Assembly (NCBI RefSeq): GCF_000429445.1
Contig: NZ_AUBW01000026.1
Coordinates: 1 to 64,000, forward strand
Direction: 5' to 3'
Source: Algoriphagus terrigena DSM 22685
GTDB taxonomy: Bacteria > Bacteroidota > Bacteroidia > Cytophagales > Cyclobacteriaceae
Length of the DNA stretch: 64,000 bases
Shown here: positions 1 through 64,000 of the stretch, in pieces
How the letters are laid out: the number at the start of each line of letters is the position of its first letter
Position numbering within the stretch: the stretch's first letter is position 1
Program-made: the position numbers and the translations under genes
The notes under the pieces: generated by a model
What the model saw: only the letters and a program-made list of their open reading frames with translations
What the model was told of the DNA's origin: nothing
Databases searched by the model: none

Positions 1-166
1 CGTCATACCATCGTCATACATACGTCACACATAGGTTGGGTTTTGTCCACATTTTCCACGGATTACCTTAGTTTTCCTTTGTTTCCATAGATTCCACATT
101 CGTTTTGATATTCAGGTTGTTGAGTTCAGTTTAGGGCCATGTTTCACATCTAAACAATCCAAAACT

Positions 167-913
167 ATGGCAAAACAATCTGGATATATCAAACTCGAGG
201 GCACCATGGGTGACCTCACATTTTATAAAAACCGCGATGGAAAATTCATCGCCAGGAGAAAGGGAGGGGTGACCAAAAAGCGCATCCAAAATGATCCCCG
301 CTTCCAACGGACCCGGGAGAATTTAAAGGAATTCGCCGAGGCCGCTGCCTCCGCCAAATTTCTCAAGAATGCGTTCCGTGAGATCGAACTCAAATCCAAC
401 GGTGGAAAGCTGCACAACAGACTCTATTCCGCGGCCATGAAAGTGGTCAAATCCGACTCGGTGAGTCCCCGGGGAGACAGGAAATTTGATCTGGGAGACA
501 TGACCTCGCTACTGCGGTTCGAATTCTCTGAAAAGGCATCCATGCGCAACGTCTTGAAAGTGAAGACAACGGTCCTGGATGAGCCGACTTCCGTGACGGT
601 GACGATACCGGCTCTGGTTCCCAGCAAGTTTCTGCTGTTTTCTGAAGGATCAAAGTTCTACCGGTTTTCCCTGATACGCGCAGCGATCAACTTTGCGGAA
701 CAGGATTATTACACCGAGACCGCCACAATAGCGCCCCTGCCGATCATCAATCTCCCGGCGGCGCAAGTTTCGCTCTCCCTGCCCAAACCGGGCGTTGCCG
801 GTGAAAAGTACTTCTTCGCTTTGGCCCTGGAGTTCTTTCTCGACGTCAACGGCAATCAGTACGACATGAACGATGTATCGCAGAATCCTGCGATCATCCT
901 ATCGGTCTCCTGA
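167..913 (+). CDS. Hypothetical protein, first gene of a phage-like cassette
   Basis: A 248-residue protein starting at ATG 167. I do not recognise a named domain. The N-terminus (about residues 8-40) is glycine-rich and strongly basic, with the segment GTMGDLTFYKNRDGK followed by an RRKGG patch. The middle is helical and Ala/Lys-rich, and the C-terminal half alternates hydrophobic residues and prolines as in beta-sandwich proteins. There is no signal peptide or membrane segment. It ends two bases before a DUF5675 gene, so the two are probably co-transcribed with the following small membrane proteins. A structural or DNA/RNA-binding role would fit the basic N-terminus, but that is a guess. 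Confidence 0.75.
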   Translation: MAKQSGYIKLEGTMGDLTFYKNRDGKFIARRKGGVTKKRIQNDPRFQRTRENLKEFAEAAASAKFLKNAFREIELKSNGGKLHNRLYSAAMKVVKSDSVSPRGDRKFDLGDMTSLLRFEFSEKASMRNVLKVKTTVLDEPTSVTVTIPALVPSKFLLFSEGSKFYRFSLIRAAINFAEQDYYTETATIAPLPIINLPAAQVSLSLPKPGVAGEKYFFALALEFFLDVNGNQYDMNDVSQNPAIILSVS

Positions 914-915
914 TT

Positions 916-1362
916 ATGAAATTCCTGCTCACACGGGAATATTGGCCCGGCGGCACCAATGGATCGCTTAGTTACAACGGCAAGATCCTCTGTGCCACGG
1001 CCGAGCTGCCCTCAGCATGCTTCCATCCTTCGATGGCCTGTCTGCCGGAAGGAGTCTACGAACTAGATCTGGTCCAAAGTTCATCCGAACAGCAGATCGC
1101 CGTGTTCCAAAACTCCGGCTCACACAAATCGAAGATCCCAAGGAAAGCAGAACTGGGGCTAACGCAACTGCACCGAAACATCGTCCTGGTGTCTGAAATT
1201 ACAGGGGAGGGGAGAGGTGTTCCCGGCAGGGAAGTCTTCCAGAATCTCACTTCCCTGATAGGTCAAACACTCGGGAAAGGGGAAAAGGCCACACTGGAGA
1301 TAAGGAGCTGTCCAGAATGTGCCCTGAACCTGACCTACCATCAAATCCAATGGATGGACTGA
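916..1362 (+). CDS. DUF5675 family protein
   Basis: A 148-residue protein with the DUF5675 pattern: an N-terminal strand (LTREYWPGGTNGSL), the ATAELP turn and the CLPEGVYELD segment, which is usually CIPxGxY in the family. DUF5675 proteins are commonly found in Bacteroidota prophages and phage-derived clusters, often near lysis-type genes; their activity is not established. The start follows the preceding stop by two bases. The stop codon TGA shares bases with the next ATG in a TGATG arrangement, so translation is probably coupled. Confidence 0.8.
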   Translation: MKFLLTREYWPGGTNGSLSYNGKILCATAELPSACFHPSMACLPEGVYELDLVQSSSEQQIAVFQNSGSHKSKIPRKAELGLTQLHRNIVLVSEITGEGRGVPGREVFQNLTSLIGQTLGKGEKATLEIRSCPECALNLTYHQIQWMD

Positions 1363-1580
1363 TGTTTCAGGCAATTGTGGGAGGGGTCTTCGGACTCCTC
1401 CTTTCTGTCATCGCCTATTTCCTCAAGCTCCTCATCCAGGATATCAGGCAGATGAATAAAGAATTGGGAAAAATGAAGGAAGTCATGGTGCGCCTCCAAA
1501 GCGAACAGGCATTGATCAAAACGCTTTTACAAATACCTGGCAAGTTGCCCAAAAGCCGAAAGATCCAGCCCTGCGCCTAA
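1362..1580 (+). CDS. Small membrane protein with coiled-coil tail
   Basis: ATG 1362 overlaps the upstream TGA as TGATG, giving a 72-residue protein; an in-frame start at 1317 would overlap the DUF5675 gene by 46 bases and is less likely. Residues about 2-24 (FQAIVGGVFGLLLSVIAYFL) form one membrane helix, followed by an amphipathic stretch rich in Lys, Glu, Met and Leu (about 25-55) that looks like a short coiled coil. A single membrane helix plus coiled coil beside DUF5675 is reminiscent of phage holin/spanin-like accessory proteins, but no family is recognised. Confidence 0.65.
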   Translation: MFQAIVGGVFGLLLSVIAYFLKLLIQDIRQMNKELGKMKEVMVRLQSEQALIKTLLQIPGKLPKSRKIQPCA

Positions 1581-1684
1581 TTCTCTCAATTGGTGAGCAA
1601 CTGATCACTGACTCTGATCACTGCGACTGAACACTGATCACTCCCAATAAACACTTAACCTTTAACATTTAACTAAAAAAAACT

Positions 1685-1936
1685 ATGACAACAATAGAAG
1701 AAATAAAACACCGGGCTCTCGCCCCAACTCCTCCTTTCTTCCAGTTGCTGAAGAAGGCAGGTCTCCTGATCGCCGCCGTCGGCACCGCAATGCTGACTGC
1801 ACCGGGAGAAGTACCCGAAATCCTCTTGGCGTATGCAGGCCATGCAGTGACAGCAGGCACCATCCTGATCAGCATCTGCCAACTCACCGTCGATGAAACC
1901 CGGCTGGAGGAGAAGCTCCTGCAGTCGGTGAAGTAA
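1685..1936 (+). CDS. Small holin-like membrane protein
   Basis: An 83-residue protein starting at ATG 1685, with two hydrophobic helices: about residues 22-40 (LKKAGLLIAAVGTAMLTAP) and 46-66 (AYAGHAVTAGTILISICQL), separated by a short GEVPE turn. Size, two-helix topology and charged C-terminal tail (ETRLEEKLLQSVK) resemble class II holins, and it closes the cassette that contains DUF5675. It is followed directly by a strong intrinsic terminator. The holin reading is inference from topology and context. Confidence 0.6.
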   Translation: MTTIEEIKHRALAPTPPFFQLLKKAGLLIAAVGTAMLTAPGEVPEILLAYAGHAVTAGTILISICQLTVDETRLEEKLLQSVK

Positions 1937-1956
1937 ACCAGTAACCTTGAAAATCA

Positions 1957-1989
1957 AAACCCGGGCAGGAGGTCTTGCCCGGGTTTTTT
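1957..1989 (+). terminator. Intrinsic terminator of the DUF5675 cassette
   Basis: An inverted repeat (AAACCCGGGCA / TGCCCGGGTTT) with a short loop is followed by a T run. It lies 20 bases after the last gene of the cassette and marks its 3' end. Confidence 0.85.
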
Positions 1990-2323
1990 GTCGCATCCAT
2001 TGTGACATTGCCTTTAAATAAAAAAAACGTGTCTTGGGACTCCTCCTAACGGAATGTTGACTTTTCTGAAGAGCCTACTAACGTCCTCTATTTTGCAGGT
2101 GAGATTTCCGTAACGACGTCGGCAAAGTTGAACTACTAAGGTCTACAAAGACTCTGGTACAGTAAGCTATCATAGAAGTATAAGATATGATTGTATGAGT
2201 GCTAGGAAAAAATGCCAACAGGTGTTTGTTTCTTGATGAAAGCAAGCTGACTTTTTTATAAACTATTTGTAGTTATTGGAATATTTGGTATTATTACGTC
2301 ATAACCTTTTAACACTCATTTTT
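1990..2323. other. AT-rich intergenic stretch without recognised genes
   Basis: No convincing reading frame, RNA gene or repeat was seen on either strand. Base composition falls here and stays low through the following lipoprotein gene, marking the start of an AT-rich patch. Confidence 0.5.
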
Positions 2324-2965
2324 ATGAAAACTATTTTAATATTAACATGTATTTTGCTGTGCTTATCCGGCTGTGTCGACAATTTGGATATAGATGTTGG
2401 GAAGTCTATTGAAAAGCAAGTAGATCAACCTTTGGACACGGAAGATGGTAAGGATTTTACGATTGAGAAGTTTGGAGACTCGGAATCACAACCCGAAGCC
2501 TTGAAAGTTATGCCCGCGGGATCTCAACTTACCTATAATAGTGCGACTGGAATCTGGTACGGACATTTTGAAGGAAGTGGGGTTTATTTTTATGGACCCA
2601 CCCCTTCTCAACTACAAAGTGGCATGCAATCTGTGTGGCAAGCGGCTCCAGGGCCAATATGTCCCGGTTGTTCAGTTTCTGGTGATGGCGATTTTTTTAC
2701 GGTGCAACAGCCTGGGTGCATGGCTGGAACTTCTATTTCGAATATAGCGATGGTTTATCGTCAGGAAACTCAAGCAACGGCGACTTCACCGTCAAAAATT
2801 TACTGGTATATTGTTGAAAGAAATAAAGTAAGGATGAACGGTACTGACTGTCAATTTATATTTCATGCAAAAATTGTTATTGACGAGCAGTGCAAACCTG
2901 TAATAGTTGTTCCTGAATCCGATAGCAATAGTGCATGTTCTTCATCACCTTACCCCGAAGTTTAA
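2324..2965 (+). CDS. Hypothetical lipoprotein, AT-rich
   Basis: Start ATG 2324 was chosen because it gives a clean lipoprotein signal, MKTILILTCILLCLSGC, with lipobox LSGC; an upstream in-frame start adds 16 residues before the signal. The mature protein is about 196 residues, acidic at first, then Gly/Ser/Tyr-rich with about six cysteines that could form disulfides. No family is recognised. It stands alone between a terminator and a hairpin and is more AT-rich than its neighbours, which suggests recent acquisition. Confidence 0.7.
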   Translation: MKTILILTCILLCLSGCVDNLDIDVGKSIEKQVDQPLDTEDGKDFTIEKFGDSESQPEALKVMPAGSQLTYNSATGIWYGHFEGSGVYFYGPTPSQLQSGMQSVWQAAPGPICPGCSVSGDGDFFTVQQPGCMAGTSISNIAMVYRQETQATATSPSKIYWYIVERNKVRMNGTDCQFIFHAKIVIDEQCKPVIVVPESDSNSACSSSPYPEV

Positions 2966-3078
2966 TTATCGAGGTAAGTGCTATTAATATTGGGTAATAC
3001 TTTATAATGTATTTTATTTTCAATAATAATAGGTTGAAATTCATTTTAATAAGACTTCTGTTTTGAAGCCCGGGAATT

Positions 3079-3114
3079 GAACTAGGGAAGAGTTGCATGC
3101 TCCTCCCTAGGTTC
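3079..3114 (+). terminator. Hairpin after the AT-rich lipoprotein, possible terminator
   Basis: Near-complementary arms GAACTAGGGAAGAG and CTCCTCCCTAGGTTC with one bulge and one mismatch enclose a TTGCATG loop. The T run after it is poor, so termination is uncertain. Confidence 0.35.
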
Positions 3115-3144
3115 TTATAAAAAATCCGATCTTACTTTAACTAT

Positions 3145-3176
3145 AAAGCCCGGCTCGAAGGAGTCGGGCTTTTTTT
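3145..3176 (+). terminator. Intrinsic terminator
   Basis: Arms AAGCCCGGCTC and GAGTCGGGCTT (one G-T wobble) with a GAAG loop are followed by seven T. Most likely the true end of the lipoprotein transcript. The rest of the 2966-3276 gap holds no gene. Confidence 0.8.
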
Positions 3177-3276
3177 GTGTAGCAATTTCCCCAGTTGAAT
3201 CTGCTCGCTCGCGTAGTCAGAGAAAAATCGGCGAGCTTAATTTCTATATTTAGCCTAACATCTTAAAACGACTTTT

Positions 3277-4086
3277 ATGATCAAATCCATCATCGCCCCT
3301 GTTGATTTCTCCGAAGCGGCGGGCAATGCGCTCCTGTTTGCGGCTGAAATATCAAAGCGGGTTTCGGCAACGTTAATTATCATTCATGTGATGCCTGCCG
3401 GTGACAGTGAAGCCCAAGCAATACAGAAGCTGGAACTTTTAGTATCTGAGCTACAAGCTTCTTTCGGAGCGAGTCTCAACTGCACTTCACTGGTAGCACA
3501 CGGTGATTTCGTCGATACCCTGACAGAGCAAATCAGTGCTCAGCGGGTAGACCTGATTGTCATGGGCACCAAGGGTGCAAGCGGGCTGAAGCGGATTTTG
3601 ATCGGTAGCAATACGGTAAAGGTGGTGGCACATACCAAAGTCGCTGTCATGGTCATCCCCGAAGTCGCGCGCTTCGAAGACTTTAACCGGAAGGGAAAAA
3701 ACCGGGTGGTCTTTGCCACTGATCTTGAGGATGTAGAAAATGAAGCGTCTCTTGATATCTTGGCTGAGGTGGTGGGCTTGATGATCGCGCCTACCCTGCG
3801 GGTGCTGAATGTCCGGCCGAAAAATACCAGGCTTGGTTTCAGCCAAGAGATGGAGCGGGCAGCGCTGGTTTCACGTTTCAGAGAAGACATTGAGACAGAA
3901 CGCATCACGGTATTCGATGACAGCGTGATGGATGGGATCAATTTCTATCTCGACAAGCACACCGACACTGGGATGGTCGCCATGATCGCCCGAGATTCAG
4001 GCGGGCTTTTCCAGCGTCACTTCACACACGAGATGGCTGCGGTCACTCACTATCCGCTGTTGGTACTAAATAGCTCTAAGCACTAA
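3277..4086 (+). CDS. Universal stress protein, tandem UspA domains
   Basis: A 269-residue cytoplasmic protein of two tandem Usp folds, the common Bacteroidota form. The first domain starts with IKSIIAPVDFSEAAGNAL and carries the ATP-binding motif G-2x-G-9x-G-(S/T), seen as GTKGASGLKRILIGSN near residues 99-113, so it probably binds ATP. The second domain (about 145-269) is degenerate and lacks that motif. Such proteins respond to starvation or redox stress. The gene stands alone with terminators on the upstream side. Confidence 0.9.
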   Translation: MIKSIIAPVDFSEAAGNALLFAAEISKRVSATLIIIHVMPAGDSEAQAIQKLELLVSELQASFGASLNCTSLVAHGDFVDTLTEQISAQRVDLIVMGTKGASGLKRILIGSNTVKVVAHTKVAVMVIPEVARFEDFNRKGKNRVVFATDLEDVENEASLDILAEVVGLMIAPTLRVLNVRPKNTRLGFSQEMERAALVSRFREDIETERITVFDDSVMDGINFYLDKHTDTGMVAMIARDSGGLFQRHFTHEMAAVTHYPLLVLNSSKH

Positions 4087-4312
4087 GCGATTGATCTTTG
4101 GATGAGTCAAGTGCCAGACCTTCCAGATTCTGAGATCAGGAAGGCATGAATGGCGCAAAAAGATTCAGCTCCTCAAACCCGCGAGATGTATCAGAAGTAA
4201 TTCTACGGTTTTGTCAAAGGGTTTGGAATCTCGGTTTGACCTAACTGCTACCCGATGACAATCCCTTGAAGAATGCTTCGAGGTTAAAGCCCTCGAAGAG
4301 CGGAAAACCAAT

Positions 4313-5995
4313 CTACTTTTTGTTCTCCTGACTGCGCTTGATTGCGGCATCCACCTTTGCTTTTGGCGCGCCGTAGACTTTGCCTTGCGAGGCATCCTCG
4401 ATCAAGCGATCGATATAGCCTTGGCTGATCGCGGTGTTGTCTTTGTATTTCTTACGGATATTGTCCAGTTCGGAATGCAGTTCCTTGCGGATGGCAGCAT
4501 AGGCTGGGTCGTCGTAGAAATTTTTCATCTCCATCGGATCATTGACCCGGTCGATCAGTTCCCATCTGTCCTCCGCAAAGTAATAGTGGATCAGCTTGTA
4601 CTCGTGCGTCACGATGGCATAGTGCCGGTTGACCATGTGCTCGGCGGGGTATTCGTAGTAGTGGTAGTACACCGCGTCGCGATCCCACTCGTTCTCATCG
4701 CCTGTCAGCAAAGGCACCATGCTCTCTCCCTGCATGTCTTTGGGAGCTTTCACACCAGCGGCGTCGAGGAAGGTTTGGGCGAAATCGAGGTTTTGGACTA
4801 AGGCATCGGATTTAGTGCCGCCTTTGGTCTTGCCCTGCCAAGCCATCAGCAACGGAGTCTTGAAGGACTCATCGTAGATGAAGCGCTTGTCGTACCAGCC
4901 ATGCTCTCCGAGGTAGAAGCCTTGATCCGAGGTATAGACGATGATTGTATTTTCCATTAGGTCGTTTGCCTCGAGGTAGTCGAGCAATCTGCCGACGTTT
5001 TCGTCCACGGCTTTAATCGTCCCGAGATAATCCTGCATGTATCGCTGATACTTCCACCGCATCTTGTCGGCGTCGGTCATGGACGGGTATTTTGATTTGA
5101 ACTCTTCATTGACCTTGGTGTAAGCATTCAGGAAGTTTTCTTTTTGCGGAGGAGTAAAGCGCGCGAGCTCACCCTTGAATCTGACTTTGTCAGGGCCGAT
5201 TTCCGGAATCCCCAGCTCCTCCATCACTTCGGGAAATACCTTGTTGTCCCCGGCCCAGCTCATGTGTTTGAGGATATTCATCTCTGCCTCCGCGGCGACA
5301 GGTCTTCCTTCGTAGTCGTCAAACAGAGTTGCAGGCTCCGGAAAAGTTTTGTTGGTGAATTCTTCCAAGTGGCGCTCAGCCATCATCCAGGGACGGTGTG
5401 GGGACTTGTGCAGGTACATTAGCATAAAGGGCTTTTCAGCATCCCGGTCTTTTTCCAACCAGTCCAGTGTCATGTCTGTCACGATGTCGGTTACGTAGCC
5501 TTCCACCTTAATCTCGCCCTCTTTTTTGGTGATAAATTCGGGATTGTAGTAGGAGCCTTGACCCGGGAGAATCTTGAACTCGTCAAAACCTTTGGGATTG
5601 TTGCCGAAGTGAAGCTTGCCAAACATGGCCGTCTGGTAGCCTGCGTCCTGTAACAGCTGTGGGAAAGTCACGTTGGTCGTGTCGAAGGCAAAGTGATTGT
5701 CCACCTTTCCATTCAGGTGGGAATGCTTGCCGGTCAGGATGGTCGCACGGGAAGGAGCACAGATCGAGTTGGTGACACTTGCCTGGGTGAAAAGAATCCC
5801 CATCTCAGCGATCCGATCTATGTTTGGAGTTTCGATCATTCGATTGTCATAGGCCGAAATCGCCTGATAAGCATGGTCATCCGACATGATAAAGATGATG
5901 TTGGGTCGCTTAGAGTTCTTGCCGTTTGAGCTTTGACCAAAGCCAATCTGAATACTTCCAAGGAACACTACTATTCCAACAAGAGCATTTCGCAT
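4313..5995 (-). CDS. Secreted type I sulfatase (arylsulfatase-like)
   Basis: A 560-residue protein with a signal peptide (MRNALVGIVVFLGSIQIGFG) and a formylglycine-dependent sulfatase fold. The metal site starts at SDD (residues 38-40), and the modification motif C-A-P-S-R begins at Cys79, which an FGE or anSME enzyme would convert to formylglycine. Further family landmarks are GKHS after the motif, GKLHFG, SPHRPW and the SDQGFYLGEHGWYDKR segment that carries C-terminal metal ligands. Length and motifs fit sulfatases that desulfate polysaccharides or glycosaminoglycans; the substrate cannot be read from sequence. It is transcribed alone on the minus strand. No maturase gene lies in the window. 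Confidence 0.9.
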   Translation of the reverse strand: MRNALVGIVVFLGSIQIGFGQSSNGKNSKRPNIIFIMSDDHAYQAISAYDNRMIETPNIDRIAEMGILFTQASVTNSICAPSRATILTGKHSHLNGKVDNHFAFDTTNVTFPQLLQDAGYQTAMFGKLHFGNNPKGFDEFKILPGQGSYYNPEFITKKEGEIKVEGYVTDIVTDMTLDWLEKDRDAEKPFMLMYLHKSPHRPWMMAERHLEEFTNKTFPEPATLFDDYEGRPVAAEAEMNILKHMSWAGDNKVFPEVMEELGIPEIGPDKVRFKGELARFTPPQKENFLNAYTKVNEEFKSKYPSMTDADKMRWKYQRYMQDYLGTIKAVDENVGRLLDYLEANDLMENTIIVYTSDQGFYLGEHGWYDKRFIYDESFKTPLLMAWQGKTKGGTKSDALVQNLDFAQTFLDAAGVKAPKDMQGESMVPLLTGDENEWDRDAVYYHYYEYPAEHMVNRHYAIVTHEYKLIHYYFAEDRWELIDRVNDPMEMKNFYDDPAYAAIRKELHSELDNIRKKYKDNTAISQGYIDRLIEDASQGKVYGAPKAKVDAAIKRSQENKK

Positions 5996-6352
5996 AGGTT
6001 ATGGGGTTTGATTTTATACTGCCGAATTTAGATCGTTTGATGGATTCTTTGGGGAAATTTTCCAAGAAAGTCAACGAAGAAAGATCTTCGACCGTGACGT
6101 TGACGACGCGCTTCAATTGTGTCAGGAAACATCCTATCTCCGAACATCTAAGCATTTGAAGAGAGCAGAAACCATTATTTTCTGGTAGGCCTAAATGAGC
6201 GTCCACCGAACCAAACCCCCAAGAAAACTCCGGGTTGATGGAAATTTTTGGCCTGCCTACTTTTGAGCGGTCAAAAAAAGCGAGCCGAAATCCCCTTTTT
6301 TATTTTATAGCTCTTAATTTTCTAATTGAAATTTTCCACTAACTCGGGTATA
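5996..6352. other. Intergenic region between divergent sulfatase and tetR genes
   Basis: Shared upstream region of the minus-strand sulfatase and the plus-strand TetR gene. No gene or clear palindromic operator was seen. The part next to the TetR start is AT-rich, as expected for a promoter. Confidence 0.45.
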
Positions 6353-7009
6353 ATGAAGAAGCCGGCAAAACTGAAAACCAAAGACAGGATTGTATCCGTC
6401 GCTATCCGGATGTTTAATGAATTTGGGATTCAGGGAGTTACCAGTCGCCATATCGCGGGGGAAATGGGAATCAGTCACGGAAATCTGGACTACCACTATC
6501 GTACCAAAGAAGAGCTGCTTTTGGCGATTTATGACAAGATGAGAGGTGATGCCTCCGAGGCCTATACCTCCCGAAAGCCAAACACCTCATCCCTTGAGCA
6601 TTTTCACCGGATGGTATCGGAGCTTGAGGAATTTCAATATCGGTATCGGTTTTTCAATCTGGACGTATTGGAGATCACCCGGTCCTTTCCCCAGGTGAAA
6701 GGGAAGATCCAAGAGACACTCCTGCTTCGAAGACAGCAAATGCAGGGACTTTTTGAGGATTTCCTGACGGATGGGTATGTGGGTTTTCCTGACGAAGATG
6801 TCCTGGAAAGAATTCAGCAGACGATCCGCATTGTAATTACTTTCTGGCTGTCGCGGCTCGAGATTTTACCAAATCACCAGCCTCAGCAAAAAGGCGAGAT
6901 GGTGCGCTTGGTCTGGAATACGGTCTTGCCTTACCTCACGGTGTCGGGGCGAGAAGAGTACGAAAGGATCATGCAATCGACCTCTTCCGAACTGATCGAC
7001 AAACCCTAA
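6353..7009 (+). CDS. TetR/AcrR family transcriptional regulator
   Basis: ATG 6353 gives 218 residues; a TTG nine codons upstream is unlikely to be the start. Residues about 9-55 form the TetR helix-turn-helix: RIVSVAIRMFNEFGIQGVT, then the recognition helix region GISHGNLDYHYRTKEELL. The C-terminal part is helical and would form the ligand-binding and dimerisation domain. It lies between a divergent sulfatase gene and a downstream alcohol dehydrogenase, so either is a candidate target, but no operator was identified. Confidence 0.9.
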   Translation: MKKPAKLKTKDRIVSVAIRMFNEFGIQGVTSRHIAGEMGISHGNLDYHYRTKEELLLAIYDKMRGDASEAYTSRKPNTSSLEHFHRMVSELEEFQYRYRFFNLDVLEITRSFPQVKGKIQETLLLRRQQMQGLFEDFLTDGYVGFPDEDVLERIQQTIRIVITFWLSRLEILPNHQPQQKGEMVRLVWNTVLPYLTVSGREEYERIMQSTSSELIDKP

Positions 7010-7149
7010 TCCGCCCAAGCTTCCCCGCTGGATAGATTTTTTAGGCCATTCAGTATGGTTTCTCTGGTTTTTTTTGGCAAATCGGTGAACCACCACATTC
7101 CTTTCGGGTGTTCCTATTTTACTTTTCCAAAATACTAAACCATCAAGCC

Positions 7150-8208
7150 ATGAACACATTTGAAGTAAAAGCCTTTGGGGCCGCTTCCAAAGAAGCCGAT
7201 CTGGAGCAGATGACCATTCCCCGAAGGGAAGCCACTCCAAAAGATGTGGAGATCGAAATTCTCTATTGCGGCGTCTGTCACTCCGACCTTCACACGGCCA
7301 GAAACGACTGGGGAGGGACGAAATACCCATCAGTGCCTGGCCATGAGATCGTAGGCCGTGTAACCCAAGTCGGAAGCGAGGTCAGCAAGTTCAAAGTTGG
7401 CGATCTCGCCGCTGTCGGTTGCATGGTGGACAGCTGCAAGACCTGCGCCAACTGCCAGCAAGACTTGGAGCAATATTGCCTAAATGGCTTCACCGGCACC
7501 TACAACGGACGGGATAGGCATCTCGGACAGCACACGTTTGGGGGGTATTCTGAGAAAGTGGTGGTGGACGAGGACTTCGTGCTGAGCGTTCCTGCAAACC
7601 TCGATCTGGCTGCAGTGGCTCCTTTGCTGTGCGCCGGAATTACCACTTGGTCTCCGTTGCGACACTGGAAGGTGAGCAAAGGCAGCAAAGTCGCCGTGGT
7701 CGGATTGGGCGGTTTGGGGCACATGGCGCTGAAGCTGGCGCATGCCTTGGGAGCTGAGGTCACCCTCTTCTCCAGATCTGCTGGCAAGATAGAAGAAGCC
7801 AAGAGCCTGGGCGCAGATCAGGTAGTCATCTCTACAGATGAAAGCCAGATGGCATCTGTCAGCAATACCTTTGACCTCATCATTGATACCGTACCATACA
7901 CGCACGACTTGAATCCGTACATGGCTACGCTCCATGCAAGTGGCACGCTGGTGCTGGTGGGCTTTTTGGGCAATCTCGACCCTACGCTCAACACTGCCGG
8001 TATGGTCATGGGCAGAAAAGCAATCTCCGGTTCACTGATCGGAGGAATTGCGGAAACCCAGGAACTGCTTGACTTCTGCGGGCAGCACAACATCGTCTCC
8101 GAGATAGAGATGATCAAGATGCAGGATATCAACGAGGCCTACGAGCGCATGCTCAAAAGTGACGTCCGCTACCGCTTTGTGATCGATATGGCCTCGATGA
8201 AAAATTAG
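7150..8208 (+). CDS. Zinc-dependent NAD(P) alcohol dehydrogenase (YahK/CAD type)
   Basis: Start ATG 7150 was chosen over an in-frame codon 14 residues upstream because homologues begin near MNTFEVKAFGA. The 352-residue protein is a medium-chain dehydrogenase. Catalytic zinc ligands lie in CGVCHSD and PGHE; the structural zinc is held by four cysteines in CKTCANCQQDLEQYC and just before it. The Rossmann motif is GLGGLGH near residue 180. It resembles YahK/cinnamyl-alcohol-type aldehyde reductases that act on a broad range of aldehydes using NADPH. The gene ends at a terminator. Confidence 0.92.
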   Translation: MNTFEVKAFGAASKEADLEQMTIPRREATPKDVEIEILYCGVCHSDLHTARNDWGGTKYPSVPGHEIVGRVTQVGSEVSKFKVGDLAAVGCMVDSCKTCANCQQDLEQYCLNGFTGTYNGRDRHLGQHTFGGYSEKVVVDEDFVLSVPANLDLAAVAPLLCAGITTWSPLRHWKVSKGSKVAVVGLGGLGHMALKLAHALGAEVTLFSRSAGKIEEAKSLGADQVVISTDESQMASVSNTFDLIIDTVPYTHDLNPYMATLHASGTLVLVGFLGNLDPTLNTAGMVMGRKAISGSLIGGIAETQELLDFCGQHNIVSEIEMIKMQDINEAYERMLKSDVRYRFVIDMASMKN

Positions 8209-8259
8209 AAGAGAATTACGAAGGAATGCCAGTTTAGACGCCGGATCTTCTTTTCAAAT

Positions 8260-8292
8260 AAAACCCCAGGCTCTTTCGAGTCTGGGGTTTTG
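8260..8292. terminator. Bidirectional-looking terminator after the alcohol dehydrogenase
   Basis: Arms AAAACCCCAG and CTGGGGTTTT flank an 11-base loop, with A-rich and T-rich flanks, so it could end transcripts from both strands. A decayed minus-strand coding fragment lies just downstream. Confidence 0.75.
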
Positions 8293-8323
8293 GTTTTTAG
8301 ATCAAAGTGAAGTTTTCGAAAAC

Positions 8324-8443
8324 TTATTCCTCCATGGCCAGGAAGCCCTTTTTCAACTGAAGAGTCCTGAGTCCTTCCACGGGGGCAGATGGCTTGAGCT
8401 TGATGTCTTGTATGATTTCAAAAGCAAATTGTAATAACTTACA
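8324..8443 (-). pseudogene. Possible C-terminal remnant of a lost gene
   Basis: On the minus strand, 39 codons are open up to a TAA at 8324-8326, with protein-like composition (a FEIIQDIKLKPSAPVEGLR stretch, then QLKKGFLAMEE). No start codon is available: an in-frame TGA stops the frame at 8444-8446. Its end faces the terminator at 8260-8292 as a normal gene end would. I read it as the tail of a truncated gene, with an unrecognised family; a chance open frame of this length cannot be excluded. Confidence 0.3.
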
Positions 8444-8519
8444 TCAACACAGTTTTGCTGTTAATGCCAGAAAATGCCTTGCTCCTGAGCCCATTTCCAA
8501 TTTTCCAAATCTTGAAATC

Positions 8520-9422
8520 ATGCCGAAAAGAGTACTCCTTGCACTGCTGTTTTTGATTCCCTTGATGGGGGCTGCTCAGCAGGTAGCAGACACTGGATTT
8601 GATCCGGTTATTTCAAGTCCTGTCTATCCGCGAGGTCAGGGGCCGGTGGTGTTGATCGATGAAGCGCACCATAATTTCCATACCAAGGACGGGAGATTCA
8701 GTGCTTTTGCCAATGTGATTGAAAAGGACGGTTACGTGGTTGAGGCCTCGGTCGCGCCTTTCACAAAAGAGCAGCTGGAAAAGGGGAAGATTCTGGTTGT
8801 CTCCAACGCATTGAATGCCGCTAGCCTTGAAAGCTGGACTTTGCCTACTCCGCCTGCATTCACTGAGAGTGAGGTCGAAGCAGTTAACAGTTGGGTTAAA
8901 GATGGCGGTTGCCTCTTTTTGATAGCAGATCACATGCCTTTTCCCGGAGCTGCAGAGAACCTAGCCGCATCCTTTGGCTTCAAGTTTTACAATGGCTTCG
9001 CGATGAAAAAGGGAGGCGGCAAAGATATCTTTACACCCGGCGAGGGGTTGATGGAGAATGTCTTGACAAAAGGACGAAATGAAGGTGAATCAGTAACCTC
9101 ACTGCAAAGCTTCACGGGTCAGGCGTTTGAAATCCCAGAAAACGCAGAGCCTGTCATTGTTCTTGATGCCAAATATGAGCTTAAGATGCCGCAGACAGCC
9201 TGGGAATTTACGAAGGACACACCGGTGATTTCAGCCGAAAATTTCGTCCAGGGAGCCTATATGACTTATGGTAAGGGCCGTGTCGTCATCTTTGGAGAGG
9301 CGGCAATGTTTACAGCGCAACTTCAAGGCAAGGACAAAGTGGGGATGAATCAAAAAAGCGCTTCCCAAAATGCTCAGTTTCTGCTTAACATTTTTCATTG
9401 GTTTGACGGCCTGCTTGATTAA
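8520..9422 (+). CDS. Secreted DUF4350/GATase1-like protein
   Basis: Start ATG 8520 gives a signal peptide (MPKRVLLALLFLIPLMGAAQQ); the frame extends 42 codons upstream, but those residues do not look like protein and overlap a possible gene remnant. The 300-residue protein has the flavodoxin-like DUF4350 fold: VVLIDEAHHNFHT near residue 41, LVVSNALN, the FTESEVEAVNSWVKDGGCLFLIADH helix-strand unit, and GKGRVVIFGEAAMFTAQ near the end. Such domains usually sense or bind ligands without a shown enzymatic activity. Probably periplasmic and transcribed alone. Confidence 0.75.
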   Translation: MPKRVLLALLFLIPLMGAAQQVADTGFDPVISSPVYPRGQGPVVLIDEAHHNFHTKDGRFSAFANVIEKDGYVVEASVAPFTKEQLEKGKILVVSNALNAASLESWTLPTPPAFTESEVEAVNSWVKDGGCLFLIADHMPFPGAAENLAASFGFKFYNGFAMKKGGGKDIFTPGEGLMENVLTKGRNEGESVTSLQSFTGQAFEIPENAEPVIVLDAKYELKMPQTAWEFTKDTPVISAENFVQGAYMTYGKGRVVIFGEAAMFTAQLQGKDKVGMNQKSASQNAQFLLNIFHWFDGLLD

Positions 9423-9604
9423 GTTGTCTCATCTTACAGTCGCTACTTTCCAGACCCAGCACTCCTTTTTCCAACAGGAACCCTGAATTTTTCAAGCTCG
9501 GAAGCTTGATTAGCTTCGGCTAAAAGACGTCTGCCTAAACCAGGATTTCAGATTCTCAACGCATGAGACGTTGATTCCGTCAGCTTTGGTTCGTTCCCAA
9601 TCAA

Positions 9605-9672
9605 TGGTCTTTTAAACAAAGTAAAGTTGGTCTTTTAAACAAAGTCCACGGCCATGCCCGGCTATAACTTTG
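9605..9672 (+). promoter_or_regulatory. Putative AraC-activated promoter of the SDR gene
   Basis: Two identical 18-bp direct repeats, TGGTCTTTTAAACAAAGT, lie at 9605-9622 and 9628-9645, 23 bp apart start to start (about two helical turns). A perfect Bacteroidota -7 element TAACTTTG follows at 9665-9672, exactly 19 bp after the place where a -33 TTTG would sit (9642-9645). That position reads AAGT instead, so the second repeat covers a missing -33 box. This is the layout of a promoter that needs an activator bound next to polymerase. An AraC-type gene lies downstream. Confidence 0.55.
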
Positions 9673-9784
9673 CCATCACAAACACAAAAAGACCATGAAA
9701 TCGAGCACGAGGCAAAACCTCACACATTGGTATGATTTTATGCGGTGCGAGATTCCATCTGACCTCTAAAAAAACTATAAACAG

Positions 9785-10792
9785 ATGAAAGCAACAACAA
9801 AAATTACCAATTACAACGGGCAGCTGCAGAAGCCGATCCGCTCGGGCTTCAACAGTACGGCAACAGCCAGTGAGGTCATCAAGGGGATCGACCTGAGCGG
9901 AAAGGTTGCCATCGTAACAGGCGGGAATACCGGCATCGGACTGGAAACCACGCGGGTTCTCGCGGCAGCGGGGGCGACTGTGATCGTCCCTGCAAGAGAT
10001 ATCAAGAAGGCAAAGAGAAACCTCGATGGCTTTGCCCATGTGGAGGTAGAACCGATGGACTTGATGAGTCCAGAATCTATCGATGCGTTTGCCAATAAGT
10101 TCCTGTCTTCAGGCCGGTCGATTGATCTGCTGATCAACAACGCGGGAATCATGTGGGTGCCACTTCGAAGAGACAGCAGGGGCATCGAATCTCAGCTCGC
10201 CACCAACTACCTGGCGCAATTTCAACTGACTGCCAGATTGTGGCCTGCGCTGAAACGGGCAAATGGAGCGAGGGTGATCAACGTTTCGTCCCACGGACAT
10301 CAATTTGCGCCGTTTGATTTTGAAGATCCCAATTTTGATCATAGGGAGTATGAGACCTTGCAAGCCTATGGTCAGTCCAAGACCGCAAGCAATCTATTTG
10401 CCCTGGAGCTGGACACTAGAGGCAAGGAATTCGGCGTAAGAGCCTATTCACTGCATCCCGGATCCATCGGTGGAACCGAATTGGGCAGAGAGGCGCCGCT
10501 GGAATTGTTTCAAGAGATGGGCTTCTGCGATGCGAATGGCAATCTTTTCCCGGAAGTTTTGGCCTCGCTCAAGACAGTGCCGCAAGGAGCCGCGACCACC
10601 GTTTGGTGTGCGACGAGCCCGCTGCTCACCGACATTGGAGGCGTGTATTGTGAAGACGCGGATGTAGCTGAACTGGCTTCTGATGCTGTCGCCTCTCCCG
10701 GTGTGAAGCATTATTCATTGGACGAGTCCAACGCAAAACGACTGTGGAAGTTGAGCGAGGAGATGATTGGCATCACCTTCCAGATTGACTGA
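9785..10792 (+). CDS. Short-chain dehydrogenase/reductase
   Basis: A 335-residue SDR oxidoreductase. The nucleotide-binding motif VTGGNTGIG lies near residues 46-54, NNAG near 118, and the catalytic Tyr-Lys pair in YGQSKTASN near 199, with the Ser in VINVSSHGHQ. It belongs to the branch similar to retinol dehydrogenase/WW-domain oxidoreductases often annotated as probable oxidoreductases; the substrate is unknown. The 5' leader is about 110 bases, with a putative AraC-type operator and promoter at 9605-9672. The araC gene downstream, broken here, is the natural partner. Confidence 0.92.
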   Translation: MKATTKITNYNGQLQKPIRSGFNSTATASEVIKGIDLSGKVAIVTGGNTGIGLETTRVLAAAGATVIVPARDIKKAKRNLDGFAHVEVEPMDLMSPESIDAFANKFLSSGRSIDLLINNAGIMWVPLRRDSRGIESQLATNYLAQFQLTARLWPALKRANGARVINVSSHGHQFAPFDFEDPNFDHREYETLQAYGQSKTASNLFALELDTRGKEFGVRAYSLHPGSIGGTELGREAPLELFQEMGFCDANGNLFPEVLASLKTVPQGAATTVWCATSPLLTDIGGVYCEDADVAELASDAVASPGVKHYSLDESNAKRLWKLSEEMIGITFQID

Positions 10793-10940
10793 CCCTTGCA
10801 CGAATTATTCAAATCTACGGGAGGCTTTGGCTATCTTGGCCATCAGGATGGAGTGGAAAAGCCTCCCGGGATTAAGTAGGGGCGGTTGTAAGCGGTTTTT
10901 TTAAAAACGTATGCAAAACATGAAGTTTACGAATTGACGC

Positions 10941-11775
10941 ATGGACCATATTTCAAAATACCTCACGCCTGAGATCAAGCTTTCTTGCTACGAGGATAAG
11001 TTTTTCAAATCGGAGGTGGTGTTTGAGGACCACATGCTGATCTGGTTTATCTCCGGGGAGACCAAAATCGTACAGACCAACGAAACGCATACCTTCAAGA
11101 AAGGCGAGTATTTTTCTGATTCCCAGAAATAAGCCTGCCACGATCATCAACTATCCGAAAGACGGTCTGCCACACAAGACTGTCGTGATGCATTTGACAG
11201 CCAAGATTCTGCGGAATTTTTACAGTGGAATGGATGTGCAGACGAAGACTGTGCCTTTTTCGGAAATTCGTGCCTATGGCAATCATCCCTTTTTGGAAAG
11301 TTGCCTTGCATCCGTCATTCCTTACTTTGAGATGACGCAGCCCTTTCCGGAGAATCTGGCTTTGCTTAAGATCACCGAAGCGATCACTATCCTCAGGGCA
11401 ATTGATCCTGAGATTGACGCGGTGCTGGCGCACTTTGACGATCCTTATAAGGTCGAGCTGGTCAGTTTTATGGAGAAAAACTACATGTTCAACATGCCAA
11501 TGGAGAAGTTTGGCTACCTGACGGGCAGGAGCCTGACCACGTTTAAGCGTGACTTTCAAAAGGCATTTAATAGCACTCCACAGCGCTGGCTGACCCAAAA
11601 AAGGCTGGAACTGGCCCATTATCAAATCACCGAACTGAAAAGCAAGCCGGTAGATGTATGCTATGAGACGGGATTTGAGAATCTTTCGCACTTTTCATAC
11701 GCCTTCAAGAAGCGCTTTGGCTATGCCCCGACAGATCTTATCAGTGGAAAAGCTCCCATCAGCAGGACGAGTTAA
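10941..11775 (+). pseudogene. AraC family regulator, broken by a one-base frameshift
   Basis: The N-terminal cupin-like domain reads from ATG 10941 to HTFKKGEY and then hits a TAA at 11130-11132. Skipping one T in the five-T run at 11111-11115 restores an uninterrupted frame (FLIPRNKPATIINYPKDGLP...) running to the stop at 11773-11775, giving about 277 residues. The C-terminal part has the two AraC helix-turn-helix motifs: MEKFGYLTGRSLTTFKRDF and ISHFSYAFKKRFGYAP-like NLSHFSYAFKKRF. It is either a recent pseudogene or a homopolymer sequencing error. If functional it should control the upstream SDR gene through the repeats at 9605-9645. Confidence 0.85.
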
Positions 11776-11789
11776 ACAAACCACGACAC

Positions 11790-12929
11790 ATGCCCGAGAA
11801 GTTTGAATACACGACCATCGCAAACCGCCTCACTGCCCGATTTCCCGTGGCAAGTTATGTCGGAATCCAGGTGAACTTTTGGATGGTCGCCAACATCCTG
11901 CTGGTAACCCTGATGGAGCTACAGGGGCAGATAATCGGTCAGATTTTCGGGCTTCCTATGGTCGGGCGATTTGGCGCGATGTTGTTGTTTGCTGTGATGC
12001 TTGGAGTGCTGTATGGAGTAACTCTTGGCCTGACTGGGTATTACCTCGACAGAAAGCTCTTGAGGAAATTGTCGCTTGGGAAGATAATCCTGTTTAAAAC
12101 GCTGATCTCACTGACGCTTCTCATTGTGATTTCATGGCTTTTGCGGTTCGTCTTTTTTGACCTGCTAATTTCACCCTCGCTGGGCATGAAGGCCAGTGCG
12201 CTGGATCCTAGATCGTGGCATTTACTTTTCTACCTGCTATTGCTTTACTATTTTTTTATGACCCTTGGGATCAGTTTTATCAATCAAGTCAACAAGAAAT
12301 ACGGACCCGGAGTATTGCTGCCGCTGCTTTTGGGCAAGTACCAAAATCCGAGAGAGGAAGAGCGCATCTTCATGTTTATGGATTTAAAGTCGTCCACTGC
12401 TGCTGCCGAGCAGTTAGGGCATTTGAGGTATAGTGCCTTTATCAGGGATTGTTTTTCGGATATCAACGACGTCCTGTTTCCTTTTCGTGCCCAAGTCTAC
12501 CAATATGTCGGCGACGAAATCGTAGTGATGTGGCCTGCGGGCGAAGGATTGAGCGATCATCGGTGCGTTCGCTTTTATTTTGCCTGCAAGCGTCAGTTTC
12601 AAAATAGGGCTGAACATTATCTGAAAAACTATGGCTTCCTTCCAGTCTTCAAGGCCGGTGTACATCTTGGGAAAGTCACGGCTGTGGAGATCGGCGAAGT
12701 CAAAAAAGACATTGCCTACCACGGAGATACCCTGAATACTGCCGCCAGGATACAAAGTGTGTGCAACGAATACGGTAAGGACTTTCTCGTGTCAGAATAC
12801 CTGCTTGACAGAGCGGGGGCAAGCCCTTACTTAATTACCGAAAATCTAGGAATGATCCTGCTCAGAGGAAAGACAGAGCGGGTGGGAGTGGTCAGTGTGG
12901 ATTGGACTGACCACGCGGAATCTGTCTGA
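11790..12929 (+). CDS. Membrane-anchored class III adenylate/guanylate cyclase
   Basis: A 379-residue protein starting at ATG 11790. The N-terminal ~170 residues hold four or five membrane helices; the C-terminal part is a class III cyclase domain. The first metal Asp is in FMFMDLKSSTAAAEQ, the second in YVGDEIVVMWP, and the transition-state Asn/Arg pair in GDTLNTAARIQ. It should make cAMP (or cGMP) at the inner membrane face in response to an unknown membrane signal. It starts 14 bases after the araC pseudogene and may share its transcript. No cyclic-nucleotide receptor gene is in the window. Confidence 0.9.
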   Translation: MPEKFEYTTIANRLTARFPVASYVGIQVNFWMVANILLVTLMELQGQIIGQIFGLPMVGRFGAMLLFAVMLGVLYGVTLGLTGYYLDRKLLRKLSLGKIILFKTLISLTLLIVISWLLRFVFFDLLISPSLGMKASALDPRSWHLLFYLLLLYYFFMTLGISFINQVNKKYGPGVLLPLLLGKYQNPREEERIFMFMDLKSSTAAAEQLGHLRYSAFIRDCFSDINDVLFPFRAQVYQYVGDEIVVMWPAGEGLSDHRCVRFYFACKRQFQNRAEHYLKNYGFLPVFKAGVHLGKVTAVEIGEVKKDIAYHGDTLNTAARIQSVCNEYGKDFLVSEYLLDRAGASPYLITENLGMILLRGKTERVGVVSVDWTDHAESV

Positions 12930-13065
12930 AAGGTGATTTTCGGACACGGACCTAAGCTCGGTCAAAGATTCAAGCTTGCTGTCAGAATCAATAGGCAAGT
13001 GATGAACCGGAAGTTAGCTCCGTTGTGTCGACTTGGAGGCCACTCTCTTCGAACTCCCCTATTTT

Positions 13066-14613
13066 TCACTTCAACTCAGTCTCTCCCGCCTCGGGCATTT
13101 TCTTGCCGACAACTCCCTCGTGAAACTGGATCATTTCCTTCAGTTTTTCAGGTTCTGAAGCAGCCAGGTTTTTGGTCTGAGAGATATCGGTTTTCAGGTT
13201 ATAGAGCTGATATTCTGGCAAATTTCCGGTTTCGATGTTGACAGGCTGAAGAACCGGATTTCCTTTGTGGGGAGGGATCATCACGTAGCTACCCATACGT
13301 AGCGCCGTTCGGCCGGTAGCTTCAATGATCAGATTTTCACGGCCTTTTTGACTTTTGCCGAGGAATGCATCCAGGATGTTTTCGCTGTCCTGCCCTTTTT
13401 CACCGCTGCCTGTCAGTGCTGCAAAAGAAGTCAGGAAATCCACCTGACAGACCAGTGCATCAGACACCTGAGGCTGGATTTTCTTTTTCCAGTAGATTAA
13501 GAAAGGTACCCGTGTTCCGGCTTCCAGCAAACTGTACTTCCCGCCTCGGAGCGGTCCGGCTGCGGTATGCGTGCCGTTTTTCTCCACCGCATCATCGTAA
13601 TAGCCGTCGTTGAGCACGGGGCCATTGTCGCTGCTGAAGACGATGAGTGTGTTTTCCAACAGGCCTTCTTGCTCCAGCGTTTTGACAAATTCGCCAACCA
13701 CCCAATCGGCCTCCAAGATCACATCGCCTCTTGGGCCGAGGCCTGATTTACCCACAAATCTTGGATTAGGCGTGCGGGGCACGTGTGGTTCCTGCAGGGC
13801 ATAATAGAGGAAAAAGGGCTTTTCTTTATTCGACTTGACAAAAGCTTGGGCTTTTTGCAGGAAATGGTCTGCCATCGTGGTGTCGTTCCAAAGGGCAGCC
13901 TTTCCGCCTTTCATAAAGCCGATCCTCGGAATGCCGTTGACGATGCTATTGTGGTGCCCATGATGCCACTTCATCGTGGTGAGTTCGGGATTGTCTTTGC
14001 CGGTAGGCTCTCCTTCGAAGTTTTTCTCATAATCCACTTCAATCGGATCGTTTGGATCGAGGTTATCCACCCGGTCGTTGTGGATGTACCCGGTCGGCAC
14101 ACGATCCTATGTCGCCGCCAGGATATAACTGTAGTCGAATCCAACTTCATTTGGACCGGGCGTGATGCTGCCATTCCAATCAGCTTGGCCTGAACCTAGC
14201 CCCAAATGCCATTTGCCGACGATTCCCGTCTCGTACCATTGCGCTTTCAGCATCTTCGGCAGCGTCATCTGAGCTGTGTCGATCAACAGGGGAGCAGTGC
14301 CGGGAAGGATCTTGGCGTCTTTGTTTCTCCAGGGATAGACTCCGGTAAGCAAGGCGTATCGACTCGGTGTGCAGGTCGCCGAAGTCGCATACCCGTTGGT
14401 AAAACGGACGCCGCCGGTGGCGAGTCGGTCGATATTTGGTGTGGATAACTGTGTCGCTCCGTAGGCACTCAGGTCTCCGTAACCCAGATCATCCAGATAA
14501 ATAATGACGATATTGGGTTTGGTTTCCGGGCTGTTTTTTCCGGCAGTTTTGGGAGTGCTGCAGCTGATGCCAAACAAAATCAGCAAACCAAAACTTAAAA
14601 TTCTAGTGTACAT
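13066..14613 (-). pseudogene. Lipoprotein sulfatase interrupted by an in-frame TAG
   Basis: One continuous 515-codon minus-strand frame except for a TAG at 14109-14107. Upstream part (168 residues): lipoprotein signal with lipobox GISC, metal motif YLDDLGYGD, and sulfatase modification motif C-T-P-S-R starting at Cys81. Downstream part (343 further codons) begins DRVPTGYIHNDRV and includes FFLYYALQEPHVPR, SSDNGP and the C-terminal domain. In relatives the two parts are joined by one residue at the TAG position, so this is a single nonsense codon, not a frameshift. The gene is probably inactive, or read through at low level. TAG is used as a normal stop by lptB and the GH3 gene here. Confidence 0.85.
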
Positions 14614-14842
14614 GTGAACAAAAATTTACTGAATTTCTTTTTGAATAGGCAGTTGACAATAGCCGGTTAATATAGACAACTAGTATTTAGCCTCTCTCTT
14701 TTTACTGGATTGGGAGTTTCGAGAAGCGTTTACATTTCAGCAATTTCTAGACAAACTTCAAAATAACCAGGGCGGTTTCGGCGCGAAAACGAAGGGAATT
14801 TGATAGGATATGGGAGGTTATTTGTTAATAACAGGCAAAAAA

Positions 14843-14870
14843 AATCCCCCGAGGGAAGCTCGGGGGATTA
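14843..14870 (-). terminator. Intrinsic terminator of the 361 aa lipoprotein gene
   Basis: Arms AATCCCCCGAG and CTCGGGGGATT with a five-base loop; read on the minus strand it is followed by eight T. It lies 20 bases past the lipoprotein stop codon. Confidence 0.85.
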
Positions 14871-14889
14871 GAATTATTAAAGGGTTAAC

Positions 14890-15975
14890 TCAGTTGGCAG
14901 GACATTCAATTATAGCTTGTACCGCCGTTTTAATACCGTAGTAGTCAGCTTTAGGAAGTCCTGAAATGGTATATGAACTTCCTGTTACGTTGTTGAATTT
15001 GTATAGAAATTGACCGGGAGCGGGGTTGTTATTATTCTGAAGTCCCGGAATAGTTCCATTATCTACATCACTTTGGCCAAATGGTTGTACAAATAGAGAG
15101 CCCGGCAGTAAATTACCTTCTTCGTCAAAAGATTCGTCACCGAACACGTAACCGCTAAGAAGGGTTACTGTTATTTTTACAAGTTCTTCTCCTTGTTCAC
15201 CTAGTTCCTCTGCAGCAATAGCATTTCCTACATGAGTGTATTGGGCACCGGCCTGAAGTTTTACACCGAGAAGAAGGTCAGATAAAGAGGAGTATTCAGA
15301 GAAATTTTTACCAGGATTGTATTCAAACCCCTCAGTCCAAGACCCTTCTTCCGGACCAAAGCAATTAGGCTCTGGACAATCTGTTTGGATGGTATACACA
15401 AAGTGCCTTCCTTGTTGTCCTGGTATGTTGTTGATAAAAGCTGTTCCTTCACCCCAGTATCTTGTAGTACCGTCAGCAAGCTGGAGGACAACCCCCAAAT
15501 CGAAATTAACACCGTCAATTGCTGGGTAAACGTCAGCAATTCCTGCAATCGGGATAACGAAGGATGGACTAGCGGACGTATTTACAGTCAATACACCATT
15601 TAGTGCGCCTAGGTTGGCAAGTGAAGTATGATTACCAAGGAAGTAGGCATACGAAACAGGGCTAATTCCTGAAGGCGTAATATCTATGTAGATATTAGTC
15701 TGATCATTCGAGACAACAATGTCCCCATAATCCGCTGCTTGGATTGCGGCACTACCTTGAAGCCTCCTAATGTTTTTAGTTGTTGCTTGCCCACAAATAG
15801 TTCTAAGATTTACCCCACTTGTAGCTCCAAAAGGACTCAACTTGTATCCCGCTTTTTCTGCTACTGCCTGCTCATTTGCCAAGTCAGCATCCTCAAATGT
15901 GGCCATCTGGCTACATGAGCTTAGAATCAACCCCGTCAGAGCCAATCCTAGAAGTTTTGTTGTAAAAATTCTCAT
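14890..15975 (-). CDS. Hypothetical lipoprotein, 361 aa
   Basis: Starts with a lipoprotein signal, MRIFTTKLLGLALTGLILSSC (lipobox LSSC). The mature part is rich in Gly, Asn, Ser and Thr with predicted beta strands throughout and five cysteines, as in many Bacteroidota surface lipoproteins. No named domain is recognised. It stands alone, with a good terminator 20 bases downstream and about 280 bases of AT-rich sequence upstream, so its expression is probably independently controlled. Confidence 0.75.
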   Translation of the reverse strand: MRIFTTKLLGLALTGLILSSCSQMATFEDADLANEQAVAEKAGYKLSPFGATSGVNLRTICGQATTKNIRRLQGSAAIQAADYGDIVVSNDQTNIYIDITPSGISPVSYAYFLGNHTSLANLGALNGVLTVNTSASPSFVIPIAGIADVYPAIDGVNFDLGVVLQLADGTTRYWGEGTAFINNIPGQQGRHFVYTIQTDCPEPNCFGPEEGSWTEGFEYNPGKNFSEYSSLSDLLLGVKLQAGAQYTHVGNAIAAEELGEQGEELVKITVTLLSGYVFGDESFDEEGNLLPGSLFVQPFGQSDVDNGTIPGLQNNNNPAPGQFLYKFNNVTGSSYTISGLPKADYYGIKTAVQAIIECPAN

Positions 15976-16255
15976 AGGTTTTGTTTTTTGTTTAAATGTA
16001 AATGAATGTTATATACGAAAAAATGTTCTTGAAACTATTTTATGAAAATAATGATAAATTACTAAAGAAAAATTCAATCTGTGGAATCGATAATGTAATT
16101 GATCGTCGAATATTCTAATTTTGAGGCCATTGTCCTTGTATTATTCAATCTAGGCCGCTAAACTTTTGGACGGCTTTTACTAAATCAGCCAGCTTTTTTC
16201 AGGTTCTCTTTAACATTTCATTCCAATAGCTAGTTTAGGCTGGATAATTATTCCT

Positions 16256-17722
16256 ATGACCAAAAAAGCTCTCATCGTCGGTTCCGGAATCGCAGGCCTA
16301 GCTGCTTCCGTTCGTTTGGCGGCAAAGGGATACCAGGTGGAGGTCTTCGATGCCAACACTTATCCCGGTGGGAAGCTTTCGCAGATTCAAAACGGCGGCT
16401 ACCGGTTTGACGCCGGGCCATCACTTTTTACGATGCCGGAGTTGGTGGACGAGCTTTTTGTCCTGGCTGGGAAAAAGCCAGAGGAGTTCTTTGAGTACGA
16501 AAGACTGGAACTGATCTGTCGCTACTTCTGGGAAGACGGCACGAAACTTAGCGCTTGGGCGGATTCCAGTAGCTTTGCGGAAGAAGTAGAGACAGAGCTA
16601 GGAGAACCGGCATGGAAAGTTAAAAATGCGCTGAAACAGTCTGCCTTTATCTACGGGCACTTGGCGCCGCTGTTTTTGGAAAAATCCCTGCACCGACTCT
16701 CGACCTGGACTGGACCAAAAGCCATGAAATCCTACCTGAAGATGGGGAAGCTGGGTATCTTCACGACCATGAACACTGCCAACGAGAAGCAGTTTTCACA
16801 TCCCAAACTCGTACAGCTTTTCAACCGGTATGCGACTTACAACGGTTCTGACCCCTATCAGACACCAGCTACCCTGAATATCATCCCGCATCTGGAATTC
16901 AATCGGGGCGCTTTTTTTCCAAAGAATGGAATGCACGACATCACCACCAGCCTGTTTAGTCTGGCCCAGTCGCTGGGCGTGACCTTCCATTTCAACACCA
17001 AGGTGGAGGAAATCCTTGTGGAAGATGGAAAAGCCGTTGGACTCAGTTCCCGGGAAAAAAAATTCCCGGCAGATGTGGTGGTCAACAACATGGACATGGT
17101 CAATGCCTACAAGACCATCCTCCGGAAGCAGAAACAACCCAAGATGCTGCTCAGTCAGCCCAAATCGAGTTCTGCGTTGATCTTTTACTGGGGAGTACAA
17201 AGCGTTTTCCCGGAACTGGAGCTGCACAATATCCTCTTTTCGGAAGACTATCAGACGGAGTTTGCACATATTTTCAAACACGGAACGATCTATCATGATC
17301 CCACGGTGTACATCAACATCACCTCAGTCCACAAACCGGACGATGCGCCGCCGGGTTGCATGAATTGGTTTACCATGATCAATGTGCCCAACAATCAGGG
17401 ACAAGACTGGGATCTGCTGATAGCCGAAGCGCGGAAAAATATCATCGCTAAGATCAACCGGGTTCTGAAAACCGAGCTCGAGCCCCTGATCGAAGTCGAA
17501 GAAATCCTCGATCCCAGATCGATCGAACTGAAGACGTCCTCCGCGCAGGGCGCGCTCTACGGCAATAGTTCCAACAACCGTTTTGCGGCTTTCCTCCGCC
17601 ACGCAAATTATTCTTCATCGATCAAAAACCTCTATTTCTGCGGTGGCTCAGTGCATCCGGGCGGCGGGATTCCGCTTTCGTTGCTTTCGGCTAAGATCAT
17701 GAGTGAGATGATCGGGCAGTGA
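16256..17722 (+). CDS. crtD: Carotenoid desaturase of the CrtI/CrtD family
   Basis: A 488-residue FAD-dependent desaturase. The dinucleotide-binding motif GSGIAGLAASVRLAAKG lies near residues 8-24, followed by PGGKLSQ and the RFDAGPSLFTMP segment; the C-terminus has the FAD-binding CGGSVHPGGGIPLSLLSAK signature. The SLFTMPELVDELF and RYFWEDGTKLSAW features match Bacteroidota 1-hydroxycarotenoid 3,4-desaturases (CrtD) better than phytoene desaturases (CrtI) as I know them, so it likely adds the 3,4 double bond during synthesis of a monocyclic carotenoid. No other carotenoid gene is adjacent. The family is certain; the exact substrate is inferred. Confidence 0.8.
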   Translation: MTKKALIVGSGIAGLAASVRLAAKGYQVEVFDANTYPGGKLSQIQNGGYRFDAGPSLFTMPELVDELFVLAGKKPEEFFEYERLELICRYFWEDGTKLSAWADSSSFAEEVETELGEPAWKVKNALKQSAFIYGHLAPLFLEKSLHRLSTWTGPKAMKSYLKMGKLGIFTTMNTANEKQFSHPKLVQLFNRYATYNGSDPYQTPATLNIIPHLEFNRGAFFPKNGMHDITTSLFSLAQSLGVTFHFNTKVEEILVEDGKAVGLSSREKKFPADVVVNNMDMVNAYKTILRKQKQPKMLLSQPKSSSALIFYWGVQSVFPELELHNILFSEDYQTEFAHIFKHGTIYHDPTVYINITSVHKPDDAPPGCMNWFTMINVPNNQGQDWDLLIAEARKNIIAKINRVLKTELEPLIEVEEILDPRSIELKTSSAQGALYGNSSNNRFAAFLRHANYSSSIKNLYFCGGSVHPGGGIPLSLLSAKIMSEMIGQ

Positions 17723-17832
17723 TCGTTTTGATTCTTGAGTAGGGAGAGGAATTCGATTTTTTGATAAATTCTGTTAATTAAATCTCTCGGCTCCAGTGAG
17801 TTTTTATTTTTGGATAATCACTTTAAGAATTC

Positions 17833-18513
17833 ATGAAATATCTACTCGTTGGAGTTTGTCTCGCCGTTTTAAGTTTCTCGTGTCAGCCCGCTGTGGTAAA
17901 GGAGGAGACGGGGGAGACAAATAAGGAATTTGATCAGGAATTGGCGGCCGAACTGTCGGCGATGAAGAAAGTCGATCAGATCGCCGCTTTTGTCCAACAG
18001 GGAGAATACAAAACTTGGAGTCGCGAGAGATGGGAATCCTTCAAAGACAGTGTGTTTACAACGCATCAAAAGCGCCTTGAAGAGATATTTGAGGAAAGCG
18101 GATTTCCCGGTTATGACCTGGTCGGAAAGGACGGATCGACGGATTTTTGGTTGATGGTTCAGCATTCAGATCACGTTCCGGATTTTCAAGCGAAGGTGCT
18201 TAGCCAAATGAAAGCGCAGGTGGACAAGGGTAACGCTGATCCGGCTAACTACGGGTTGCTGGTGGATCGAGTCAATCTCAACACAGGCAAACCTCAGATT
18301 TACGGCACTCAGGTGGCCTATCGCGACGGAATTTGCCAAGCCTATTCCCGGGATCTTGCTGACAGCGCAAATGTAAATCAGCGCAGAGAGTCTATCGGGC
18401 TACCGCCGCTTGAGGAATATCTAAACCAGATGTCCGAGATGCACTTCGAAATCAATAAAGCAGTATTTCTTGGAGAAGGTATCACGGGGCCAACGCTCTA
18501 CGAGTTGAAATGA
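17833..18513 (+). CDS. DUF6624-type lipoprotein
   Basis: A 226-residue protein with a lipoprotein signal (MKYLLVGVCLAVLSFSC, lipobox SFSC). The mature part matches the DUF6624 pattern: LSAMKKVDQ near the start, a helix ending HQKRLEEIFEESGFPGYDLVG, the FWLMVQHSDHVPDFQ motif, and NYGLLVDRVNLNTGKPQIYGTQ. Function of the family is unknown. A good -7-like element (TATTTTTG at 17805-17812) lies 20 bases upstream of the start, without a matching -33 box. Confidence 0.75.
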   Translation: MKYLLVGVCLAVLSFSCQPAVVKEETGETNKEFDQELAAELSAMKKVDQIAAFVQQGEYKTWSRERWESFKDSVFTTHQKRLEEIFEESGFPGYDLVGKDGSTDFWLMVQHSDHVPDFQAKVLSQMKAQVDKGNADPANYGLLVDRVNLNTGKPQIYGTQVAYRDGICQAYSRDLADSANVNQRRESIGLPPLEEYLNQMSEMHFEINKAVFLGEGITGPTLYELK

Positions 18514-18670
18514 TTTGTTTTAGATACGATCTCGATATTTTAACCACTCATATTTTCAAGAAGAAGGTATTCCAGTATGGTCGCCTCGACGATAGGAGAG
18601 GTCTGATCGTCACAACTACTCCACATTATAAGATTTTTCCCTACGGTCGAAATGATTCTTCGACCACCGA

Positions 18671-19186
18671 TCACTGCGACTGCCCACTGGAAACTGTCAA
18701 AACCGCTTCCTGTACCAGATCCTGCTCAAAGCCCTTTGCCATCAGGTAGCTGATCACTTTGTAGCGTTTCTTGAACGGTTCTTTCTCCACGGTCTTCTCC
18801 CATTTTTTCTCGGCTTGATTTAACAGCTCATCGTAGTATTCTTCCGGATCGATCTCCGAAAGCCCCAATCGAACACACGCTGGGCTGATCTGCCTGAGCT
18901 TGAGCTCTCTGGTGATCCGAGTTCGGCCCCAGTGCCTCAACCGAAACTTGCCCCGGGCAAAAGATCTCGCAAATCGCTCCTCATTCAAAAAATCGGACAA
19001 AATCATCTCACTGATCATTTCTTCGGCGGAATCGCCTTTGATGCCTTTTTCGTAAAGTTTCCGCCGGACTTCCCACTGACATCGCTCTTGATAAGCACAA
19101 TAGGTTTCTAGTTTCCCCCTTGCTTCCTCGACTGACCAGTACTTTTTTGGAGCATGATCCGGGTTATTTGTTCCCCAACTGGACAT
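18671..19186 (-). CDS. recX: Regulatory protein RecX
   Basis: RecX modulates RecA filaments. Start ATG 19186 is preferred: the frame stays open to 19258 but that would overlap the start of divergent tpiA. The resulting 171-residue protein shows the three-helix RecX repeats: VEEARGKLETYCAYQERCQWEVRRKLYEKG, then ISEMILSDFLNEERFARSFARGKFRLRHWGRTRI, and the C-terminal KRYKVISYLMAKGFEQDLVQEAV. It is shorter than many RecX proteins but complete for the Bacteroidota form. It is divergent from tpiA, with about 70 bp between them. Confidence 0.88.
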   Translation of the reverse strand: MSSWGTNNPDHAPKKYWSVEEARGKLETYCAYQERCQWEVRRKLYEKGIKGDSAEEMISEMILSDFLNEERFARSFARGKFRLRHWGRTRITRELKLRQISPACVRLGLSEIDPEEYYDELLNQAEKKWEKTVEKEPFKKRYKVISYLMAKGFEQDLVQEAVLTVSSGQSQ

Positions 19187-19187
19187 T

Positions 19188-19216
19188 TTTGGTAATTTTA
19201 AGGCAAAATACCCTTG
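19188..19216 (+). promoter_or_regulatory. Putative tpiA promoter
   Basis: TTTG at 19188-19191, a 17-bp spacer, then TACCCTTG at 19209-19216 (one mismatch to TAnnTTTG), 40 bases upstream of the tpiA start and in the recX-tpiA divergent gap. Confidence 0.35.
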
Positions 19217-19256
19217 CTTACTCTTTTTTTCAAACTCCACAAATTTTAATCCCCTC

Positions 19257-20018
19257 ATGAGAAAGAAAATCGTTGCTGGTAACTGGAAGATGAATATGAC
19301 CTTTGACGAAGGTCAAAAACTCACTTCTGAGATCGTAAACATGTACAAGGACGAAGCTGTAAAGGACGTCATCGCTGTGCTTAACCCTCCTTTTCCACAT
19401 ATTTTTCCTGTAAAAAAACTGATCGGCGATACCAAAGGAATCGCCTTGGGTGCTCAAAACTGCTCAGACAAAAACGGAGGTGCCTATACGGGCGAAGTCT
19501 CAGCCAAAATCTTGGCTTCATTTGGTGTGCAGTATGTGATCTTGGGTCATTCGGAACGCAGAGAATATTTCAAAGAAAACAATGAACTGCTTGCCGAAAA
19601 AGTGAAGACTGCGCTCGCTCATGGCCTGACACCGATCTTCTGCTGCGGAGAATCTCTGGAAATCCGAACTGCCGGCACGCACGAATCCAATGTGAAATTC
19701 CAGCTGACACAAAGTCTTTTTGACCTCTCTCCTGAGGATTTTTCCAAAGTGGTGATCGCCTACGAACCCATCTGGGCAATCGGCACCGGTAAAACCGCCA
19801 CAGCTGACGAAGCTCAGGAAATGCATGCCGCGCTGAGAAGACACATCTCCACCAAATTCGGAAAAGAAATCGCAGCGGAGACGTCGATTCTCTACGGAGG
19901 AAGTGCCAATCCAGGCAACGCCAAGGAGCTTTTCTCCAAGCCGGATGTCGACGGGGGCCTGATCGGCGGAGCATCGCTGAAGTCCAGAGACTTCCTGGAT
20001 ATTATCAAATCATTCTAA
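19257..20018 (+). CDS. tpiA: Triosephosphate isomerase
   Basis: Interconverts dihydroxyacetone phosphate and glyceraldehyde 3-phosphate in glycolysis and gluconeogenesis. The 253-residue protein has the expected length. Active-site residues are visible: Lys11 in GNWKMN, His98 in ILGHSERR and the base Glu170 in YEPIWAIGTGKTA, followed by the mobile loop; the phosphate site YGGSANPGN and GGASL are near the end. It is followed after six bases by prmA, so the two are probably co-transcribed. Confidence 0.97.
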   Translation: MRKKIVAGNWKMNMTFDEGQKLTSEIVNMYKDEAVKDVIAVLNPPFPHIFPVKKLIGDTKGIALGAQNCSDKNGGAYTGEVSAKILASFGVQYVILGHSERREYFKENNELLAEKVKTALAHGLTPIFCCGESLEIRTAGTHESNVKFQLTQSLFDLSPEDFSKVVIAYEPIWAIGTGKTATADEAQEMHAALRRHISTKFGKEIAAETSILYGGSANPGNAKELFSKPDVDGGLIGGASLKSRDFLDIIKSF

Positions 20019-20024
20019 GTTTTC

Positions 20025-20852
20025 ATGGATTACCTGGAGTTTAAGATCGAATGCCTGGAAGAATTCCGGGAAATCCTAATCGCCGAATTGGCCGAAATTG
20101 GCTTCGATTCCTTCCTCGAGACCGAGGAGGGAATTGACGCTTATGCGTCTGAAGCCGATTTTGACCGGGAGAGATTCGACGAACTAATAGCGGGCTATCA
20201 GGAAGTCGCCCAAATCACCCTGACTGAGGCTGTGATGCCCAAAGTCAACTGGAACGAGGAATGGGAAAAGAATTACGACCCGATTGAAGTGGAGGATCTG
20301 GTGTACGTCAGGGCGTCATTTCACGAACCAAAGTCCGGTTTCAAACACGAAATCGTCATCAATCCGAAGATGTCCTTTGGCACCGGTCACCATGCCACGA
20401 CATTCCAGATGCTCAGACACCAGGGTGAGATTGATCATGCCGGGAAAAGAGTACTGGACGTCGGTTCCGGGACCGGAATTCTTGCAATCATGGCCCATTT
20501 GCTTGGAGCCGGTGAAGTAGAAGCCTTTGACATCGACGACTGGTGCGTGGATAACGGCAACGAAAACTTTGACCTGAACGGACTCCAAACCCGTATGGGA
20601 TTGGGCACGATCAGACAGGTCAATCCGATGGGAACTTTCGAGATCGTCCTGGCCAATATCAATAAAAACGTGCTGCTCGACGAGATGGAAATCTACGCTG
20701 GGCTGTTGCCTTCCCGAGGGTTTTTGTTACTGAGCGGATTTTACACCGAAGACATCGTGGACTTGGTGGAAGCCGCTCGACCACTGGGATTGGAGTTGAT
20801 AAAGCAATCATCCAAAGACAATTGGGCCGCACTTATCTTGCAGAAGGACTAA
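20025..20852 (+). CDS. prmA: Ribosomal protein L11 methyltransferase
   Basis: Methylates ribosomal protein L11 using S-adenosylmethionine. The 275-residue protein has the PrmA architecture: an N-terminal L11-recognition domain (about 1-95), then the methyltransferase domain with NPKMSFGTGHHATT, SAM motif I VLDVGSGTGILAI, the acidic DIDDW loop and the NINKNVLLDEM motif. Spacing to tpiA is six bases, and the next small gene begins one base after its stop. Confidence 0.95.
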   Translation: MDYLEFKIECLEEFREILIAELAEIGFDSFLETEEGIDAYASEADFDRERFDELIAGYQEVAQITLTEAVMPKVNWNEEWEKNYDPIEVEDLVYVRASFHEPKSGFKHEIVINPKMSFGTGHHATTFQMLRHQGEIDHAGKRVLDVGSGTGILAIMAHLLGAGEVEAFDIDDWCVDNGNENFDLNGLQTRMGLGTIRQVNPMGTFEIVLANINKNVLLDEMEIYAGLLPSRGFLLLSGFYTEDIVDLVEAARPLGLELIKQSSKDNWAALILQKD

Positions 20853-20853
20853 A

Positions 20854-21054
20854 ATGACAGAGCTCTACATCTACGCAGTTCTCTTTTTAGTTTTGTTGGG
20901 GCATTGCCTTTTGGCGGGAAAAATGTACCGGACCATTCACGAGGATGAAGCGCTGACGCTGTCGGAGAAAAACTTTTGGAAACTGAGAGCCTTGATCTTT
21001 CCAGGTTTATTTTGGTTTTATTATCAGGGGGAAAAAAAGCGACGAAAATCGTAG
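20854..21054 (+). CDS. Small membrane protein
   Basis: A 66-residue protein starting one base after the prmA stop. It has one N-terminal membrane helix (about residues 4-22, YIYAVLFLVLLGHCLLAG) and a second aromatic-rich hydrophobic stretch near 46-58 (ALIFPGLFWFYY), ending in a basic KKRRKS tail. No family is recognised. Tight coupling to prmA supports it being a real gene. Confidence 0.6.
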   Translation: MTELYIYAVLFLVLLGHCLLAGKMYRTIHEDEALTLSEKNFWKLRALIFPGLFWFYYQGEKKRRKS

Positions 21055-21152
21055 CTGTAGAAACTTTTAGGCATTAAAGTTCGCTTAAAGTCTATCACCC
21101 AATCATTTCACAAGAGGATCTCGATCCCCTTTATCTTTTGTAAAACAACCCC

Positions 21153-22877
21153 ATGGAGTACGTCTGGAGACAAAAACCCAAAGCCTCGCAATCAGCCATC
21201 GAACGGCTCGGTAAGGAGATCAATGTGAATCCTACCTTGGCCAACATGCTGATCAACCGAGAGGTGGAGAGTTTTGAGCAAGCCAAAGACTACTTCCGTC
21301 CGGTCCTTAGTCAGCTGCATGATCCATTTCTGATGCAGGACATGGAAGCAGCGGTCAACCGGATCGAGCAAGCCGTGCTGCGTCAGGAGCGAATCATGGT
21401 CTATGGAGATTATGACGTGGACGGCACGACGGCTGTAGCGCTCATGTACAGTTTCTTGAAAGGCTTTTATCCAAACGTTGAATTTTATATTCCTGACCGA
21501 TACAAGGAAGGGTACGGCATATCGGAGCGGGGAGTGAGGTTTGCTGCCGAAAATGGCATCAAGCTGATCATTGCACTGGATTGCGGTATCAAGGCGATTG
21601 AGAAAGTCGCGCTTGCGTCCGAGCTTGGCGTGGATTTTATCATCTGCGATCACCACACGCCGGGAGATGAATTACCTGCTGCCATCGCGGTGCTGGACGC
21701 CAAAAGAGCGGACTGCAACTATCCCTACAAAGAATTGAGCGGTTGCGGGGTGGGCTTCAAACTAATCCAAGCATACGCCAAAAGGCATGGGATGGAGGAG
21801 TCAACATTGTATGGCTATCTCGATCTGGTAGTGGTCAGTATCGCAGCTGATATTGTTCCCATTTCGGGAGAAAACAGGATCTTGGCCTACTATGGCCTGG
21901 ACCGCATCAACAATATTCCAAGGCCGGGATTGAAAGCACTGATCCTGCAAGCCAAGGTTGAAAAGGATATCCAGATCTCGGACATCGTCTTTAAAATTGG
22001 TCCCAGGATTAACGCTTCCGGACGTCTCGAACATGCCAAGGCCTCTGTCGAACTGCTGATCGCGCCCAACCTCGATGAGGCCATCGAGCGCGCCAAACTG
22101 GTGGATGAGGTCAACTCGACCCGACGCAATTTTGATGAGAATATCACCAAAGAGGCCTTTGAGATGCTGTTGGAGATGGAGGAGAAGGCGGAATGGAAGT
22201 CCACCGTGCTTTTCAAAAACGATTGGCACAAGGGAGTAATAGGCATCGTGGCTAGCCGCTGCATCGAGAAATATTACCGCCCGACAATCATCCTCACCGA
22301 GTCTAACGGTAAAGCCACCGGCAGTGCCCGCTCCGTCGTGGACTTTGACATCTACGAGGCAATTGCGGAATGTGCCGACCTGCTGGATCAGTTTGGAGGA
22401 CATAAATATGCCGCTGGTTTGACGCTTTCGGTCGAGAATGTGCCGGCTTTTCAGAAGAAATTTGAAAAAGTGGTGCACAGCCGGATCGAAGAAGTTCACC
22501 GCAAGCCAGTGATCGAGATCGACGATGTGCTGCTTCTAGATCAGATTAATTACAAATTCCACAGCATCCTGAAGCAGATGGCACCCTTCGGTCCGGGCAA
22601 TACCGAGCCGGTGTTCCGAATCTCCAATGTCTATGCGGACGAAGTTACGGTTCTGAAAGACAAGCATTTGCGGTTCAAGATCGTGCAGGATGGGCAGGTG
22701 ACCACGCCCGTTTGTCTGGGATTTGGCATGGCCGACCGCGCCAAAGATCCCGATCTGACGACAGTCAATATGCTTCGCGGCAAGATGCGATTTGACATCG
22801 TCGCCGAAATGCGGGAGAATTTTTTCCGCGACAAAAGTAGCTTGCAACTCTACGTGAAAGACATCAAATTTGACTGA
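21153..22877 (+). CDS. recJ: Single-stranded-DNA-specific exonuclease RecJ
   Basis: A 574-residue DHH-superfamily 5'-3' exonuclease acting in recombination and repair. Manganese-binding motifs are clear: DYDVDG at residues 86-91, the ALDCG motif near 141, and CDHH at 165-168 in ICDHHTPG, with further GRLEHA and the DHHA1 motif GSARSV in the second half. An OB fold follows. The length is typical. The stop is one base from the lptB start, so recJ leads an operon with lptB and a GH3-family gene. Confidence 0.95.
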
Positions 22878-22878
22878 T

Positions 22879-23616
22879 ATGATGCTTCGTGCCGAACACT
22901 TAGTCAAGATCTATAAAGGCCGCCGGGTGGTCAATGATATCTCCGTGCAGGTTGAGCAGGGTGAAATCGTCGGACTCCTAGGACCAAACGGTGCCGGAAA
23001 GACGACCTCGTTCTACATGATTGTGGGGCTGATCCAGCCCAACGAAGGCAAGATTTTCCTCGAAAACGAACCCATCACCAGCCTTCCAATGTACAAGCGT
23101 GCGAAGTTGGGGATCGGATATCTGGCGCAGGAGGCGTCGGTTTTCAGGAAACTCTCCGTGGAAGAAAACATCCTGGCAGTGCTGGAGATGACCAAATTGC
23201 CCAAGGCAGCCCAAAAGGAGAAGATGGAAAGTCTGATGGAAGAGTTCAGCTTGACACACGTGCGGAAAAACCTCGGGATGGTGCTGTCTGGAGGCGAGAG
23301 ACGCCGAACTGAGATTGCCAGAGCCTTGGCTGTGGACCCCAAATTCGTCCTGTTGGACGAGCCCTTCGCCGGAGTGGATCCGATCGCTGTGGAAGAGATC
23401 CAGACCATCGTCGCCAAGCTCAAGACCAAAAATATCGGCATCCTGATCACCGATCACAATGTCAACGAGACCCTTTCCATCACCGACCGCGCTTACCTGA
23501 TGTTTGAAGGCAAGCTGCTCAAGGCTGGCACCGCCGAGGAACTTGCCGCTGATGAGCAAGTGCGAAAAGTATATTTGGGAAGTAATTTTGAGCTGAAACG
23601 CAAAGTCTTCAACTAG
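22879..23616 (+). CDS. lptB: LPS export ABC transporter ATPase LptB
   Basis: ATP-binding subunit of the Lpt system that moves lipopolysaccharide to the outer membrane. The start at ATG 22879 follows the recJ stop by one base; a TTG at 22870 inside recJ is unlikely. The 245-residue protein has Walker [10 protein letters not shown], the LptB-typical signature [15 protein letters not shown], Walker [12 protein letters not shown] and the His switch DHNVNET. The stop TAG shares its last base with the GTG start of the next gene. Confidence 0.93.
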
Positions 23617-25139
23617 TGGAAGTGATCAACAGTTTTTTGACCTGGATCTTCAAAAACCGGTTAGGTCAGATCGAGAATTTTAAGCAAAACCCCATTCCAG
23701 TCCAGGAAGCGACTTTTCGGGAGCTGATCCAATCCGGAAAAGGGACGGAGTTTGGCGAAGAATTCGGCTTCGAATCGATCAAGTCCTATGCTGATTTCGC
23801 AGGCAGAGTTCCGGTGTTCGACTACGAATCCTCCAAGCCCTACTTTGAGAAGACCATGCAGGGCCGGCAAAATGTCATCTGGAATACCGAGATCGAGTGG
23901 TTTTCCAAATCCTCCGGCACTACAGGCAGCCGCAGCAAATACATTCCCGTATCAGAGCAAAGCTTGGAAGAATGCCACTACAAAGGGGGCAAAGACATGC
24001 TCTCGCTGTACATCTCCAACTACCCCGACACCAAGCTGTTCACCGGCAAAAGTCTCACGATCGGCGGGACGCTGGAGAAAAACCCGCTCAATCCGGAGGG
24101 AACCGCCAAAGCTGGTGACGTCTCTGCGGTCATCATGCAAAACCTGCCGCTTTGGGTTCAGTTTGCCAGAACTCCCAGCTTGGAAACTGCCCTGATGGCT
24201 GACTGGGAAGCCAAGATTGAGAAGATGGCCCGTGAGACGATGAACGAAAATGTGACGAGCATCGCAGGAGTTCCTACTTGGACGATTGTACTGTTGAGAA
24301 GAATTCTCGAGCTGAAAAAGGCAAAAAACATCCTGGAAGTTTGGCCCAACCTGGAAGTCTTTTTCCACGGGGCGGTGGCTTTTGGCCCGTATCGCAGTCT
24401 CTTCTGGGAGCTGATTCCTTCAGATAAGATGCACTACATGGAGACCTATAATGCCTCCGAGGGATTTTTTGGCATTCAGGACCAGCCTGATTCTGATGAG
24501 CTCTTGCTCCTGTTGGACTACGGGATTTTCTATGAATTCATTCCTATGGAGGAGTGGGAAACGGAATGGCCGAAGGTCGTCCCACTTCAGGATGTGGAGG
24601 TGGGTAAAAACTACGCCGTGGTGATCTCCACCAACGGCGGACTCTGGCGCTACAAGATCGGCGACACGATCAAGTTTACCTCGACCTTGCCCTATCGCTT
24701 CCGCATCTCTGGGCGTACGAAACATTTTATCAACGCTTTTGGCGAAGAAGTAATCGTGGAGAATGCCGAAGCGGCTGTCCAGTTCGCTGCCGAAGAAACC
24801 CATGCGACCATCAACAATTTCACCGCAGCTCCGGTTTATTTCGAGGGAAACGGATCCAATGGCGCGCATGAATGGGTGATTGAATTTCAAAAAGCTCCGG
24901 AAAGTCTCGACGAGTTTACCCGGCTTTTAGACCAAAAACTCCGTCAGGTCAATTCCGACTATGACGCGAAGCGGTACAAAGACATCGCGCTGAAGATGCC
25001 CATCGTCCATCAAGCCAATCAGGGTCTTTTTGAGGCTTGGCTGGGCAAGAAAGGCAAATTGGGCGGACAGCATAAGGTGCCGCGACTTTCCAATACGCGG
25101 GAATATCTGGAAGAAATTTTGGAGATGATGAAGGGATAG
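23616..25139 (+). CDS. GH3 family protein (acyl-adenylate-forming fold)
   Basis: A 507-residue protein of the GH3 family, named after plant auxin-responsive amido synthetases. The GTG start overlaps the lptB stop by one base. Landmarks are the ATP motif SSGTTGSRSKYIP near residues 95-107, YNASEGFFG in the middle (the second adenylation motif) and WRYKIGDTIKFTS. GH3 enzymes adenylate a carboxylic acid and join it to an amine. The bacterial substrate is unknown; its fixed place behind lptB suggests a role linked to the cell envelope, which is inference. Confidence 0.9.
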   Translation: MEVINSFLTWIFKNRLGQIENFKQNPIPVQEATFRELIQSGKGTEFGEEFGFESIKSYADFAGRVPVFDYESSKPYFEKTMQGRQNVIWNTEIEWFSKSSGTTGSRSKYIPVSEQSLEECHYKGGKDMLSLYISNYPDTKLFTGKSLTIGGTLEKNPLNPEGTAKAGDVSAVIMQNLPLWVQFARTPSLETALMADWEAKIEKMARETMNENVTSIAGVPTWTIVLLRRILELKKAKNILEVWPNLEVFFHGAVAFGPYRSLFWELIPSDKMHYMETYNASEGFFGIQDQPDSDELLLLLDYGIFYEFIPMEEWETEWPKVVPLQDVEVGKNYAVVISTNGGLWRYKIGDTIKFTSTLPYRFRISGRTKHFINAFGEEVIVENAEAAVQFAAEETHATINNFTAAPVYFEGNGSNGAHEWVIEFQKAPESLDEFTRLLDQKLRQVNSDYDAKRYKDIALKMPIVHQANQGLFEAWLGKKGKLGGQHKVPRLSNTREYLEEILEMMKG

Positions 25140-25143
25140 TTAA

Positions 25144-25641
25144 ATGAAATCTATCTGCCTTTTGCTTTTCGCCTTCGTTATCCACTTCCAATCATCGGCC
25201 TGTGAATGTGTTATTCTCGCCGGATCTCTCCAAGATCACTCAAAGAGATACGATTACATATTTTTTGCAGAAGTAGAATCCTTGGTGGATAGTCAAGTCG
25301 AAGGCTTTGAAAATACGATTTATCTTTCCTCCGATTCGACCTATTACAAAAAGGGAGGGTATCATCCCCAGTTGCGGGTTTTGGAGGTTTTCAAAGGGAA
25401 AGTGAAAAAGAAAATGACTGGCGAATACCTGCTTATGGACAATGGTTGGTCTATTGATTCAGAATATTTTCAGCCCGGTCAGCTTATGCTGATTTTTGGT
25501 TCAGCAGGGCAAAATGGAGGTATTGCGACTAGTAGTTGCGCTTCCAATTGGACATTTGAATCTCTGGAAGACTTCAACCTCAAGAAAAAGGAAATTCGAA
25601 AAGCCACTCGAAGAAAGTTCTTAGGGATTTCCCTCGGCTGA
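25144..25641 (+). CDS. Secreted protein with a TIMP/NTR-like domain
   Basis: A 165-residue protein with a short signal peptide (MKSICLLLFAFVIHFQSSA) after which the mature chain begins with Cys-x-Cys (CECVI). A Cys-x-Cys start followed by DYIFFAEVES, the VLEVFKGKV strand and late cysteines is the pattern of netrin/TIMP-like (NTR) domains, where the two N-terminal cysteines form disulfides. It starts four bases after the GH3 gene and may be the last gene of that operon. Domain assignment is by pattern only. Confidence 0.6.
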   Translation: MKSICLLLFAFVIHFQSSACECVILAGSLQDHSKRYDYIFFAEVESLVDSQVEGFENTIYLSSDSTYYKKGGYHPQLRVLEVFKGKVKKKMTGEYLLMDNGWSIDSEYFQPGQLMLIFGSAGQNGGIATSSCASNWTFESLEDFNLKKKEIRKATRRKFLGISLG

Positions 25642-25678
25642 TCTTACCTTTTGGGCTGAAGTTTCCGTTTCTTGCCCC

Positions 25679-26617
25679 ATGTCCAAGCCCCATCTCATCC
25701 TCATTTATACACTTCTGACGGCAAGTCTGGTATTGGCGGCGCTCGCCTACTGGAAGGCACCTTTGCCAAGTACGACCACCGAATACATCGCGGTCGAACC
25801 CGTGGATATGCCTCCGCAGATGTCGTTTCGGGATTCTATCCGTCTGTTTGACATCCCAAAGGATCTGGATTTTGCAGGAGAAAAAGTACCGCTGGAGAAC
25901 GGTGATATCCTGGAGCGCCTAGAGCGGGAGATCTATGTCAACGCTTACTGGGAGTCCAACATGATCTTACTGCTAAAGCGATCCGCGAAATACCTTCCGG
26001 AGATCGAGCGGATGCTGAAGGAAAACGGCATTCCGGATGATTTTAAATATCTGGCTATCGCTGAAAGTGCGCTGATGAATGTAGGTTCCCCGGCCGGTGC
26101 CAGAGGGTTTTGGCAGATCTTGGAATCTACCGGCAAGGAATATGGCCTGGAAATATCCAAAGATGTGGACGAGCGCTACCATTTCGAAAAGTCCACATTG
26201 GCAGCTGCGAAGTATTTTAAGAAAGCCCACGCAAAATTCGGCGACTGGACCGCGGTCGCAGCAAGCTACAATATGGGCCAGACGGGCTTTAGTAAAAGAC
26301 AGCAGGAGCAACTGCACCGGAATTTTTACGAGATGTACCTCAATGACGAGACCAGCCGATATCTTTTTAGGATACTTGCATTCAAGGTAATCTTCGAAAA
26401 TCCAGGATCCTTTGGCTATCATCTCCGGCCAAGCGATTATTACAAAAATCCCCCACTGAAATCAATCCGAGTGGATTCTGATATCAAAGACCTTCCCAAG
26501 TGGGCCAAGGATCACGGCAGTTCCTACAAGGAGCTGAAGCTCTACAATCCCTGGCTGAGAGAACGTGATCTGAATGTCAAGCGAGGGAAAACTTACGAAA
26601 TTCAATTGCCGGAATAG
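25679..26617 (+). CDS. Lytic transglycosylase with SLT domain
   Basis: Cleaves peptidoglycan glycan strands without hydrolysis. The 312-residue protein has an N-terminal signal anchor (about residues 4-24). The SLT domain (about 105-230) carries the catalytic Glu in YLAIAESALMN, the GARGFWQIL motif and the AAASYNMGQTG motif typical of the MltD/Slt group. The C-terminus (YKELKLYNPWLRERDLNVKRGKTYEIQLP) looks like one LysM-like glycan-binding unit. It is transcribed after the TIMP-like gene, with a 37-base gap. Confidence 0.9.
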   Translation: MSKPHLILIYTLLTASLVLAALAYWKAPLPSTTTEYIAVEPVDMPPQMSFRDSIRLFDIPKDLDFAGEKVPLENGDILERLEREIYVNAYWESNMILLLKRSAKYLPEIERMLKENGIPDDFKYLAIAESALMNVGSPAGARGFWQILESTGKEYGLEISKDVDERYHFEKSTLAAAKYFKKAHAKFGDWTAVAASYNMGQTGFSKRQQEQLHRNFYEMYLNDETSRYLFRILAFKVIFENPGSFGYHLRPSDYYKNPPLKSIRVDSDIKDLPKWAKDHGSSYKELKLYNPWLRERDLNVKRGKTYEIQLPE

Positions 26618-26664
26618 CTATTTCCGGTATTTTCGACAAAACTACCACGAACCTTTTGAACCCA

Positions 26665-27951
26665 ATGAAACGACGGAACTTTATCCATATGTCAGCTTTA
26701 GGAGCAGGATCATCCCTTTTGGCCGCAGGCTCCGCTTTTGGAGCTACCGAGCCACCATCCACCAATTCACAACTTGATCGATTGACTTCCCGGGTGGCGG
26801 ATGTGGTCCCGATCTCTCTGGAAGAGCGAAAAGCCCGCGTGGCAAAAGCACAGGAATTGATGGCAAGAAATGGCTTTGCGGCCATCGTACTCGACTCCGG
26901 CACCACGATGAACTATTTCACAGCGATGACCTGGGGACAAAGCGAGCGTCCGATGGTAGCGGTGATTCCTGCCAAAGGGGAAGTGAGCTATATCTGCCCG
27001 AAATTTGAAGAAGACCGGCTGGAGGAGATGCTCGCGACGGGAACCAAACTTGGAGACAAGATTTACCCGTGGGAAGAGGACGAAAGTCCCTATGAGCAAA
27101 TCAAAAAGGCCATTTTAGACTCTGGAGCCCAATCCGGCAAGATAGGAATGGAGGAGCGGGTTCGATTCTTCATTGCCGATGGAGTGCGCAAAGTCGCCAC
27201 CAATTTTGAAATCGTCAGTGCGGATCCTGTCACGATTCCTTGTAGAATTATCAAATCCAAAGCGGAAATTGCCTTGATGCAGATCGCCACAGATTATACC
27301 ATTGAAGCAATGAAATTTGGATTTGCGGCGCTGAAAGATGGAGAATCCCCTTCCCTTTTTTCGTCTGCAGTCGCCCAAGCGCACCAGAAAATGGGTGCAA
27401 GACATGCTTTTGCCTTGGCCAACTCTGGCCCCGCGTCTGCGTTTCCCCACGGAAGCTCTCAGCCTCAAATCTTGAAAAAAGGAGACGTCGTTCTGGTGGA
27501 TTGCGGTGCGCTCGTGCAGGGATACAACTCAGATATCAGCCGTACGATTGTATTTGGAGCGGAGCCGACGGCTCGGCAGCTGGAGATTTGGAACCTGGAA
27601 AAAGAGGCCCAAGCGGCGGGCTTCAAAGCGGCGCAGCTCGGAGCTCCTCTGGAGGCAGTGGATGCCGCTGCGCGAAAGGTGATTACCGATGCCGGATTTG
27701 GACCGGACTACAAGCTTCCCGGCCTGCCACACCGTACCGGTCACGGGATCGGCATGGATGGCCACGAATGGGGCAATGCCGTCAGAGGCAACAAACAAGT
27801 CCTGGAGCCGGGCATGTGTTTCAGCATCGAGCCCAACATTTCGATTGTGGGAGAATTTGGAGTTCGACACGAAGACTGCGTCTATATGACCGCGAACGGG
27901 CCGGTTTGGTTTTCCCAACCCAGTCCGTCGATCACACAGCCTTTTGCCTAA
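26665..27951 (+). CDS. M24 family Xaa-Pro peptidase, exported
   Basis: Start ATG 26665 gives MKRRNFIHMSALGAGSSLLAAG, a twin-arginine-like signal. The 428-residue protein has a creatinase-type N-domain (about 45-180) and an M24 pita-bread catalytic domain. Metal ligands are visible: Asp in VLVDCGA, Asp in NSDISRTI, His in HRTGHGIGMDGHE, Glu in FSIEPNIS and Glu in RHEDCVY. It probably removes N-terminal residues next to proline from peptides in the periplasm after folded export by Tat. The gene stands alone upstream of uvrA. Confidence 0.92.
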   Translation: MKRRNFIHMSALGAGSSLLAAGSAFGATEPPSTNSQLDRLTSRVADVVPISLEERKARVAKAQELMARNGFAAIVLDSGTTMNYFTAMTWGQSERPMVAVIPAKGEVSYICPKFEEDRLEEMLATGTKLGDKIYPWEEDESPYEQIKKAILDSGAQSGKIGMEERVRFFIADGVRKVATNFEIVSADPVTIPCRIIKSKAEIALMQIATDYTIEAMKFGFAALKDGESPSLFSSAVAQAHQKMGARHAFALANSGPASAFPHGSSQPQILKKGDVVLVDCGALVQGYNSDISRTIVFGAEPTARQLEIWNLEKEAQAAGFKAAQLGAPLEAVDAAARKVITDAGFGPDYKLPGLPHRTGHGIGMDGHEWGNAVRGNKQVLEPGMCFSIEPNISIVGEFGVRHEDCVYMTANGPVWFSQPSPSITQPFA

Positions 27952-28062
27952 GTAAATAGAAGGGAACCAATTGTCGCATTTTGGGTTACAATCTTTGAGC
28001 TGGGATCGCTCTTCCCTTCAAAAAATTGTACCTTCGCTCCTTAGTTAATTCCCCCCTTTCCA

Positions 28063-30894
28063 ATGAGTCAAACCCCTGCTTCACAGGAAGAATATATTGA
28101 AATTTTTGGTGCCCGAGAGCACAACCTGAAGAATCTGGACATCAAGATCCCGCGCAACAAGCTGGTGGTGGTGACCGGACTTTCGGGCAGCGGAAAGAGT
28201 TCGCTGGCCTTTGATACGATCTATGCCGAAGGGCAGCGTCGCTATATGGAGAGCTTTTCGGCCTATGCGCGCTCGTTTTTGGGAGGGATGGAGCGACCGG
28301 ACGTGGACAAGATCAACGGCCTCTCGCCGGTGATTGCCATCGAGCAAAAGACCACTTCCAAGAATCCCCGCTCGACTGTCGGCACCGTGACAGAGATCTA
28401 TGACTTCATGCGTCTGCTCTACGCGCGCGCAGGGGAGGCTTATTCCTATCTGACGGGAAAAAAGATGATCCGTCAGACCGAGGATCAGATCATCGAGCAG
28501 CTGTTTTCAAAGTTTTTGGATAAAAAACTATACATCCTCGCACCAGTGGTCAAAGGGCGAAAGGGACACTACCGGGAGCTTTTTGAGCAGATCCGAAAGA
28601 TGGGCTTTTCCAAGGTCCGAGTAGACAATGTTGTCATGGACATAGTGCCCAAGATGCAGCTCGACCGGTACAAGATTCACGACATCGAGATCGTCATCGA
28701 CCGCATAGTGGCGGAAGAATCCGACCGATTTCGTATCACTCAATCACTGAAAGCCGGTTTGCAACACGGCAAAGGAGTGATCATGATCCGTGAGGAAAGC
28801 GGAGAGATCCATCATTTTTCAAAATACCTGATGGATCCCGAGACGGGCTTGTCTTACGATGAACCCGCACCTAACTCATTTTCATTTAACTCTCCCTACG
28901 GAGCCTGTCCCACCTGTAATGGACTGGGAATCACAGAAGAAATTACCCAAGAGAGCATCATTCCAGATCCTAGTCTGAGCATCACCCGTGGTGGAATCGC
29001 GCCGCTGGGAGAATACCGGGACATCTGGATTTTCAAGAAGATTGAAGCCATCCTAAAGCACTACAAATGCAGCATGAGCACACCGATCCGGGATCTGCCG
29101 GAGGAAGTGGTGCAGGTGTTGCTCTATGGCGACAAAGTGGAAGTCGCAGTGGATTCGGTGAAATACCCGGGGACGAAATGGACGACGACTTTCGAAGGGA
29201 TTGTCAATTTCCTTCAGAAATATCAAGAGGGATCTTCCGACAAAATCCAGGACTGGGTCAGTGAATTCACCATCACCCAAACCTGCCCCGATTGCCATGG
29301 CTATCGATTGAAAAAAGAAGCTTTGCACTTCAAGATCGACGAAAAGCACATCGGCGAACTTGCTGTGATGGATATTCGAAGTCTGTCCGAATGGTTTGAT
29401 GGGCTGGAGGATCGCATGACAGAGAAGCAACAGCTCATCGGTGCCGAGGTCTTGAAGGAAATCCGAAAACGGATCGGATTTTTGCTGGATATCGGACTGG
29501 ATTACCTGTCGCTGAACCGACCCCTGCGGACACTTTCCGGTGGAGAGGCCCAGCGAATCCGCTTGGCTACCCAGATTGGAACCCAGCTCGTCGGCGTACT
29601 TTATATTTTGGATGAACCGAGCATCGGGTTGCACCAGCGGGATAACGAGAAACTGATCAAGGCGCTCCAAAGCCTTCGCGATCTTGGTAATTCGGTGCTG
29701 GTTGTAGAGCATGACAAGGACATGATGCTGGCTTCTGACTTTGTGCTCGACATGGGCCCTGGAGCGGGTCGACATGGAGGACATGTGGTTGCTGCAGGCA
29801 AGCCAAGCGAGATCTTCAACAACGGCTCGGTGACCGCGAGATACCTGAGTGGGAAGCTCGGTCTTCCGATTCCCAAAGAGCGGAGAAAAGGGAAAGGCAA
29901 AAGCCTCATCCTGAGCGGTGCTACTGGGAACAACCTAAAAAATGTCACTTTGGAACTCCCATTGGGCACTTTGATCCTAATCACGGGTGTATCCGGCAGT
30001 GGAAAAAGTACGCTGATCCACGAGACACTGTATCCGATCTTGAATCGGGAATTTTATAATTCCAAAAAAGAACCGATGCCCTTCAAGAGCATCGAAGGCC
30101 TGAAGGAACTCGACAAAGTCATCGAAGTGGACCAGTCTCCGATCGGGCGGACTCCGCGGTCGAACCCGGCCACCTACACCGGAGTTTTCTCCGATATCCG
30201 TACGCTCTTTACCGAGCTGCCCGAAGCGAAAATCAGGGGCTATAAACCCGGACGGTTTTCATTCAACGTCAAAGGTGGCAGATGCGAGGACTGTGAAGGT
30301 GCGGGAATGAAACTGATCGAGATGGACTTTCTCCCCGATGTGCACATTCCATGCGAAACCTGCAAAGGCAAGCGCTACAACCGTGAGACCTTGGAAATCC
30401 GATTCAAGGGCAAGTCTATCTCCGACGTGCTGGACATGACCGTGGAGCAGGCGGTGGAGTTTTTTGAGTTTCAACCTAAGATCCTGAGAAAGATAAAAAC
30501 ACTGAGTGAGGTTGGATTGGGTTACATCACCCTCGGCCAGCATGCGACGACGCTGTCCGGCGGGGAAGCCCAACGGGTCAAGCTTGCAACCGAGCTTTCG
30601 AAAAAGGACACTGGAAAGACCTTCTACATCCTCGACGAGCCGACAACGGGCTTGCACTTCCAAGACATCGACCTCTTGATGGGTGTGTTACAAAAGCTGG
30701 TGGACAAAGGGAATACCGTCCTGATCATCGAGCACAACCTCGACGTGATCAAAGTGGCTGACCGTGTCATTGACCTAGGGCCTGAGGGCGGAAACAAAGG
30801 CGGGACAATCGTGGTGCAGGGAACACCCGAAGAGGTCGCTGCTCATCCTCGAAGTCATACCGGCAGGTTTCTCAAGCTTGAGCTAAACTCCTGA
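28063..30894 (+). CDS. uvrA: Excinuclease ABC subunit UvrA
   Basis: DNA damage sensor of nucleotide excision repair. At 943 residues it has the standard layout: two ABC ATPase halves with Walker [15 protein letters not shown] and [14 protein letters not shown], signature motifs [13 protein letters not shown] and [13 protein letters not shown], and zinc-binding cysteine pairs in CPTCNG/CPDCHG and [16 protein letters not shown]. No residue expected for activity appears to be missing. It is transcribed alone; uvrB and uvrC are not in the window. Confidence 0.98.
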
Positions 30895-30956
30895 AATTGA
30901 CGCGAAAATCAACGGTCTCGCCCTTCTATCAAAATTAAAGCCGGCAATACTCCCCC

Positions 30957-32042
30957 ATGTCTACCTTTGCGCCAGTTATGAACAGAGTAAGGCTTTACTG
31001 GGTATTGCAGATTATAGGTTGGGGAAGCTTTGCCTTTGTCAATGTCTTTTTTGCCTCTCTTTCGCAGGGTATTTCGGCCGTCCAGATTTGGGCATTTGTC
31101 GTTCTGGCTGCTTTTTACCTGATTTCTACCCACGCGCTCCGTCATGTGGTCAAAGAATACGGATGGTTTCGGCTTGGGATTTTCCAACTTTTGGTCCAGA
31201 CGATCCTTGGTTTGCTGGTGCTGTCTGTAGCCAATGTGCTGGCTCAAATCCTGATCAACCTGGCTTTTGGTACGCTGAAACCAGAGGATGATTTTAGGTC
31301 GCTGGTGATCGCCGTCAACCTGTTCGTCAGTTTCCTGTATTACGCATTTTGGTTCTTGCTTTACTTTTTGTTCCACTTTCTGGACAACTACAACAACGGC
31401 CTGCGATACGAGGCAAAGATCAATGAGATCCGGCTCAACCATCTGAAGAACCAGTTGAATCCGCATTTCATCTTCAACGCACTGAATTCTGTCCGGGCGC
31501 TCGTCGATGAGGATCCCAACAAAGCCAAGTCGGCGATTACTAAGATCTCCAACATGCTTCGGTTTTCGCTCATGATGGACAAAAAGCAGGTCATTGATTT
31601 TGCCGAGGAACTGGCCACCGTCAAAGACTATCTCGCGCTGGAGTCGATCCGGTTTGAAGAGCGACTAGAAGTCGTCTATCACATCGAAGACGAAGCCTAC
31701 AGCTACAAAATCCCCCCGATGATGCTCCAGACCATCGTGGAAAATGCCATCAAACATGGCGTATCCAATTTGGTCAAGGGTGGATTGATCGAGATCAAAT
31801 GCCGGGAGGGACTCGAGAACGAGCTGTATATCCAGGTGAAAAACAGCGGTTACCTCAATCCCAATGCCTCCAAGTCCAAACGCGACGAAGGCGGACATGG
31901 AATCGAAAATACCCGCCAGCGTCTCAAACTCCTCTATGGAGATCAGGCCAGCTTCCGGATTTTCAACTCAGGAAGCCAATTCGTGATCACCGAAATCAAA
32001 ATTCCCAAACAAAGAGTTACTTTAGAATATCAAACTCAATAA
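30957..32042 (+). CDS. LytS-type sensor histidine kinase
   Basis: A 361-residue membrane kinase with four membrane helices in the first ~145 residues and no extracytoplasmic sensor domain. The His_kinase (PF06580-type) motif LNHLKNQLNPHFIFNALNSVRALV contains the phosphorylated His, followed by the ATPase N-box VENAIKHGV and G-box GGHGIENTRQRL. It pairs with the LytTR regulator two bases downstream. The start could instead be ATG 30978 (MNRVRLYW), because the first codons contain a strong -7-like element, TACCTTTG at 30962-30969. Confidence 0.92.
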   Translation: MSTFAPVMNRVRLYWVLQIIGWGSFAFVNVFFASLSQGISAVQIWAFVVLAAFYLISTHALRHVVKEYGWFRLGIFQLLVQTILGLLVLSVANVLAQILINLAFGTLKPEDDFRSLVIAVNLFVSFLYYAFWFLLYFLFHFLDNYNNGLRYEAKINEIRLNHLKNQLNPHFIFNALNSVRALVDEDPNKAKSAITKISNMLRFSLMMDKKQVIDFAEELATVKDYLALESIRFEERLEVVYHIEDEAYSYKIPPMMLQTIVENAIKHGVSNLVKGGLIEIKCREGLENELYIQVKNSGYLNPNASKSKRDEGGHGIENTRQRLKLLYGDQASFRIFNSGSQFVITEIKIPKQRVTLEYQTQ

Positions 32043-32044
32043 CG

Positions 32045-32776
32045 ATGAGAGCCATTGTAATAGACGACGAAAGACTAGCGCGCAAAGAATTGATCAATCT
32101 ACTCAACCAGCTGGAAACGGTAGAAGTGATCGGCGAAGCGGTCAACGTAGACGATGCCAAAGAGAAAATCGAGCAACTTCAGCCCGATGTGATCTTCCTC
32201 GACATCCAAATGCCCGAGAAAACAGGCTTTGACCTACTGGAAGAGCTGGATCATGTGCCCCACGTGATCTTCACGACTGCGTACGACGAATACGCGCTGA
32301 AGGCGTTCCAAGTGAATGCGCTGGACTATCTACTGAAGCCCATAGAGCCCAAGAGGCTGGAAGATGCGATCAACAAATTGCTGGGCAAGATCGAGGAAGT
32401 TTCAAAAAGAGACGACGAATCCTCGGTCAACCAAAAGAAACTGACACTGGAAGATCAGGTTTTTGTCAAAGACGGAGACCGTTGCTGGTTTGTGAGACTT
32501 TCGAATGTTCGCCTGTTTGAATCCGACGGGAACTATATCAAAGTGTATTTTGACAACTTCAAGCCGATGATTCATAAGTCGCTCAACGCACTCGATGAGC
32601 GCCTGGATGAGAAGTCTTTCTTTCGCGCCAGCCGCAAGCATATCATCAATCTCGGATGGGTAGAGGGCATTGAGCCTTGGTTCAACGGAGGCTTGGTCGT
32701 CACACTCAAAGGTGGCGACAGAATCGAAGTGAGTCGGCGACAAGCTGCCCGCTTTAAGGAAATGATGAGCCTCTAG
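32045..32776 (+). CDS. LytTR family response regulator
   Basis: Partner of the upstream kinase; its ATG lies two bases past the kinase stop. The 243-residue protein has a receiver domain with acidic pair DDE near residue 8, phospho-acceptor Asp in VIFLDIQMPEKTGFD (about residue 57), the Thr and Lys of the switch (FTTAYDEYALKAF, LLKPI), then a LytTR DNA-binding domain (about 140-243) with ESDGNYIKVYF and FFRASRKHIINLGWVEGIEP. LytTR proteins bind direct repeats upstream of targets; none was identified nearby. Confidence 0.93.
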   Translation: MRAIVIDDERLARKELINLLNQLETVEVIGEAVNVDDAKEKIEQLQPDVIFLDIQMPEKTGFDLLEELDHVPHVIFTTAYDEYALKAFQVNALDYLLKPIEPKRLEDAINKLLGKIEEVSKRDDESSVNQKKLTLEDQVFVKDGDRCWFVRLSNVRLFESDGNYIKVYFDNFKPMIHKSLNALDERLDEKSFFRASRKHIINLGWVEGIEPWFNGGLVVTLKGGDRIEVSRRQAARFKEMMSL

Positions 32777-32897
32777 GATTTTTGTAGACAAAAAAAGGCA
32801 TTTGATTTTCCGAAGAAAATTTTGACATTAGGGGAACTGTTGGTTTCGTAGTAGCGGAGCCAGTTATCACCCCTATTAGCTATCAATTGCTCAACTT

Positions 32898-33653
32898 ATG
32901 AAAGAAGAACGAATTCTGATTGTCGAGGACGACTTAAGTATTGCAGAGAATATCCAGGAAATACTTGAGCTCTTGGGCTACGTGAATATCGACATCGCCA
33001 ACTCCGCGAATCAGTGCATCAAGGTCATCAAAAAATATCGGCCGGATCTGATTTTCATGGATATCAAGCTGAAGGGTGACAAAGACGGAATCGAGCTGGG
33101 CGAGATTGTGAAGCAGATGGTGGATGCGCCGCTTGTATTTGTGACTTCCTACAGTGATCCGACGATCATCGAGCGCGCCAAGCGAATCGCTCCGGCAGGC
33201 TTCATCGTGAAGCCGTTCAATACGAATGACATCCACGCGATCGTGGAGATTGTGCTCTATAACAAGCGCACCAAGCCAGCGCCGGAAGCGGCGGTCGTGA
33301 AGACTGGCAACGAAAGCCCCTATCTGGTCAATGATGCGGTTTTTATCAAAGCCGACAACGCCTTTGAGCGGGTTCAGTACGACGATATTTTCTATGTGGA
33401 GGCCAATGGCAACATGGTGACCATCTTTACCAAAAACCGTGACTACAGCATCCGGAAATCCATGAAGGAGATCGAAGACATACTTCCTTCCCATTTGTTT
33501 CTACGGGTTCAAAAGTCCTATATCCTCCATCTCGGACAGATCGAGAGCTTCAATACCAAAGAGATCATGCTCAGACAGGGAGGCGTAATCCAGGTAGGAA
33601 GGCAATATTACAACAGCTTCCTGGCCAAGCTGAACACCATCACTGAAAGTTAA
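32898..33653 (+). CDS. Second response regulator with LytTR domain
   Basis: A 251-residue regulator in its own transcription unit, 121 bases after the first. The receiver domain has ILIVEDDLSIAENIQ and the phospho-acceptor Asp in LIFMDIKLKGDKDGIEL (about residue 55), as in chemosensory or hybrid-kinase receivers rather than in the first regulator. A LytTR domain follows (about 150-251) with EANGNMVTIFTKN and FLRVQKSYILHLGQIESF. Its cognate kinase is not obvious; the local LytS kinase or an unlinked kinase could phosphorylate it. Confidence 0.9.
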   Translation: MKEERILIVEDDLSIAENIQEILELLGYVNIDIANSANQCIKVIKKYRPDLIFMDIKLKGDKDGIELGEIVKQMVDAPLVFVTSYSDPTIIERAKRIAPAGFIVKPFNTNDIHAIVEIVLYNKRTKPAPEAAVVKTGNESPYLVNDAVFIKADNAFERVQYDDIFYVEANGNMVTIFTKNRDYSIRKSMKEIEDILPSHLFLRVQKSYILHLGQIESFNTKEIMLRQGGVIQVGRQYYNSFLAKLNTITES

Positions 33654-33690
33654 AAAGACAACACACTCTATCTTTGGAGGGAAAACAAAA

Positions 33691-33711
33691 AGGCGGGTAA
33701 AAACCCGCCTC
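33691..33711. terminator. Bidirectional terminator between LytTR gene and the small minus-strand unit
   Basis: Arms AGGCGGGT and ACCCGCCT with a four-base loop, A-rich on the left and T-rich on the right. It can end the plus-strand regulator gene and the minus-strand small transcript. Confidence 0.75.
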
Positions 33712-33761
33712 TTTCGATTAACCAAACAATCAACCAAATTAACCCTTACGGATAATTGTCT

Positions 33762-33869
33762 TTAACAAGTCCCGGAATCCTGGGACTTTTCTGTTTTGTA
33801 GATGTTTACCTGAAGTTTCTCAGGACTTTTGTCAGTAGCGAATCCGATCTGTGGAGTTGGTTTAGTCAT
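33762..33869 (-). CDS. Possible 35 aa peptide (second ORF of small unit)
   Basis: A 35-codon reading frame whose ATG overlaps the stop of the 41 aa ORF as ATGA, suggesting coupled translation. The peptide (MTKPTPQIGFATDKS..., ending SGTC) is polar, with a C-terminal cysteine, and has no recognised family. It ends about 50 bases before the terminator at 33691-33711. The frame is too short to prove coding by itself; position within a unit that has a promoter and terminator is the main support. Confidence 0.3.
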   Translation of the reverse strand: MTKPTPQIGFATDKSPEKLQVNIYKTEKSQDSGTC

Positions 33870-33991
33870 TTCAAATCGGGCAGTTGCTGTGCAAGGCTGG
33901 TTTCAGATTTTGCTTTGAGCACGATAGTGATTGCCATTGCAAATCCCAGTGCCGCACAGACGTTTTTTTGAGAAAAGGTTGCAGTAGTCAT
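33866..33991 (-). CDS. Possible 41 aa peptide (first ORF of small unit)
   Basis: A 41-codon frame starting at ATG 33991, about 70 bases after a consensus promoter read on the same strand. It encodes MTTATFSQKN, a hydrophobic stretch (about residues 11-24, VCAALGFAMAITIV) and a polar tail ending QQLPDLK. It could be a small membrane peptide or a leader peptide; no family is recognised. It overlaps a 71-codon plus-strand frame that lacks supporting signals. The whole transcript could equally act as a small RNA. Confidence 0.35.
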   Translation of the reverse strand: MTTATFSQKNVCAALGFAMAITIVLKAKSETSLAQQLPDLK

Positions 33992-34060
33992 GGCAGTAAT
34001 AATGTTGGTTTGTTTTGTATATCACCTTATGCCAAAAGGCGACCAAACTTTAAAAACCCC

Positions 34061-34114
34061 CAAAAATAGCGTAGGAGGCACTTTTTCCAAAAATCACTGT
34101 ACGGTTCCGTACAG
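34061..34114 (-). promoter_or_regulatory. Consensus promoter with adjacent palindromic operator
   Basis: Read on the minus strand: a perfect inverted repeat CTGTACGG-N2-CCGTACAG (34097-34114), five bases later TTTG (-33, 34088-34091), exactly 19 bp of spacer, then TATTTTTG (-7, 34061-34068). The two boxes match the Bacteroidota TTTG-N19-TAnnTTTG consensus completely. A second smaller inverted repeat (CACTG-C-CAGTG) lies at 34117-34127. The palindrome next to the -33 box suggests a dimeric regulator. Confidence 0.65.
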
Positions 34115-34189
34115 CACACTGCCAGTGGCGGACAATATTTCGAAAAGTGAAAAGTTACACGAGAGATAGGAAATTCTTAGAGTTTAACA

Positions 34190-34215
34190 AAAAAGCTCCC
34201 GGTTAGAGGAGCTTT
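34190..34215 (-). terminator. Intrinsic terminator of the phoH-like gene
   Basis: Arms AAAGCTCC and GGAGCTTT around an eight-base loop, followed by T on the minus strand, 29 bases after the stop of the PhoH-like gene. Confidence 0.75.
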
Positions 34216-34243
34216 AACTAAACAGGAGCAAAAGTTCTTAGAG

Positions 34244-35593
34244 CTACAACAACTCATTCGCAAGATTGGCCAGCTCAGACCGTTCGCCTTTCTCCAGCTT
34301 GATATGCGCATAAAGCGGGTGATCCTTCACCCGATCGATCAGGTACGACAATCCATTGGACTGCGAATCCAAATAGGGCGTGTCGATCTGGAAGACGTCG
34401 CCGGTGAAGATGATCTTGGTGTTTTCCCCAGCCCGGGATATGATCGTCTTGATCTCATGCGGAGTCAGGTTCTGTGCCTCATCCACGATGAAGAAGATAT
34501 TGGAAAGCGAACGACCCCGGATATACGCCAAAGGCTGTATGACCAATTTTTCTTGGTTCACCAGTTCGGTGATCTTCTGGAATTCCTTGTCGGTCTCCTT
34601 GTATTGATTTTGGATAAACTTCAGGTTGTCCCAGAGCGGCTCCATGTAGGGATTGAGCTTGGACTTGATATCACCGGGCAGGTAGCCGATGTCTTTGTTG
34701 GAGAGCGGCACAATAGGTCGGGCCAGGAAGATCTGCTTGTACTCTCTTCGCTGCTCCAGCGCGCCAGCCAAAGCCAAGAGCGTCTTTCCTGTTCCTGCCA
34801 CGCCCTGGATCGAGACCAGTTTGATGGCTGGGTTCATGATTGCGTGCAGCGCAAAGGTCTGCTCGGCATTCTTGGGCTTGATGTTGTAAGCCAAGCGCTT
34901 ATCCACGCGCTCCAGTACGCTTTCCTCCGAATTGTAGTAAGACAACACCGAGTTTTTCTCGTTTTTCAGGATGTAAAAGGCATTTGACTTTCGCTTTCGT
35001 GTGCCCAGGACATTTTTAGCTTCGATATACCCTTGCTCATAGAGCTTGTTGATCGCATCGGGATCCACGTCATCCAGCACGTACTTTCCGGTGTTTTCGA
35101 GTTCGGTTATGTTTTTGATCTTCCCCGTCTCGTAGTCTTCGGCGTTTACATTCAGCGACTTGGCCTTGAGTCTCAGGTTGATGTCTTTGGACACCAGGAT
35201 GACCTTTCGGGTCTTCTCAGTCTCCATGAGATGCACCGCGACATTGAGGATTTTGTTGTCGTTTTTGTCGTCCCCAAAGATCTCTACGGCATTCCTCTCA
35301 TTTTTTGGATGCTGCATCATCACCTTGAAGTTGCCCTTGGTCTTCCCGTTGAGCGGCGTCCATTCGTGAATCATGTGGTCAGCGGACAGCTTATCCAACA
35401 ATCGGATAAACTCCCGCGCCTCAAAATTCTTGGTGTCGTTGCCCTTCTTGAACTGGTCAAGCTCCTCCAGCACGGTGATCGGTATTACCACGTCGTGCTC
35501 GGCAAAATTCATGATGGAGTTGTGTGCATAGAGGATCACGGACGTGTCCAGCACAAAGATTTTCCGATCTTTATCGGACTTGGCTCTAGGCAT
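34244..35593 (-). CDS. PIN-PhoH fusion protein (PhoH2/YlaK type)
   Basis: A 449-residue protein with an N-terminal PIN nuclease domain (KIFVLDTSVILYAHNSI, then acidic residues in VLEELDQFKKG and VILVSKDINLRLKAK) and a C-terminal PhoH ATPase with Walker A GVAGTGKTLLALA, the RPIVPL motif and Walker B NIFFIVDEAQNLTPHEIKTI. PIN-PhoH proteins are RNA helicase/RNase enzymes. It is transcribed alone and ends at an intrinsic terminator. Confidence 0.92.
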   Translation of the reverse strand: MPRAKSDKDRKIFVLDTSVILYAHNSIMNFAEHDVVIPITVLEELDQFKKGNDTKNFEAREFIRLLDKLSADHMIHEWTPLNGKTKGNFKVMMQHPKNERNAVEIFGDDKNDNKILNVAVHLMETEKTRKVILVSKDINLRLKAKSLNVNAEDYETGKIKNITELENTGKYVLDDVDPDAINKLYEQGYIEAKNVLGTRKRKSNAFYILKNEKNSVLSYYNSEESVLERVDKRLAYNIKPKNAEQTFALHAIMNPAIKLVSIQGVAGTGKTLLALAGALEQRREYKQIFLARPIVPLSNKDIGYLPGDIKSKLNPYMEPLWDNLKFIQNQYKETDKEFQKITELVNQEKLVIQPLAYIRGRSLSNIFFIVDEAQNLTPHEIKTIISRAGENTKIIFTGDVFQIDTPYLDSQSNGLSYLIDRVKDHPLYAHIKLEKGERSELANLANELL

Positions 35594-35818
35594 GCGCAGG
35601 AAAATTGTAGTGGTACTGAGTAGAATTAATTTAGAAAAATATCCCCATCAAAAGCTAGGAAACCCCAAGAAATAATGGTTAACAATTGTCAAACAGGGGT
35701 AGGAGATTGAGTATCAAAATGATAAAAATGGGTTGGAAGGTGGTAAAGCTCAAAAGTTGCAAAGTTCGTGGACCAAACCTTGCAACTTTAGAACCTTGCA
35801 ATTTTTAAACTTCAAATT

Positions 35819-38755
35819 TTAATCCAGGAGCGCCCGGATATCCTCATTGTCCAGACTCTTCATAAAGCTTTCTTCGTTGCTGATCAGCTCGCCAGCCAAA
35901 GCCAATTTGCGGTCCTGAAGCGCCATGATCTTTTCCTCGACGGAGCCGCGCGTGATGAATTTGTAGATGATGACCTTGTTTTCCTGCCCGATCCGGTGCG
36001 CCCGGTCGATGGCCTGCGCTTCCACTGCCGGATTCCACCAAGGGTCAAGCAAGAACACATATTCTGCTTTCGTCAGGTTGAGTCCGACGCCACCGGCTTT
36101 CAGAGAGATGAGAAACACCTTGATGTTTTCGTCATTTTGGAACTTCTCTACCTGTGCCTGACGGTCTTTGGTCGCGCCGTCCAGATAGGCATAGGGGATG
36201 TTATTTTCATCCAGATAAGCCCGGACGATGCTCAGGTGCCGTACAAATTGACTGAAGACAAGCACCTTGTGGTTTTCGGAGATCGTCTCCTGCAGCATGT
36301 AGGTGATGTCTTCCAGCTTACCGGAATCGTCTTTGTAATCTTCCCGGACTAGTTTCGGATGGTTGGCGATCTGGCGCAGCTGGGTCAAGCCACGAAGCAA
36401 TGTGAATTGCTGCGAGCCCCGTCCGCCGCCGTTTAGTTCGCCGATGATCTTTTCCCGATAATAGGTTTTTACCTCTTCGTAGACTTTTTCCTGCTCTGGA
36501 GTCATGTCGGAATACTTCACATTGGTGAGTTTTTCCGGCAGGTCTTTGGCGACTTGGGATTTGAGTCTTCGGAGGATAAAGGGCTTGATCATCGCGTTGA
36601 GACGACCGGCCTTTTCCCGGTTGTTTTCCTTCTCAATGGGCTGGAGATACTGCTTCTTGAAGAGCGCTTGATTGCCCAGCAAACCCGGATTGACAAAGTT
36701 CATCTGTGACCAAAGATCCATGGTGCTGTTTTCCACCGGGGTACCGGTCAGGATCAGGCGTCGTTTGCTTTTCAGCTTGTTGACGGCCACGGCGATGTTG
36801 GACGTTGGATTTTTGATGGCCTGGGATTCGTCCAGGATCACGTAGTTGAAGTAGAAATCCTTCAGCACATCGATGTCCAGTCTCACGATCCCGTAGGAGG
36901 TCAGCACGATGTCGTAGCCTCTGAACTTCCAGGGATCTTTGAGTCGCTGCGAACCGGAATAGACGAGGATCTTGAGATCAGGAGCAAACTTTCTAGCCTC
37001 GAGTTCCCAGTTGTAGATCAGGGAAGTGGGCATCACCAGCAGGGAGGTGAACCCGGGATTTTCCTCTTTCTCATGTGCCAAAAGTGCCAAAGCCTGCACG
37101 GTCTTACCCAGACCCATGTCATCGGCCAGGCATCCGCCAAACTGGTATTCATTCAGAAACCGCAGCCAGTTGTACCCAGCATGCTGGTACGGGCGAAGGG
37201 TGCCTTCAAAATTGCCCGGGAGCTCGTAATCGTCGATGGCGTCGAAGTTTCTCAAACGCTCGAGCTTCAGGCTGAGGTTGAGGCGGATCAGCTCGCCGTT
37301 TTGCAGTTCGCGGGCGAAAGCCAGGTGATGCTTGCGCAGCACAAGCTCCTCCTGCGAGCGCTCCTCGATGAAATTGAAGAGCTCAGAGTAGTTGACAAAC
37401 CACGAGGCCGGGATGACGGCGGTTTCCCCGTTTGGAAGCTCAAATTCCGATTTACCCTGGATGAGCAGCTTTCTGATCTTGGCAAAAGGCACGAGGTAAA
37501 CCCCGAATTTGATCAGCGCTTTGACATCAAACCAGTCGATGTTTTCATTGACTTCGATGGTAATCTGCGCTTTGCCGATATGGAATGTCTTGCCGGACAG
37601 GCTGCCGCGCTGCTCGATCTTGATCTTGTTTTCTTCAAGATAGTCTTCGTTGTTTCCCAGCCATTCAAACGCTTTGGTCTTGGGCAAGGCAAACTTTCCG
37701 TGGACGAAAACCATCTGTTTTTTCTTCAGAATGGTCTCGAATTTCTTCTCTACGAGGGGTGTCCTGACGGTTTTCCAGAAGGTGTATTCACCGTTGTTGT
37801 CCTCAAACCGGCAGGAATTCCCGCTGTTTTCTCCGTCTGCAGAGGCGATTCCAAAATCAAAATCGCCGTATTTGAACCGGAGCTGGAAGACGATCACCTC
37901 TTCATTGGGCGACTCGATTTCTCCTCCAAAGAGGTCCTCGGCGGCGTTTCCAGGGAGTTCGTTGAAGGTAAGCAGCGCTTGGGGAGTACCTTGCTCGGTG
38001 TGGATGTCGAAGCCTTTGGAATGGACATCAAATTGCGTAATCAGGCTGGTGACAAACTTGCGGTAGTATTCCGGCTCAAATTTGCGCTCGACCATCACGC
38101 GGCTTTTGGTCAGGAAAGCCTGGAGTTTTTTACCGTCAATTCCTTTTGCGAAGTGGTAGAGTTGCTGATTGACAATCAACCATGCGGGATCCTTGCAGAT
38201 CAGGTAGCCGCCCTTGTGCTGCCAGTCCAGCGGAGTGTCTTTGAATGTGACCCGTGGGTAGTATTGGGTGTTGTATTCGTTCTTTTCAAAGTGGAAAATC
38301 ACGTTCGCCGGTTCGGCATTGACCTGGATTTCCTTCCAGGTTGGGTTGCCGTCGCTGGCCATTTCGAACAGCCTCTTGCCGATCAGCAGGGGCAGAATCT
38401 TTGAGCGTTTGATCTCGATGTTTTTAAACAAGAGCTCCTGGATCGTCTTGTCCTCGGTCTTTGGATCAAAGATCTTGGCCAAAAAGTCTTTTGGGCGCAG
38501 GTTCCCCTTCTTCATGTATGGCTTGACCACGACCTCAGGCTGCATCGAATCCATCAGCTTGATCAGCTCATAATCGGCCTTGTCCATACCGGAGTCAAAC
38601 TCCTTGGCATTTGCCGAACTGATATTTTGGTAGGCGAGTGAAAGCCTGCCTTTTTCATCCAGCTGAACTGCAAATGATTCAAACAGTAAGCCCAGATGTT
38701 CATGGCTGAAGATAGAGTATACTATTTCAAAAGGCTGATCGGAATTAACTATCAT
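35819..38755 (-). CDS. SNF2/HepA-type DEAD/DEAH-box helicase
   Basis: A 978-residue protein with a long N-terminal region (~500 residues, unrecognised, acidic and hydrophobic alternating) and a SNF2 ATPase motor. Motif I is DDMGLGKTVQALALL, motif II DESQ in VILDESQAIKNP, motif III LTGTPVEN; the second half has VFSQF, LISLKAGGVGLNLTKA and the motif VI region QAIDRAHRIGQ. Bacterial SNF2 proteins remodel protein-DNA or polymerase complexes. It stands alone, without the methylase or nuclease partners that would suggest a defence island. Confidence 0.93.
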   Translation of the reverse strand: MIVNSDQPFEIVYSIFSHEHLGLLFESFAVQLDEKGRLSLAYQNISSANAKEFDSGMDKADYELIKLMDSMQPEVVVKPYMKKGNLRPKDFLAKIFDPKTEDKTIQELLFKNIEIKRSKILPLLIGKRLFEMASDGNPTWKEIQVNAEPANVIFHFEKNEYNTQYYPRVTFKDTPLDWQHKGGYLICKDPAWLIVNQQLYHFAKGIDGKKLQAFLTKSRVMVERKFEPEYYRKFVTSLITQFDVHSKGFDIHTEQGTPQALLTFNELPGNAAEDLFGGEIESPNEEVIVFQLRFKYGDFDFGIASADGENSGNSCRFEDNNGEYTFWKTVRTPLVEKKFETILKKKQMVFVHGKFALPKTKAFEWLGNNEDYLEENKIKIEQRGSLSGKTFHIGKAQITIEVNENIDWFDVKALIKFGVYLVPFAKIRKLLIQGKSEFELPNGETAVIPASWFVNYSELFNFIEERSQEELVLRKHHLAFARELQNGELIRLNLSLKLERLRNFDAIDDYELPGNFEGTLRPYQHAGYNWLRFLNEYQFGGCLADDMGLGKTVQALALLAHEKEENPGFTSLLVMPTSLIYNWELEARKFAPDLKILVYSGSQRLKDPWKFRGYDIVLTSYGIVRLDIDVLKDFYFNYVILDESQAIKNPTSNIAVAVNKLKSKRRLILTGTPVENSTMDLWSQMNFVNPGLLGNQALFKKQYLQPIEKENNREKAGRLNAMIKPFILRRLKSQVAKDLPEKLTNVKYSDMTPEQEKVYEEVKTYYREKIIGELNGGGRGSQQFTLLRGLTQLRQIANHPKLVREDYKDDSGKLEDITYMLQETISENHKVLVFSQFVRHLSIVRAYLDENNIPYAYLDGATKDRQAQVEKFQNDENIKVFLISLKAGGVGLNLTKAEYVFLLDPWWNPAVEAQAIDRAHRIGQENKVIIYKFITRGSVEEKIMALQDRKLALAGELISNEESFMKSLDNEDIRALLD

Positions 38756-38910
38756 GAATAAGTAGCTACTATATAGCGTTAGAAACTAACTCCTGGCGCT
38801 GACAGCAGCCGATTGGCGTTAGCACATGGATATACAAATTGGAAATTACTCAAAATGCCCGGTTCTTTCGAACTAGAAGGCCTCTTTTTTGGGAAAAAAA
38901 GGCATAAAAG

Positions 38911-38936
38911 AGGCCCGGACTTTTAAAATCCGAGCC
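38911..38936 (-). terminator. Terminator of the ileS-lspA operon
   Basis: Read on the minus strand, arms GGCTCGGA and TCCGGGCC flank a nine-base loop, followed by TCTTTT and a further T run. A second, larger inverted repeat (GGCCTCTTTT/AAAAGAGGCC at 38879-38915) overlaps it. Lies 25 bases past the lspA stop. Confidence 0.7.
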
Positions 38937-38959
38937 TTGAATTGGATTATTTCAATTTG

Positions 38960-39580
38960 TCAGGAAAAGGTTTCTGTTTTTTCCGGAGCGATTTCTTCTT
39001 TTTTCTCAGGAAAGAAGCGGTTCTGGAAGATCAAAATAATACCCACTCCTACGAAGATCGCTGCATCTGCGATGTTGAAGATCGGCCAAAGTGCCGTATA
39101 GCTGCCACCCCAAAGCGGTACCCACTCCGGGACGTGACCTTCCCAGATATCAAAATAGAACATGTCCACGACCTGCCCATGAAACCAGGGTGTCGGGGCA
39201 TTGTAGGGCGCATTGTCCAGCCAGACGCCGTAGAAGATGGAATCTACCAAGTTGCCGATCGCGCCACCCAGGATCATGGCGATGCACAGGATGTACACCG
39301 GGTGGTTTCTCTTGTCGATGATATAGGTCAGGTAGTATCCGATCCCCACCATCGCCACGAGGCGAAAGGAAGTCAGGATCATCTTGCCGTATTCTGAACC
39401 TAGTTCCATCCCGAAGGCCATCCCCGGATTGGTGGTGTAATGAAGCTTAAACCAGTCGCCAAAGATGGGGATCTGGCCAGGAGTGCCAAAATCCATCTCA
39501 AAATGCACCAGCATCTTAACTATTTGATCAATGGCAATCACCAATAGGGCGACCCCGAAATACTTTAAATACTTATTCAT
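38960..39580 (-). CDS. lspA: Lipoprotein signal peptidase II
   Basis: Inner-membrane aspartic protease that cleaves prolipoprotein signal peptides at the lipobox, matching the many lipoproteins in the window. The 206-residue protein has four membrane helices; catalytic aspartates lie in GNLVDSIFYG and FNIADAAIF. It is longer than the ~160-residue E. coli enzyme because of an extended periplasmic loop (about residues 125-165), usual in Bacteroidota. It starts five bases after ileS, so the two form an operon. Confidence 0.95.
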   Translation of the reverse strand: MNKYLKYFGVALLVIAIDQIVKMLVHFEMDFGTPGQIPIFGDWFKLHYTTNPGMAFGMELGSEYGKMILTSFRLVAMVGIGYYLTYIIDKRNHPVYILCIAMILGGAIGNLVDSIFYGVWLDNAPYNAPTPWFHGQVVDMFYFDIWEGHVPEWVPLWGGSYTALWPIFNIADAAIFVGVGIILIFQNRFFPEKKEEIAPEKTETFS

Positions 39581-39585
39581 CTGTT

Positions 39586-42500
39586 TCAGGCTTTGGCCTT
39601 TTCTAGTTTAATGGCCAGTTCGAAGTCATCCATATCCAATACCGTCCCGTCAGATACCGACGCCAGAGTCAGTGTGAGTGCCTGGGTTTCGGACTGGATA
39701 TACTGACCAAAGGAGGAAACGGCTGCATTTACGAGCTCGTTGTCTTCGGACACAATGATGTTGATTTTATCCTGAACTTCCAATCCCATCTCTTTTCGTA
39801 GATTTTGGATGCGGTTGACCAGATCACGGGCGATTCCTTCCTGCTTGAGTTCTTCGGTCAAAGTCACGTCCAAAGCGACGGTCACTCCCTGATCGGAAGC
39901 GACAAACCAGCCGGGAATATCCTGAGAAGTGATCAATACTTCCTCAAGAAGCAAGACGATGCTTTCTCCCTCGACCTCAACGGAGATCTGTCCCTCGCGT
40001 TCGATCTGCGCGATTTCGTCCTGTCCCCAGGCGTTGATCGCAGCGACGACGAACCGCATCTTTGGTCCGAGTTTTTTACCCAAGACGGGCAGGTTTGGTT
40101 TTACGTTTTTCACCAAAATGCCCGATGCATCGTCCAGAAACTCGATGCCTTTGATGTTGACCTCGGATTTGATCAGGTCGGCCACGTGCTCGATTTGAGC
40201 CTGGGTCTTTTTGCTGAGCACCGGGATCAGGATACGCTGCAGTGGCTGTCTGACTTTGATTCCGATCTTTGGATTTTTTCTCAGTGAGTGTACCAAAGAA
40301 GAGATCGTCTGCGCCAAGTCCATGCTGGCTTCCAGATCCGGATTGATCAGCGCGCTGTCCGCAGAAACCCAGTCCGACAGATGGATGGATTCTTGGCCGC
40401 TTTCCCCGGCCTCAGTCAGATTTTGATACAGCCAGTCTGCATAGAACGGCGCAAAGGAAGACATCAGCTGAGTCAGGGTAAGCAGCGCTTCGTAGAGTGT
40501 CTCATACGCCGACTGCTTGTCCGCATTCATATCTCCTCTCCAGAATCGCTTTCTGGCCAGGCGAACGTACCAGTTGGACAGGTGATCCACGGTGAAGTTC
40601 ATGATGGCGCGGGTCGCGCGGGTCGCGTCGTAGTTGTCCATAGATTCCTCTACTTCCGCGATCAGGGATTGCAGCTTGGAGACGATCCACTGATCGAGCT
40701 CTGGCCGCTGGTTGACGGGTACGGACTTGGATTTGTCGTAGACAAAAGCATCCAAGTTGGCGTAGAGCGCAAAGAAATTATAGGTGTTCTGAAGCGTGCC
40801 AAAGAAGCGACGCTGCACCTCGGTAACTCCGTCCAGGTTGAATTTCAGGTTGTCCCAAGGGTTGGCATTGCTGAGCATGTACCAGCGCAAAGCATCCGGG
40901 CCGTATTCTTTCAGGGTTTTGAAGGGATCCACCGCATTGCCCAACCGCTTGGACATTTTGTTGCCGTTTTTGTCCAGCACGAGTCCGTTGGCGATCACAT
41001 TTTTGAAGGCCACGCTGTCAAACAGCATCACGGCAATCGCGTGAAGGGTAAAGAACCACCCACGGGTCTGATCCACGCCCTCGGCGATGTAATCGGCCGG
41101 ATAGTTGGCTTTGAAGATATCTTCATTTTCGAAAGGAAAGTGCCACTGCGCATACGGCATCGCTCCTGAGTCAAACCAAACGTCGATCAAATCCGGCTCC
41201 CGAAGCATCTTTTCGCCCTTGGAGGACACCAAGATGATTTCATCTACATAGGGTCTGTGAAGATCCAGCTCTTTGCCTTCGTAAGGAGACTTTTCCATAA
41301 ATCCCGCCGCGATGGACTTCTCCATTTCGGCATTCAGTTCAGCGATGGAGCCGATGCATTTCTCTTCGGTCCCGTCGGAGGTTCTCCAGATCGGCAGCGG
41401 CGTCCCCCAGAAGCGGGAACGGCTGAGGTTCCAGTCCACGAGATTTTCCAGCCAGTTGCCAAAGCGGCCCGTGCCGGTCGCTTCGGGCTTCCAGTTGATG
41501 GTCTTGTTGAGCTCGACCATCCGGTCCTTGTATGCGGTTGTTTTTACAAACCAGCTTTCGAGCGGATAGTACAAGATCGGCTTGTCCGTTCTCCAGCAGT
41601 GTGGATAGGTGTGCTCGTATTTTTCGACCTTGAAGGCCTTGTTTTCATTTTTCAGGATGATCGAGATGATCACATCGGTGTTCTTGTAATCCGCCGCGTT
41701 TTCATCGTCCTCGAGGTAGTTTTTCACATAGAAATCATCCGCTCCGTACGTCTTGTGGGCGGCGATTGCATGCTCCTGCATCTTGGCAGCCAGGTATTCT
41801 CCGACCACGGGCAGGAATTTGCCTCGCTTATCCACCACTGGCATCTCATTCCCCAGTTCGTCTTTGACAAAGACGCCAGGCACCTTGTTTTGCACCAAAG
41901 TTCTAAAGTCATCCGCGCCAAAAGCCTTCGCCAAGTGCACGATCCCTGTACCGTCTTCGGTGGTCACGTAATCTCCAGAGACGACCGTGAAAGCTGGATT
42001 TGGCAGGGCCAAGGCTGCGATCGGGAACAATTGCTCGTACTCCCAGCCCAGCATGGATTTGCCTTTGAACTCTTCGACCACTTCGTAAGGGATCAATTTG
42101 TCGCCCGGTTTGTAGTCTTCGATTTTGAGCTCGGCGGCTTTTGGATTGAGGTAGGCAGCCATTCGGGGCTTGGCCAAGATCACCGTTACCGGCTCGAAAG
42201 TATAGGGATTGAAAGTCTTCACTTTCACATAATCCAAGTTTTCCCCGATTGCCAAAGCCGAGTTGGACGGCAAAGTCCAAGGCGTGGTCGTCCAGGCCAG
42301 GATGTAGGTATTTTCTTCACCCTTCAGCTTAAACTGCGCCGTGATCGAGGTGTCTTTTACGTCTTTGTAGGTGCCAGGTTGATTCAGTTCGTGGGAACTC
42401 AAACCTGTCCCGGCAGCCGGGGAATAAGGCTGGATCGTGTAGCCTTTGTAGAGCAAATCTTTGTCATAGAGCCTCTTCAGCAGGCTCCAAAGCGACTCGA

Positions 42501-42969
42501 TGTAGTTGGGCTCAAACGTGATATACGGATCATCCAGATCGACCCAATAGCCGATTTTCTCGGTCAGGTCGTCCCACTCTCCCTTGAATCGCATGACCGT
42601 CTCCCGGCACTTGCGGTTGTATTCCTCGACGGTGATTTTCTTGCCGATGTCCTCCTTGGTGATGCCGAGTTCCTTTTCCACCTGCAGTTCCACGGGCAGA
42701 CCATGGGTATCCCATCCGCCTTTGCGTTTGACCTGAAATCCTCGGAGAGTCTTGTATCGGCAGAAGATATCCTTCAGCGTGCGGCCCACCACATGGTGAA
42801 TCCCCGGAGTGCCATTTGCCGAAGGCGGACCCTCGAAAAAGGTAAAAGTCTCCGCGCCGTCACGGTTGGCAACTGACTTTTCGAAAATCTTTTTTTCTTT
42901 CCAATACTCAAGGACTGACTCCCCGATCTGCGGATAGTCGACCTGCTTAAATTCCTGATACGTTTTCAC
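39586..42969 (-). CDS. ileS: Isoleucyl-tRNA synthetase
   Basis: Charges tRNA-Ile. The 1127-residue protein is of the longer type. The HIGH-equivalent motif is PGIHHVVGR near residues 55-63, as in the eukaryote-like clade, and KMSKRLGN provides the second ATP motif in the middle; the editing domain lies between, and the C-terminal half has anticodon-binding helices. IleS proteins of this clade are often naturally less sensitive to mupirocin; whether this one is cannot be told here. It leads the ileS-lspA operon. Confidence 0.97.
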   Translation of the reverse strand: MKTYQEFKQVDYPQIGESVLEYWKEKKIFEKSVANRDGAETFTFFEGPPSANGTPGIHHVVGRTLKDIFCRYKTLRGFQVKRKGGWDTHGLPVELQVEKELGITKEDIGKKITVEEYNRKCRETVMRFKGEWDDLTEKIGYWVDLDDPYITFEPNYIESLWSLLKRLYDKDLLYKGYTIQPYSPAAGTGLSSHELNQPGTYKDVKDTSITAQFKLKGEENTYILAWTTTPWTLPSNSALAIGENLDYVKVKTFNPYTFEPVTVILAKPRMAAYLNPKAAELKIEDYKPGDKLIPYEVVEEFKGKSMLGWEYEQLFPIAALALPNPAFTVVSGDYVTTEDGTGIVHLAKAFGADDFRTLVQNKVPGVFVKDELGNEMPVVDKRGKFLPVVGEYLAAKMQEHAIAAHKTYGADDFYVKNYLEDDENAADYKNTDVIISIILKNENKAFKVEKYEHTYPHCWRTDKPILYYPLESWFVKTTAYKDRMVELNKTINWKPEATGTGRFGNWLENLVDWNLSRSRFWGTPLPIWRTSDGTEEKCIGSIAELNAEMEKSIAAGFMEKSPYEGKELDLHRPYVDEIILVSSKGEKMLREPDLIDVWFDSGAMPYAQWHFPFENEDIFKANYPADYIAEGVDQTRGWFFTLHAIAVMLFDSVAFKNVIANGLVLDKNGNKMSKRLGNAVDPFKTLKEYGPDALRWYMLSNANPWDNLKFNLDGVTEVQRRFFGTLQNTYNFFALYANLDAFVYDKSKSVPVNQRPELDQWIVSKLQSLIAEVEESMDNYDATRATRAIMNFTVDHLSNWYVRLARKRFWRGDMNADKQSAYETLYEALLTLTQLMSSFAPFYADWLYQNLTEAGESGQESIHLSDWVSADSALINPDLEASMDLAQTISSLVHSLRKNPKIGIKVRQPLQRILIPVLSKKTQAQIEHVADLIKSEVNIKGIEFLDDASGILVKNVKPNLPVLGKKLGPKMRFVVAAINAWGQDEIAQIEREGQISVEVEGESIVLLLEEVLITSQDIPGWFVASDQGVTVALDVTLTEELKQEGIARDLVNRIQNLRKEMGLEVQDKINIIVSEDNELVNAAVSSFGQYIQSETQALTLTLASVSDGTVLDMDDFELAIKLEKAKA

Positions 42970-43848
42970 TGGTTTCTTTCTGGTGAATTGGGAGTTGGGG
43001 AAGATTTGGGCGTGCCCCGCCTTGAAAAAAGGCGGGTCGGGCTATCCGCTGTATCCCGTCTCCCCGAGAAAATCGGGGTGCCGGGATGCCGCTTCTATCC
43101 CTCACGCGGGCCATCCCGCTCAAAACAAGCCACAAAGATAGAAGAATTGGGCTTTTCGGGGAGATGGAAATTGGAAATAGGGAAAAAGCTTGAGTTTTGG
43201 ATCAAGTGGTGTCTTCAAAAGGGATTAAAATCAGGAGAAGGCTCAGGCCTGAAGGGCCGATTTATCCCAACCCAGTCCGATAGGGCTGGGTTTTGCAATC
43301 GACTCGATACCCGTTAGGCCTGAAGCGCCGATTTCCAAAATCAATAATCAGGAACAAAATCGGTCCTTCAGACCTTTGTCCTTTGCGTGTGTCCCACCTT
43401 TCCCGGAGCTCATCCGCTCCGGGCTGCTATAAATCAGGCTTTCAGCCTGGATAGTTCCCACAGGTTCGGGTTTCTAATTCAGCCATTTGAATCGGAATGT
43501 GGCATTCCCCCAAAATTGGGTAATTGATTGGGCTAAAGCCCGGATGCCTCTTGCATCATTTCAATCCTCCCGCCCCGAAAGCTTTCGGGGCAGGAGGCAA
43601 TTCATAGCCTGGTTTCCAACCAATTGAATAGGAATGTGGCTTTAGCCCATTCCTCTGGGGATTCAATTACATGCAGGGCTTTAGCCCAATCTTGGGAAAT
43701 ACATCCAAACACCAGGATTATCAGCTATTGTCGTCCTGTGCGGAATATAATTCTGTTAAAATTTCAACCTAAATATTTTATTTTTAAACGGGCAATTATT
43801 TAAATTAGTAGGAGTTAATCTATTTTTCACCATTTAATCTTTTTCAAT
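42970..43848. repeat. Intergenic cluster of strong palindromes
   Basis: No gene in 879 bases. Several independent hairpins are present: CCCGCCTT/AAGGCGGG (43016-43036), CCCCGA/TCGGGG (43062-43078), CCCGGAGC/GCTCCGGG (43402-43423), CAGGCT/AGCCTG (43435-43449), GGGCT/AGCCC (43530-43541), and a 32-bp near-perfect palindrome centred on AAAGCTTT (43566-43597). The word GGCTTTAGCCC then recurs twice by 43690. The 43010-43129 block looks like a complete structured repeat of the kind scattered between Bacteroidota genes. Confidence 0.65.
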
Positions 43849-44331
43849 ATGAGCACAGACAATCTGGTCTCGGTCGATATCCCCGACGGGGAAATCGCCC
43901 AAGTACTGGCGGCCCTGACCACCGCATCCGACATCCTCATGAAGTACCTCATCGCACTGACTCCCGAGCAGCGTGCGAACATGCTCAAGCTGGGGGACGC
44001 CTCGGTGGCTTTCGCCTCCAAGGCCATGGAGTACCTGAAGTCCAGCCCCACCTTTCTTCCGGCGACTGTGAGCGCCGTGGAGATGGAAAAAGACTGGAAA
44101 GTCTTCAACCAGCTTATGCCTGTCATTCACCTGCTGGACAAGCTCTACAGCGGGGTCAGCGATACGTCTATGGAGGCAGGCTCGGAGCTGTACAAAAACT
44201 GCCTGCTGTACTACACCGGTGCCAAGATCGGCGCAGAGATGAACTACCCGGGAGCCAAGCCCATCAGCGAGGATCTCGGCAAGCGATTCAAGGGACAAGG
44301 CCGCCGCAATGGCCCCCCTCCCACAGAGTAA
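43849..44331 (+). CDS. Hypothetical helical protein, 160 aa
   Basis: ATG 43849 gives a soluble, largely helical protein without signal peptide or membrane segment. Helices alternate small and hydrophobic residues (GEIAQVLAALTTASDILMKYLIALT, then FNQLMPVIHLLDKLYSG), and the C-terminal 25 residues are basic and Pro/Gly-rich (GKRFKGQGRRNGPPP). No family is recognised. It has its own terminator (44354-44383) and lies between the palindrome cluster and a tandem repeat array, in an accessory-looking region. Confidence 0.75.
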   Translation: MSTDNLVSVDIPDGEIAQVLAALTTASDILMKYLIALTPEQRANMLKLGDASVAFASKAMEYLKSSPTFLPATVSAVEMEKDWKVFNQLMPVIHLLDKLYSGVSDTSMEAGSELYKNCLLYYTGAKIGAEMNYPGAKPISEDLGKRFKGQGRRNGPPPTE

Positions 44332-44353
44332 GGTTGTTTGATTACCTCAGTAC

Positions 44354-44383
44354 AGGGCCGACAGCATCGCTGCCGGCCCTTTC
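44354..44383 (+). terminator. Intrinsic terminator of the 160 aa gene
   Basis: Arms AGGGCCG-A-CAGC and GCTG-C-CGGCCCT with an ATC loop, followed by TTTCT, 22 bases past the stop. It argues against transcription continuing into the repeat array as one coding unit. Confidence 0.75.
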
Positions 44384-44449
44384 TATTGCCGCCCGCAACG
44401 CACGGGACATACTTGGTATACTCCGAGGTATGTCGACTGAGCTCCGGGG

Positions 44450-44829
44450 CAAAAAACTTCGACGCAGCAGGTAACTGGAGAAGCACTTTGGTAAAAAACT
44501 TCCCTTTCCCGCCAAACTTGAACGCCTCGGAGGCTAAAAACTTCGCCACTCTGGTAAACTTGAAATGCTCGTCCGGTAAAAACTTCACTTCCCACCCAAA
44601 CTTGTTTCACTCCGGGGCGAAAAAGTTATCCTCTGAGCATAACTTTCGAAGCTCCGAGGTTAAAAAGTTATCCTCTGAGCATAACCTTCGAAGCTCCGAG
44701 GGTAAAAGGTTATCTTCCGAGCATAACTTTCGAAGCTCCGTGGGTAAAAAGTTATCCTCTGAGCATAACTTTCGATGTTCCGAGGGTAAAAGGTTATCCT
44801 CTGAGCATAACTTTTTATCAGCCGAAGAA
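44450..44829. repeat. Nine-unit 42-bp tandem array with hairpin-forming units
   Basis: Nine head-to-tail units, each exactly 42 bp: the shared AAAAACTT/AAAAAGTT anchor recurs at 44456, 44498, 44540, 44582, 44624, 44666, 44708, 44750 and 44792. Units 1-4 are diverged and share only the anchor, an AAACTTG-like middle and a CTCCGGxG end. Units 5-9 are nearly identical, and each holds an inverted repeat AAAGTTAT-N9-ATAACTTT. Because 42 is divisible by three, a plus-strand frame stays open (14-residue repeats KxLSSEHNxRSSEG), as does a minus-strand frame. The plus frame lacks an ATG and begins before the upstream terminator, so I read this as a DNA or RNA array rather than a gene. There are no unique spacers, so it is not CRISPR. 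Confidence 0.85.
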
Positions 44830-44911
44830 AAAACAGCGAGCATCCAAAAAACACCTTTTCGTTTTCAGGAAGACTGATATCTTTAGGGAACAGATTTCAT
44901 ACACGCAGTCC

Positions 44912-45115
44912 ATGACCACAGCAGAATACAGCATCAACACCCGTTATCGCTTGGGAAACGCATGGGGCTTTCACATCGGAGGATACCAGCCTGCCCCGAA
45001 ATGGATTAAAGACGGAATCCTTGATTTCGAAGACATTATGCATTATGAGGAGATTATTAAGACATTGGCGGAGAGGGAGAGAGTTATTAGGGAGATTGAT
45101 GGGGTGGGGATATGA
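44912..45115 (+). CDS. Hypothetical 67 aa protein
   Basis: ATG 44912 encodes a short polar protein with an aromatic first half (TRYRLGNAWGFHIGGYQPAPKW) and a charged helical second half (EEIIKTLAERERVIREID). No family is recognised. Its stop overlaps the ATG of the next gene by four bases (ATGA), which suggests translational coupling and supports it being real. Confidence 0.5.
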   Translation: MTTAEYSINTRYRLGNAWGFHIGGYQPAPKWIKDGILDFEDIMHYEEIIKTLAERERVIREIDGVGI

Positions 45116-45864
45116 CTGGTATTTGCAGACTTTGCCAAGAGGAGAAGGAATTGTTGAAAAGATCTCATATTATCCCAGATTTTATGTATAAAAATCTATA
45201 TGATGAAAAGCATAGATATATAATTACAACAAATTCTGACATAAAAAATAAAACTAACAACTTTGAATTACCTCAATCCGGAATTCATGAGCCAAACATT
45301 TTATGTAAAGAATGCGATAACTCACTTCTATCAAGTTTTGAAAGATATTTTTCAATTTTTTTCAATTCAAATAAAATTCCAATTGAAAAATCACCAAATT
45401 TGATCAGTGATTTTGATTTAAATGGAAATAAATTTTTTCATTGTTCAAATGCCGATTATTCAAAATTAAAGTTGTTTTTTCTTTCAATTCTATGGAGGTC
45501 AAGTCTATCAAATCATGAGTTTTTTAAAGAGATATCTTTAGGACCTCATGAAGATAAAATAAGGCTGATGTTATTAAACAATTCGCCTGGTGATGTTGAT
45601 GATTATCCAGTTATGATTTCAATTGTTGATCAAGCGCCTAAAAGCCCGAAAGATTATATTGGGCAGCCAACATTGAAGAAATATAAAGGCCACAAAATTG
45701 CAGGTTTTTGGATTTCATCAATAATGTTTGCAGTGGTAATTTCTTCCCATAGAAAACCTTCTGAGTCTCTTATAATGTCATTAAAACCAAATGGTGAATT
45801 CCTTTTGCCGTTTGTGTCTAAATCTAAAGCTTGGGAATTGATGCTTAAATATTCAGGCTTATAA
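45112..45864 (+). CDS. AT-rich HNH-like zinc-binding protein
   Basis: A 250-residue protein with Cys-x2-Cys (CRLC at residues 5-8), the SHIIPDFMYKNL segment at 18-29 and a second pair CKECD near 60-64. Paired cysteines around a His-containing motif is the layout of HNH-type endonucleases, though a clear catalytic Asn-His is not visible. The rest is AT-rich at DNA level, with clearly different codon use from its neighbours, and has no membrane segment. Its start overlaps the 67 aa gene. A role in defence or mobile DNA is possible but unproven. Confidence 0.6.
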   Translation: MTGICRLCQEEKELLKRSHIIPDFMYKNLYDEKHRYIITTNSDIKNKTNNFELPQSGIHEPNILCKECDNSLLSSFERYFSIFFNSNKIPIEKSPNLISDFDLNGNKFFHCSNADYSKLKLFFLSILWRSSLSNHEFFKEISLGPHEDKIRLMLLNNSPGDVDDYPVMISIVDQAPKSPKDYIGQPTLKKYKGHKIAGFWISSIMFAVVISSHRKPSESLIMSLKPNGEFLLPFVSKSKAWELMLKYSGL

Positions 45865-45875
45865 TAATACAGTAC

Positions 45876-45916
45876 TAACCCACCTCGGCGTAGTCTATTG
45901 TCTTCCAGGGTTGTGG
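45876..45916. repeat. Structured direct repeat, left copy
   Basis: Core GCGTAGTCTAT within a 26-bp segment (45879-45904) that matches 46417-46442 with two differences. The ends AACCC and GGGTT can pair around it as a stem. Confidence 0.55.
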
Positions 45917-45942
45917 CTTAACTATATTTAAAAAAAACAATT

Positions 45943-46431
45943 ATGAAAAAAAGTAAAAATTATGACCGGGCTATTATTTTAATTCAGAATCAGGTACAGT
46001 TATTTTGGCTAGTATTTTCAGCTTTCTTAATTACTGAAACTGTAATATTAAGCTCAATTGTAACTTTAATCAAAGATGAAAAAAATATTCTAATATTTTT
46101 TGGTAGTATTTTTGGGTTATTGATTTGTGTTGCATGGTGGAGGTCATTTCAATATAATCATGCTTTTTATCTACTTAGAATTGAAGAAGCAAAAAAATTA
46201 GAGAAGAAAAATGGATTCTATAAACAGGGTGACGAACTTATTAAAGAGCGATGCATCAAAATTGGGAAAAAACCAATAACTATACCATGGCATGGAGGCT
46301 CTCCAAAAAAGGGACTTGAACTACTGATTTTTCTTTTCGCCTTTTCATTTTTAGCATTAGTGGTTCTTAACAATCCATTTTTCAATCTTTTTTGGAATTT
46401 TTGCTTTATCTGTAACCCCACCTCAGCGTAG
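45943..46431 (+). CDS. AT-rich membrane protein between structured repeats
   Basis: A 162-residue protein with membrane helices at about residues 16-40 (LFWLVFSAFLITETVILSSIV), 47-64 (ILIFFGSIFGLLICVAWW) and 126-150 (LELLIFLFAFSFLALVVLN), and a charged cytoplasmic-looking segment between the second and third. It resembles small membrane proteins (RipA-like) found near accessory genes; the family is not certain. The last codons (CNPTSA-stop) lie inside the right copy of a direct repeat, so the natural C-terminus may have been replaced when the gene arrived. Confidence 0.6.
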   Translation: MKKSKNYDRAIILIQNQVQLFWLVFSAFLITETVILSSIVTLIKDEKNILIFFGSIFGLLICVAWWRSFQYNHAFYLLRIEEAKKLEKKNGFYKQGDELIKERCIKIGKKPITIPWHGGSPKKGLELLIFLFAFSFLALVVLNNPFFNLFWNFCFICNPTSA

Positions 46432-46455
46432 TCTATCGTCTTTCCGCTTGGGGTT
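46414..46455. repeat. Structured direct repeat, right copy
   Basis: Second copy of the repeat at 45876-45916, 538 bp away. Here the outer stem is AACCCC/GGGGTT: the stem is kept although bases differ from the left copy, which suggests selection on structure. Confidence 0.55.
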
Positions 46456-46650
46456 CCGTGAAGGCCCCGGAGGGTGTCGAACTCATTTCGTCCCTTCCCA
46501 GAAAATCCCCGATCGCTGCTCCCCAATCTCTAATCAATTGAAGATCAACTGGCCCTATTTTTGACCAAAAAAATCCACCGGGAAAAGGAACCAAATCCGC
46601 TGGTTTGGTTATTTTCATACCACTCAATCATCACTTTAAACCTCACTTTT

Positions 46651-46827
46651 ATGAACGAACAACAGAAACAAGCGCTCGAAGAGGCCATTGACGCCTTGAA
46701 AGGAAAACTCACCGGAGACATGTTTGCCGACATGGAGGCCCGGGACGAAATCCACAACCTGGAGATGCAACTCAAAGGGGTGAAGCCAATGGACTCCCAC
46801 TTCGACTGTATCGGCTGCGGCAGCTAA
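46651..46827 (+). CDS. Small conserved cysteine-tail protein, 58 aa
   Basis: ATG 46651 was preferred over an in-frame start 30 codons upstream, because the upstream residues are not protein-like and a -7 element (TATTTTTG, 46556-46563) lies in that stretch. The protein is an acidic helix (EEAIDALKGKLTGDMFADMEARDEIHNLEMQLKG) followed by a CxxC tail (DCIGCGS). I recall similar short proteins in other Bacteroidota; their function is unknown. It is followed 11 bases later by the pseudouridine synthase gene. Confidence 0.65.
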   Translation: MNEQQKQALEEAIDALKGKLTGDMFADMEARDEIHNLEMQLKGVKPMDSHFDCIGCGS

Positions 46828-46838
46828 GCATCACCGCA

Positions 46839-47471
46839 GTGGCCAGTTACTTTATTCTCTACAAGCCCTTTGGGGTCTTGACACAATTCACCGGAGAGGG
46901 GCCCACGTTGGCCTCTCTTGGTGCTTTTCCCCGGGAGGTTTATCCCGTAGGACGACTCGACAAAGACAGCGAAGGACTCCTGCTCATCACGGATGACAAG
47001 GTTCTCAACCATCATTTACTTAATCCGCGTTTCGGGCATCAGCGAACCTACTATGCGCAAGTCGAGGGGATTCCTACCCCAGAGGCTTTGAAGCAGCTTC
47101 GTGCCGGTGTGACCATCAATGTCGATGGGAAGGACTATAAGACGAAGCCAGCCTTGGCAAAGATCCTGGAGCCTGCGCCTGTTTTACCCGAGCGAAATCC
47201 CCCGATCCGCTACCGCGCCGCGATCCCCGACACCTGGATCGAATTGACCCTGATCGAAGGGAAAAACAGACAGGTGCGGAAGATGACCGCCGCCGTGGGA
47301 TTTCCCACGCTTCGGTTGGTTCGCTTTTCGATGGAAAAGATCAACATCTCGGGAATGCAGTCGGGAGATATCCTTGAGCTGGATGAAAAGACGGTCTATC
47401 ACCAGCTGGGCTTGACAGGTTTTGCAAAGACGGGTGCCTCGCAGGCAAAGGGCAGAAATAATCCTCGCTAA
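46839..47471 (+). CDS. RsuA/RluE-type pseudouridine synthase
   Basis: A 210-residue enzyme that isomerises a uridine in ribosomal RNA, starting at a GTG codon (no nearer ATG fits). It has no S4 domain at the N-terminus, as in RluE. The catalytic Asp is in GRLDKDSEGLLLITDD near residue 42, followed by RTYYAQVEG, and later ELTLIEGKNRQVRKMTAAVG, the RsuA/RluE family signature. It starts 11 bases after the 58 aa gene. Confidence 0.9.
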   Translation: MASYFILYKPFGVLTQFTGEGPTLASLGAFPREVYPVGRLDKDSEGLLLITDDKVLNHHLLNPRFGHQRTYYAQVEGIPTPEALKQLRAGVTINVDGKDYKTKPALAKILEPAPVLPERNPPIRYRAAIPDTWIELTLIEGKNRQVRKMTAAVGFPTLRLVRFSMEKINISGMQSGDILELDEKTVYHQLGLTGFAKTGASQAKGRNNPR

Positions 47472-47615
47472 GAATCCCAAGGCATAGTCCGGGTTAAAAA
47501 ATCCTAAATTGACCGCTTAACCAATGCAATTCCACTTATCCGTTTTAAGATTGTCCGTTGGTACAAAATCACCTATTTTAGCCCGGCCGAATCAGGCATC
47601 TAATACTAGTAGTTC

Positions 47616-48587
47616 ATGCATCAGGAAAAAATCGCCGAAGTAATCCAGGAAGTCAAAAAGGTAGTAGTTGGTCAGGACAAGATGGTCAACCGACTGCTTA
47701 TCGGGCTATTTACCAATGGGCACATTCTCCTCGAAGGGGTGCCCGGTCTGGCCAAAACACTGACAGTTAACACGCTTGCCAAAGTCCTTCACCTGGATTT
47801 CAACCGTATCCAGTTTACGCCGGATTTGTTGCCTTCCGACTTGATCGGAACCATGATCTACAATCAGCAGACGGCAAGTTTCGAAGTGAAAAAGGGTCCG
47901 ATCTTCTCCAACGTCATCCTCGCGGATGAAATCAACCGATCACCGGCAAAGGTTCAGTCGGCCTTGCTGGAAGCCATGCAGGAAAAGCAGGTCACGATCG
48001 GAGAGACATCCTTTGCCCTGGATAAGCCATTCTTGGTATTGGCTACCCAAAACCCGGTCGATCAGGAAGGAACCTATCCGCTTCCCGAAGCGCAGGTGGA
48101 TAGATTCATGATGAAAGTACACATCGACTATCCGAGCAAAGCCGACGAAATGGAGGTCATGCGCCGGATGTCCAATATGCAGTACACTTCGGAGGTGAGA
48201 CCGATCCTCTCCAAGCAGGATATTTTCGACATCCGCAATGAGATCAACGCGGTCAATATGGCTGAGCCGTTGGAGCATTACATTATTGAGCTGGTGTTTG
48301 CGACTAGATTCCCGACGCAATACGGACTGAAGGACGAAGCGAAGTACATCATGTTTGGTGTTTCGCCCCGTGCCAGTATCAATCTAAATCTGGCCGCCAA
48401 AGCGGTAGCCTTCATGGATGGCCGTGACTATGTGCTGCCGGAAGACATCAAAGAAATCGCCGAAGACGTGCTGAATCACCGGATTTTGCTCAATTATGAG
48501 GCGGAAGCGGACAATATCAGCACCAGAAGTCTGGTCAGAACCCTTCTGGAAAAAGTACCGATTAATAAGTCGGTAACATTGAAGTAA
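47616..48587 (+). CDS. MoxR family AAA ATPase
   Basis: A 323-residue AAA+ chaperone-like ATPase. Walker A is GVPGLAKTLT near residue 40, Walker B ILADEINRSPAKVQSALLEAMQE with the MoxR-specific spacing, sensor 1 ATQNPVDQEGTYPLPEAQVDRF, and a C-terminal lid helical domain. MoxR proteins usually work with DUF58 and von Willebrand proteins (BatA/B-type) in the same operon. Here none is next to it: a terminator follows directly, so it appears to be an orphan copy. Confidence 0.93.
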   Translation: MHQEKIAEVIQEVKKVVVGQDKMVNRLLIGLFTNGHILLEGVPGLAKTLTVNTLAKVLHLDFNRIQFTPDLLPSDLIGTMIYNQQTASFEVKKGPIFSNVILADEINRSPAKVQSALLEAMQEKQVTIGETSFALDKPFLVLATQNPVDQEGTYPLPEAQVDRFMMKVHIDYPSKADEMEVMRRMSNMQYTSEVRPILSKQDIFDIRNEINAVNMAEPLEHYIIELVFATRFPTQYGLKDEAKYIMFGVSPRASINLNLAAKAVAFMDGRDYVLPEDIKEIAEDVLNHRILLNYEAEADNISTRSLVRTLLEKVPINKSVTLK

Positions 48588-48605
48588 CATCAAATCCAGC
48601 ATACG

Positions 48606-48636
48606 AAGGCTTTCCCGAGGGAAAGCCTTTTTTTTT
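48606..48636 (+). terminator. Intrinsic terminator of the moxR-type gene
   Basis: Arms AAGGCTTTCCC and GGAAAGCCTT with a short loop, followed by a long T run, 19 bases past the stop. Confidence 0.9.
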
Positions 48637-48771
48637 GTTTCAGCTGTTAATTCAATATTAAATTCTGTCTGGAATTTTAAAAAAAGCATAAACAGCAAAA
48701 TTCTCTTGCGGGGAAAATTGAAGTCAGTTTTGCATCATCAAAACGCAAAACCATAATTCAATTTATACCAA

Positions 48772-50007
48772 ATGAAAAAGTACAACTACCTGTTGACGCT
48801 TATTACAGCTTCCCTTTTGGGACTTTCGAGCTGTATCGAAGGAAACGACAAGCCGGACACCGACGACGGTGATGACTCAAGTGTAGTGATCACTTCCAAC
48901 ATTACTACCAACACCACGTGGCAGACCGGCAAGGTGTACGTGCTCGGCGGTAGAATCGCCGTGACTTCCGGAGTGACCCTCACGATCCAGCCTGGCGTAG
49001 TCGTCAAGGGTGAAGTGGGATCCGGCGCCAACGCGACTGCATTGATCATCGCCAGAGGAGCTAAAATCATGGCTGAAGGAACAGCCGCACAGCCAATCAT
49101 CTTCACATCTACAGCAGATGAGATCATGCCGGGCCAGATCGCTTCTCCAAATATGGAGCCCACTTTGGAGGGTCTTTGGGGAGGTTTGATGATCATGGGC
49201 AAAGCCAAAGGCTCTTTCGCCGGCGATGTGGCTGAAATTCAGATCGAAGGAATCCCTGCTTCTGATACCAACGGATTGTATGGTGGCAGCGATGACGCTG
49301 ACAACTCCGGTGTGTTGAAATACATCTCTATCCGTCACGGCGGTGCTAACATCGGTGAAGGTAACGAGATCAACGGCTTGACCCTGGGCGGAGTAGGCTC
49401 TGGTACTGTCATCGAAAACGTAGAAGTAGTTGCCAACCAAGATGACGGAATCGAGTGGTTTGGCGGAACGGTTTCTGTCAAAAACGCACTGATCTGGAAT
49501 TCCGGTGATGATGCGGTCGATACCGATCAGTCATGGGCAGGTACTTTGGACAACTTTATCGTGATATGCGGTGTCAATACCGATCACGCCCTTGAGATCG
49601 ATGGACCGGAAGGTGCTTACAACGCAGCACATACTGTAAAGAACGGCTCAATCAAAGGCCATCCAAGCTCTGAATTTGCTGACTTCAGAGCGGGTGCAAG
49701 AGGCACGTTCGAAAATCTCTACTTCTTCAACTTCCCAGCTCCATCGGACAACAACAACGCCGGTAAAGGTGACTTGTCACTTAGCGGTGACAATACCATC
49801 GCCAACTATGCTGGAGGTATCCTGAATTTCTCCAAACTGGAGGCAACGCTTGCCGAAGGCGTGACACTGGATCAAGCGTTCAGAAACGGTACATCTGCTC
49901 ACGCCAGCACCGTTGCCTTGAAGGCAAACACCGTAGGTGCTGACAAGGCCGCATTCAACGGCTGGACTTGGGCTGCTGCTGCAAACGCTCTGGCTGATTT
50001 CAAATAA
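48772..50007 (+). CDS. Beta-helix-like surface lipoprotein paired with a TonB receptor
   Basis: A 411-residue protein with a lipoprotein signal (lipobox LSSC) followed by a Asp-rich linker. The mature part has repeated short strands ending in Gly/Asn, with GGVGSGTVIENVEVVANQDDGIEWFGGTVSVKNALIWNSGDDAVDTD as clear parallel beta-helix repeats. Proteins like this are sometimes mislabelled as multidrug transporters. It sits just upstream of a TonB-dependent receptor and takes the position SusD would have in a Sus-type pair, although it is not SusD-like. Probably it presents or binds a ligand for the receptor. Confidence 0.75.
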   Translation: MKKYNYLLTLITASLLGLSSCIEGNDKPDTDDGDDSSVVITSNITTNTTWQTGKVYVLGGRIAVTSGVTLTIQPGVVVKGEVGSGANATALIIARGAKIMAEGTAAQPIIFTSTADEIMPGQIASPNMEPTLEGLWGGLMIMGKAKGSFAGDVAEIQIEGIPASDTNGLYGGSDDADNSGVLKYISIRHGGANIGEGNEINGLTLGGVGSGTVIENVEVVANQDDGIEWFGGTVSVKNALIWNSGDDAVDTDQSWAGTLDNFIVICGVNTDHALEIDGPEGAYNAAHTVKNGSIKGHPSSEFADFRAGARGTFENLYFFNFPAPSDNNNAGKGDLSLSGDNTIANYAGGILNFSKLEATLAEGVTLDQAFRNGTSAHASTVALKANTVGADKAAFNGWTWAAAANALADFK

Positions 50008-50021
50008 TCAAAAACAAACAC

Positions 50022-50063
50022 ATCCTGAAGAGAAGGTCTTGCAAGGACCCTTCTTTTCAGGAT
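50022..50063 (+). promoter_or_regulatory. Long hairpin between the lipoprotein and receptor genes
   Basis: Near-complementary arms (TCCTGAAGAGAAGG and CCTTCTTTTCAGGA with a TTGCAAGG-type loop) form a stem of about 16 bp. The T run after it is weak, so full termination is unlikely. It may act as an attenuator or stabilise the upstream message, giving more lipoprotein than receptor. Confidence 0.5.
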
Positions 50064-50091
50064 TACTCTATTGAATACTTTCTACTGCTGT

Positions 50092-52995
50092 ATGAAAACC
50101 AAAGCATCCAAATCTCTCTTTAAAACCTCCCTGGCCATTGTGCTGCTGGTATTGTTCCAGTTGCTGGCAGGGTTTGCTTTTGCACAAAACGGTACCATCC
50201 GTGGCGCCGTCTATGAAGAATCAACCGGAGAACCTCTCTTTGGGGTTTCGGTTTTGATCAAAGAACTATCTACCGGTGCCGTCACCGATTTTGACGGGAA
50301 GTTTGAAGTCCAGGTAGCACCTGGCGCCTACACTGTCCAAGTGTCCTACCTGTCCTACACGACATTTGAGTTGACAGCTGTGGTGGTAACTGCGGGCCAA
50401 GTCAATGTCCTTCAGGACGTCCTGATGAAAGAAGATGCTTCTGAGTTGGAGACCGTAACGGTACAAGCGGCTGCGATCCGAACCACAGAGTCGGCGCTGA
50501 TGTCGGTAAAACGGGGCGCTCCAAATCTGCTGGACGGAATCTCTGCTAGTACCTTCCGCCAAATCGGCGATGGTGATGCTGCTTCTGCAGTGAAGCGTGT
50601 CACCGGAGTATCCATCGAAGGAGGCAAGTACGTCTACGTGCGTGGCCTCGGTGACAGATACACTAAGACGGTCTTGAATGGCATGGACGTGCCAGGTCTG
50701 GATCCGGATCGAAACACGATCCAGATGGATATCTTCCCGACGAATGTGATCGACAACATCATCGTATCCAAGTCATTTACCTCTGACTTGCCAGCTGACT
50801 TCACAGGCGGCGTGGTAGATATCGAGACCAAAGATTTCCCGGAGGAAAAGACCATGAAGTTGGGCATCTCGGGCGGTATCAATCCTTCGATGCACTTCAA
50901 TAAAAACTATCTCACGTATCAGGGCGGGAAAACAGACTTTTTGGGCTTCGATGATGGAACCCGCGCGATCCCAACTGGCGGGAGTACAAATATTCCCCAG
51001 TACGGTCAGGTCGTCGGCAATCCAAATAGCCCCGCAGGACTGGAATATCAGGACATCCTCGGCAATTTCAACAAGACTTTGGGTGGAACCCGCCAGGCCA
51101 GCATGATGGATTTTGGTCTTTCTTTTTCCCTCGGAAATCAAATTGTCAGACCGAAAGTCACGTGGGGTTACAATGCCGCGGTGACGTACAAAAACGAAAC
51201 AGAATACTACCAGGGAGCCGAATACAACCTGTATGGAAAAGCGATCGGCGAGACAGACACCGAGCTTGAGGCCCTTGAAAAGCAAAGAGGAGACTTTGGT
51301 GTAAACAATGTGCTACTTGGCGGGATGGCCGGTATTGCTTTGAAAACCAATGCTTCCAAGTACAAGATCAACATCCTTCACCTTCAAAACGGCGAGTCTA
51401 AAGCAGGAACTTTCGACTTCGTGAACACCAACCTGGGCGCCAACTTCGAGGCAAAGCAATACAACTTGGAGTACAGCCAACGAGCTTTGACCAGCATCTT
51501 GCTGTCAGGTACTCACTTTTTCAACGGAAGAGACTGGGAAGTAAACTGGAAGATCGCGCCGACTCTTTCCTCCATCGAAGACCCGGATATCAGATTTACA
51601 CGCTTCAGATTGCCTACCAACAACATCTCTACCGAAGTAGGTCTTCCTGCACGGATCTGGAGATCATTGCAAGAGGAGAATGTGAACGGGAAAGGCGACA
51701 TTACCAGAAACCTTTCAGCCTTCAACAGAGACGCGAAATTGAAATTTGGTGGCAGCTATTCCTTCAAACACCGACTTTTCAACATCCAGAGCTTCCAGTT
51801 TCCGACCGGAGACACAGAGCTGACTGGCGATCCCAACCAGATCTTAGCGCCCGAAAATCTCTTCTCGGCGGACAACCGAAATGGCGTGCGATACAACCCG
51901 GACTTTATCCCGATCAACCCAAATGAATACGAAGCTTATGCTACCACGATGGGCGGATATGCTTCTATGGAGCTCAACCCAGCTGAGAAACTGAAGGCAG
52001 TAGTGGGATTGAGAGTGGAGCAGTTCAATCAGTTCTATACCGGCACCAACCAAACCGGCGATATCGTCTATGATCTGGTTGAGATGCTGGATGATTTGGA
52101 CTTCTTCCCGACAGTGAATTTGATTTACAACCTGAAGGAAAACCAAAACCTGAGACTTTCGGCTACCCGCACTACGGCGAGACCTTCTTTCAAGGAGATG
52201 TCTTATGCGGAGATTCTAGACCCGATTTCTGGCAGAACTTTCATTGGTGGGATGTATCAGGAGACCACAAATGGCGGCACGGAAGTGTTGTGGGATGGAA
52301 ATTTGACTTCTACGCGTATCAACAATTTTGACCTGAGATGGGAGATGTTCCAGCAGCGGGGCGAGATGTTTTCGGTAAGTGCATTCTACAAAACCTTCGA
52401 CAGACCAATCGAAATGGTGCAGTTCCTGGCTGATCCAGGCACTTTCCAGCCACGAAATGTGGGCGATGGTGCAGTGGCCGGTTTGGAACTCGAATTCAGA
52501 AAGTCACTGAAGTTTATCGCTCCATCTCTTGAAGCGTTCAACTGGAATACCAACGTAACCCTGGCCGAATCACAGATCAAGATGTCTGAGTCTGAGCTGC
52601 GATCGAGACAAAATTCTGCCAAAGAAGGCGAAGTAGTCGAAGACACCCGTCAGATGGCTGGTCAGGCACCGTTCATCATCAACACAGGATTGTCTTACAA
52701 TAGCTACACGACTGGATTCGAAGCAGGATTGTTCTACAACGTGCAGGGATCTACGCTTACGTATGTCGGATTTGGAAACAGGACAGACACGTTCACAGTG
52801 CCGTTCCATTCGGTGAATTTCAACCTCAACAAGTCATTTGGTGCGGACGAAAGAATCCAGGCCGGCTTGGGAGTTCAGAATATCTTGAACCAAAAAAGAG
52901 AGACGGTTTTTAGCGCCTATGGAGCAGAAGACCAGATCTTTTCCAGCCTATCTCCTGGCACTAAGATCAATTTCAACGTTTCGTTTTCTTTCTAA
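50092..52995 (+). CDS. TonB-dependent receptor with CarboxypepD_reg N-domain
   Basis: Start ATG 50092 (a TTG seven codons upstream is unlikely) gives a 967-residue outer-membrane receptor. After the signal peptide (ending AFAQ) comes the CarboxypepD_reg-like domain (NGTIRGAVYEESTGEPLFGVSVLI...), then a plug domain with the GGKYVYVRGLGDRYTKTVLNGMDVPG box, and a 22-strand barrel ending in NVSFSF, the usual C-terminal aromatic. It imports an unknown substrate using TonB energy. It forms a unit with the beta-helix lipoprotein and ends at a terminator. Confidence 0.93.
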   Translation: MKTKASKSLFKTSLAIVLLVLFQLLAGFAFAQNGTIRGAVYEESTGEPLFGVSVLIKELSTGAVTDFDGKFEVQVAPGAYTVQVSYLSYTTFELTAVVVTAGQVNVLQDVLMKEDASELETVTVQAAAIRTTESALMSVKRGAPNLLDGISASTFRQIGDGDAASAVKRVTGVSIEGGKYVYVRGLGDRYTKTVLNGMDVPGLDPDRNTIQMDIFPTNVIDNIIVSKSFTSDLPADFTGGVVDIETKDFPEEKTMKLGISGGINPSMHFNKNYLTYQGGKTDFLGFDDGTRAIPTGGSTNIPQYGQVVGNPNSPAGLEYQDILGNFNKTLGGTRQASMMDFGLSFSLGNQIVRPKVTWGYNAAVTYKNETEYYQGAEYNLYGKAIGETDTELEALEKQRGDFGVNNVLLGGMAGIALKTNASKYKINILHLQNGESKAGTFDFVNTNLGANFEAKQYNLEYSQRALTSILLSGTHFFNGRDWEVNWKIAPTLSSIEDPDIRFTRFRLPTNNISTEVGLPARIWRSLQEENVNGKGDITRNLSAFNRDAKLKFGGSYSFKHRLFNIQSFQFPTGDTELTGDPNQILAPENLFSADNRNGVRYNPDFIPINPNEYEAYATTMGGYASMELNPAEKLKAVVGLRVEQFNQFYTGTNQTGDIVYDLVEMLDDLDFFPTVNLIYNLKENQNLRLSATRTTARPSFKEMSYAEILDPISGRTFIGGMYQETTNGGTEVLWDGNLTSTRINNFDLRWEMFQQRGEMFSVSAFYKTFDRPIEMVQFLADPGTFQPRNVGDGAVAGLELEFRKSLKFIAPSLEAFNWNTNVTLAESQIKMSESELRSRQNSAKEGEVVEDTRQMAGQAPFIINTGLSYNSYTTGFEAGLFYNVQGSTLTYVGFGNRTDTFTVPFHSVNFNLNKSFGADERIQAGLGVQNILNQKRETVFSAYGAEDQIFSSLSPGTKINFNVSFSF

Positions 52996-53017
52996 AATCA
53001 CATTACCACAACCGAGA

Positions 53018-53043
53018 GAGGCTCCTTTTTGGAGCCTTTTTTC
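53018..53043 (+). terminator. Intrinsic terminator of the TonB receptor unit
   Basis: Arms AGGCTCC and GGAGCCT with a five-T loop and a following T run, 23 bases past the stop. Confidence 0.85.
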
Positions 53044-53086
53044 GTTTGGTAAAGTTGGTTGGAGTATTTTGGAGAAAATCTAAGCG

Positions 53087-53650
53087 ATGAAGTACGTCTA
53101 TGCCCTTGCATTATTTCTGGTCAGTTTTCAGCTGCAAGCGCAGGAAGACTTCGGTTCAGCCCAATTTTGGGACAAACTCAGTTCCCATTGTGGCAAAGCA
53201 TTCGAGGGACAATTAGTCTCTCCGCAGTCAGATCCGAGATTTGCCGGAAGACTCATCATGCATGTTAGATCCTGCGAGGATGGAAGAATCCGGATTTCTT
53301 TTTTTGTCGGTGAGGACCGATCCCGCACCTGGGTTTTGACCAAAGATGACGCAGGCTTGATCCAGCTGAAGCATGATCACCGTTATGAAGATGGCTCCGA
53401 GGACAAGGTTACCCAGTACGGAGGGAAAGCGAGCAATACCGGTTCGGGGACAACTCAGTTTTTTCCCGCAGATCAATTCACCGCTGAGCTATTGCCTGCT
53501 GCCGTGGGTAATGTCTGGTGGATCACGGTCGATGAAAATTCCTTTACCTACAACCTGCGAAGGTTGGGTTCTGAGACGCTTTTTACAGTCAAATTTGACT
53601 TGACCAAACCCATCGCTGCACCTGAAGCACCTTGGGGTTGGGTAGATTGA
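53087..53650 (+). CDS. Hypothetical secreted protein
   Basis: A 187-residue protein with a signal peptide (MKYVYALALFLVSFQLQAQ). The mature part is beta-rich (FVGEDRSRTWVLTKD, LKHDHRYEDGSEDKVTQYGG, TVKFDLTKPIAAPEAPWGW) with two cysteines. No named domain is recognised, though small Bacteroidota secreted proteins of this type are common. It converges with the cupin_5 gene, and the two stops are about 10 bases apart. Confidence 0.65.
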   Translation: MKYVYALALFLVSFQLQAQEDFGSAQFWDKLSSHCGKAFEGQLVSPQSDPRFAGRLIMHVRSCEDGRIRISFFVGEDRSRTWVLTKDDAGLIQLKHDHRYEDGSEDKVTQYGGKASNTGSGTTQFFPADQFTAELLPAAVGNVWWITVDENSFTYNLRRLGSETLFTVKFDLTKPIAAPEAPWGWVD

Positions 53651-53660
53651 CGAAGCGGAC

Positions 53661-54143
53661 TTAGGTGAGTTTGCGGATGATTTCTTCTGACTCAGGAAAA
53701 AGCGGAAGCAAGTCGTCCGTTTTGAAAAGCTCAAAATCCCTGAAATCAAATCCCGGGGCGACGACACAGGAAACCAACGCGTAGCTGTCAGGTTCATCCA
53801 CAGAGCTACCAAATATCGTGTCGGCTTTGACCAAATGCTGCGGAGAAGTGCCTGAATGATCCACTTGCCCCAGCTTTAGAATTTCGTGCCCTTTTTCTCC
53901 CAATAGATGGATTGAAAGCGGGCTTCCCTCATGCCAGAACCAAAGCTCGTCACTTTTGATCCGATGAAAATGCGACACATCTTCCGAGCGCAATAAAAAG
54001 TAGATGGATGTCGCGAGGCTTCTTTCGCCGCTGGCGGTAGTCAGGTTTTCGGTAGATCGGTAGGTTTCTGCATAAAAGCCCCCCTCAGGATGGGCGACCA
54101 ATCCCATGATTTCGATCAATTCACTGATCCGCTGCTCGCTCAT
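53661..54143 (-). CDS. Cupin_5 (DUF985) family protein
   Basis: Start ATG 54143 overlaps the stop of wecB by four bases (ATGA), so the two are translationally coupled; a longer frame upstream lies inside wecB. The 160-residue protein has the DUF985 cupin pattern: MGLVAHPEGGFYAETYRS, SIYFLLRSEDVSHFHRIKSDELWFWHEGSPL with conserved His/Glu positions, and APGFDFRDFELF. The substrate is unknown. Coupling to wecB suggests a sugar-nucleotide or surface-polysaccharide role, by inference. Confidence 0.85.
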   Translation of the reverse strand: MSEQRISELIEIMGLVAHPEGGFYAETYRSTENLTTASGERSLATSIYFLLRSEDVSHFHRIKSDELWFWHEGSPLSIHLLGEKGHEILKLGQVDHSGTSPQHLVKADTIFGSSVDEPDSYALVSCVVAPGFDFRDFELFKTDDLLPLFPESEEIIRKLT

Positions 54144-55234
54144 GAGTACGATTTTACCAGGATCTCGACGATCCGCTCTGCGGTCTTGCCATCCCAAAGC
54201 GGAATGCCCTGATACTGTTTCCACTCACCTTTCATGATTTTGTCGAGGTAGGGCCTGAGTTTTTTGGGATCGGTGCCGACCAGTTCGTTGGTTCCCAGAT
54301 GGATGGTCTCGGCGCGCTCGGTATTGTCGCGGAGAGTCACACAGGGGACATTCATCACGGAGGCTTCTTCGGTTACCCCGCCAGAGTCTGTGATGACTCC
54401 TTTTGCATTTTTCACCAGATAGTTAAACTCCAGATAGCCCAAAGGCTCGCACATCAATAGATTGGGTGCCTGGATACCGATCGCCTGGAGGTTTTTGGCA
54501 GTCCGTGGATGCACCGGGAAGATGATCGGAAGGCCACCGGTTCCAGCAAGGATGGCATCAATCATATCTTTAAGCGACTGCTCTTGATCGACATTGGCCG
54601 GGCGGTGCATCGTCATCACGAAGTAGTTTCCCGCCTCTAAGTTTTCGAAAATTTTGCCTTCGGGTTTTTTGAAAAAAGGCATTTGCGCTTTGAGCGTATC
54701 GATCATTGTATTGCCCACGAAGTGGATTTTATCGTCAGGAAATCCGGCCGCTCGAAGGTTCGAGTTGGCGATTTCGGAGGTGGTAAAGAAGTGATCCGTG
54801 ATGCTGTCGGTCACCATGCGGTTGATTTCCTCTGGCATGGAAAGGTCTCCGGACCGGATTCCTCCCTCTACGTGAGCCACATCGATTTGAAGTTTTTTGG
54901 CGGCGATGGAGCAAGCCAAGGTGCTGGTGACGTCGCCGACTACGATGACCAGATCAGGGCGGTTTTCGATCAGTTCTTTTTCAAAAGCAACCATAATCGC
55001 CGCTGTTTGCTCTGCTTGAGTTCCCCCTCCTCCGCCAAGATTGGCATCAGGCTCGGGGATGTTGAGCTGCTCAAAAAAGTCTCCCGACATCTTCTTATCG
55101 TAATGTTGTCCGGTATGTACCAAGCGATAGCTCACGGCCACTCCGGCCTCTTGCTGCCGCTGGAAAGCGTGGATAATAGGGGCGATTTTCATGAAATTGG
55201 GTCTCGCTCCCGCAACGATTGTAAAGATGGGCAT
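54140..55234 (-). CDS. wecB: UDP-N-acetylglucosamine 2-epimerase (non-hydrolysing)
   Basis: Makes UDP-ManNAc from UDP-GlcNAc, a precursor of surface polysaccharides. ATG 55234 (MPIFTIVAGARPNF) is preferred over a GTG two codons upstream. The 364-residue protein shows GARPNFMKIAPI, LVHTGQHYD, VVGDVTSTLA, HVEGGIRSGD and, in the second half, HPR and EEASVMNVPCVTLRDNTERAET, the nucleotide-binding and catalytic segments of the family. It is co-expressed with a cupin_5 gene and lies near a Wzi-like gene. Confidence 0.95.
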   Translation of the reverse strand: MPIFTIVAGARPNFMKIAPIIHAFQRQQEAGVAVSYRLVHTGQHYDKKMSGDFFEQLNIPEPDANLGGGGGTQAEQTAAIMVAFEKELIENRPDLVIVVGDVTSTLACSIAAKKLQIDVAHVEGGIRSGDLSMPEEINRMVTDSITDHFFTTSEIANSNLRAAGFPDDKIHFVGNTMIDTLKAQMPFFKKPEGKIFENLEAGNYFVMTMHRPANVDQEQSLKDMIDAILAGTGGLPIIFPVHPRTAKNLQAIGIQAPNLLMCEPLGYLEFNYLVKNAKGVITDSGGVTEEASVMNVPCVTLRDNTERAETIHLGTNELVGTDPKKLRPYLDKIMKGEWKQYQGIPLWDGKTAERIVEILVKSYS

Positions 55235-55365
55235 CAGCACATTGGTTTATTTGGGCAAAAATAGCTAATCCAAACGGACGGAGAGCCCCTTTGTCCCAAT
55301 GATGCACAGCGTTTGGCTAAATTTTTGTTTCTTTGCCGAGGTGTTTTTTGAGTAAATCTTATTGA

Positions 55366-56031
55366 ATGAGAACGATTAGTTGGCGGAATTACCTGCAAGG
55401 TTGGGCGCTTTTTGGAATGGTTGGCTTCATGACTTCCTGCTTGCCTACCGCAGAGATGGAACAAGTAGTGTATTCAAACGATTTCTCGGATTTGGATCTC
55501 GCGGGATTTGAAAATGCGAGGCTGTTTGTGTTTCAAAGCGACACCGTGGTCGGGTACTATCACAATGAAGAAGTAGCGGTGACCATCCCAGATATTCCTG
55601 CGCACAATTATCTCAAGATTACCATCGATATACTGATTCACGATAGCTGGGATGGCAATCCAGATGATGGGCTAGGAGGTCCTGATATTTGGTACATGGG
55701 CTACGACGGCACGGAAGTGTTCCGAACGACCTTTTCCAACACTCCCTGTGTGTCTACATATTGCCTGTATCAATCCTACCCAAATGACTATTTCAGGCAG
55801 AATGTCCCAAGATCCGGTGCTGTCCAAACCAATTTGCCTGGACGGTGTCTCTTTTCATCATCGCCTAATTACACCACCAGATACAGTATTTCGAAGTTGA
55901 TTGAACATTCCAATCCAAGCGTGAGAGTATACATGGGAGATGAATTGACAGCAAACAATTCTCCTGACCCACTCTGCGATGAATCTTGGTCGATTGCCAA
56001 AGTTGAAGTTGAAGCCATCCAAACGAACTAA
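55366..56031 (+). CDS. Hypothetical lipoprotein, 221 aa
   Basis: ATG 55366 gives a signal region ending in lipobox MTSC (YLQGWALFGMVGFMTSC). The mature protein is about 195 residues, polar, with short beta strands and five or six cysteines, likely disulfide-bonded. No domain is recognised. It ends three bases before the Wzi-like gene, so the two probably form an operon, which suggests a link to capsule or outer-membrane assembly. Confidence 0.7.
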   Translation: MRTISWRNYLQGWALFGMVGFMTSCLPTAEMEQVVYSNDFSDLDLAGFENARLFVFQSDTVVGYYHNEEVAVTIPDIPAHNYLKITIDILIHDSWDGNPDDGLGGPDIWYMGYDGTEVFRTTFSNTPCVSTYCLYQSYPNDYFRQNVPRSGAVQTNLPGRCLFSSSPNYTTRYSISKLIEHSNPSVRVYMGDELTANNSPDPLCDESWSIAKVEVEAIQTN

Positions 56032-56034
56032 GGA

Positions 56035-57738
56035 ATGAAAAAGGCACTGCAATTTCTCTCGGCTTCGGTTTTTGTTTTTTTGGTTATGGGCTTCCATACC
56101 ATCGGTTTTTCACAGACAATACCGGTGGGTACGCCGGTATTGGACGAGTATCTGAGACGGCTTCAGCTGACGGGTCAGGTCGATTCCGCGTCTTCTTGGA
56201 TGATCCGTCCGATCTATCCCACCGAGGCATTTGGGATTGAAAATGGATTTGATCTTGACAGCTCGGTGGTCGATCTGGACGTTTCCAAGTTGCATGGCCG
56301 ATTCGGGAAAGACGGCAAGGGGAAGTTTTTGATGATGCCGGGTGTCTATAAGATGCAATACAATTCCACCTATGCTTTTGGTGTGAATGACGGCGCATTT
56401 ATTCCAAACCGGGGAATTCAGCAGATTTTTAGTCCGGGTATTTATGCAGAATACAAGAACTTCACGCTCCAATTCCAACCTGAGATTCTTCTGGCTCAAA
56501 ACAAAGATTACCTCGGATTTCCGATCGAGCACCAGTCGACAATCCTGTTTTATTACGAATACATGAACCGGATCGACATGCCGGAGCGCTTCGGGGACGG
56601 AGCCTTCAATCGCGTCTATCCGGGCCAATCTAGCTTGAGATTCAACTTGAAGGAATATTCCGTGGGGATTTCGACCGAAAATCTATGGTGGGGACCTGGG
56701 CGGAGAAACTCTCTGCTGCTGGGAAATAACGCTCCCGGATTTCTGCACCTCACGCTGAACACCCGAAAACCCGTCAAAACTGGGATTGGGTCTTTCGAAG
56801 GACAAGCGATTGCTGGTTTTTTGAAATCATCCGGTTATAAGCCGCCGTGGCCGGACTATTACTTCCAGCAAAACCCTGTCTACATTCCTCCACGCGAAGA
56901 TGGCAATCGGTATCTGTCCGGATTGATCCTTACTTACCAACCAAAGTGGGTGCCGGGCCTGTTTCTAGGCTATGGGTCTGTTAGCCATATGTACCGAGAA
57001 GATGTGTCGAGTATCGGAGACCTACTTCCTGTGTTCAACGGTAGAAAAGGCCCCTCCAACGTGGTTGATCCGATTGCAAACAAAAGGCAGCAGTTCAGTT
57101 CCGGGTATTTTCGATGGTTAAGTCCACAGGGACGCTTTGAGTTTTATGGGGAGTATGGAACCAGAGGCAATAGCCGGAAATTCGAAGATTTTATCACCAC
57201 CCCCGAGTCAGGAAGAGCATTTACATTCGGCTTTGCCCATCTGATCAATCTAAAGAAATCGGGTCGTTATCTCGAATTAAGTTCTGAGATGACCCTCTCG
57301 GGCCAGACGATTCGTGAGGATATCCGGCAATTGAGGACTTGGTATATTCACGATTATGTGCGGCATGGCTACACCCATCAGGGACAGGTGCTCGGGATCG
57401 GGAACGGTCCGGCATCCAACCAGCTGTTTGTTGGAGTTGCCTGGGTAGAGGGTTTGAAGAAAATCGGACTCCAGTTTGAGCGAATTGAATACAACAACGA
57501 TTTCTACTATTTCCGGTATGAGGCATCCAAAGACTGGAGAAACAAATATGTGGACTTGGTGTTTACCTTGGCACCGGAGTGGAAATTTGGAAGCTTTTTG
57601 CTCTCTGGAAAATTCCAGTACGTGAGTACCTTGAACTACAAATGGTACTTGGAAAATAGCCCCGACCAGTATTTTGTCCCTGGCTACGATCGTAAGAACT
57701 TTGTGGGGCAGATTGGATTGACTTATCTATTCAAATAA
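56035..57738 (+). CDS. Wzi-like capsule assembly outer-membrane protein
   Basis: A 567-residue protein with a signal peptide (ending GFSQ) and a predicted beta-barrel of about 18 strands ending in LTYLFK, with alternating aromatic residues. The GISTENLWWGPGRRNSLLLGNNAPGFLHL segment is typical of the capsule assembly Wzi family, where the barrel holds capsule polysaccharide on the cell surface. It follows a lipoprotein gene by three bases and lies beside wecB, consistent with surface polysaccharide biology. Confidence 0.8.
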   Translation: MKKALQFLSASVFVFLVMGFHTIGFSQTIPVGTPVLDEYLRRLQLTGQVDSASSWMIRPIYPTEAFGIENGFDLDSSVVDLDVSKLHGRFGKDGKGKFLMMPGVYKMQYNSTYAFGVNDGAFIPNRGIQQIFSPGIYAEYKNFTLQFQPEILLAQNKDYLGFPIEHQSTILFYYEYMNRIDMPERFGDGAFNRVYPGQSSLRFNLKEYSVGISTENLWWGPGRRNSLLLGNNAPGFLHLTLNTRKPVKTGIGSFEGQAIAGFLKSSGYKPPWPDYYFQQNPVYIPPREDGNRYLSGLILTYQPKWVPGLFLGYGSVSHMYREDVSSIGDLLPVFNGRKGPSNVVDPIANKRQQFSSGYFRWLSPQGRFEFYGEYGTRGNSRKFEDFITTPESGRAFTFGFAHLINLKKSGRYLELSSEMTLSGQTIREDIRQLRTWYIHDYVRHGYTHQGQVLGIGNGPASNQLFVGVAWVEGLKKIGLQFERIEYNNDFYYFRYEASKDWRNKYVDLVFTLAPEWKFGSFLLSGKFQYVSTLNYKWYLENSPDQYFVPGYDRKNFVGQIGLTYLFK

Positions 57739-57948
57739 TCTCCTTGCCCGGCCAGTCAGTCTGGAAATGAGCAGCGTGTGAAGTTTATTGGGTAATTCCT
57801 TCCTTTCCCACTTCGACAGTGGAGACCTTTGGACCTCTTTCAGCTTGAAGTCCATTTGGCTGCCTTGTTTGTCGAGTTGTGTTCCCGAACTAGTTGAAGT
57901 TAAAAAAGCCTCATCTTTGATGCCAAATCACAAAGTAGCGTTGTCCCT

Positions 57949-58464
57949 ATGAAAGCCGAAAAAAACACAGTAGTCGCTGTAGCCTATTCTCTCAAAGTCG
58001 ATGATGGAGAAAATGGTCAAGAGTTGTATGAATCAGTCCAAGAAGATTCCCCGTTTTACTTCCTGTTTGGTCACCAAAATGTACTTCCTAAGTTTGAAGA
58101 GGCGATTGCCGGCAAGGAAGCCGGAGACGTTTTTTCTGTAGCCATCGACTTTGAAAATGGCTATGGGGATTACGACGAAAACAAAAAGGTGATCATCCCA
58201 AAGACAAGTTTTAAAGAAGAGGGGAAAAAGAACAAAGACCTGCTCAAGGTGGGCAATGTGATCCCGATGCAGGACGATAAGGGAAATGAGATGCGGGGCG
58301 AAATCATCAAGGTCGATTATCTGGGCGTGCATATGGATTTCAATCCCCCGCTTGCAGGATACGACTTGGCTTTTGAAGGCAAGATCATCTCCATCCGCGA
58401 GGCGCAGCCTGTCGAGATCGAGCATGGGCATGTGCATGGACCGGACGGCCATCATCACCATTAA
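57949..58464 (+). CDS. slyD: FKBP-type peptidyl-prolyl isomerase SlyD
   Basis: A 171-residue cytoplasmic prolyl isomerase/chaperone. The FKBP domain has VAYSLKVDDGENGQELYES at the start, PFYFLFGHQNVLPKFEEAIAGKEAGD and FENGYGDYDENKKVIIP; an inserted IF domain (about residues 78-125) recognises unfolded chains. The C-terminus is His-rich (EHGHVHGPDGHHHH) and could bind nickel or other metals. It stands alone. Confidence 0.92.
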   Translation: MKAEKNTVVAVAYSLKVDDGENGQELYESVQEDSPFYFLFGHQNVLPKFEEAIAGKEAGDVFSVAIDFENGYGDYDENKKVIIPKTSFKEEGKKNKDLLKVGNVIPMQDDKGNEMRGEIIKVDYLGVHMDFNPPLAGYDLAFEGKIISIREAQPVEIEHGHVHGPDGHHHH

Positions 58465-58593
58465 TATTCTCCAGATTTTAGGCCGTGCAATAAATGCCCT
58501 GTTCATAGAATAGGGCATTTGTCGTATGGTGCCAGATAGGGAGCTTAGGTAGTTTTGACTTATTCATAAATCAAAAACCAAAGCTTTACTGTT

Positions 58594-59099
58594 ATGAGAA
58601 ATCTGATTGAAATTTTGGGAAAGGCAGCTCTTTTGGGCTTTTTTATTGCCTTCATGGCCTGCTCCAATGATGACGGGCAGGATGTGTCCGGAGGGAATGA
58701 GGTATTCACGGGCGACGTAGCCGGAGTAGGTACGATCGCGGCATCCAAAGACTACGACACGGTCTCGGGGACCAAGATTGCCGCAGGGGGAAACAACATA
58801 GTCGTACTCCAGGGAACCGACAACTCCGGCAAGGGCTTTATGATCCGGCTTTCGACTACAATGGTCCGGGCGAGTACACGCTGGGCTTTACCAACATCGC
58901 CAACTCCGCGACCTACATCGGTGGTACCGCGTTGGGCGAACAGTATTCCACCGCTTTCCAAGGAACTTCAGGAAAGATCACTGTGGATTCTGACGATGAC
59001 AAGCGCATCGAAGGCACCTTTGAGTTTGTCGGAAAAGTGAACAATACCTCCAGCGCTATGACGGTAACCAATGGATCGTTTAAGGTAAACCTGCAGTAA
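58594..59099 (+). pseudogene. DUF6252-like lipoprotein with a frameshift
   Basis: The frame starts at ATG 58594 with lipobox MACS-type signal (FIAFMAC) and reads DUF6252-like beta segments up to GFMIRL. It then continues out of frame; reading one frame over from 58851 gives FDYNGPGEYTLGFTNIANS..., ending SFKVNLQ-stop at 59097-59099, which is the expected C-terminal half. Adding one T to the three-T run at 58850-58852 would restore a 168-residue protein. It is a pseudogene or a homopolymer sequencing error. A -7 element (TAGTTTTG, 58550-58557) lies 36 bases upstream. Confidence 0.8.
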
Positions 59100-59221
59100 G
59101 CGGTTATTCCCCGGATCTGGGAGCGAAGTATGGTTAATTTTTTGAGATGGTGAGTTTCCGGATGACGTGGGTGATGACTCCAGAGATGTAGCCGGGCTTC
59201 CAAGAGATTGGAAGCCCGATT

Positions 59222-60052
59222 TCATTTTTTCAGTTCGTAGCCGTAGGTTTTGTAAGCCAAGTCAATGCTCAGCTCACGAAGGCTTAAAATCCGATCCGAA
59301 GGGTACAGCAAATACGCTTTGGATAACTGCTCAACGGCCTGACCGAAGGCCTGCGCGTTGAAATGAACGATAGCATCGTTATAATATTGAAGTCCAGCAA
59401 GCTGCGTCAGAGTTACTTTTCTGAATATCGTATTGTCGCTGTAATCTATCTCAGGCCCAGCTAGCCGTTGATTTACTGCTCTCAGCGTCGCAGACTCTTT
59501 GGGTTTGTATGCGTCGAGGTATTTTTCAACTTCAGACGGGGAAGTGATCATGCCGCCGACGGGAAGAGTGCTTTCCAAAACAATTTTTTCCCCCTCCAGA
59601 TTGACTGCGATAAAGACGTGATAGTCGGTTTCGATGATATCAAACTCGTATCCGTATCGCTCGAGTAGCATGCCCAAGGCCGCCGATCCGCTGACGCAAT
59701 CAAATTGTCCCTCGGAAAGCATCAAGTTAAAGGTGGAGTGTTGCTCGTACTTTTTGAAGAGCTTCTGGTGACTCTTCTGGAAGATTTGCCGGAGAAAATT
59801 GACGTCAGTCCCGCTTTTAGAGGCTTTGGAATCCAAGTCCTTGACCAAGACGGTCCATGCATCTTCAGAGACTATCTTGTCCGCTTGCACTGCCTGGAAG
59901 AGGTGAAAGGGATTTTCGTCCCCAGAGGTCCAGATGGCTTGCTCCTTTTGGGAATCAAAGGTCAGTTTTTCATACGCAAGCACGTCAGTCTGAGATCTGC
60001 CGATCTGGGCAAACCCCGTCATAATCAAGAGCATGAGTAGGACCTTTTTCAT
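59222..60052 (-). CDS. Secreted transglutaminase-like protein
   Basis: Start ATG 60052 gives a clean signal peptide (MKKVLLMLLIMTGFAQIGRSQ). The 276-residue protein has a transglutaminase-type core: Cys in EGQFDCVSGSAALGMLLERYG and His in ETDYHVFIAVNLEGEKIVLEST, the catalytic Cys-His pair, while the third residue is not certain. The C-terminal part (about 200-276) is helical and TPR-like (AQAFGQAVEQLSKAYLLYPSDRI). It may process peptides or cross-link in the periplasm, or act as a non-catalytic binder. Confidence 0.75.
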   Translation of the reverse strand: MKKVLLMLLIMTGFAQIGRSQTDVLAYEKLTFDSQKEQAIWTSGDENPFHLFQAVQADKIVSEDAWTVLVKDLDSKASKSGTDVNFLRQIFQKSHQKLFKKYEQHSTFNLMLSEGQFDCVSGSAALGMLLERYGYEFDIIETDYHVFIAVNLEGEKIVLESTLPVGGMITSPSEVEKYLDAYKPKESATLRAVNQRLAGPEIDYSDNTIFRKVTLTQLAGLQYYNDAIVHFNAQAFGQAVEQLSKAYLLYPSDRILSLRELSIDLAYKTYGYELKK

Positions 60053-60163
60053 CCCGAATGAAGCCAATGTTAACCAATTGATCCAAAGTTAACAATTTGG
60101 TAACATTGACAAAAAAAGGATGAAAAACTTAACATTGGGAGCGGTTTTCCAGTGGCAGTTTTC

Positions 60164-60215
60164 CCTTCGACTTCGCTCAGGGTGACAATGGTGTCAGCCT
60201 GAGCGGAGTCGAAGG
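60164..60215. repeat. Long intergenic palindrome (REP-like)
   Basis: Two 24-base arms, CCTTCGACTTCGCTCAGG... and its near complement (two mismatches), surround an ATGG loop. Similar GAC-TTCGCTCAGG palindromes are common between genes in many bacteria. It lies between the 3'-ends and starts of two minus-strand genes, upstream of the transglutaminase-like gene. Confidence 0.7.
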
Positions 60216-60342
60216 CGTTGTCAATGAGAAGGAAAGGAAGTTCAAAGAGATTGCTTCAGGGTTTTTGACTTCCTGCCAAGTGTTTGTCGTAGGGCCAACC
60301 CTTCGCAATGACGACAAACTGCGACTGAATACTGAAACCTGT

Positions 60343-60816
60343 TTACTCGTGATGATAGGGCTCGTTTCGCAGTATTGTGAATCCGCGATAAAGCTGCTCG
60401 ATAAAAAACGGGCGGATCATCTGATGCGAAAAAGTCATCTTGGAAATGGAAAGTTTACCATTTGCCCTGGCGTAAACTTCATCCGAAAAACCATACGGGC
60501 CCCCGATCACAAAGATCAACTGCTTCAGTCCTGCGTTCATCTTTTTCTGAAGGTATTCGGAGAATTCCATCGAGCTATAGCTCTTGCCTCGCTCATCTAA
60601 TAGGATCAAGTCGTCGGAAGCGATGACGTTTTTCATGATCAATTCTCCCTCTTTTTCTTTTTGAAGGACTTCGGAAAGCGACTTGGTGTTTTTCAGATCA
60701 GGGATAATTTCCAGCTCAAACTTGATGTAAAAATTCAGCCGCTTGCTGTACTCTTCAATCAGAGCGATAATGGCCTTGTTGTCTGTCTTGCCGACGACGA
60801 TCAGTTTGATAGTCAT
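60343..60816 (-). CDS. rlmH: 23S rRNA pseudouridine-1915 N3-methyltransferase RlmH
   Basis: Methylates pseudouridine 1915 in 23S rRNA. Start ATG 60816 gives MTIKLIVVGK and a length of 157 residues, the standard size; a TTG two codons upstream is unlikely. The SPOUT-fold landmarks are visible: LLDERGKSYSSMEFSEYL, the knot glycine region VIGGPYGFSDEV, and LSISKMTFSHQMIRPFFIEQLYRGFTILRNEPYHHE at the C-terminus, which holds the SAM and substrate site. Confidence 0.96.
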   Translation of the reverse strand: MTIKLIVVGKTDNKAIIALIEEYSKRLNFYIKFELEIIPDLKNTKSLSEVLQKEKEGELIMKNVIASDDLILLDERGKSYSSMEFSEYLQKKMNAGLKQLIFVIGGPYGFSDEVYARANGKLSISKMTFSHQMIRPFFIEQLYRGFTILRNEPYHHE

Positions 60817-60912
60817 GCACAAATCTAGGAAATAGAGGCCGTACTGTTTTCTCTTTCCAATCTCAGGGATAAAACTTACTTTCCTTTTTTGAACACTCTT
60901 GCCCCCCGATTT

Positions 60913-63900
60913 ATGAGAAAATCTATACTAGCGTTCGCTCTTTTTTGTGGAGCAAACCTCGGCTTTGCCCAGTCTTCCGCCCCGTATTTTGTCCTCGACC
61001 CCACGCTCACACCCGATGCAAAAGAGATCGTGTTCAGCTTCGAGGGAGACCTGTGGAAAGTGCCCGTATCGGGAGGGGCTTCGATGCGACTGACGGCCAT
61101 GGAGGGAATTGAGAGTCGACCAGCCGTCTCTCCTGACGGGAAATGGCTGGCATTCACCGCTGAGCAATACGGCAACAAAGACATCTTTCTGATGCCGATG
61201 GCCGGAGGCGAAATCCGCCAATTGACCTTCCACGAAGGAACCGATGAAGTGGAGTCCTGGAGCTGGGAAAGCGATCAGATTTACTTCACCTCCAACCGGT
61301 ACAACAACTTTGCGTCCTATGTGATTGGCTTGGACGGCGCAACGCCGAAGCGTCTTTTTCCGCACTATTTCAATACGGTCCACGGTGCGGTGGTGCAGCC
61401 AAAGACGGGCGAGATCTACTTTAATGAGACTTGGGAAAGTAAAAACTTTGCGCATCGCAAGCGCTACAAGGGCGAATACAATCCGGACATCCAATCCTAC
61501 AACCCGGCAACGAAGAAGTTCACGCAGTATACCGACTACGAGGGCAAGGACTTTGGAGCGACAATTGACGCGGCTGGAAATGTCTTTTTCCAGTCGGATG
61601 AAGCCAACGGCGAATACAATCTGTACACCATCAAAGGAGCGACAAAAACTGCTTTGACAGACTTTCCCACCTCGATCATGTGGCCAAAAGTCAGTGCCAA
61701 CGGAGAGAAGATCGTTTTCCGCAAGGACTATCAGATATTCGTCTATGATGTGGCTTCCGGCGCGACCACGCAGCCGAACATTTCCATCTATCAAAACCAA
61801 ACCTTGCAGAAGGAAATCAACCGGAACGTGGCCGGGAATATCTCCAATTTTGATGTTTCCCCTGACGGGAACAAGATGGCTTTTGTCTCGAGAGGTGTGC
61901 TTTTCATCTCGGATGTGAAAGGGAAATTCGTGCAACAGATCCCGACGGATCCCAAGGAAGCTGTGGAGGAAGTGAAGTGGCTGGCAGACAATAAAACGCT
62001 GATCTATTCCCGTACGGTGAAGGGCTATCACAATTGGTTTACGATCTCTGCGCAGAAGCCGGGCGAGGAAAAGCAGCTGACAGATGACAAGTTCAAGAAC
62101 CGGCTGCTGACGCTGAACAAGGAGCGGACCTTGGGTGTGTACATTGGCGGGCGCAATGAAGTCCGCGAGATTGATCTCAAGACGCTGGCCAGTAAGACAC
62201 TCGTGGAGGATGAGCTTTGGGGACTTTACACCCCAAATGCCTATCTCTCTCCAGACGACGAATATGTGGTGTTCAGCCCGATTCGCAATTTTGAGAGGGA
62301 AGTGATCGTCTATCACCGCGCTACCCAAAAAACGATCAACCTGACGGAGACCTTGGTGACCGAGACCGCACCGTATTGGTCGCCAGATGGCAAATACATC
62401 TACTTCGCATCCGACCGGACGCATGCGAGCTATCCCTATGGCACCACCGATGCGAATATTTATCGGATGAAGTTGGACAAGTTTGCGGCGCTTTTTGAGT
62501 CGGATAAGGTCGCGGAGCTTTTCAAAGAAGAACCCAAAGAAGATAAGGATAAAAAAGAGACCAAGGAGGAAAACCCTTCTGCTAAAGTAAAGATCACCCC
62601 TGGCGACTTGATGGATCGACTGGAGCTCGTGGGGCCGTCTTTTGGGCAGCAAGACAATCCGGTCGTCTTGCAGAAGGACGGGAAGACTTGGGTTTTCTAT
62701 GTGTCCAATCACGATCAGGGAGACTCAAAATTATGGAAGACGACCTTCGAGGATTTTGAGAAAACAAAGACCGAAAAGGTCGGTGATGATCGGGTTGGCG
62801 GTTTTGAACTCGTGCAGGCAAAGGACAAAGTTTATCTTTTAGCAGGTGGAAAAGTACACGCGCTGGATCCTGCTAGCAATAAAACCGAGGAGATCAAGAT
62901 CACTCAAGCCTTTGACAAGAAACTTGGGGACGAGTTTGAGCAGATGTATTACGAAGCTTGGGCAGGAATGGAGCAGAACTTCTATGACGGGGACTTTCAT
63001 GGGGAGAACTGGCAGGAATTGAGAGACCGCTATGCGGAATTTTTGCCATACGTGACCAGTCGGGAGAATCTCCGCACGATCTTCAACGACATGCTGGGCG
63101 AATTGAATACCTCGCATTTTGGCTTCAGTTCCTTTGGGGATGAGGAAAAGGCTTACTTCGGCACGCGCTCGATGAGCGCTGGGATTGTCTTTGAAGAGGA
63201 GAACCCCTTTACCGTAAACCGAATCCTGAAACACAGTTCTGCAGATCTTGAGCCAGCGCCGGTCATGCCGGGTGATGTCTTGACCGCAGTGAATGGGGTA
63301 AAGGTCGACACTACAAAAAACCGCGAGCAGTACTTTGCCGGGCCTACGATGGCCGAGGAATTGATCCTGACTTTTGACAGAAAGGGAACAGCCGTGACTT
63401 TAAAAGTCCACCCATCGACCTATTTCGCCATGAAAAACTTGCTATACGACGAGTGGATGGATACCAACGAAGCCTATGTGGATGAGAAGTCCGGCGACAA
63501 AATCTCCTACGTCCACATGAAAAACATGGGCGGCGGCGAACTCCAGCACTTCCTGGAATACATGGTGTCCAACAAAGCAGACCGGGAAGGCTTGATCCTC
63601 GATCTGCGCTACAATACCGGCGGCAATGTCCACGACCAGGTCCTCCAGTTCCTGAGTCAAAAGAGCTACCTCCAGTGGAAGTACCGCGACGGTAAGTTGA
63701 CAAATCAGCCCAATTTTTCTCCTTCGGATAAACCAATCGTACTACTGATCAACGAGCAATCGCTTTCGGACGCTGAGATGACCGCGCAGGGTTTCAAGCA
63801 TCTGGGACTGGGTACCATTGTCGGCACGGAGACCTACCGTTGGATAATCTTCACTTCCGGGCAGGGATTGGTTGACGGTTCCTTCTACCGACTTCCGGCA

Positions 63901-64000
63901 TGGGGATGCTACACACTCGATGGCCGCAACCTGGAGAAAGACGGTGTCGAGCCGGACATCCGGATGGACGAGGGATTTGTGGATCGCTTAGAAGGTAGCC
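60913..64000 (+). CDS. Tricorn-type S41 protease, 3'-truncated by the window
   Basis: An open frame from ATG 60913 to the window end without a stop: 1029 codons so far. A signal peptide (MRKSILAFALFCGANLGFAQ) is followed by WD40-like/beta-propeller repeats (SRPAVSPDGKWLAF, FDVSPDGNKMAFVS, TAPYWSPDGKYIYFASD), a helical C1 region (EAWAGMEQNFYD), a PDZ domain (VMPGDVLTAVNGVKVD) and an S41 protease core. The likely nucleophile is Ser952 in NEQSLSDAEMTAQGFK, and YRWIIFTSGQGLVDGS and KDGVEPDI follow. It should degrade peptides in the periplasm. The last residues read here are DRLEGS. Confidence 0.93.
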   Translation, partial: MRKSILAFALFCGANLGFAQSSAPYFVLDPTLTPDAKEIVFSFEGDLWKVPVSGGASMRLTAMEGIESRPAVSPDGKWLAFTAEQYGNKDIFLMPMAGGEIRQLTFHEGTDEVESWSWESDQIYFTSNRYNNFASYVIGLDGATPKRLFPHYFNTVHGAVVQPKTGEIYFNETWESKNFAHRKRYKGEYNPDIQSYNPATKKFTQYTDYEGKDFGATIDAAGNVFFQSDEANGEYNLYTIKGATKTALTDFPTSIMWPKVSANGEKIVFRKDYQIFVYDVASGATTQPNISIYQNQTLQKEINRNVAGNISNFDVSPDGNKMAFVSRGVLFISDVKGKFVQQIPTDPKEAVEEVKWLADNKTLIYSRTVKGYHNWFTISAQKPGEEKQLTDDKFKNRLLTLNKERTLGVYIGGRNEVREIDLKTLASKTLVEDELWGLYTPNAYLSPDDEYVVFSPIRNFEREVIVYHRATQKTINLTETLVTETAPYWSPDGKYIYFASDRTHASYPYGTTDANIYRMKLDKFAALFESDKVAELFKEEPKEDKDKKETKEENPSAKVKITPGDLMDRLELVGPSFGQQDNPVVLQKDGKTWVFYVSNHDQGDSKLWKTTFEDFEKTKTEKVGDDRVGGFELVQAKDKVYLLAGGKVHALDPASNKTEEIKITQAFDKKLGDEFEQMYYEAWAGMEQNFYDGDFHGENWQELRDRYAEFLPYVTSRENLRTIFNDMLGELNTSHFGFSSFGDEEKAYFGTRSMSAGIVFEEENPFTVNRILKHSSADLEPAPVMPGDVLTAVNGVKVDTTKNREQYFAGPTMAEELILTFDRKGTAVTLKVHPSTYFAMKNLLYDEWMDTNEAYVDEKSGDKISYVHMKNMGGGELQHFLEYMVSNKADREGLILDLRYNTGGNVHDQVLQFLSQKSYLQWKYRDGKLTNQPNFSPSDKPIVLLINEQSLSDAEMTAQGFKHLGLGTIVGTETYRWIIFTSGQGLVDGSFYRLPAWGCYTLDGRNLEKDGVEPDIRMDEGFVDRLEGS

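Follow-up and report, generated by a model that had tools for sequence, protein, structure and literature searches.

The window analysed here is a 64,000-nucleotide stretch of the genome of Algoriphagus terrigena DSM 22685, and the locus of interest is a compact unit on its minus strand, flanked by a convergent LytTR response regulator gene and by an upstream PIN-PhoH gene. Inspection of the sequence finds the palindrome, the promoter match, the ORFs and the hairpin all at the positions given in the first-pass annotation, and likewise the two LytTR regulators that it placed beside the unit. Searches of the whole window gave nothing in Rfam at gathering score, and no tRNA. The features are these:

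Ending at 32776: the first LytTR response regulator gene
32898 to 33653, plus strand: the second LytTR response regulator gene (Pfam Response_reg and LytTR), convergent neighbour of the unit
33682 to 33710, minus strand: Rho-independent terminator of the unit, evident in the sequence and with compensatory stem changes
33716 to 33751, minus strand: 3′ block CCGTAAGGGTTAATTTGGTTGATTGTTTGGTTAATC, nearly invariant (24 invariant columns in 49 rows) and probably unpaired
33762 to 33991, minus strand: peptide gene, one ORF in relatives, split in the window into ORF1 (33866 to 33991, 41 codons) and ORF2 (33762 to 33869, 35 codons) with an ATGA overlap
33767 to 33788, minus strand: hairpin H3 at the 3′ end of the coding region, its stem kept as its sequence changes
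33809 to 33824, minus strand: hairpin H2 (CCTGA/TCAGG) of the window's clade, predicted by RNAalifold from 28 rows
33844 to 33879, minus strand: hairpin H1 in the coding region, 33872–33879 pairing with 33844–33851 around a loop with ACTAAACCAACT
34028 to 34046, minus strand: sigma-54-like -24/-12 element TTTGG-N10-GCATA, with GG at 34043–34044 and GC at 34031–34032
34061 to 34091, minus strand: match to TTTG-N19-TATTTTTG, not conserved and judged to be due to chance
34097 to 34114, minus strand: palindrome CTGTACGG-AA-CCGTACAG
34129 to 34135, minus strand: upstream half-site TTGTCCG, conserved in an alignment of the window and its relatives
34244 to 35593, minus strand: PIN-PhoH gene (Pfam PhoH and PIN_4), upstream neighbour and synteny marker outside the unit

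The proposal of a real minus-strand unit is borne out by its conservation, as a DNA query (33680–34180) matched 24 of 58 genomes, namely the window's own and 23 of its 35 congeners, and none of the 22 genomes of other genera. The 12 congeners lacking a DNA match are small assemblies of 2.2–2.8 Mb that are 67–91% complete. Across the order the unit was found in 41 of 390 genomes, all within one family. For comparison we used 51 Algoriphagus units, consisting of the window, loci L028 and L118, and 48 named relatives found by the protein (46 Algoriphagus records and two Cyclobacteriaceae MAGs), together with 18 loci from sister genera. The LytTR gene lies inside 21 of 23 fetched loci and the PhoH gene inside 19; long inserts separate PhoH from the unit in some loci, and the distance between unit and LytTR gene is about 13–25 kb in three genomes (G084, G250 and G346). 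Comparison of the relatives shows the palindrome, the -24/-12-like element, the ORF and the terminator to form one conserved unit that encodes one peptide.

The two overlapping ORFs of the original description turn out to be a single gene split by a one-base difference, since alignment shows that one base near 33885, present in relatives, is absent from the window, and the first relatives to be compared have a single continuous ORF in 22 of 23 cases, the exception being L028. On this ground we rejected an operon of two peptides, and because the frame is continuous in relatives we also dropped the idea of a programmed frameshift. The one-base difference may stem from a sequencing or assembly error; no second genome of the window's species is among the 58 genomes or the named records, from which near-identical records were possibly omitted. 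An intact ORF of 67–82 codons occurs in all 48 named loci, a count that is biased because these loci were found by the protein. With pairs at saturated synonymous sites excluded, all aligned codons together give a median dN/dS of 0.43 (793 of 1128 pairs used), the first 30 codons 0.18 (572 of 1128), codons 31–52 0.76 (1066 of 1128) and those beyond codon 52 0.80 (475 of 1128). The substitution pattern thus indicates purifying selection on the first 30 codons and weak constraint on the remainder. A hydrophobic stretch lies near the N-terminus of the peptide, and by the same comparison this part appears to be selected. In keeping with the first-pass remark that the products match nothing familiar, searches with the peptide gave nothing above cut-off in Pfam or NCBIfam and nothing of note in PHROGs.

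The sister-genus gene has the same N-terminus and is 115–120 codons long in 17 of 18 loci, where the protein carries a C-terminal part (PTVTFINKYGEVVAEFYG-like) that is absent from Algoriphagus; one of these proteins, compared with the PDB, gave no convincing match. The remaining sister-genus locus, L117 (around 2059), has an ORF of only 30 codons and retains a GG-N11-GC element and a TTTTTGGTTTAA tail ahead of the terminator. At the place of the unit in another genome (G301; L251 1831–2130) we observed a protein that has the sister-genus C-terminal part with a different N-terminus and no palindrome.

Upstream of the gene, the palindrome is conserved: at least 9 of its 10 specified bases are present in 49 of 51 Algoriphagus units, compared to 1.4% of shuffled upstream regions, and at least 8 of 10 in all 51, compared to 15.9% of shuffles. 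At least 9 of 10 bases are also found in 15 of 18 sister-genus loci. By eye, TGTCCG of the upstream half-site and TGTACG, with which the palindrome opens, have their starts 21 bases apart. The palindrome is probably an activator site.

The promoter proposed beside the palindrome fared differently. The match is present, with TTTG at 34088–34091, TATTTTTG at 34061–34068 and 19 bases between, yet with a relaxed spacing (TTTG-N17-21-TANNTTTG) it is found in the window alone, that is in 1 of 51 units, and the motif as first given occurs in none of the 50 other Algoriphagus units and none of the 18 sister-genus loci. What is conserved instead is a sigma-54-like element: all 51 Algoriphagus units have GG-N10-GC or GG-N10-GA with a core of TTGG, GGCA or similar, compared to 2.0% of shuffles when a slightly narrower rule was applied to these. 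Its distance to the palindrome is 69–72 bases in all units but one, which gives 41 (50 of 51). The first-pass model as a whole, in which an operon of two ORFs and two peptides is transcribed from a sigma-70-type promoter beside the palindrome, has in its favour that motif and ORFs do exist in the window; with the promoter match confined to one unit, for which we rejected it, and the ORF continuous in nearly all first relatives, we find that model hardly credible.

Of what a sigma-54-type promoter calls for, the window's genome has GG and GC at N10 spacing, rpoN, and enhancer-binding proteins, as ten of its proteins are strong matches to Sigma54_activat. Of 58 genomes, 55 gave a match to rpoN, among them the window's own; two of the three without a match, the drafts G004 and G028, are unit-bearing. 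The sigma-54 assignment is weakest in the spacing seen in the sister genera, where the element is GG-N11-GC/GA in 15 of 18 loci, has N10 in L106 and L110, and is missing in L115. The sigma-54 consensus quoted in PMC12316311, TGGCAC-N5-7-TTGCT, would include the N11 spacing. The region between palindrome and promoter was also scored for IHF sites with the usual consensus. Though such sites look attractive in some loci, we do not claim one, because no more than 5 of 51 Algoriphagus units and 3 of 18 sister-genus loci have a perfect site.

The transcribed part of the unit is predicted to fold. Over 49 units (L065 and L067 were skipped), H1 has a median z of -2.85 with 39 of 49 below -2, the window's own value being -2.0, compared to a median of -0.45 and 5 of 49 below -2 for the control, the coding sequence just upstream. 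The codons for T-A-R-F-E-x-T-K-P are nearly frozen synonymously, for instance GCC in 47 of 48 and CCA in 47 of 47. The arms of H1 are co-adapted: when they were swapped among 50 units, the units' own total was -365.7 against a permuted mean of -301.0 (sd 9.9), with 0 of 500 permutations as low, a figure that is inflated by the relatedness of the units. Swaps between the main arm types show the loss directly: 39 units go from -7.5 to -3.6, nine from -6.2 to -2.6, and L079 from -11.5 to between -2.0 and -3.0. The exception is the single arm of L055: joined to the L079 arm it gives -9.8, a better fold than the -5.8 with its own partner, and its 3′ arm is a good fit for the main type (-8.4). The formal count, made on a mixed alignment of H1, is weaker: the alignment is 73.3% paired, a level reached in 0 of 500 shuffles, with slid alignments giving 23–57%; its covariation score is matched in 12 of 500 shuffles, and pair changes on both sides are no commoner than in shuffles (310 of 500).

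H1, H2, H3 and the terminator are all predicted when RNAalifold is run on the window's clade (28 rows), with changes on both sides in 12 of 43 pairs, of which six belong to H3 (all six of its predicted pairs), four to the terminator, two to H2 and none to H1. The H3 region has a median z of -2.87, with 39 of 49 units below -2. Of the T-runs beside the hairpin at 33691–33710, the one that serves the minus strand is good and the one that serves the plus strand is weaker, so that the description of the terminator as bidirectional is correct only in part.

Between H3 and the terminator lies the 3′ block, with its 24 invariant columns, of which seven are the anchor GTAAGGG by which the rows were picked; L065 and L067 have GTAAGAG instead. 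Against this invariance, the mean synonymous difference in the coding sequences is 0.52. UUUGGUU occurs in the block in two copies in 38 of 51 units and in one copy in 13. No fold signal was found in the block (median z -0.75, 0 of 49 below -2), although RNAalifold can fold it on itself with 12 pairs, of which 11 are invariant. Ahead of the terminator, GTTTGGTT is also present in 15 of 18 sister-genus loci. The part GATTGTTTGGTTWA of the block occurs in 67 of 390 genomes, and nine such places outside the unit, when examined, showed no further part of the block.

Three loci have a disrupted ORF with the rest of the unit in place, namely the window, L028, which lacks both a start codon at the proper place and the N-terminal region, and L118, whose ORF contains three TGA and one TAA. 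Both L028 and L118 retain the palindrome, the -12 element, H1, the block and the terminator, with z for H1 of -2.2 and -3.2, respectively; their H3 regions score weakly (z -1.3 each). On these comparisons the RNA part (H1 and block) and the promoter appear conserved independently of the ORF, H3 being the weak point in L028 and L118. Because the fold and the 3′ tail are kept where the peptide is broken, the unit looks like a regulated two-in-one RNA.

Two simpler accounts have to be weighed at this point. The unit might be an ordinary gene for a small envelope protein under sigma-54, its hairpins and block serving only mRNA stability and termination, with no regulatory RNA at all. The longer protein of 115–120 amino acids encoded in nearly all sister-genus loci fits this account, as does the absence of the H1 loop motif from all 18 sister-genus ORFs, and so does the negative target prediction for the block described below. 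Against it, H1 sits in a coding region with nearly frozen synonymous sites and outlasts the loss of the ORF in L028 and L118, and the block is more conserved than the protein with no signal of a fold, so that we regard the account as possible and doubtful. Alternatively, the unit might be a purely non-coding RNA in Algoriphagus, derived from an older secreted-protein gene of which the short ORF is a remnant. The ORF broken in three loci and the C-terminal part missing from Algoriphagus speak for this, and the purifying selection on the first 30 codons and the intact ORF of all the named loci, biased as that count is, speak against it; we consider it distinctly improbable.

The conserved LytTR neighbour is, on its genomic distribution, the likeliest candidate for a regulator or signalling partner of the unit. 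An ortholog with at least 80% identity is found in 43 of 390 genomes of the order, and all 41 unit-bearing genomes have one, which favours the early suggestion of a LytTR link. The two genomes with LytTR and without the unit (G301 and G363) show no unit of this type in the stretch examined. Among 23 Algoriphagus genomes, 13 have both LytTR and unit and 10 have neither, a co-occurrence that can be partly due to shared descent and genome reduction. Those ten (G002, G003, G005–G008, G011–G013 and G019) are small assemblies of 2.2–2.8 Mb that lack LytTR and unit though rpoN was found. The first LytTR gene is adjoined by a His_kinase (PF06580) gene at 30957–32042, about 1.6 kb from the unit.

The distribution in two unit-bearing and two unit-less genomes had suggested another candidate activator, the bacterial enhancer-binding protein (bEBP) of locus L148. 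Scoring four candidates per genome, we rejected it as a universal activator because 5 of 41 unit-bearing genomes have no close ortholog. At L148 (1033–2418; L268) an NtrC-type response regulator is followed by a kinase-like gene, and is divergent from genes that are presumably adaptor- and permease-like. The locus is perhaps an envelope stress system.

If the palindrome is an activator site, other genes may share it. The pattern TGTNCG-N4-CGNACA occurs at five places in the window's genome, compared to one for a reversed control pattern, and two of the five stand upstream of two paralogous secreted-protein genes (MKTLFT...). Both paralogs have a good sigma-54 element (TTGGTATGTGCTTCGCA and TTGGTACGAGCTTCGCA) and a 5′ UTR box, CTAAACCAAC, that resembles the one of the unit. 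For copies of the protein from two other genomes, DUF3244 and Por_Secre_tail scored weakly and under the cut-off. Where a MKTLFT gene has a perfect copy of the palindrome, this carries less weight because it is also shaped like a terminator for the preceding gene. Over 38 genomes scanned, TGTWCG-N4-CGWACA occurs in 20, and control counts of 1–3 are common, so that single sites can be chance. The genes that share the palindrome are thus candidates for a regulon.

Some further occurrences in relatives were observed. At L156 (1467–1482 and 1792–2391) a palindrome, a sigma-54-like element and a TAAACCAAC-type 5′ UTR box are followed by MKTLFT..., an arrangement also seen in L157, L158, L161, L163 and L164, the protein being about 200–240 amino acids long. 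In four other genomes the same palindrome stands ahead of a PorV2-type gene, namely in L159 (1514), L160 (1545), L162 (1570) and L168 (1520); the L159 gene is PorV2 (NF052325, E 4e-170), and the other three look alike by eye. These genes are divergent from two others, presumably PadR-like and PspC-like.

Of the 49 units whose start is defined, 45 have the 5′ UTR box AAACCAA, and in 9 of 18 sister-genus loci AAACCAAC is found after the start codon. As a general start-site signal AAACCAAC can be discarded: of 24 occurrences in a sample of 464 kb, 16 lie inside genes (ORFs under 120 codons were not counted as such) and three are in sense within 100 bases of a start. One more elaborate reading would give the box a central role, being placed in the 5′ UTR of the unit itself and in those of the co-regulated secreted-protein mRNAs. 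The block, through UUUGGUU, and the hairpin loop ACUAAACCAACU would compete for or copy the AAACCAAC box and so control the unit itself and a small envelope regulon. H1, in the coding region, would then be an internal decoy that draws an RNA or an RNA-binding protein, with sigma-54 and LytTR in control. When pairing of the block was scored against 354 gene starts, neither the co-regulated gene, of whose two paralogs one was scored, nor the unit was singled out (index 232 and 290); the median duplex energy of the starts was -18.1, and shuffled blocks gave -16.7 to -18.0. Duplex energy among these starts thus gave no sign that the block targets the co-regulated gene. We think the decoy reading unlikely.

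The reading that we favour, with confidence little better than even, is that of a sigma-54-controlled dual-function transcript of about 335 bases, comprising a small envelope peptide and a structured regulatory RNA. An activator bound at the palindrome (and at the TTGTCCG half-site) would turn on sigma-54 RNA polymerase at the -24/-12 element, with an RNA start predicted near 34019. Translation would yield a short inner-membrane or secreted envelope peptide, the 3′ part (H3, block and terminator) would act as a regulatory RNA on its own mRNA or on others, and the LytTR neighbour would serve as regulator or signalling partner. The first-pass interpretation is thus partly upheld: both products that it offered as alternatives, peptide and small RNA, find support in the comparisons, and the transcript length that it put at about 360 bases is here put at about 335.

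Several known systems offer parallels. LytTR-controlled small peptide systems are of the agr and com type. The unit is like them in having a LytTR regulator beside a gene for a small membrane or secreted peptide, half-sites 21 bases apart and a His_kinase gene nearby, and unlike them in its sigma-54-like promoter and in showing, by eye, no double-glycine leader. Dual-function RNAs include SgrS/SgrT and RNAIII. With these and with VcdRP of Vibrio cholerae, as portrayed in PMC8672173, the unit shares a short transcript, a small ORF, a conserved RNA part and a terminator; it differs in having a hairpin inside the coding region, in a peptide of about 76 amino acids compared to 29 in VcdP, and in belonging to Bacteroidota. 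UTR-derived sRNA candidates of Bacteroides thetaiotaomicron, going by PMC7366714, are likewise tied to coding genes whose terminator they share and come from the same phylum, but they were found by RNA-seq, whereas our unit, with its sigma-54-like promoter, is a prediction. Sigma-54-dependent genes with activator sites, as covered in PMC12316311, similarly have a -24/-12-like element, an upstream palindrome at a fixed distance and rpoN, the difference being the mostly N11 spacing of the unit in sister genera.

By titles and the starts of abstracts, the matches listed in a literature search, which mostly did not cover subscription journals, include no paper on this unit. To our knowledge, few studies have dealt with regulatory RNAs or sigma-54 targets in Bacteroidota outside Bacteroides. 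In A. terrigena DSM 22685 the peptide half of the unit is probably broken and the RNA half still working, which, on the dual-function reading, would make this a compact and testable case, in cultivable bacteria, of an RNA that outlives its peptide. The C-terminal part of the protein, kept in sister genera, is missing where the RNA hairpins occur, and the unit would also offer a way to study a small envelope regulon and a LytTR regulator that is highly conserved.
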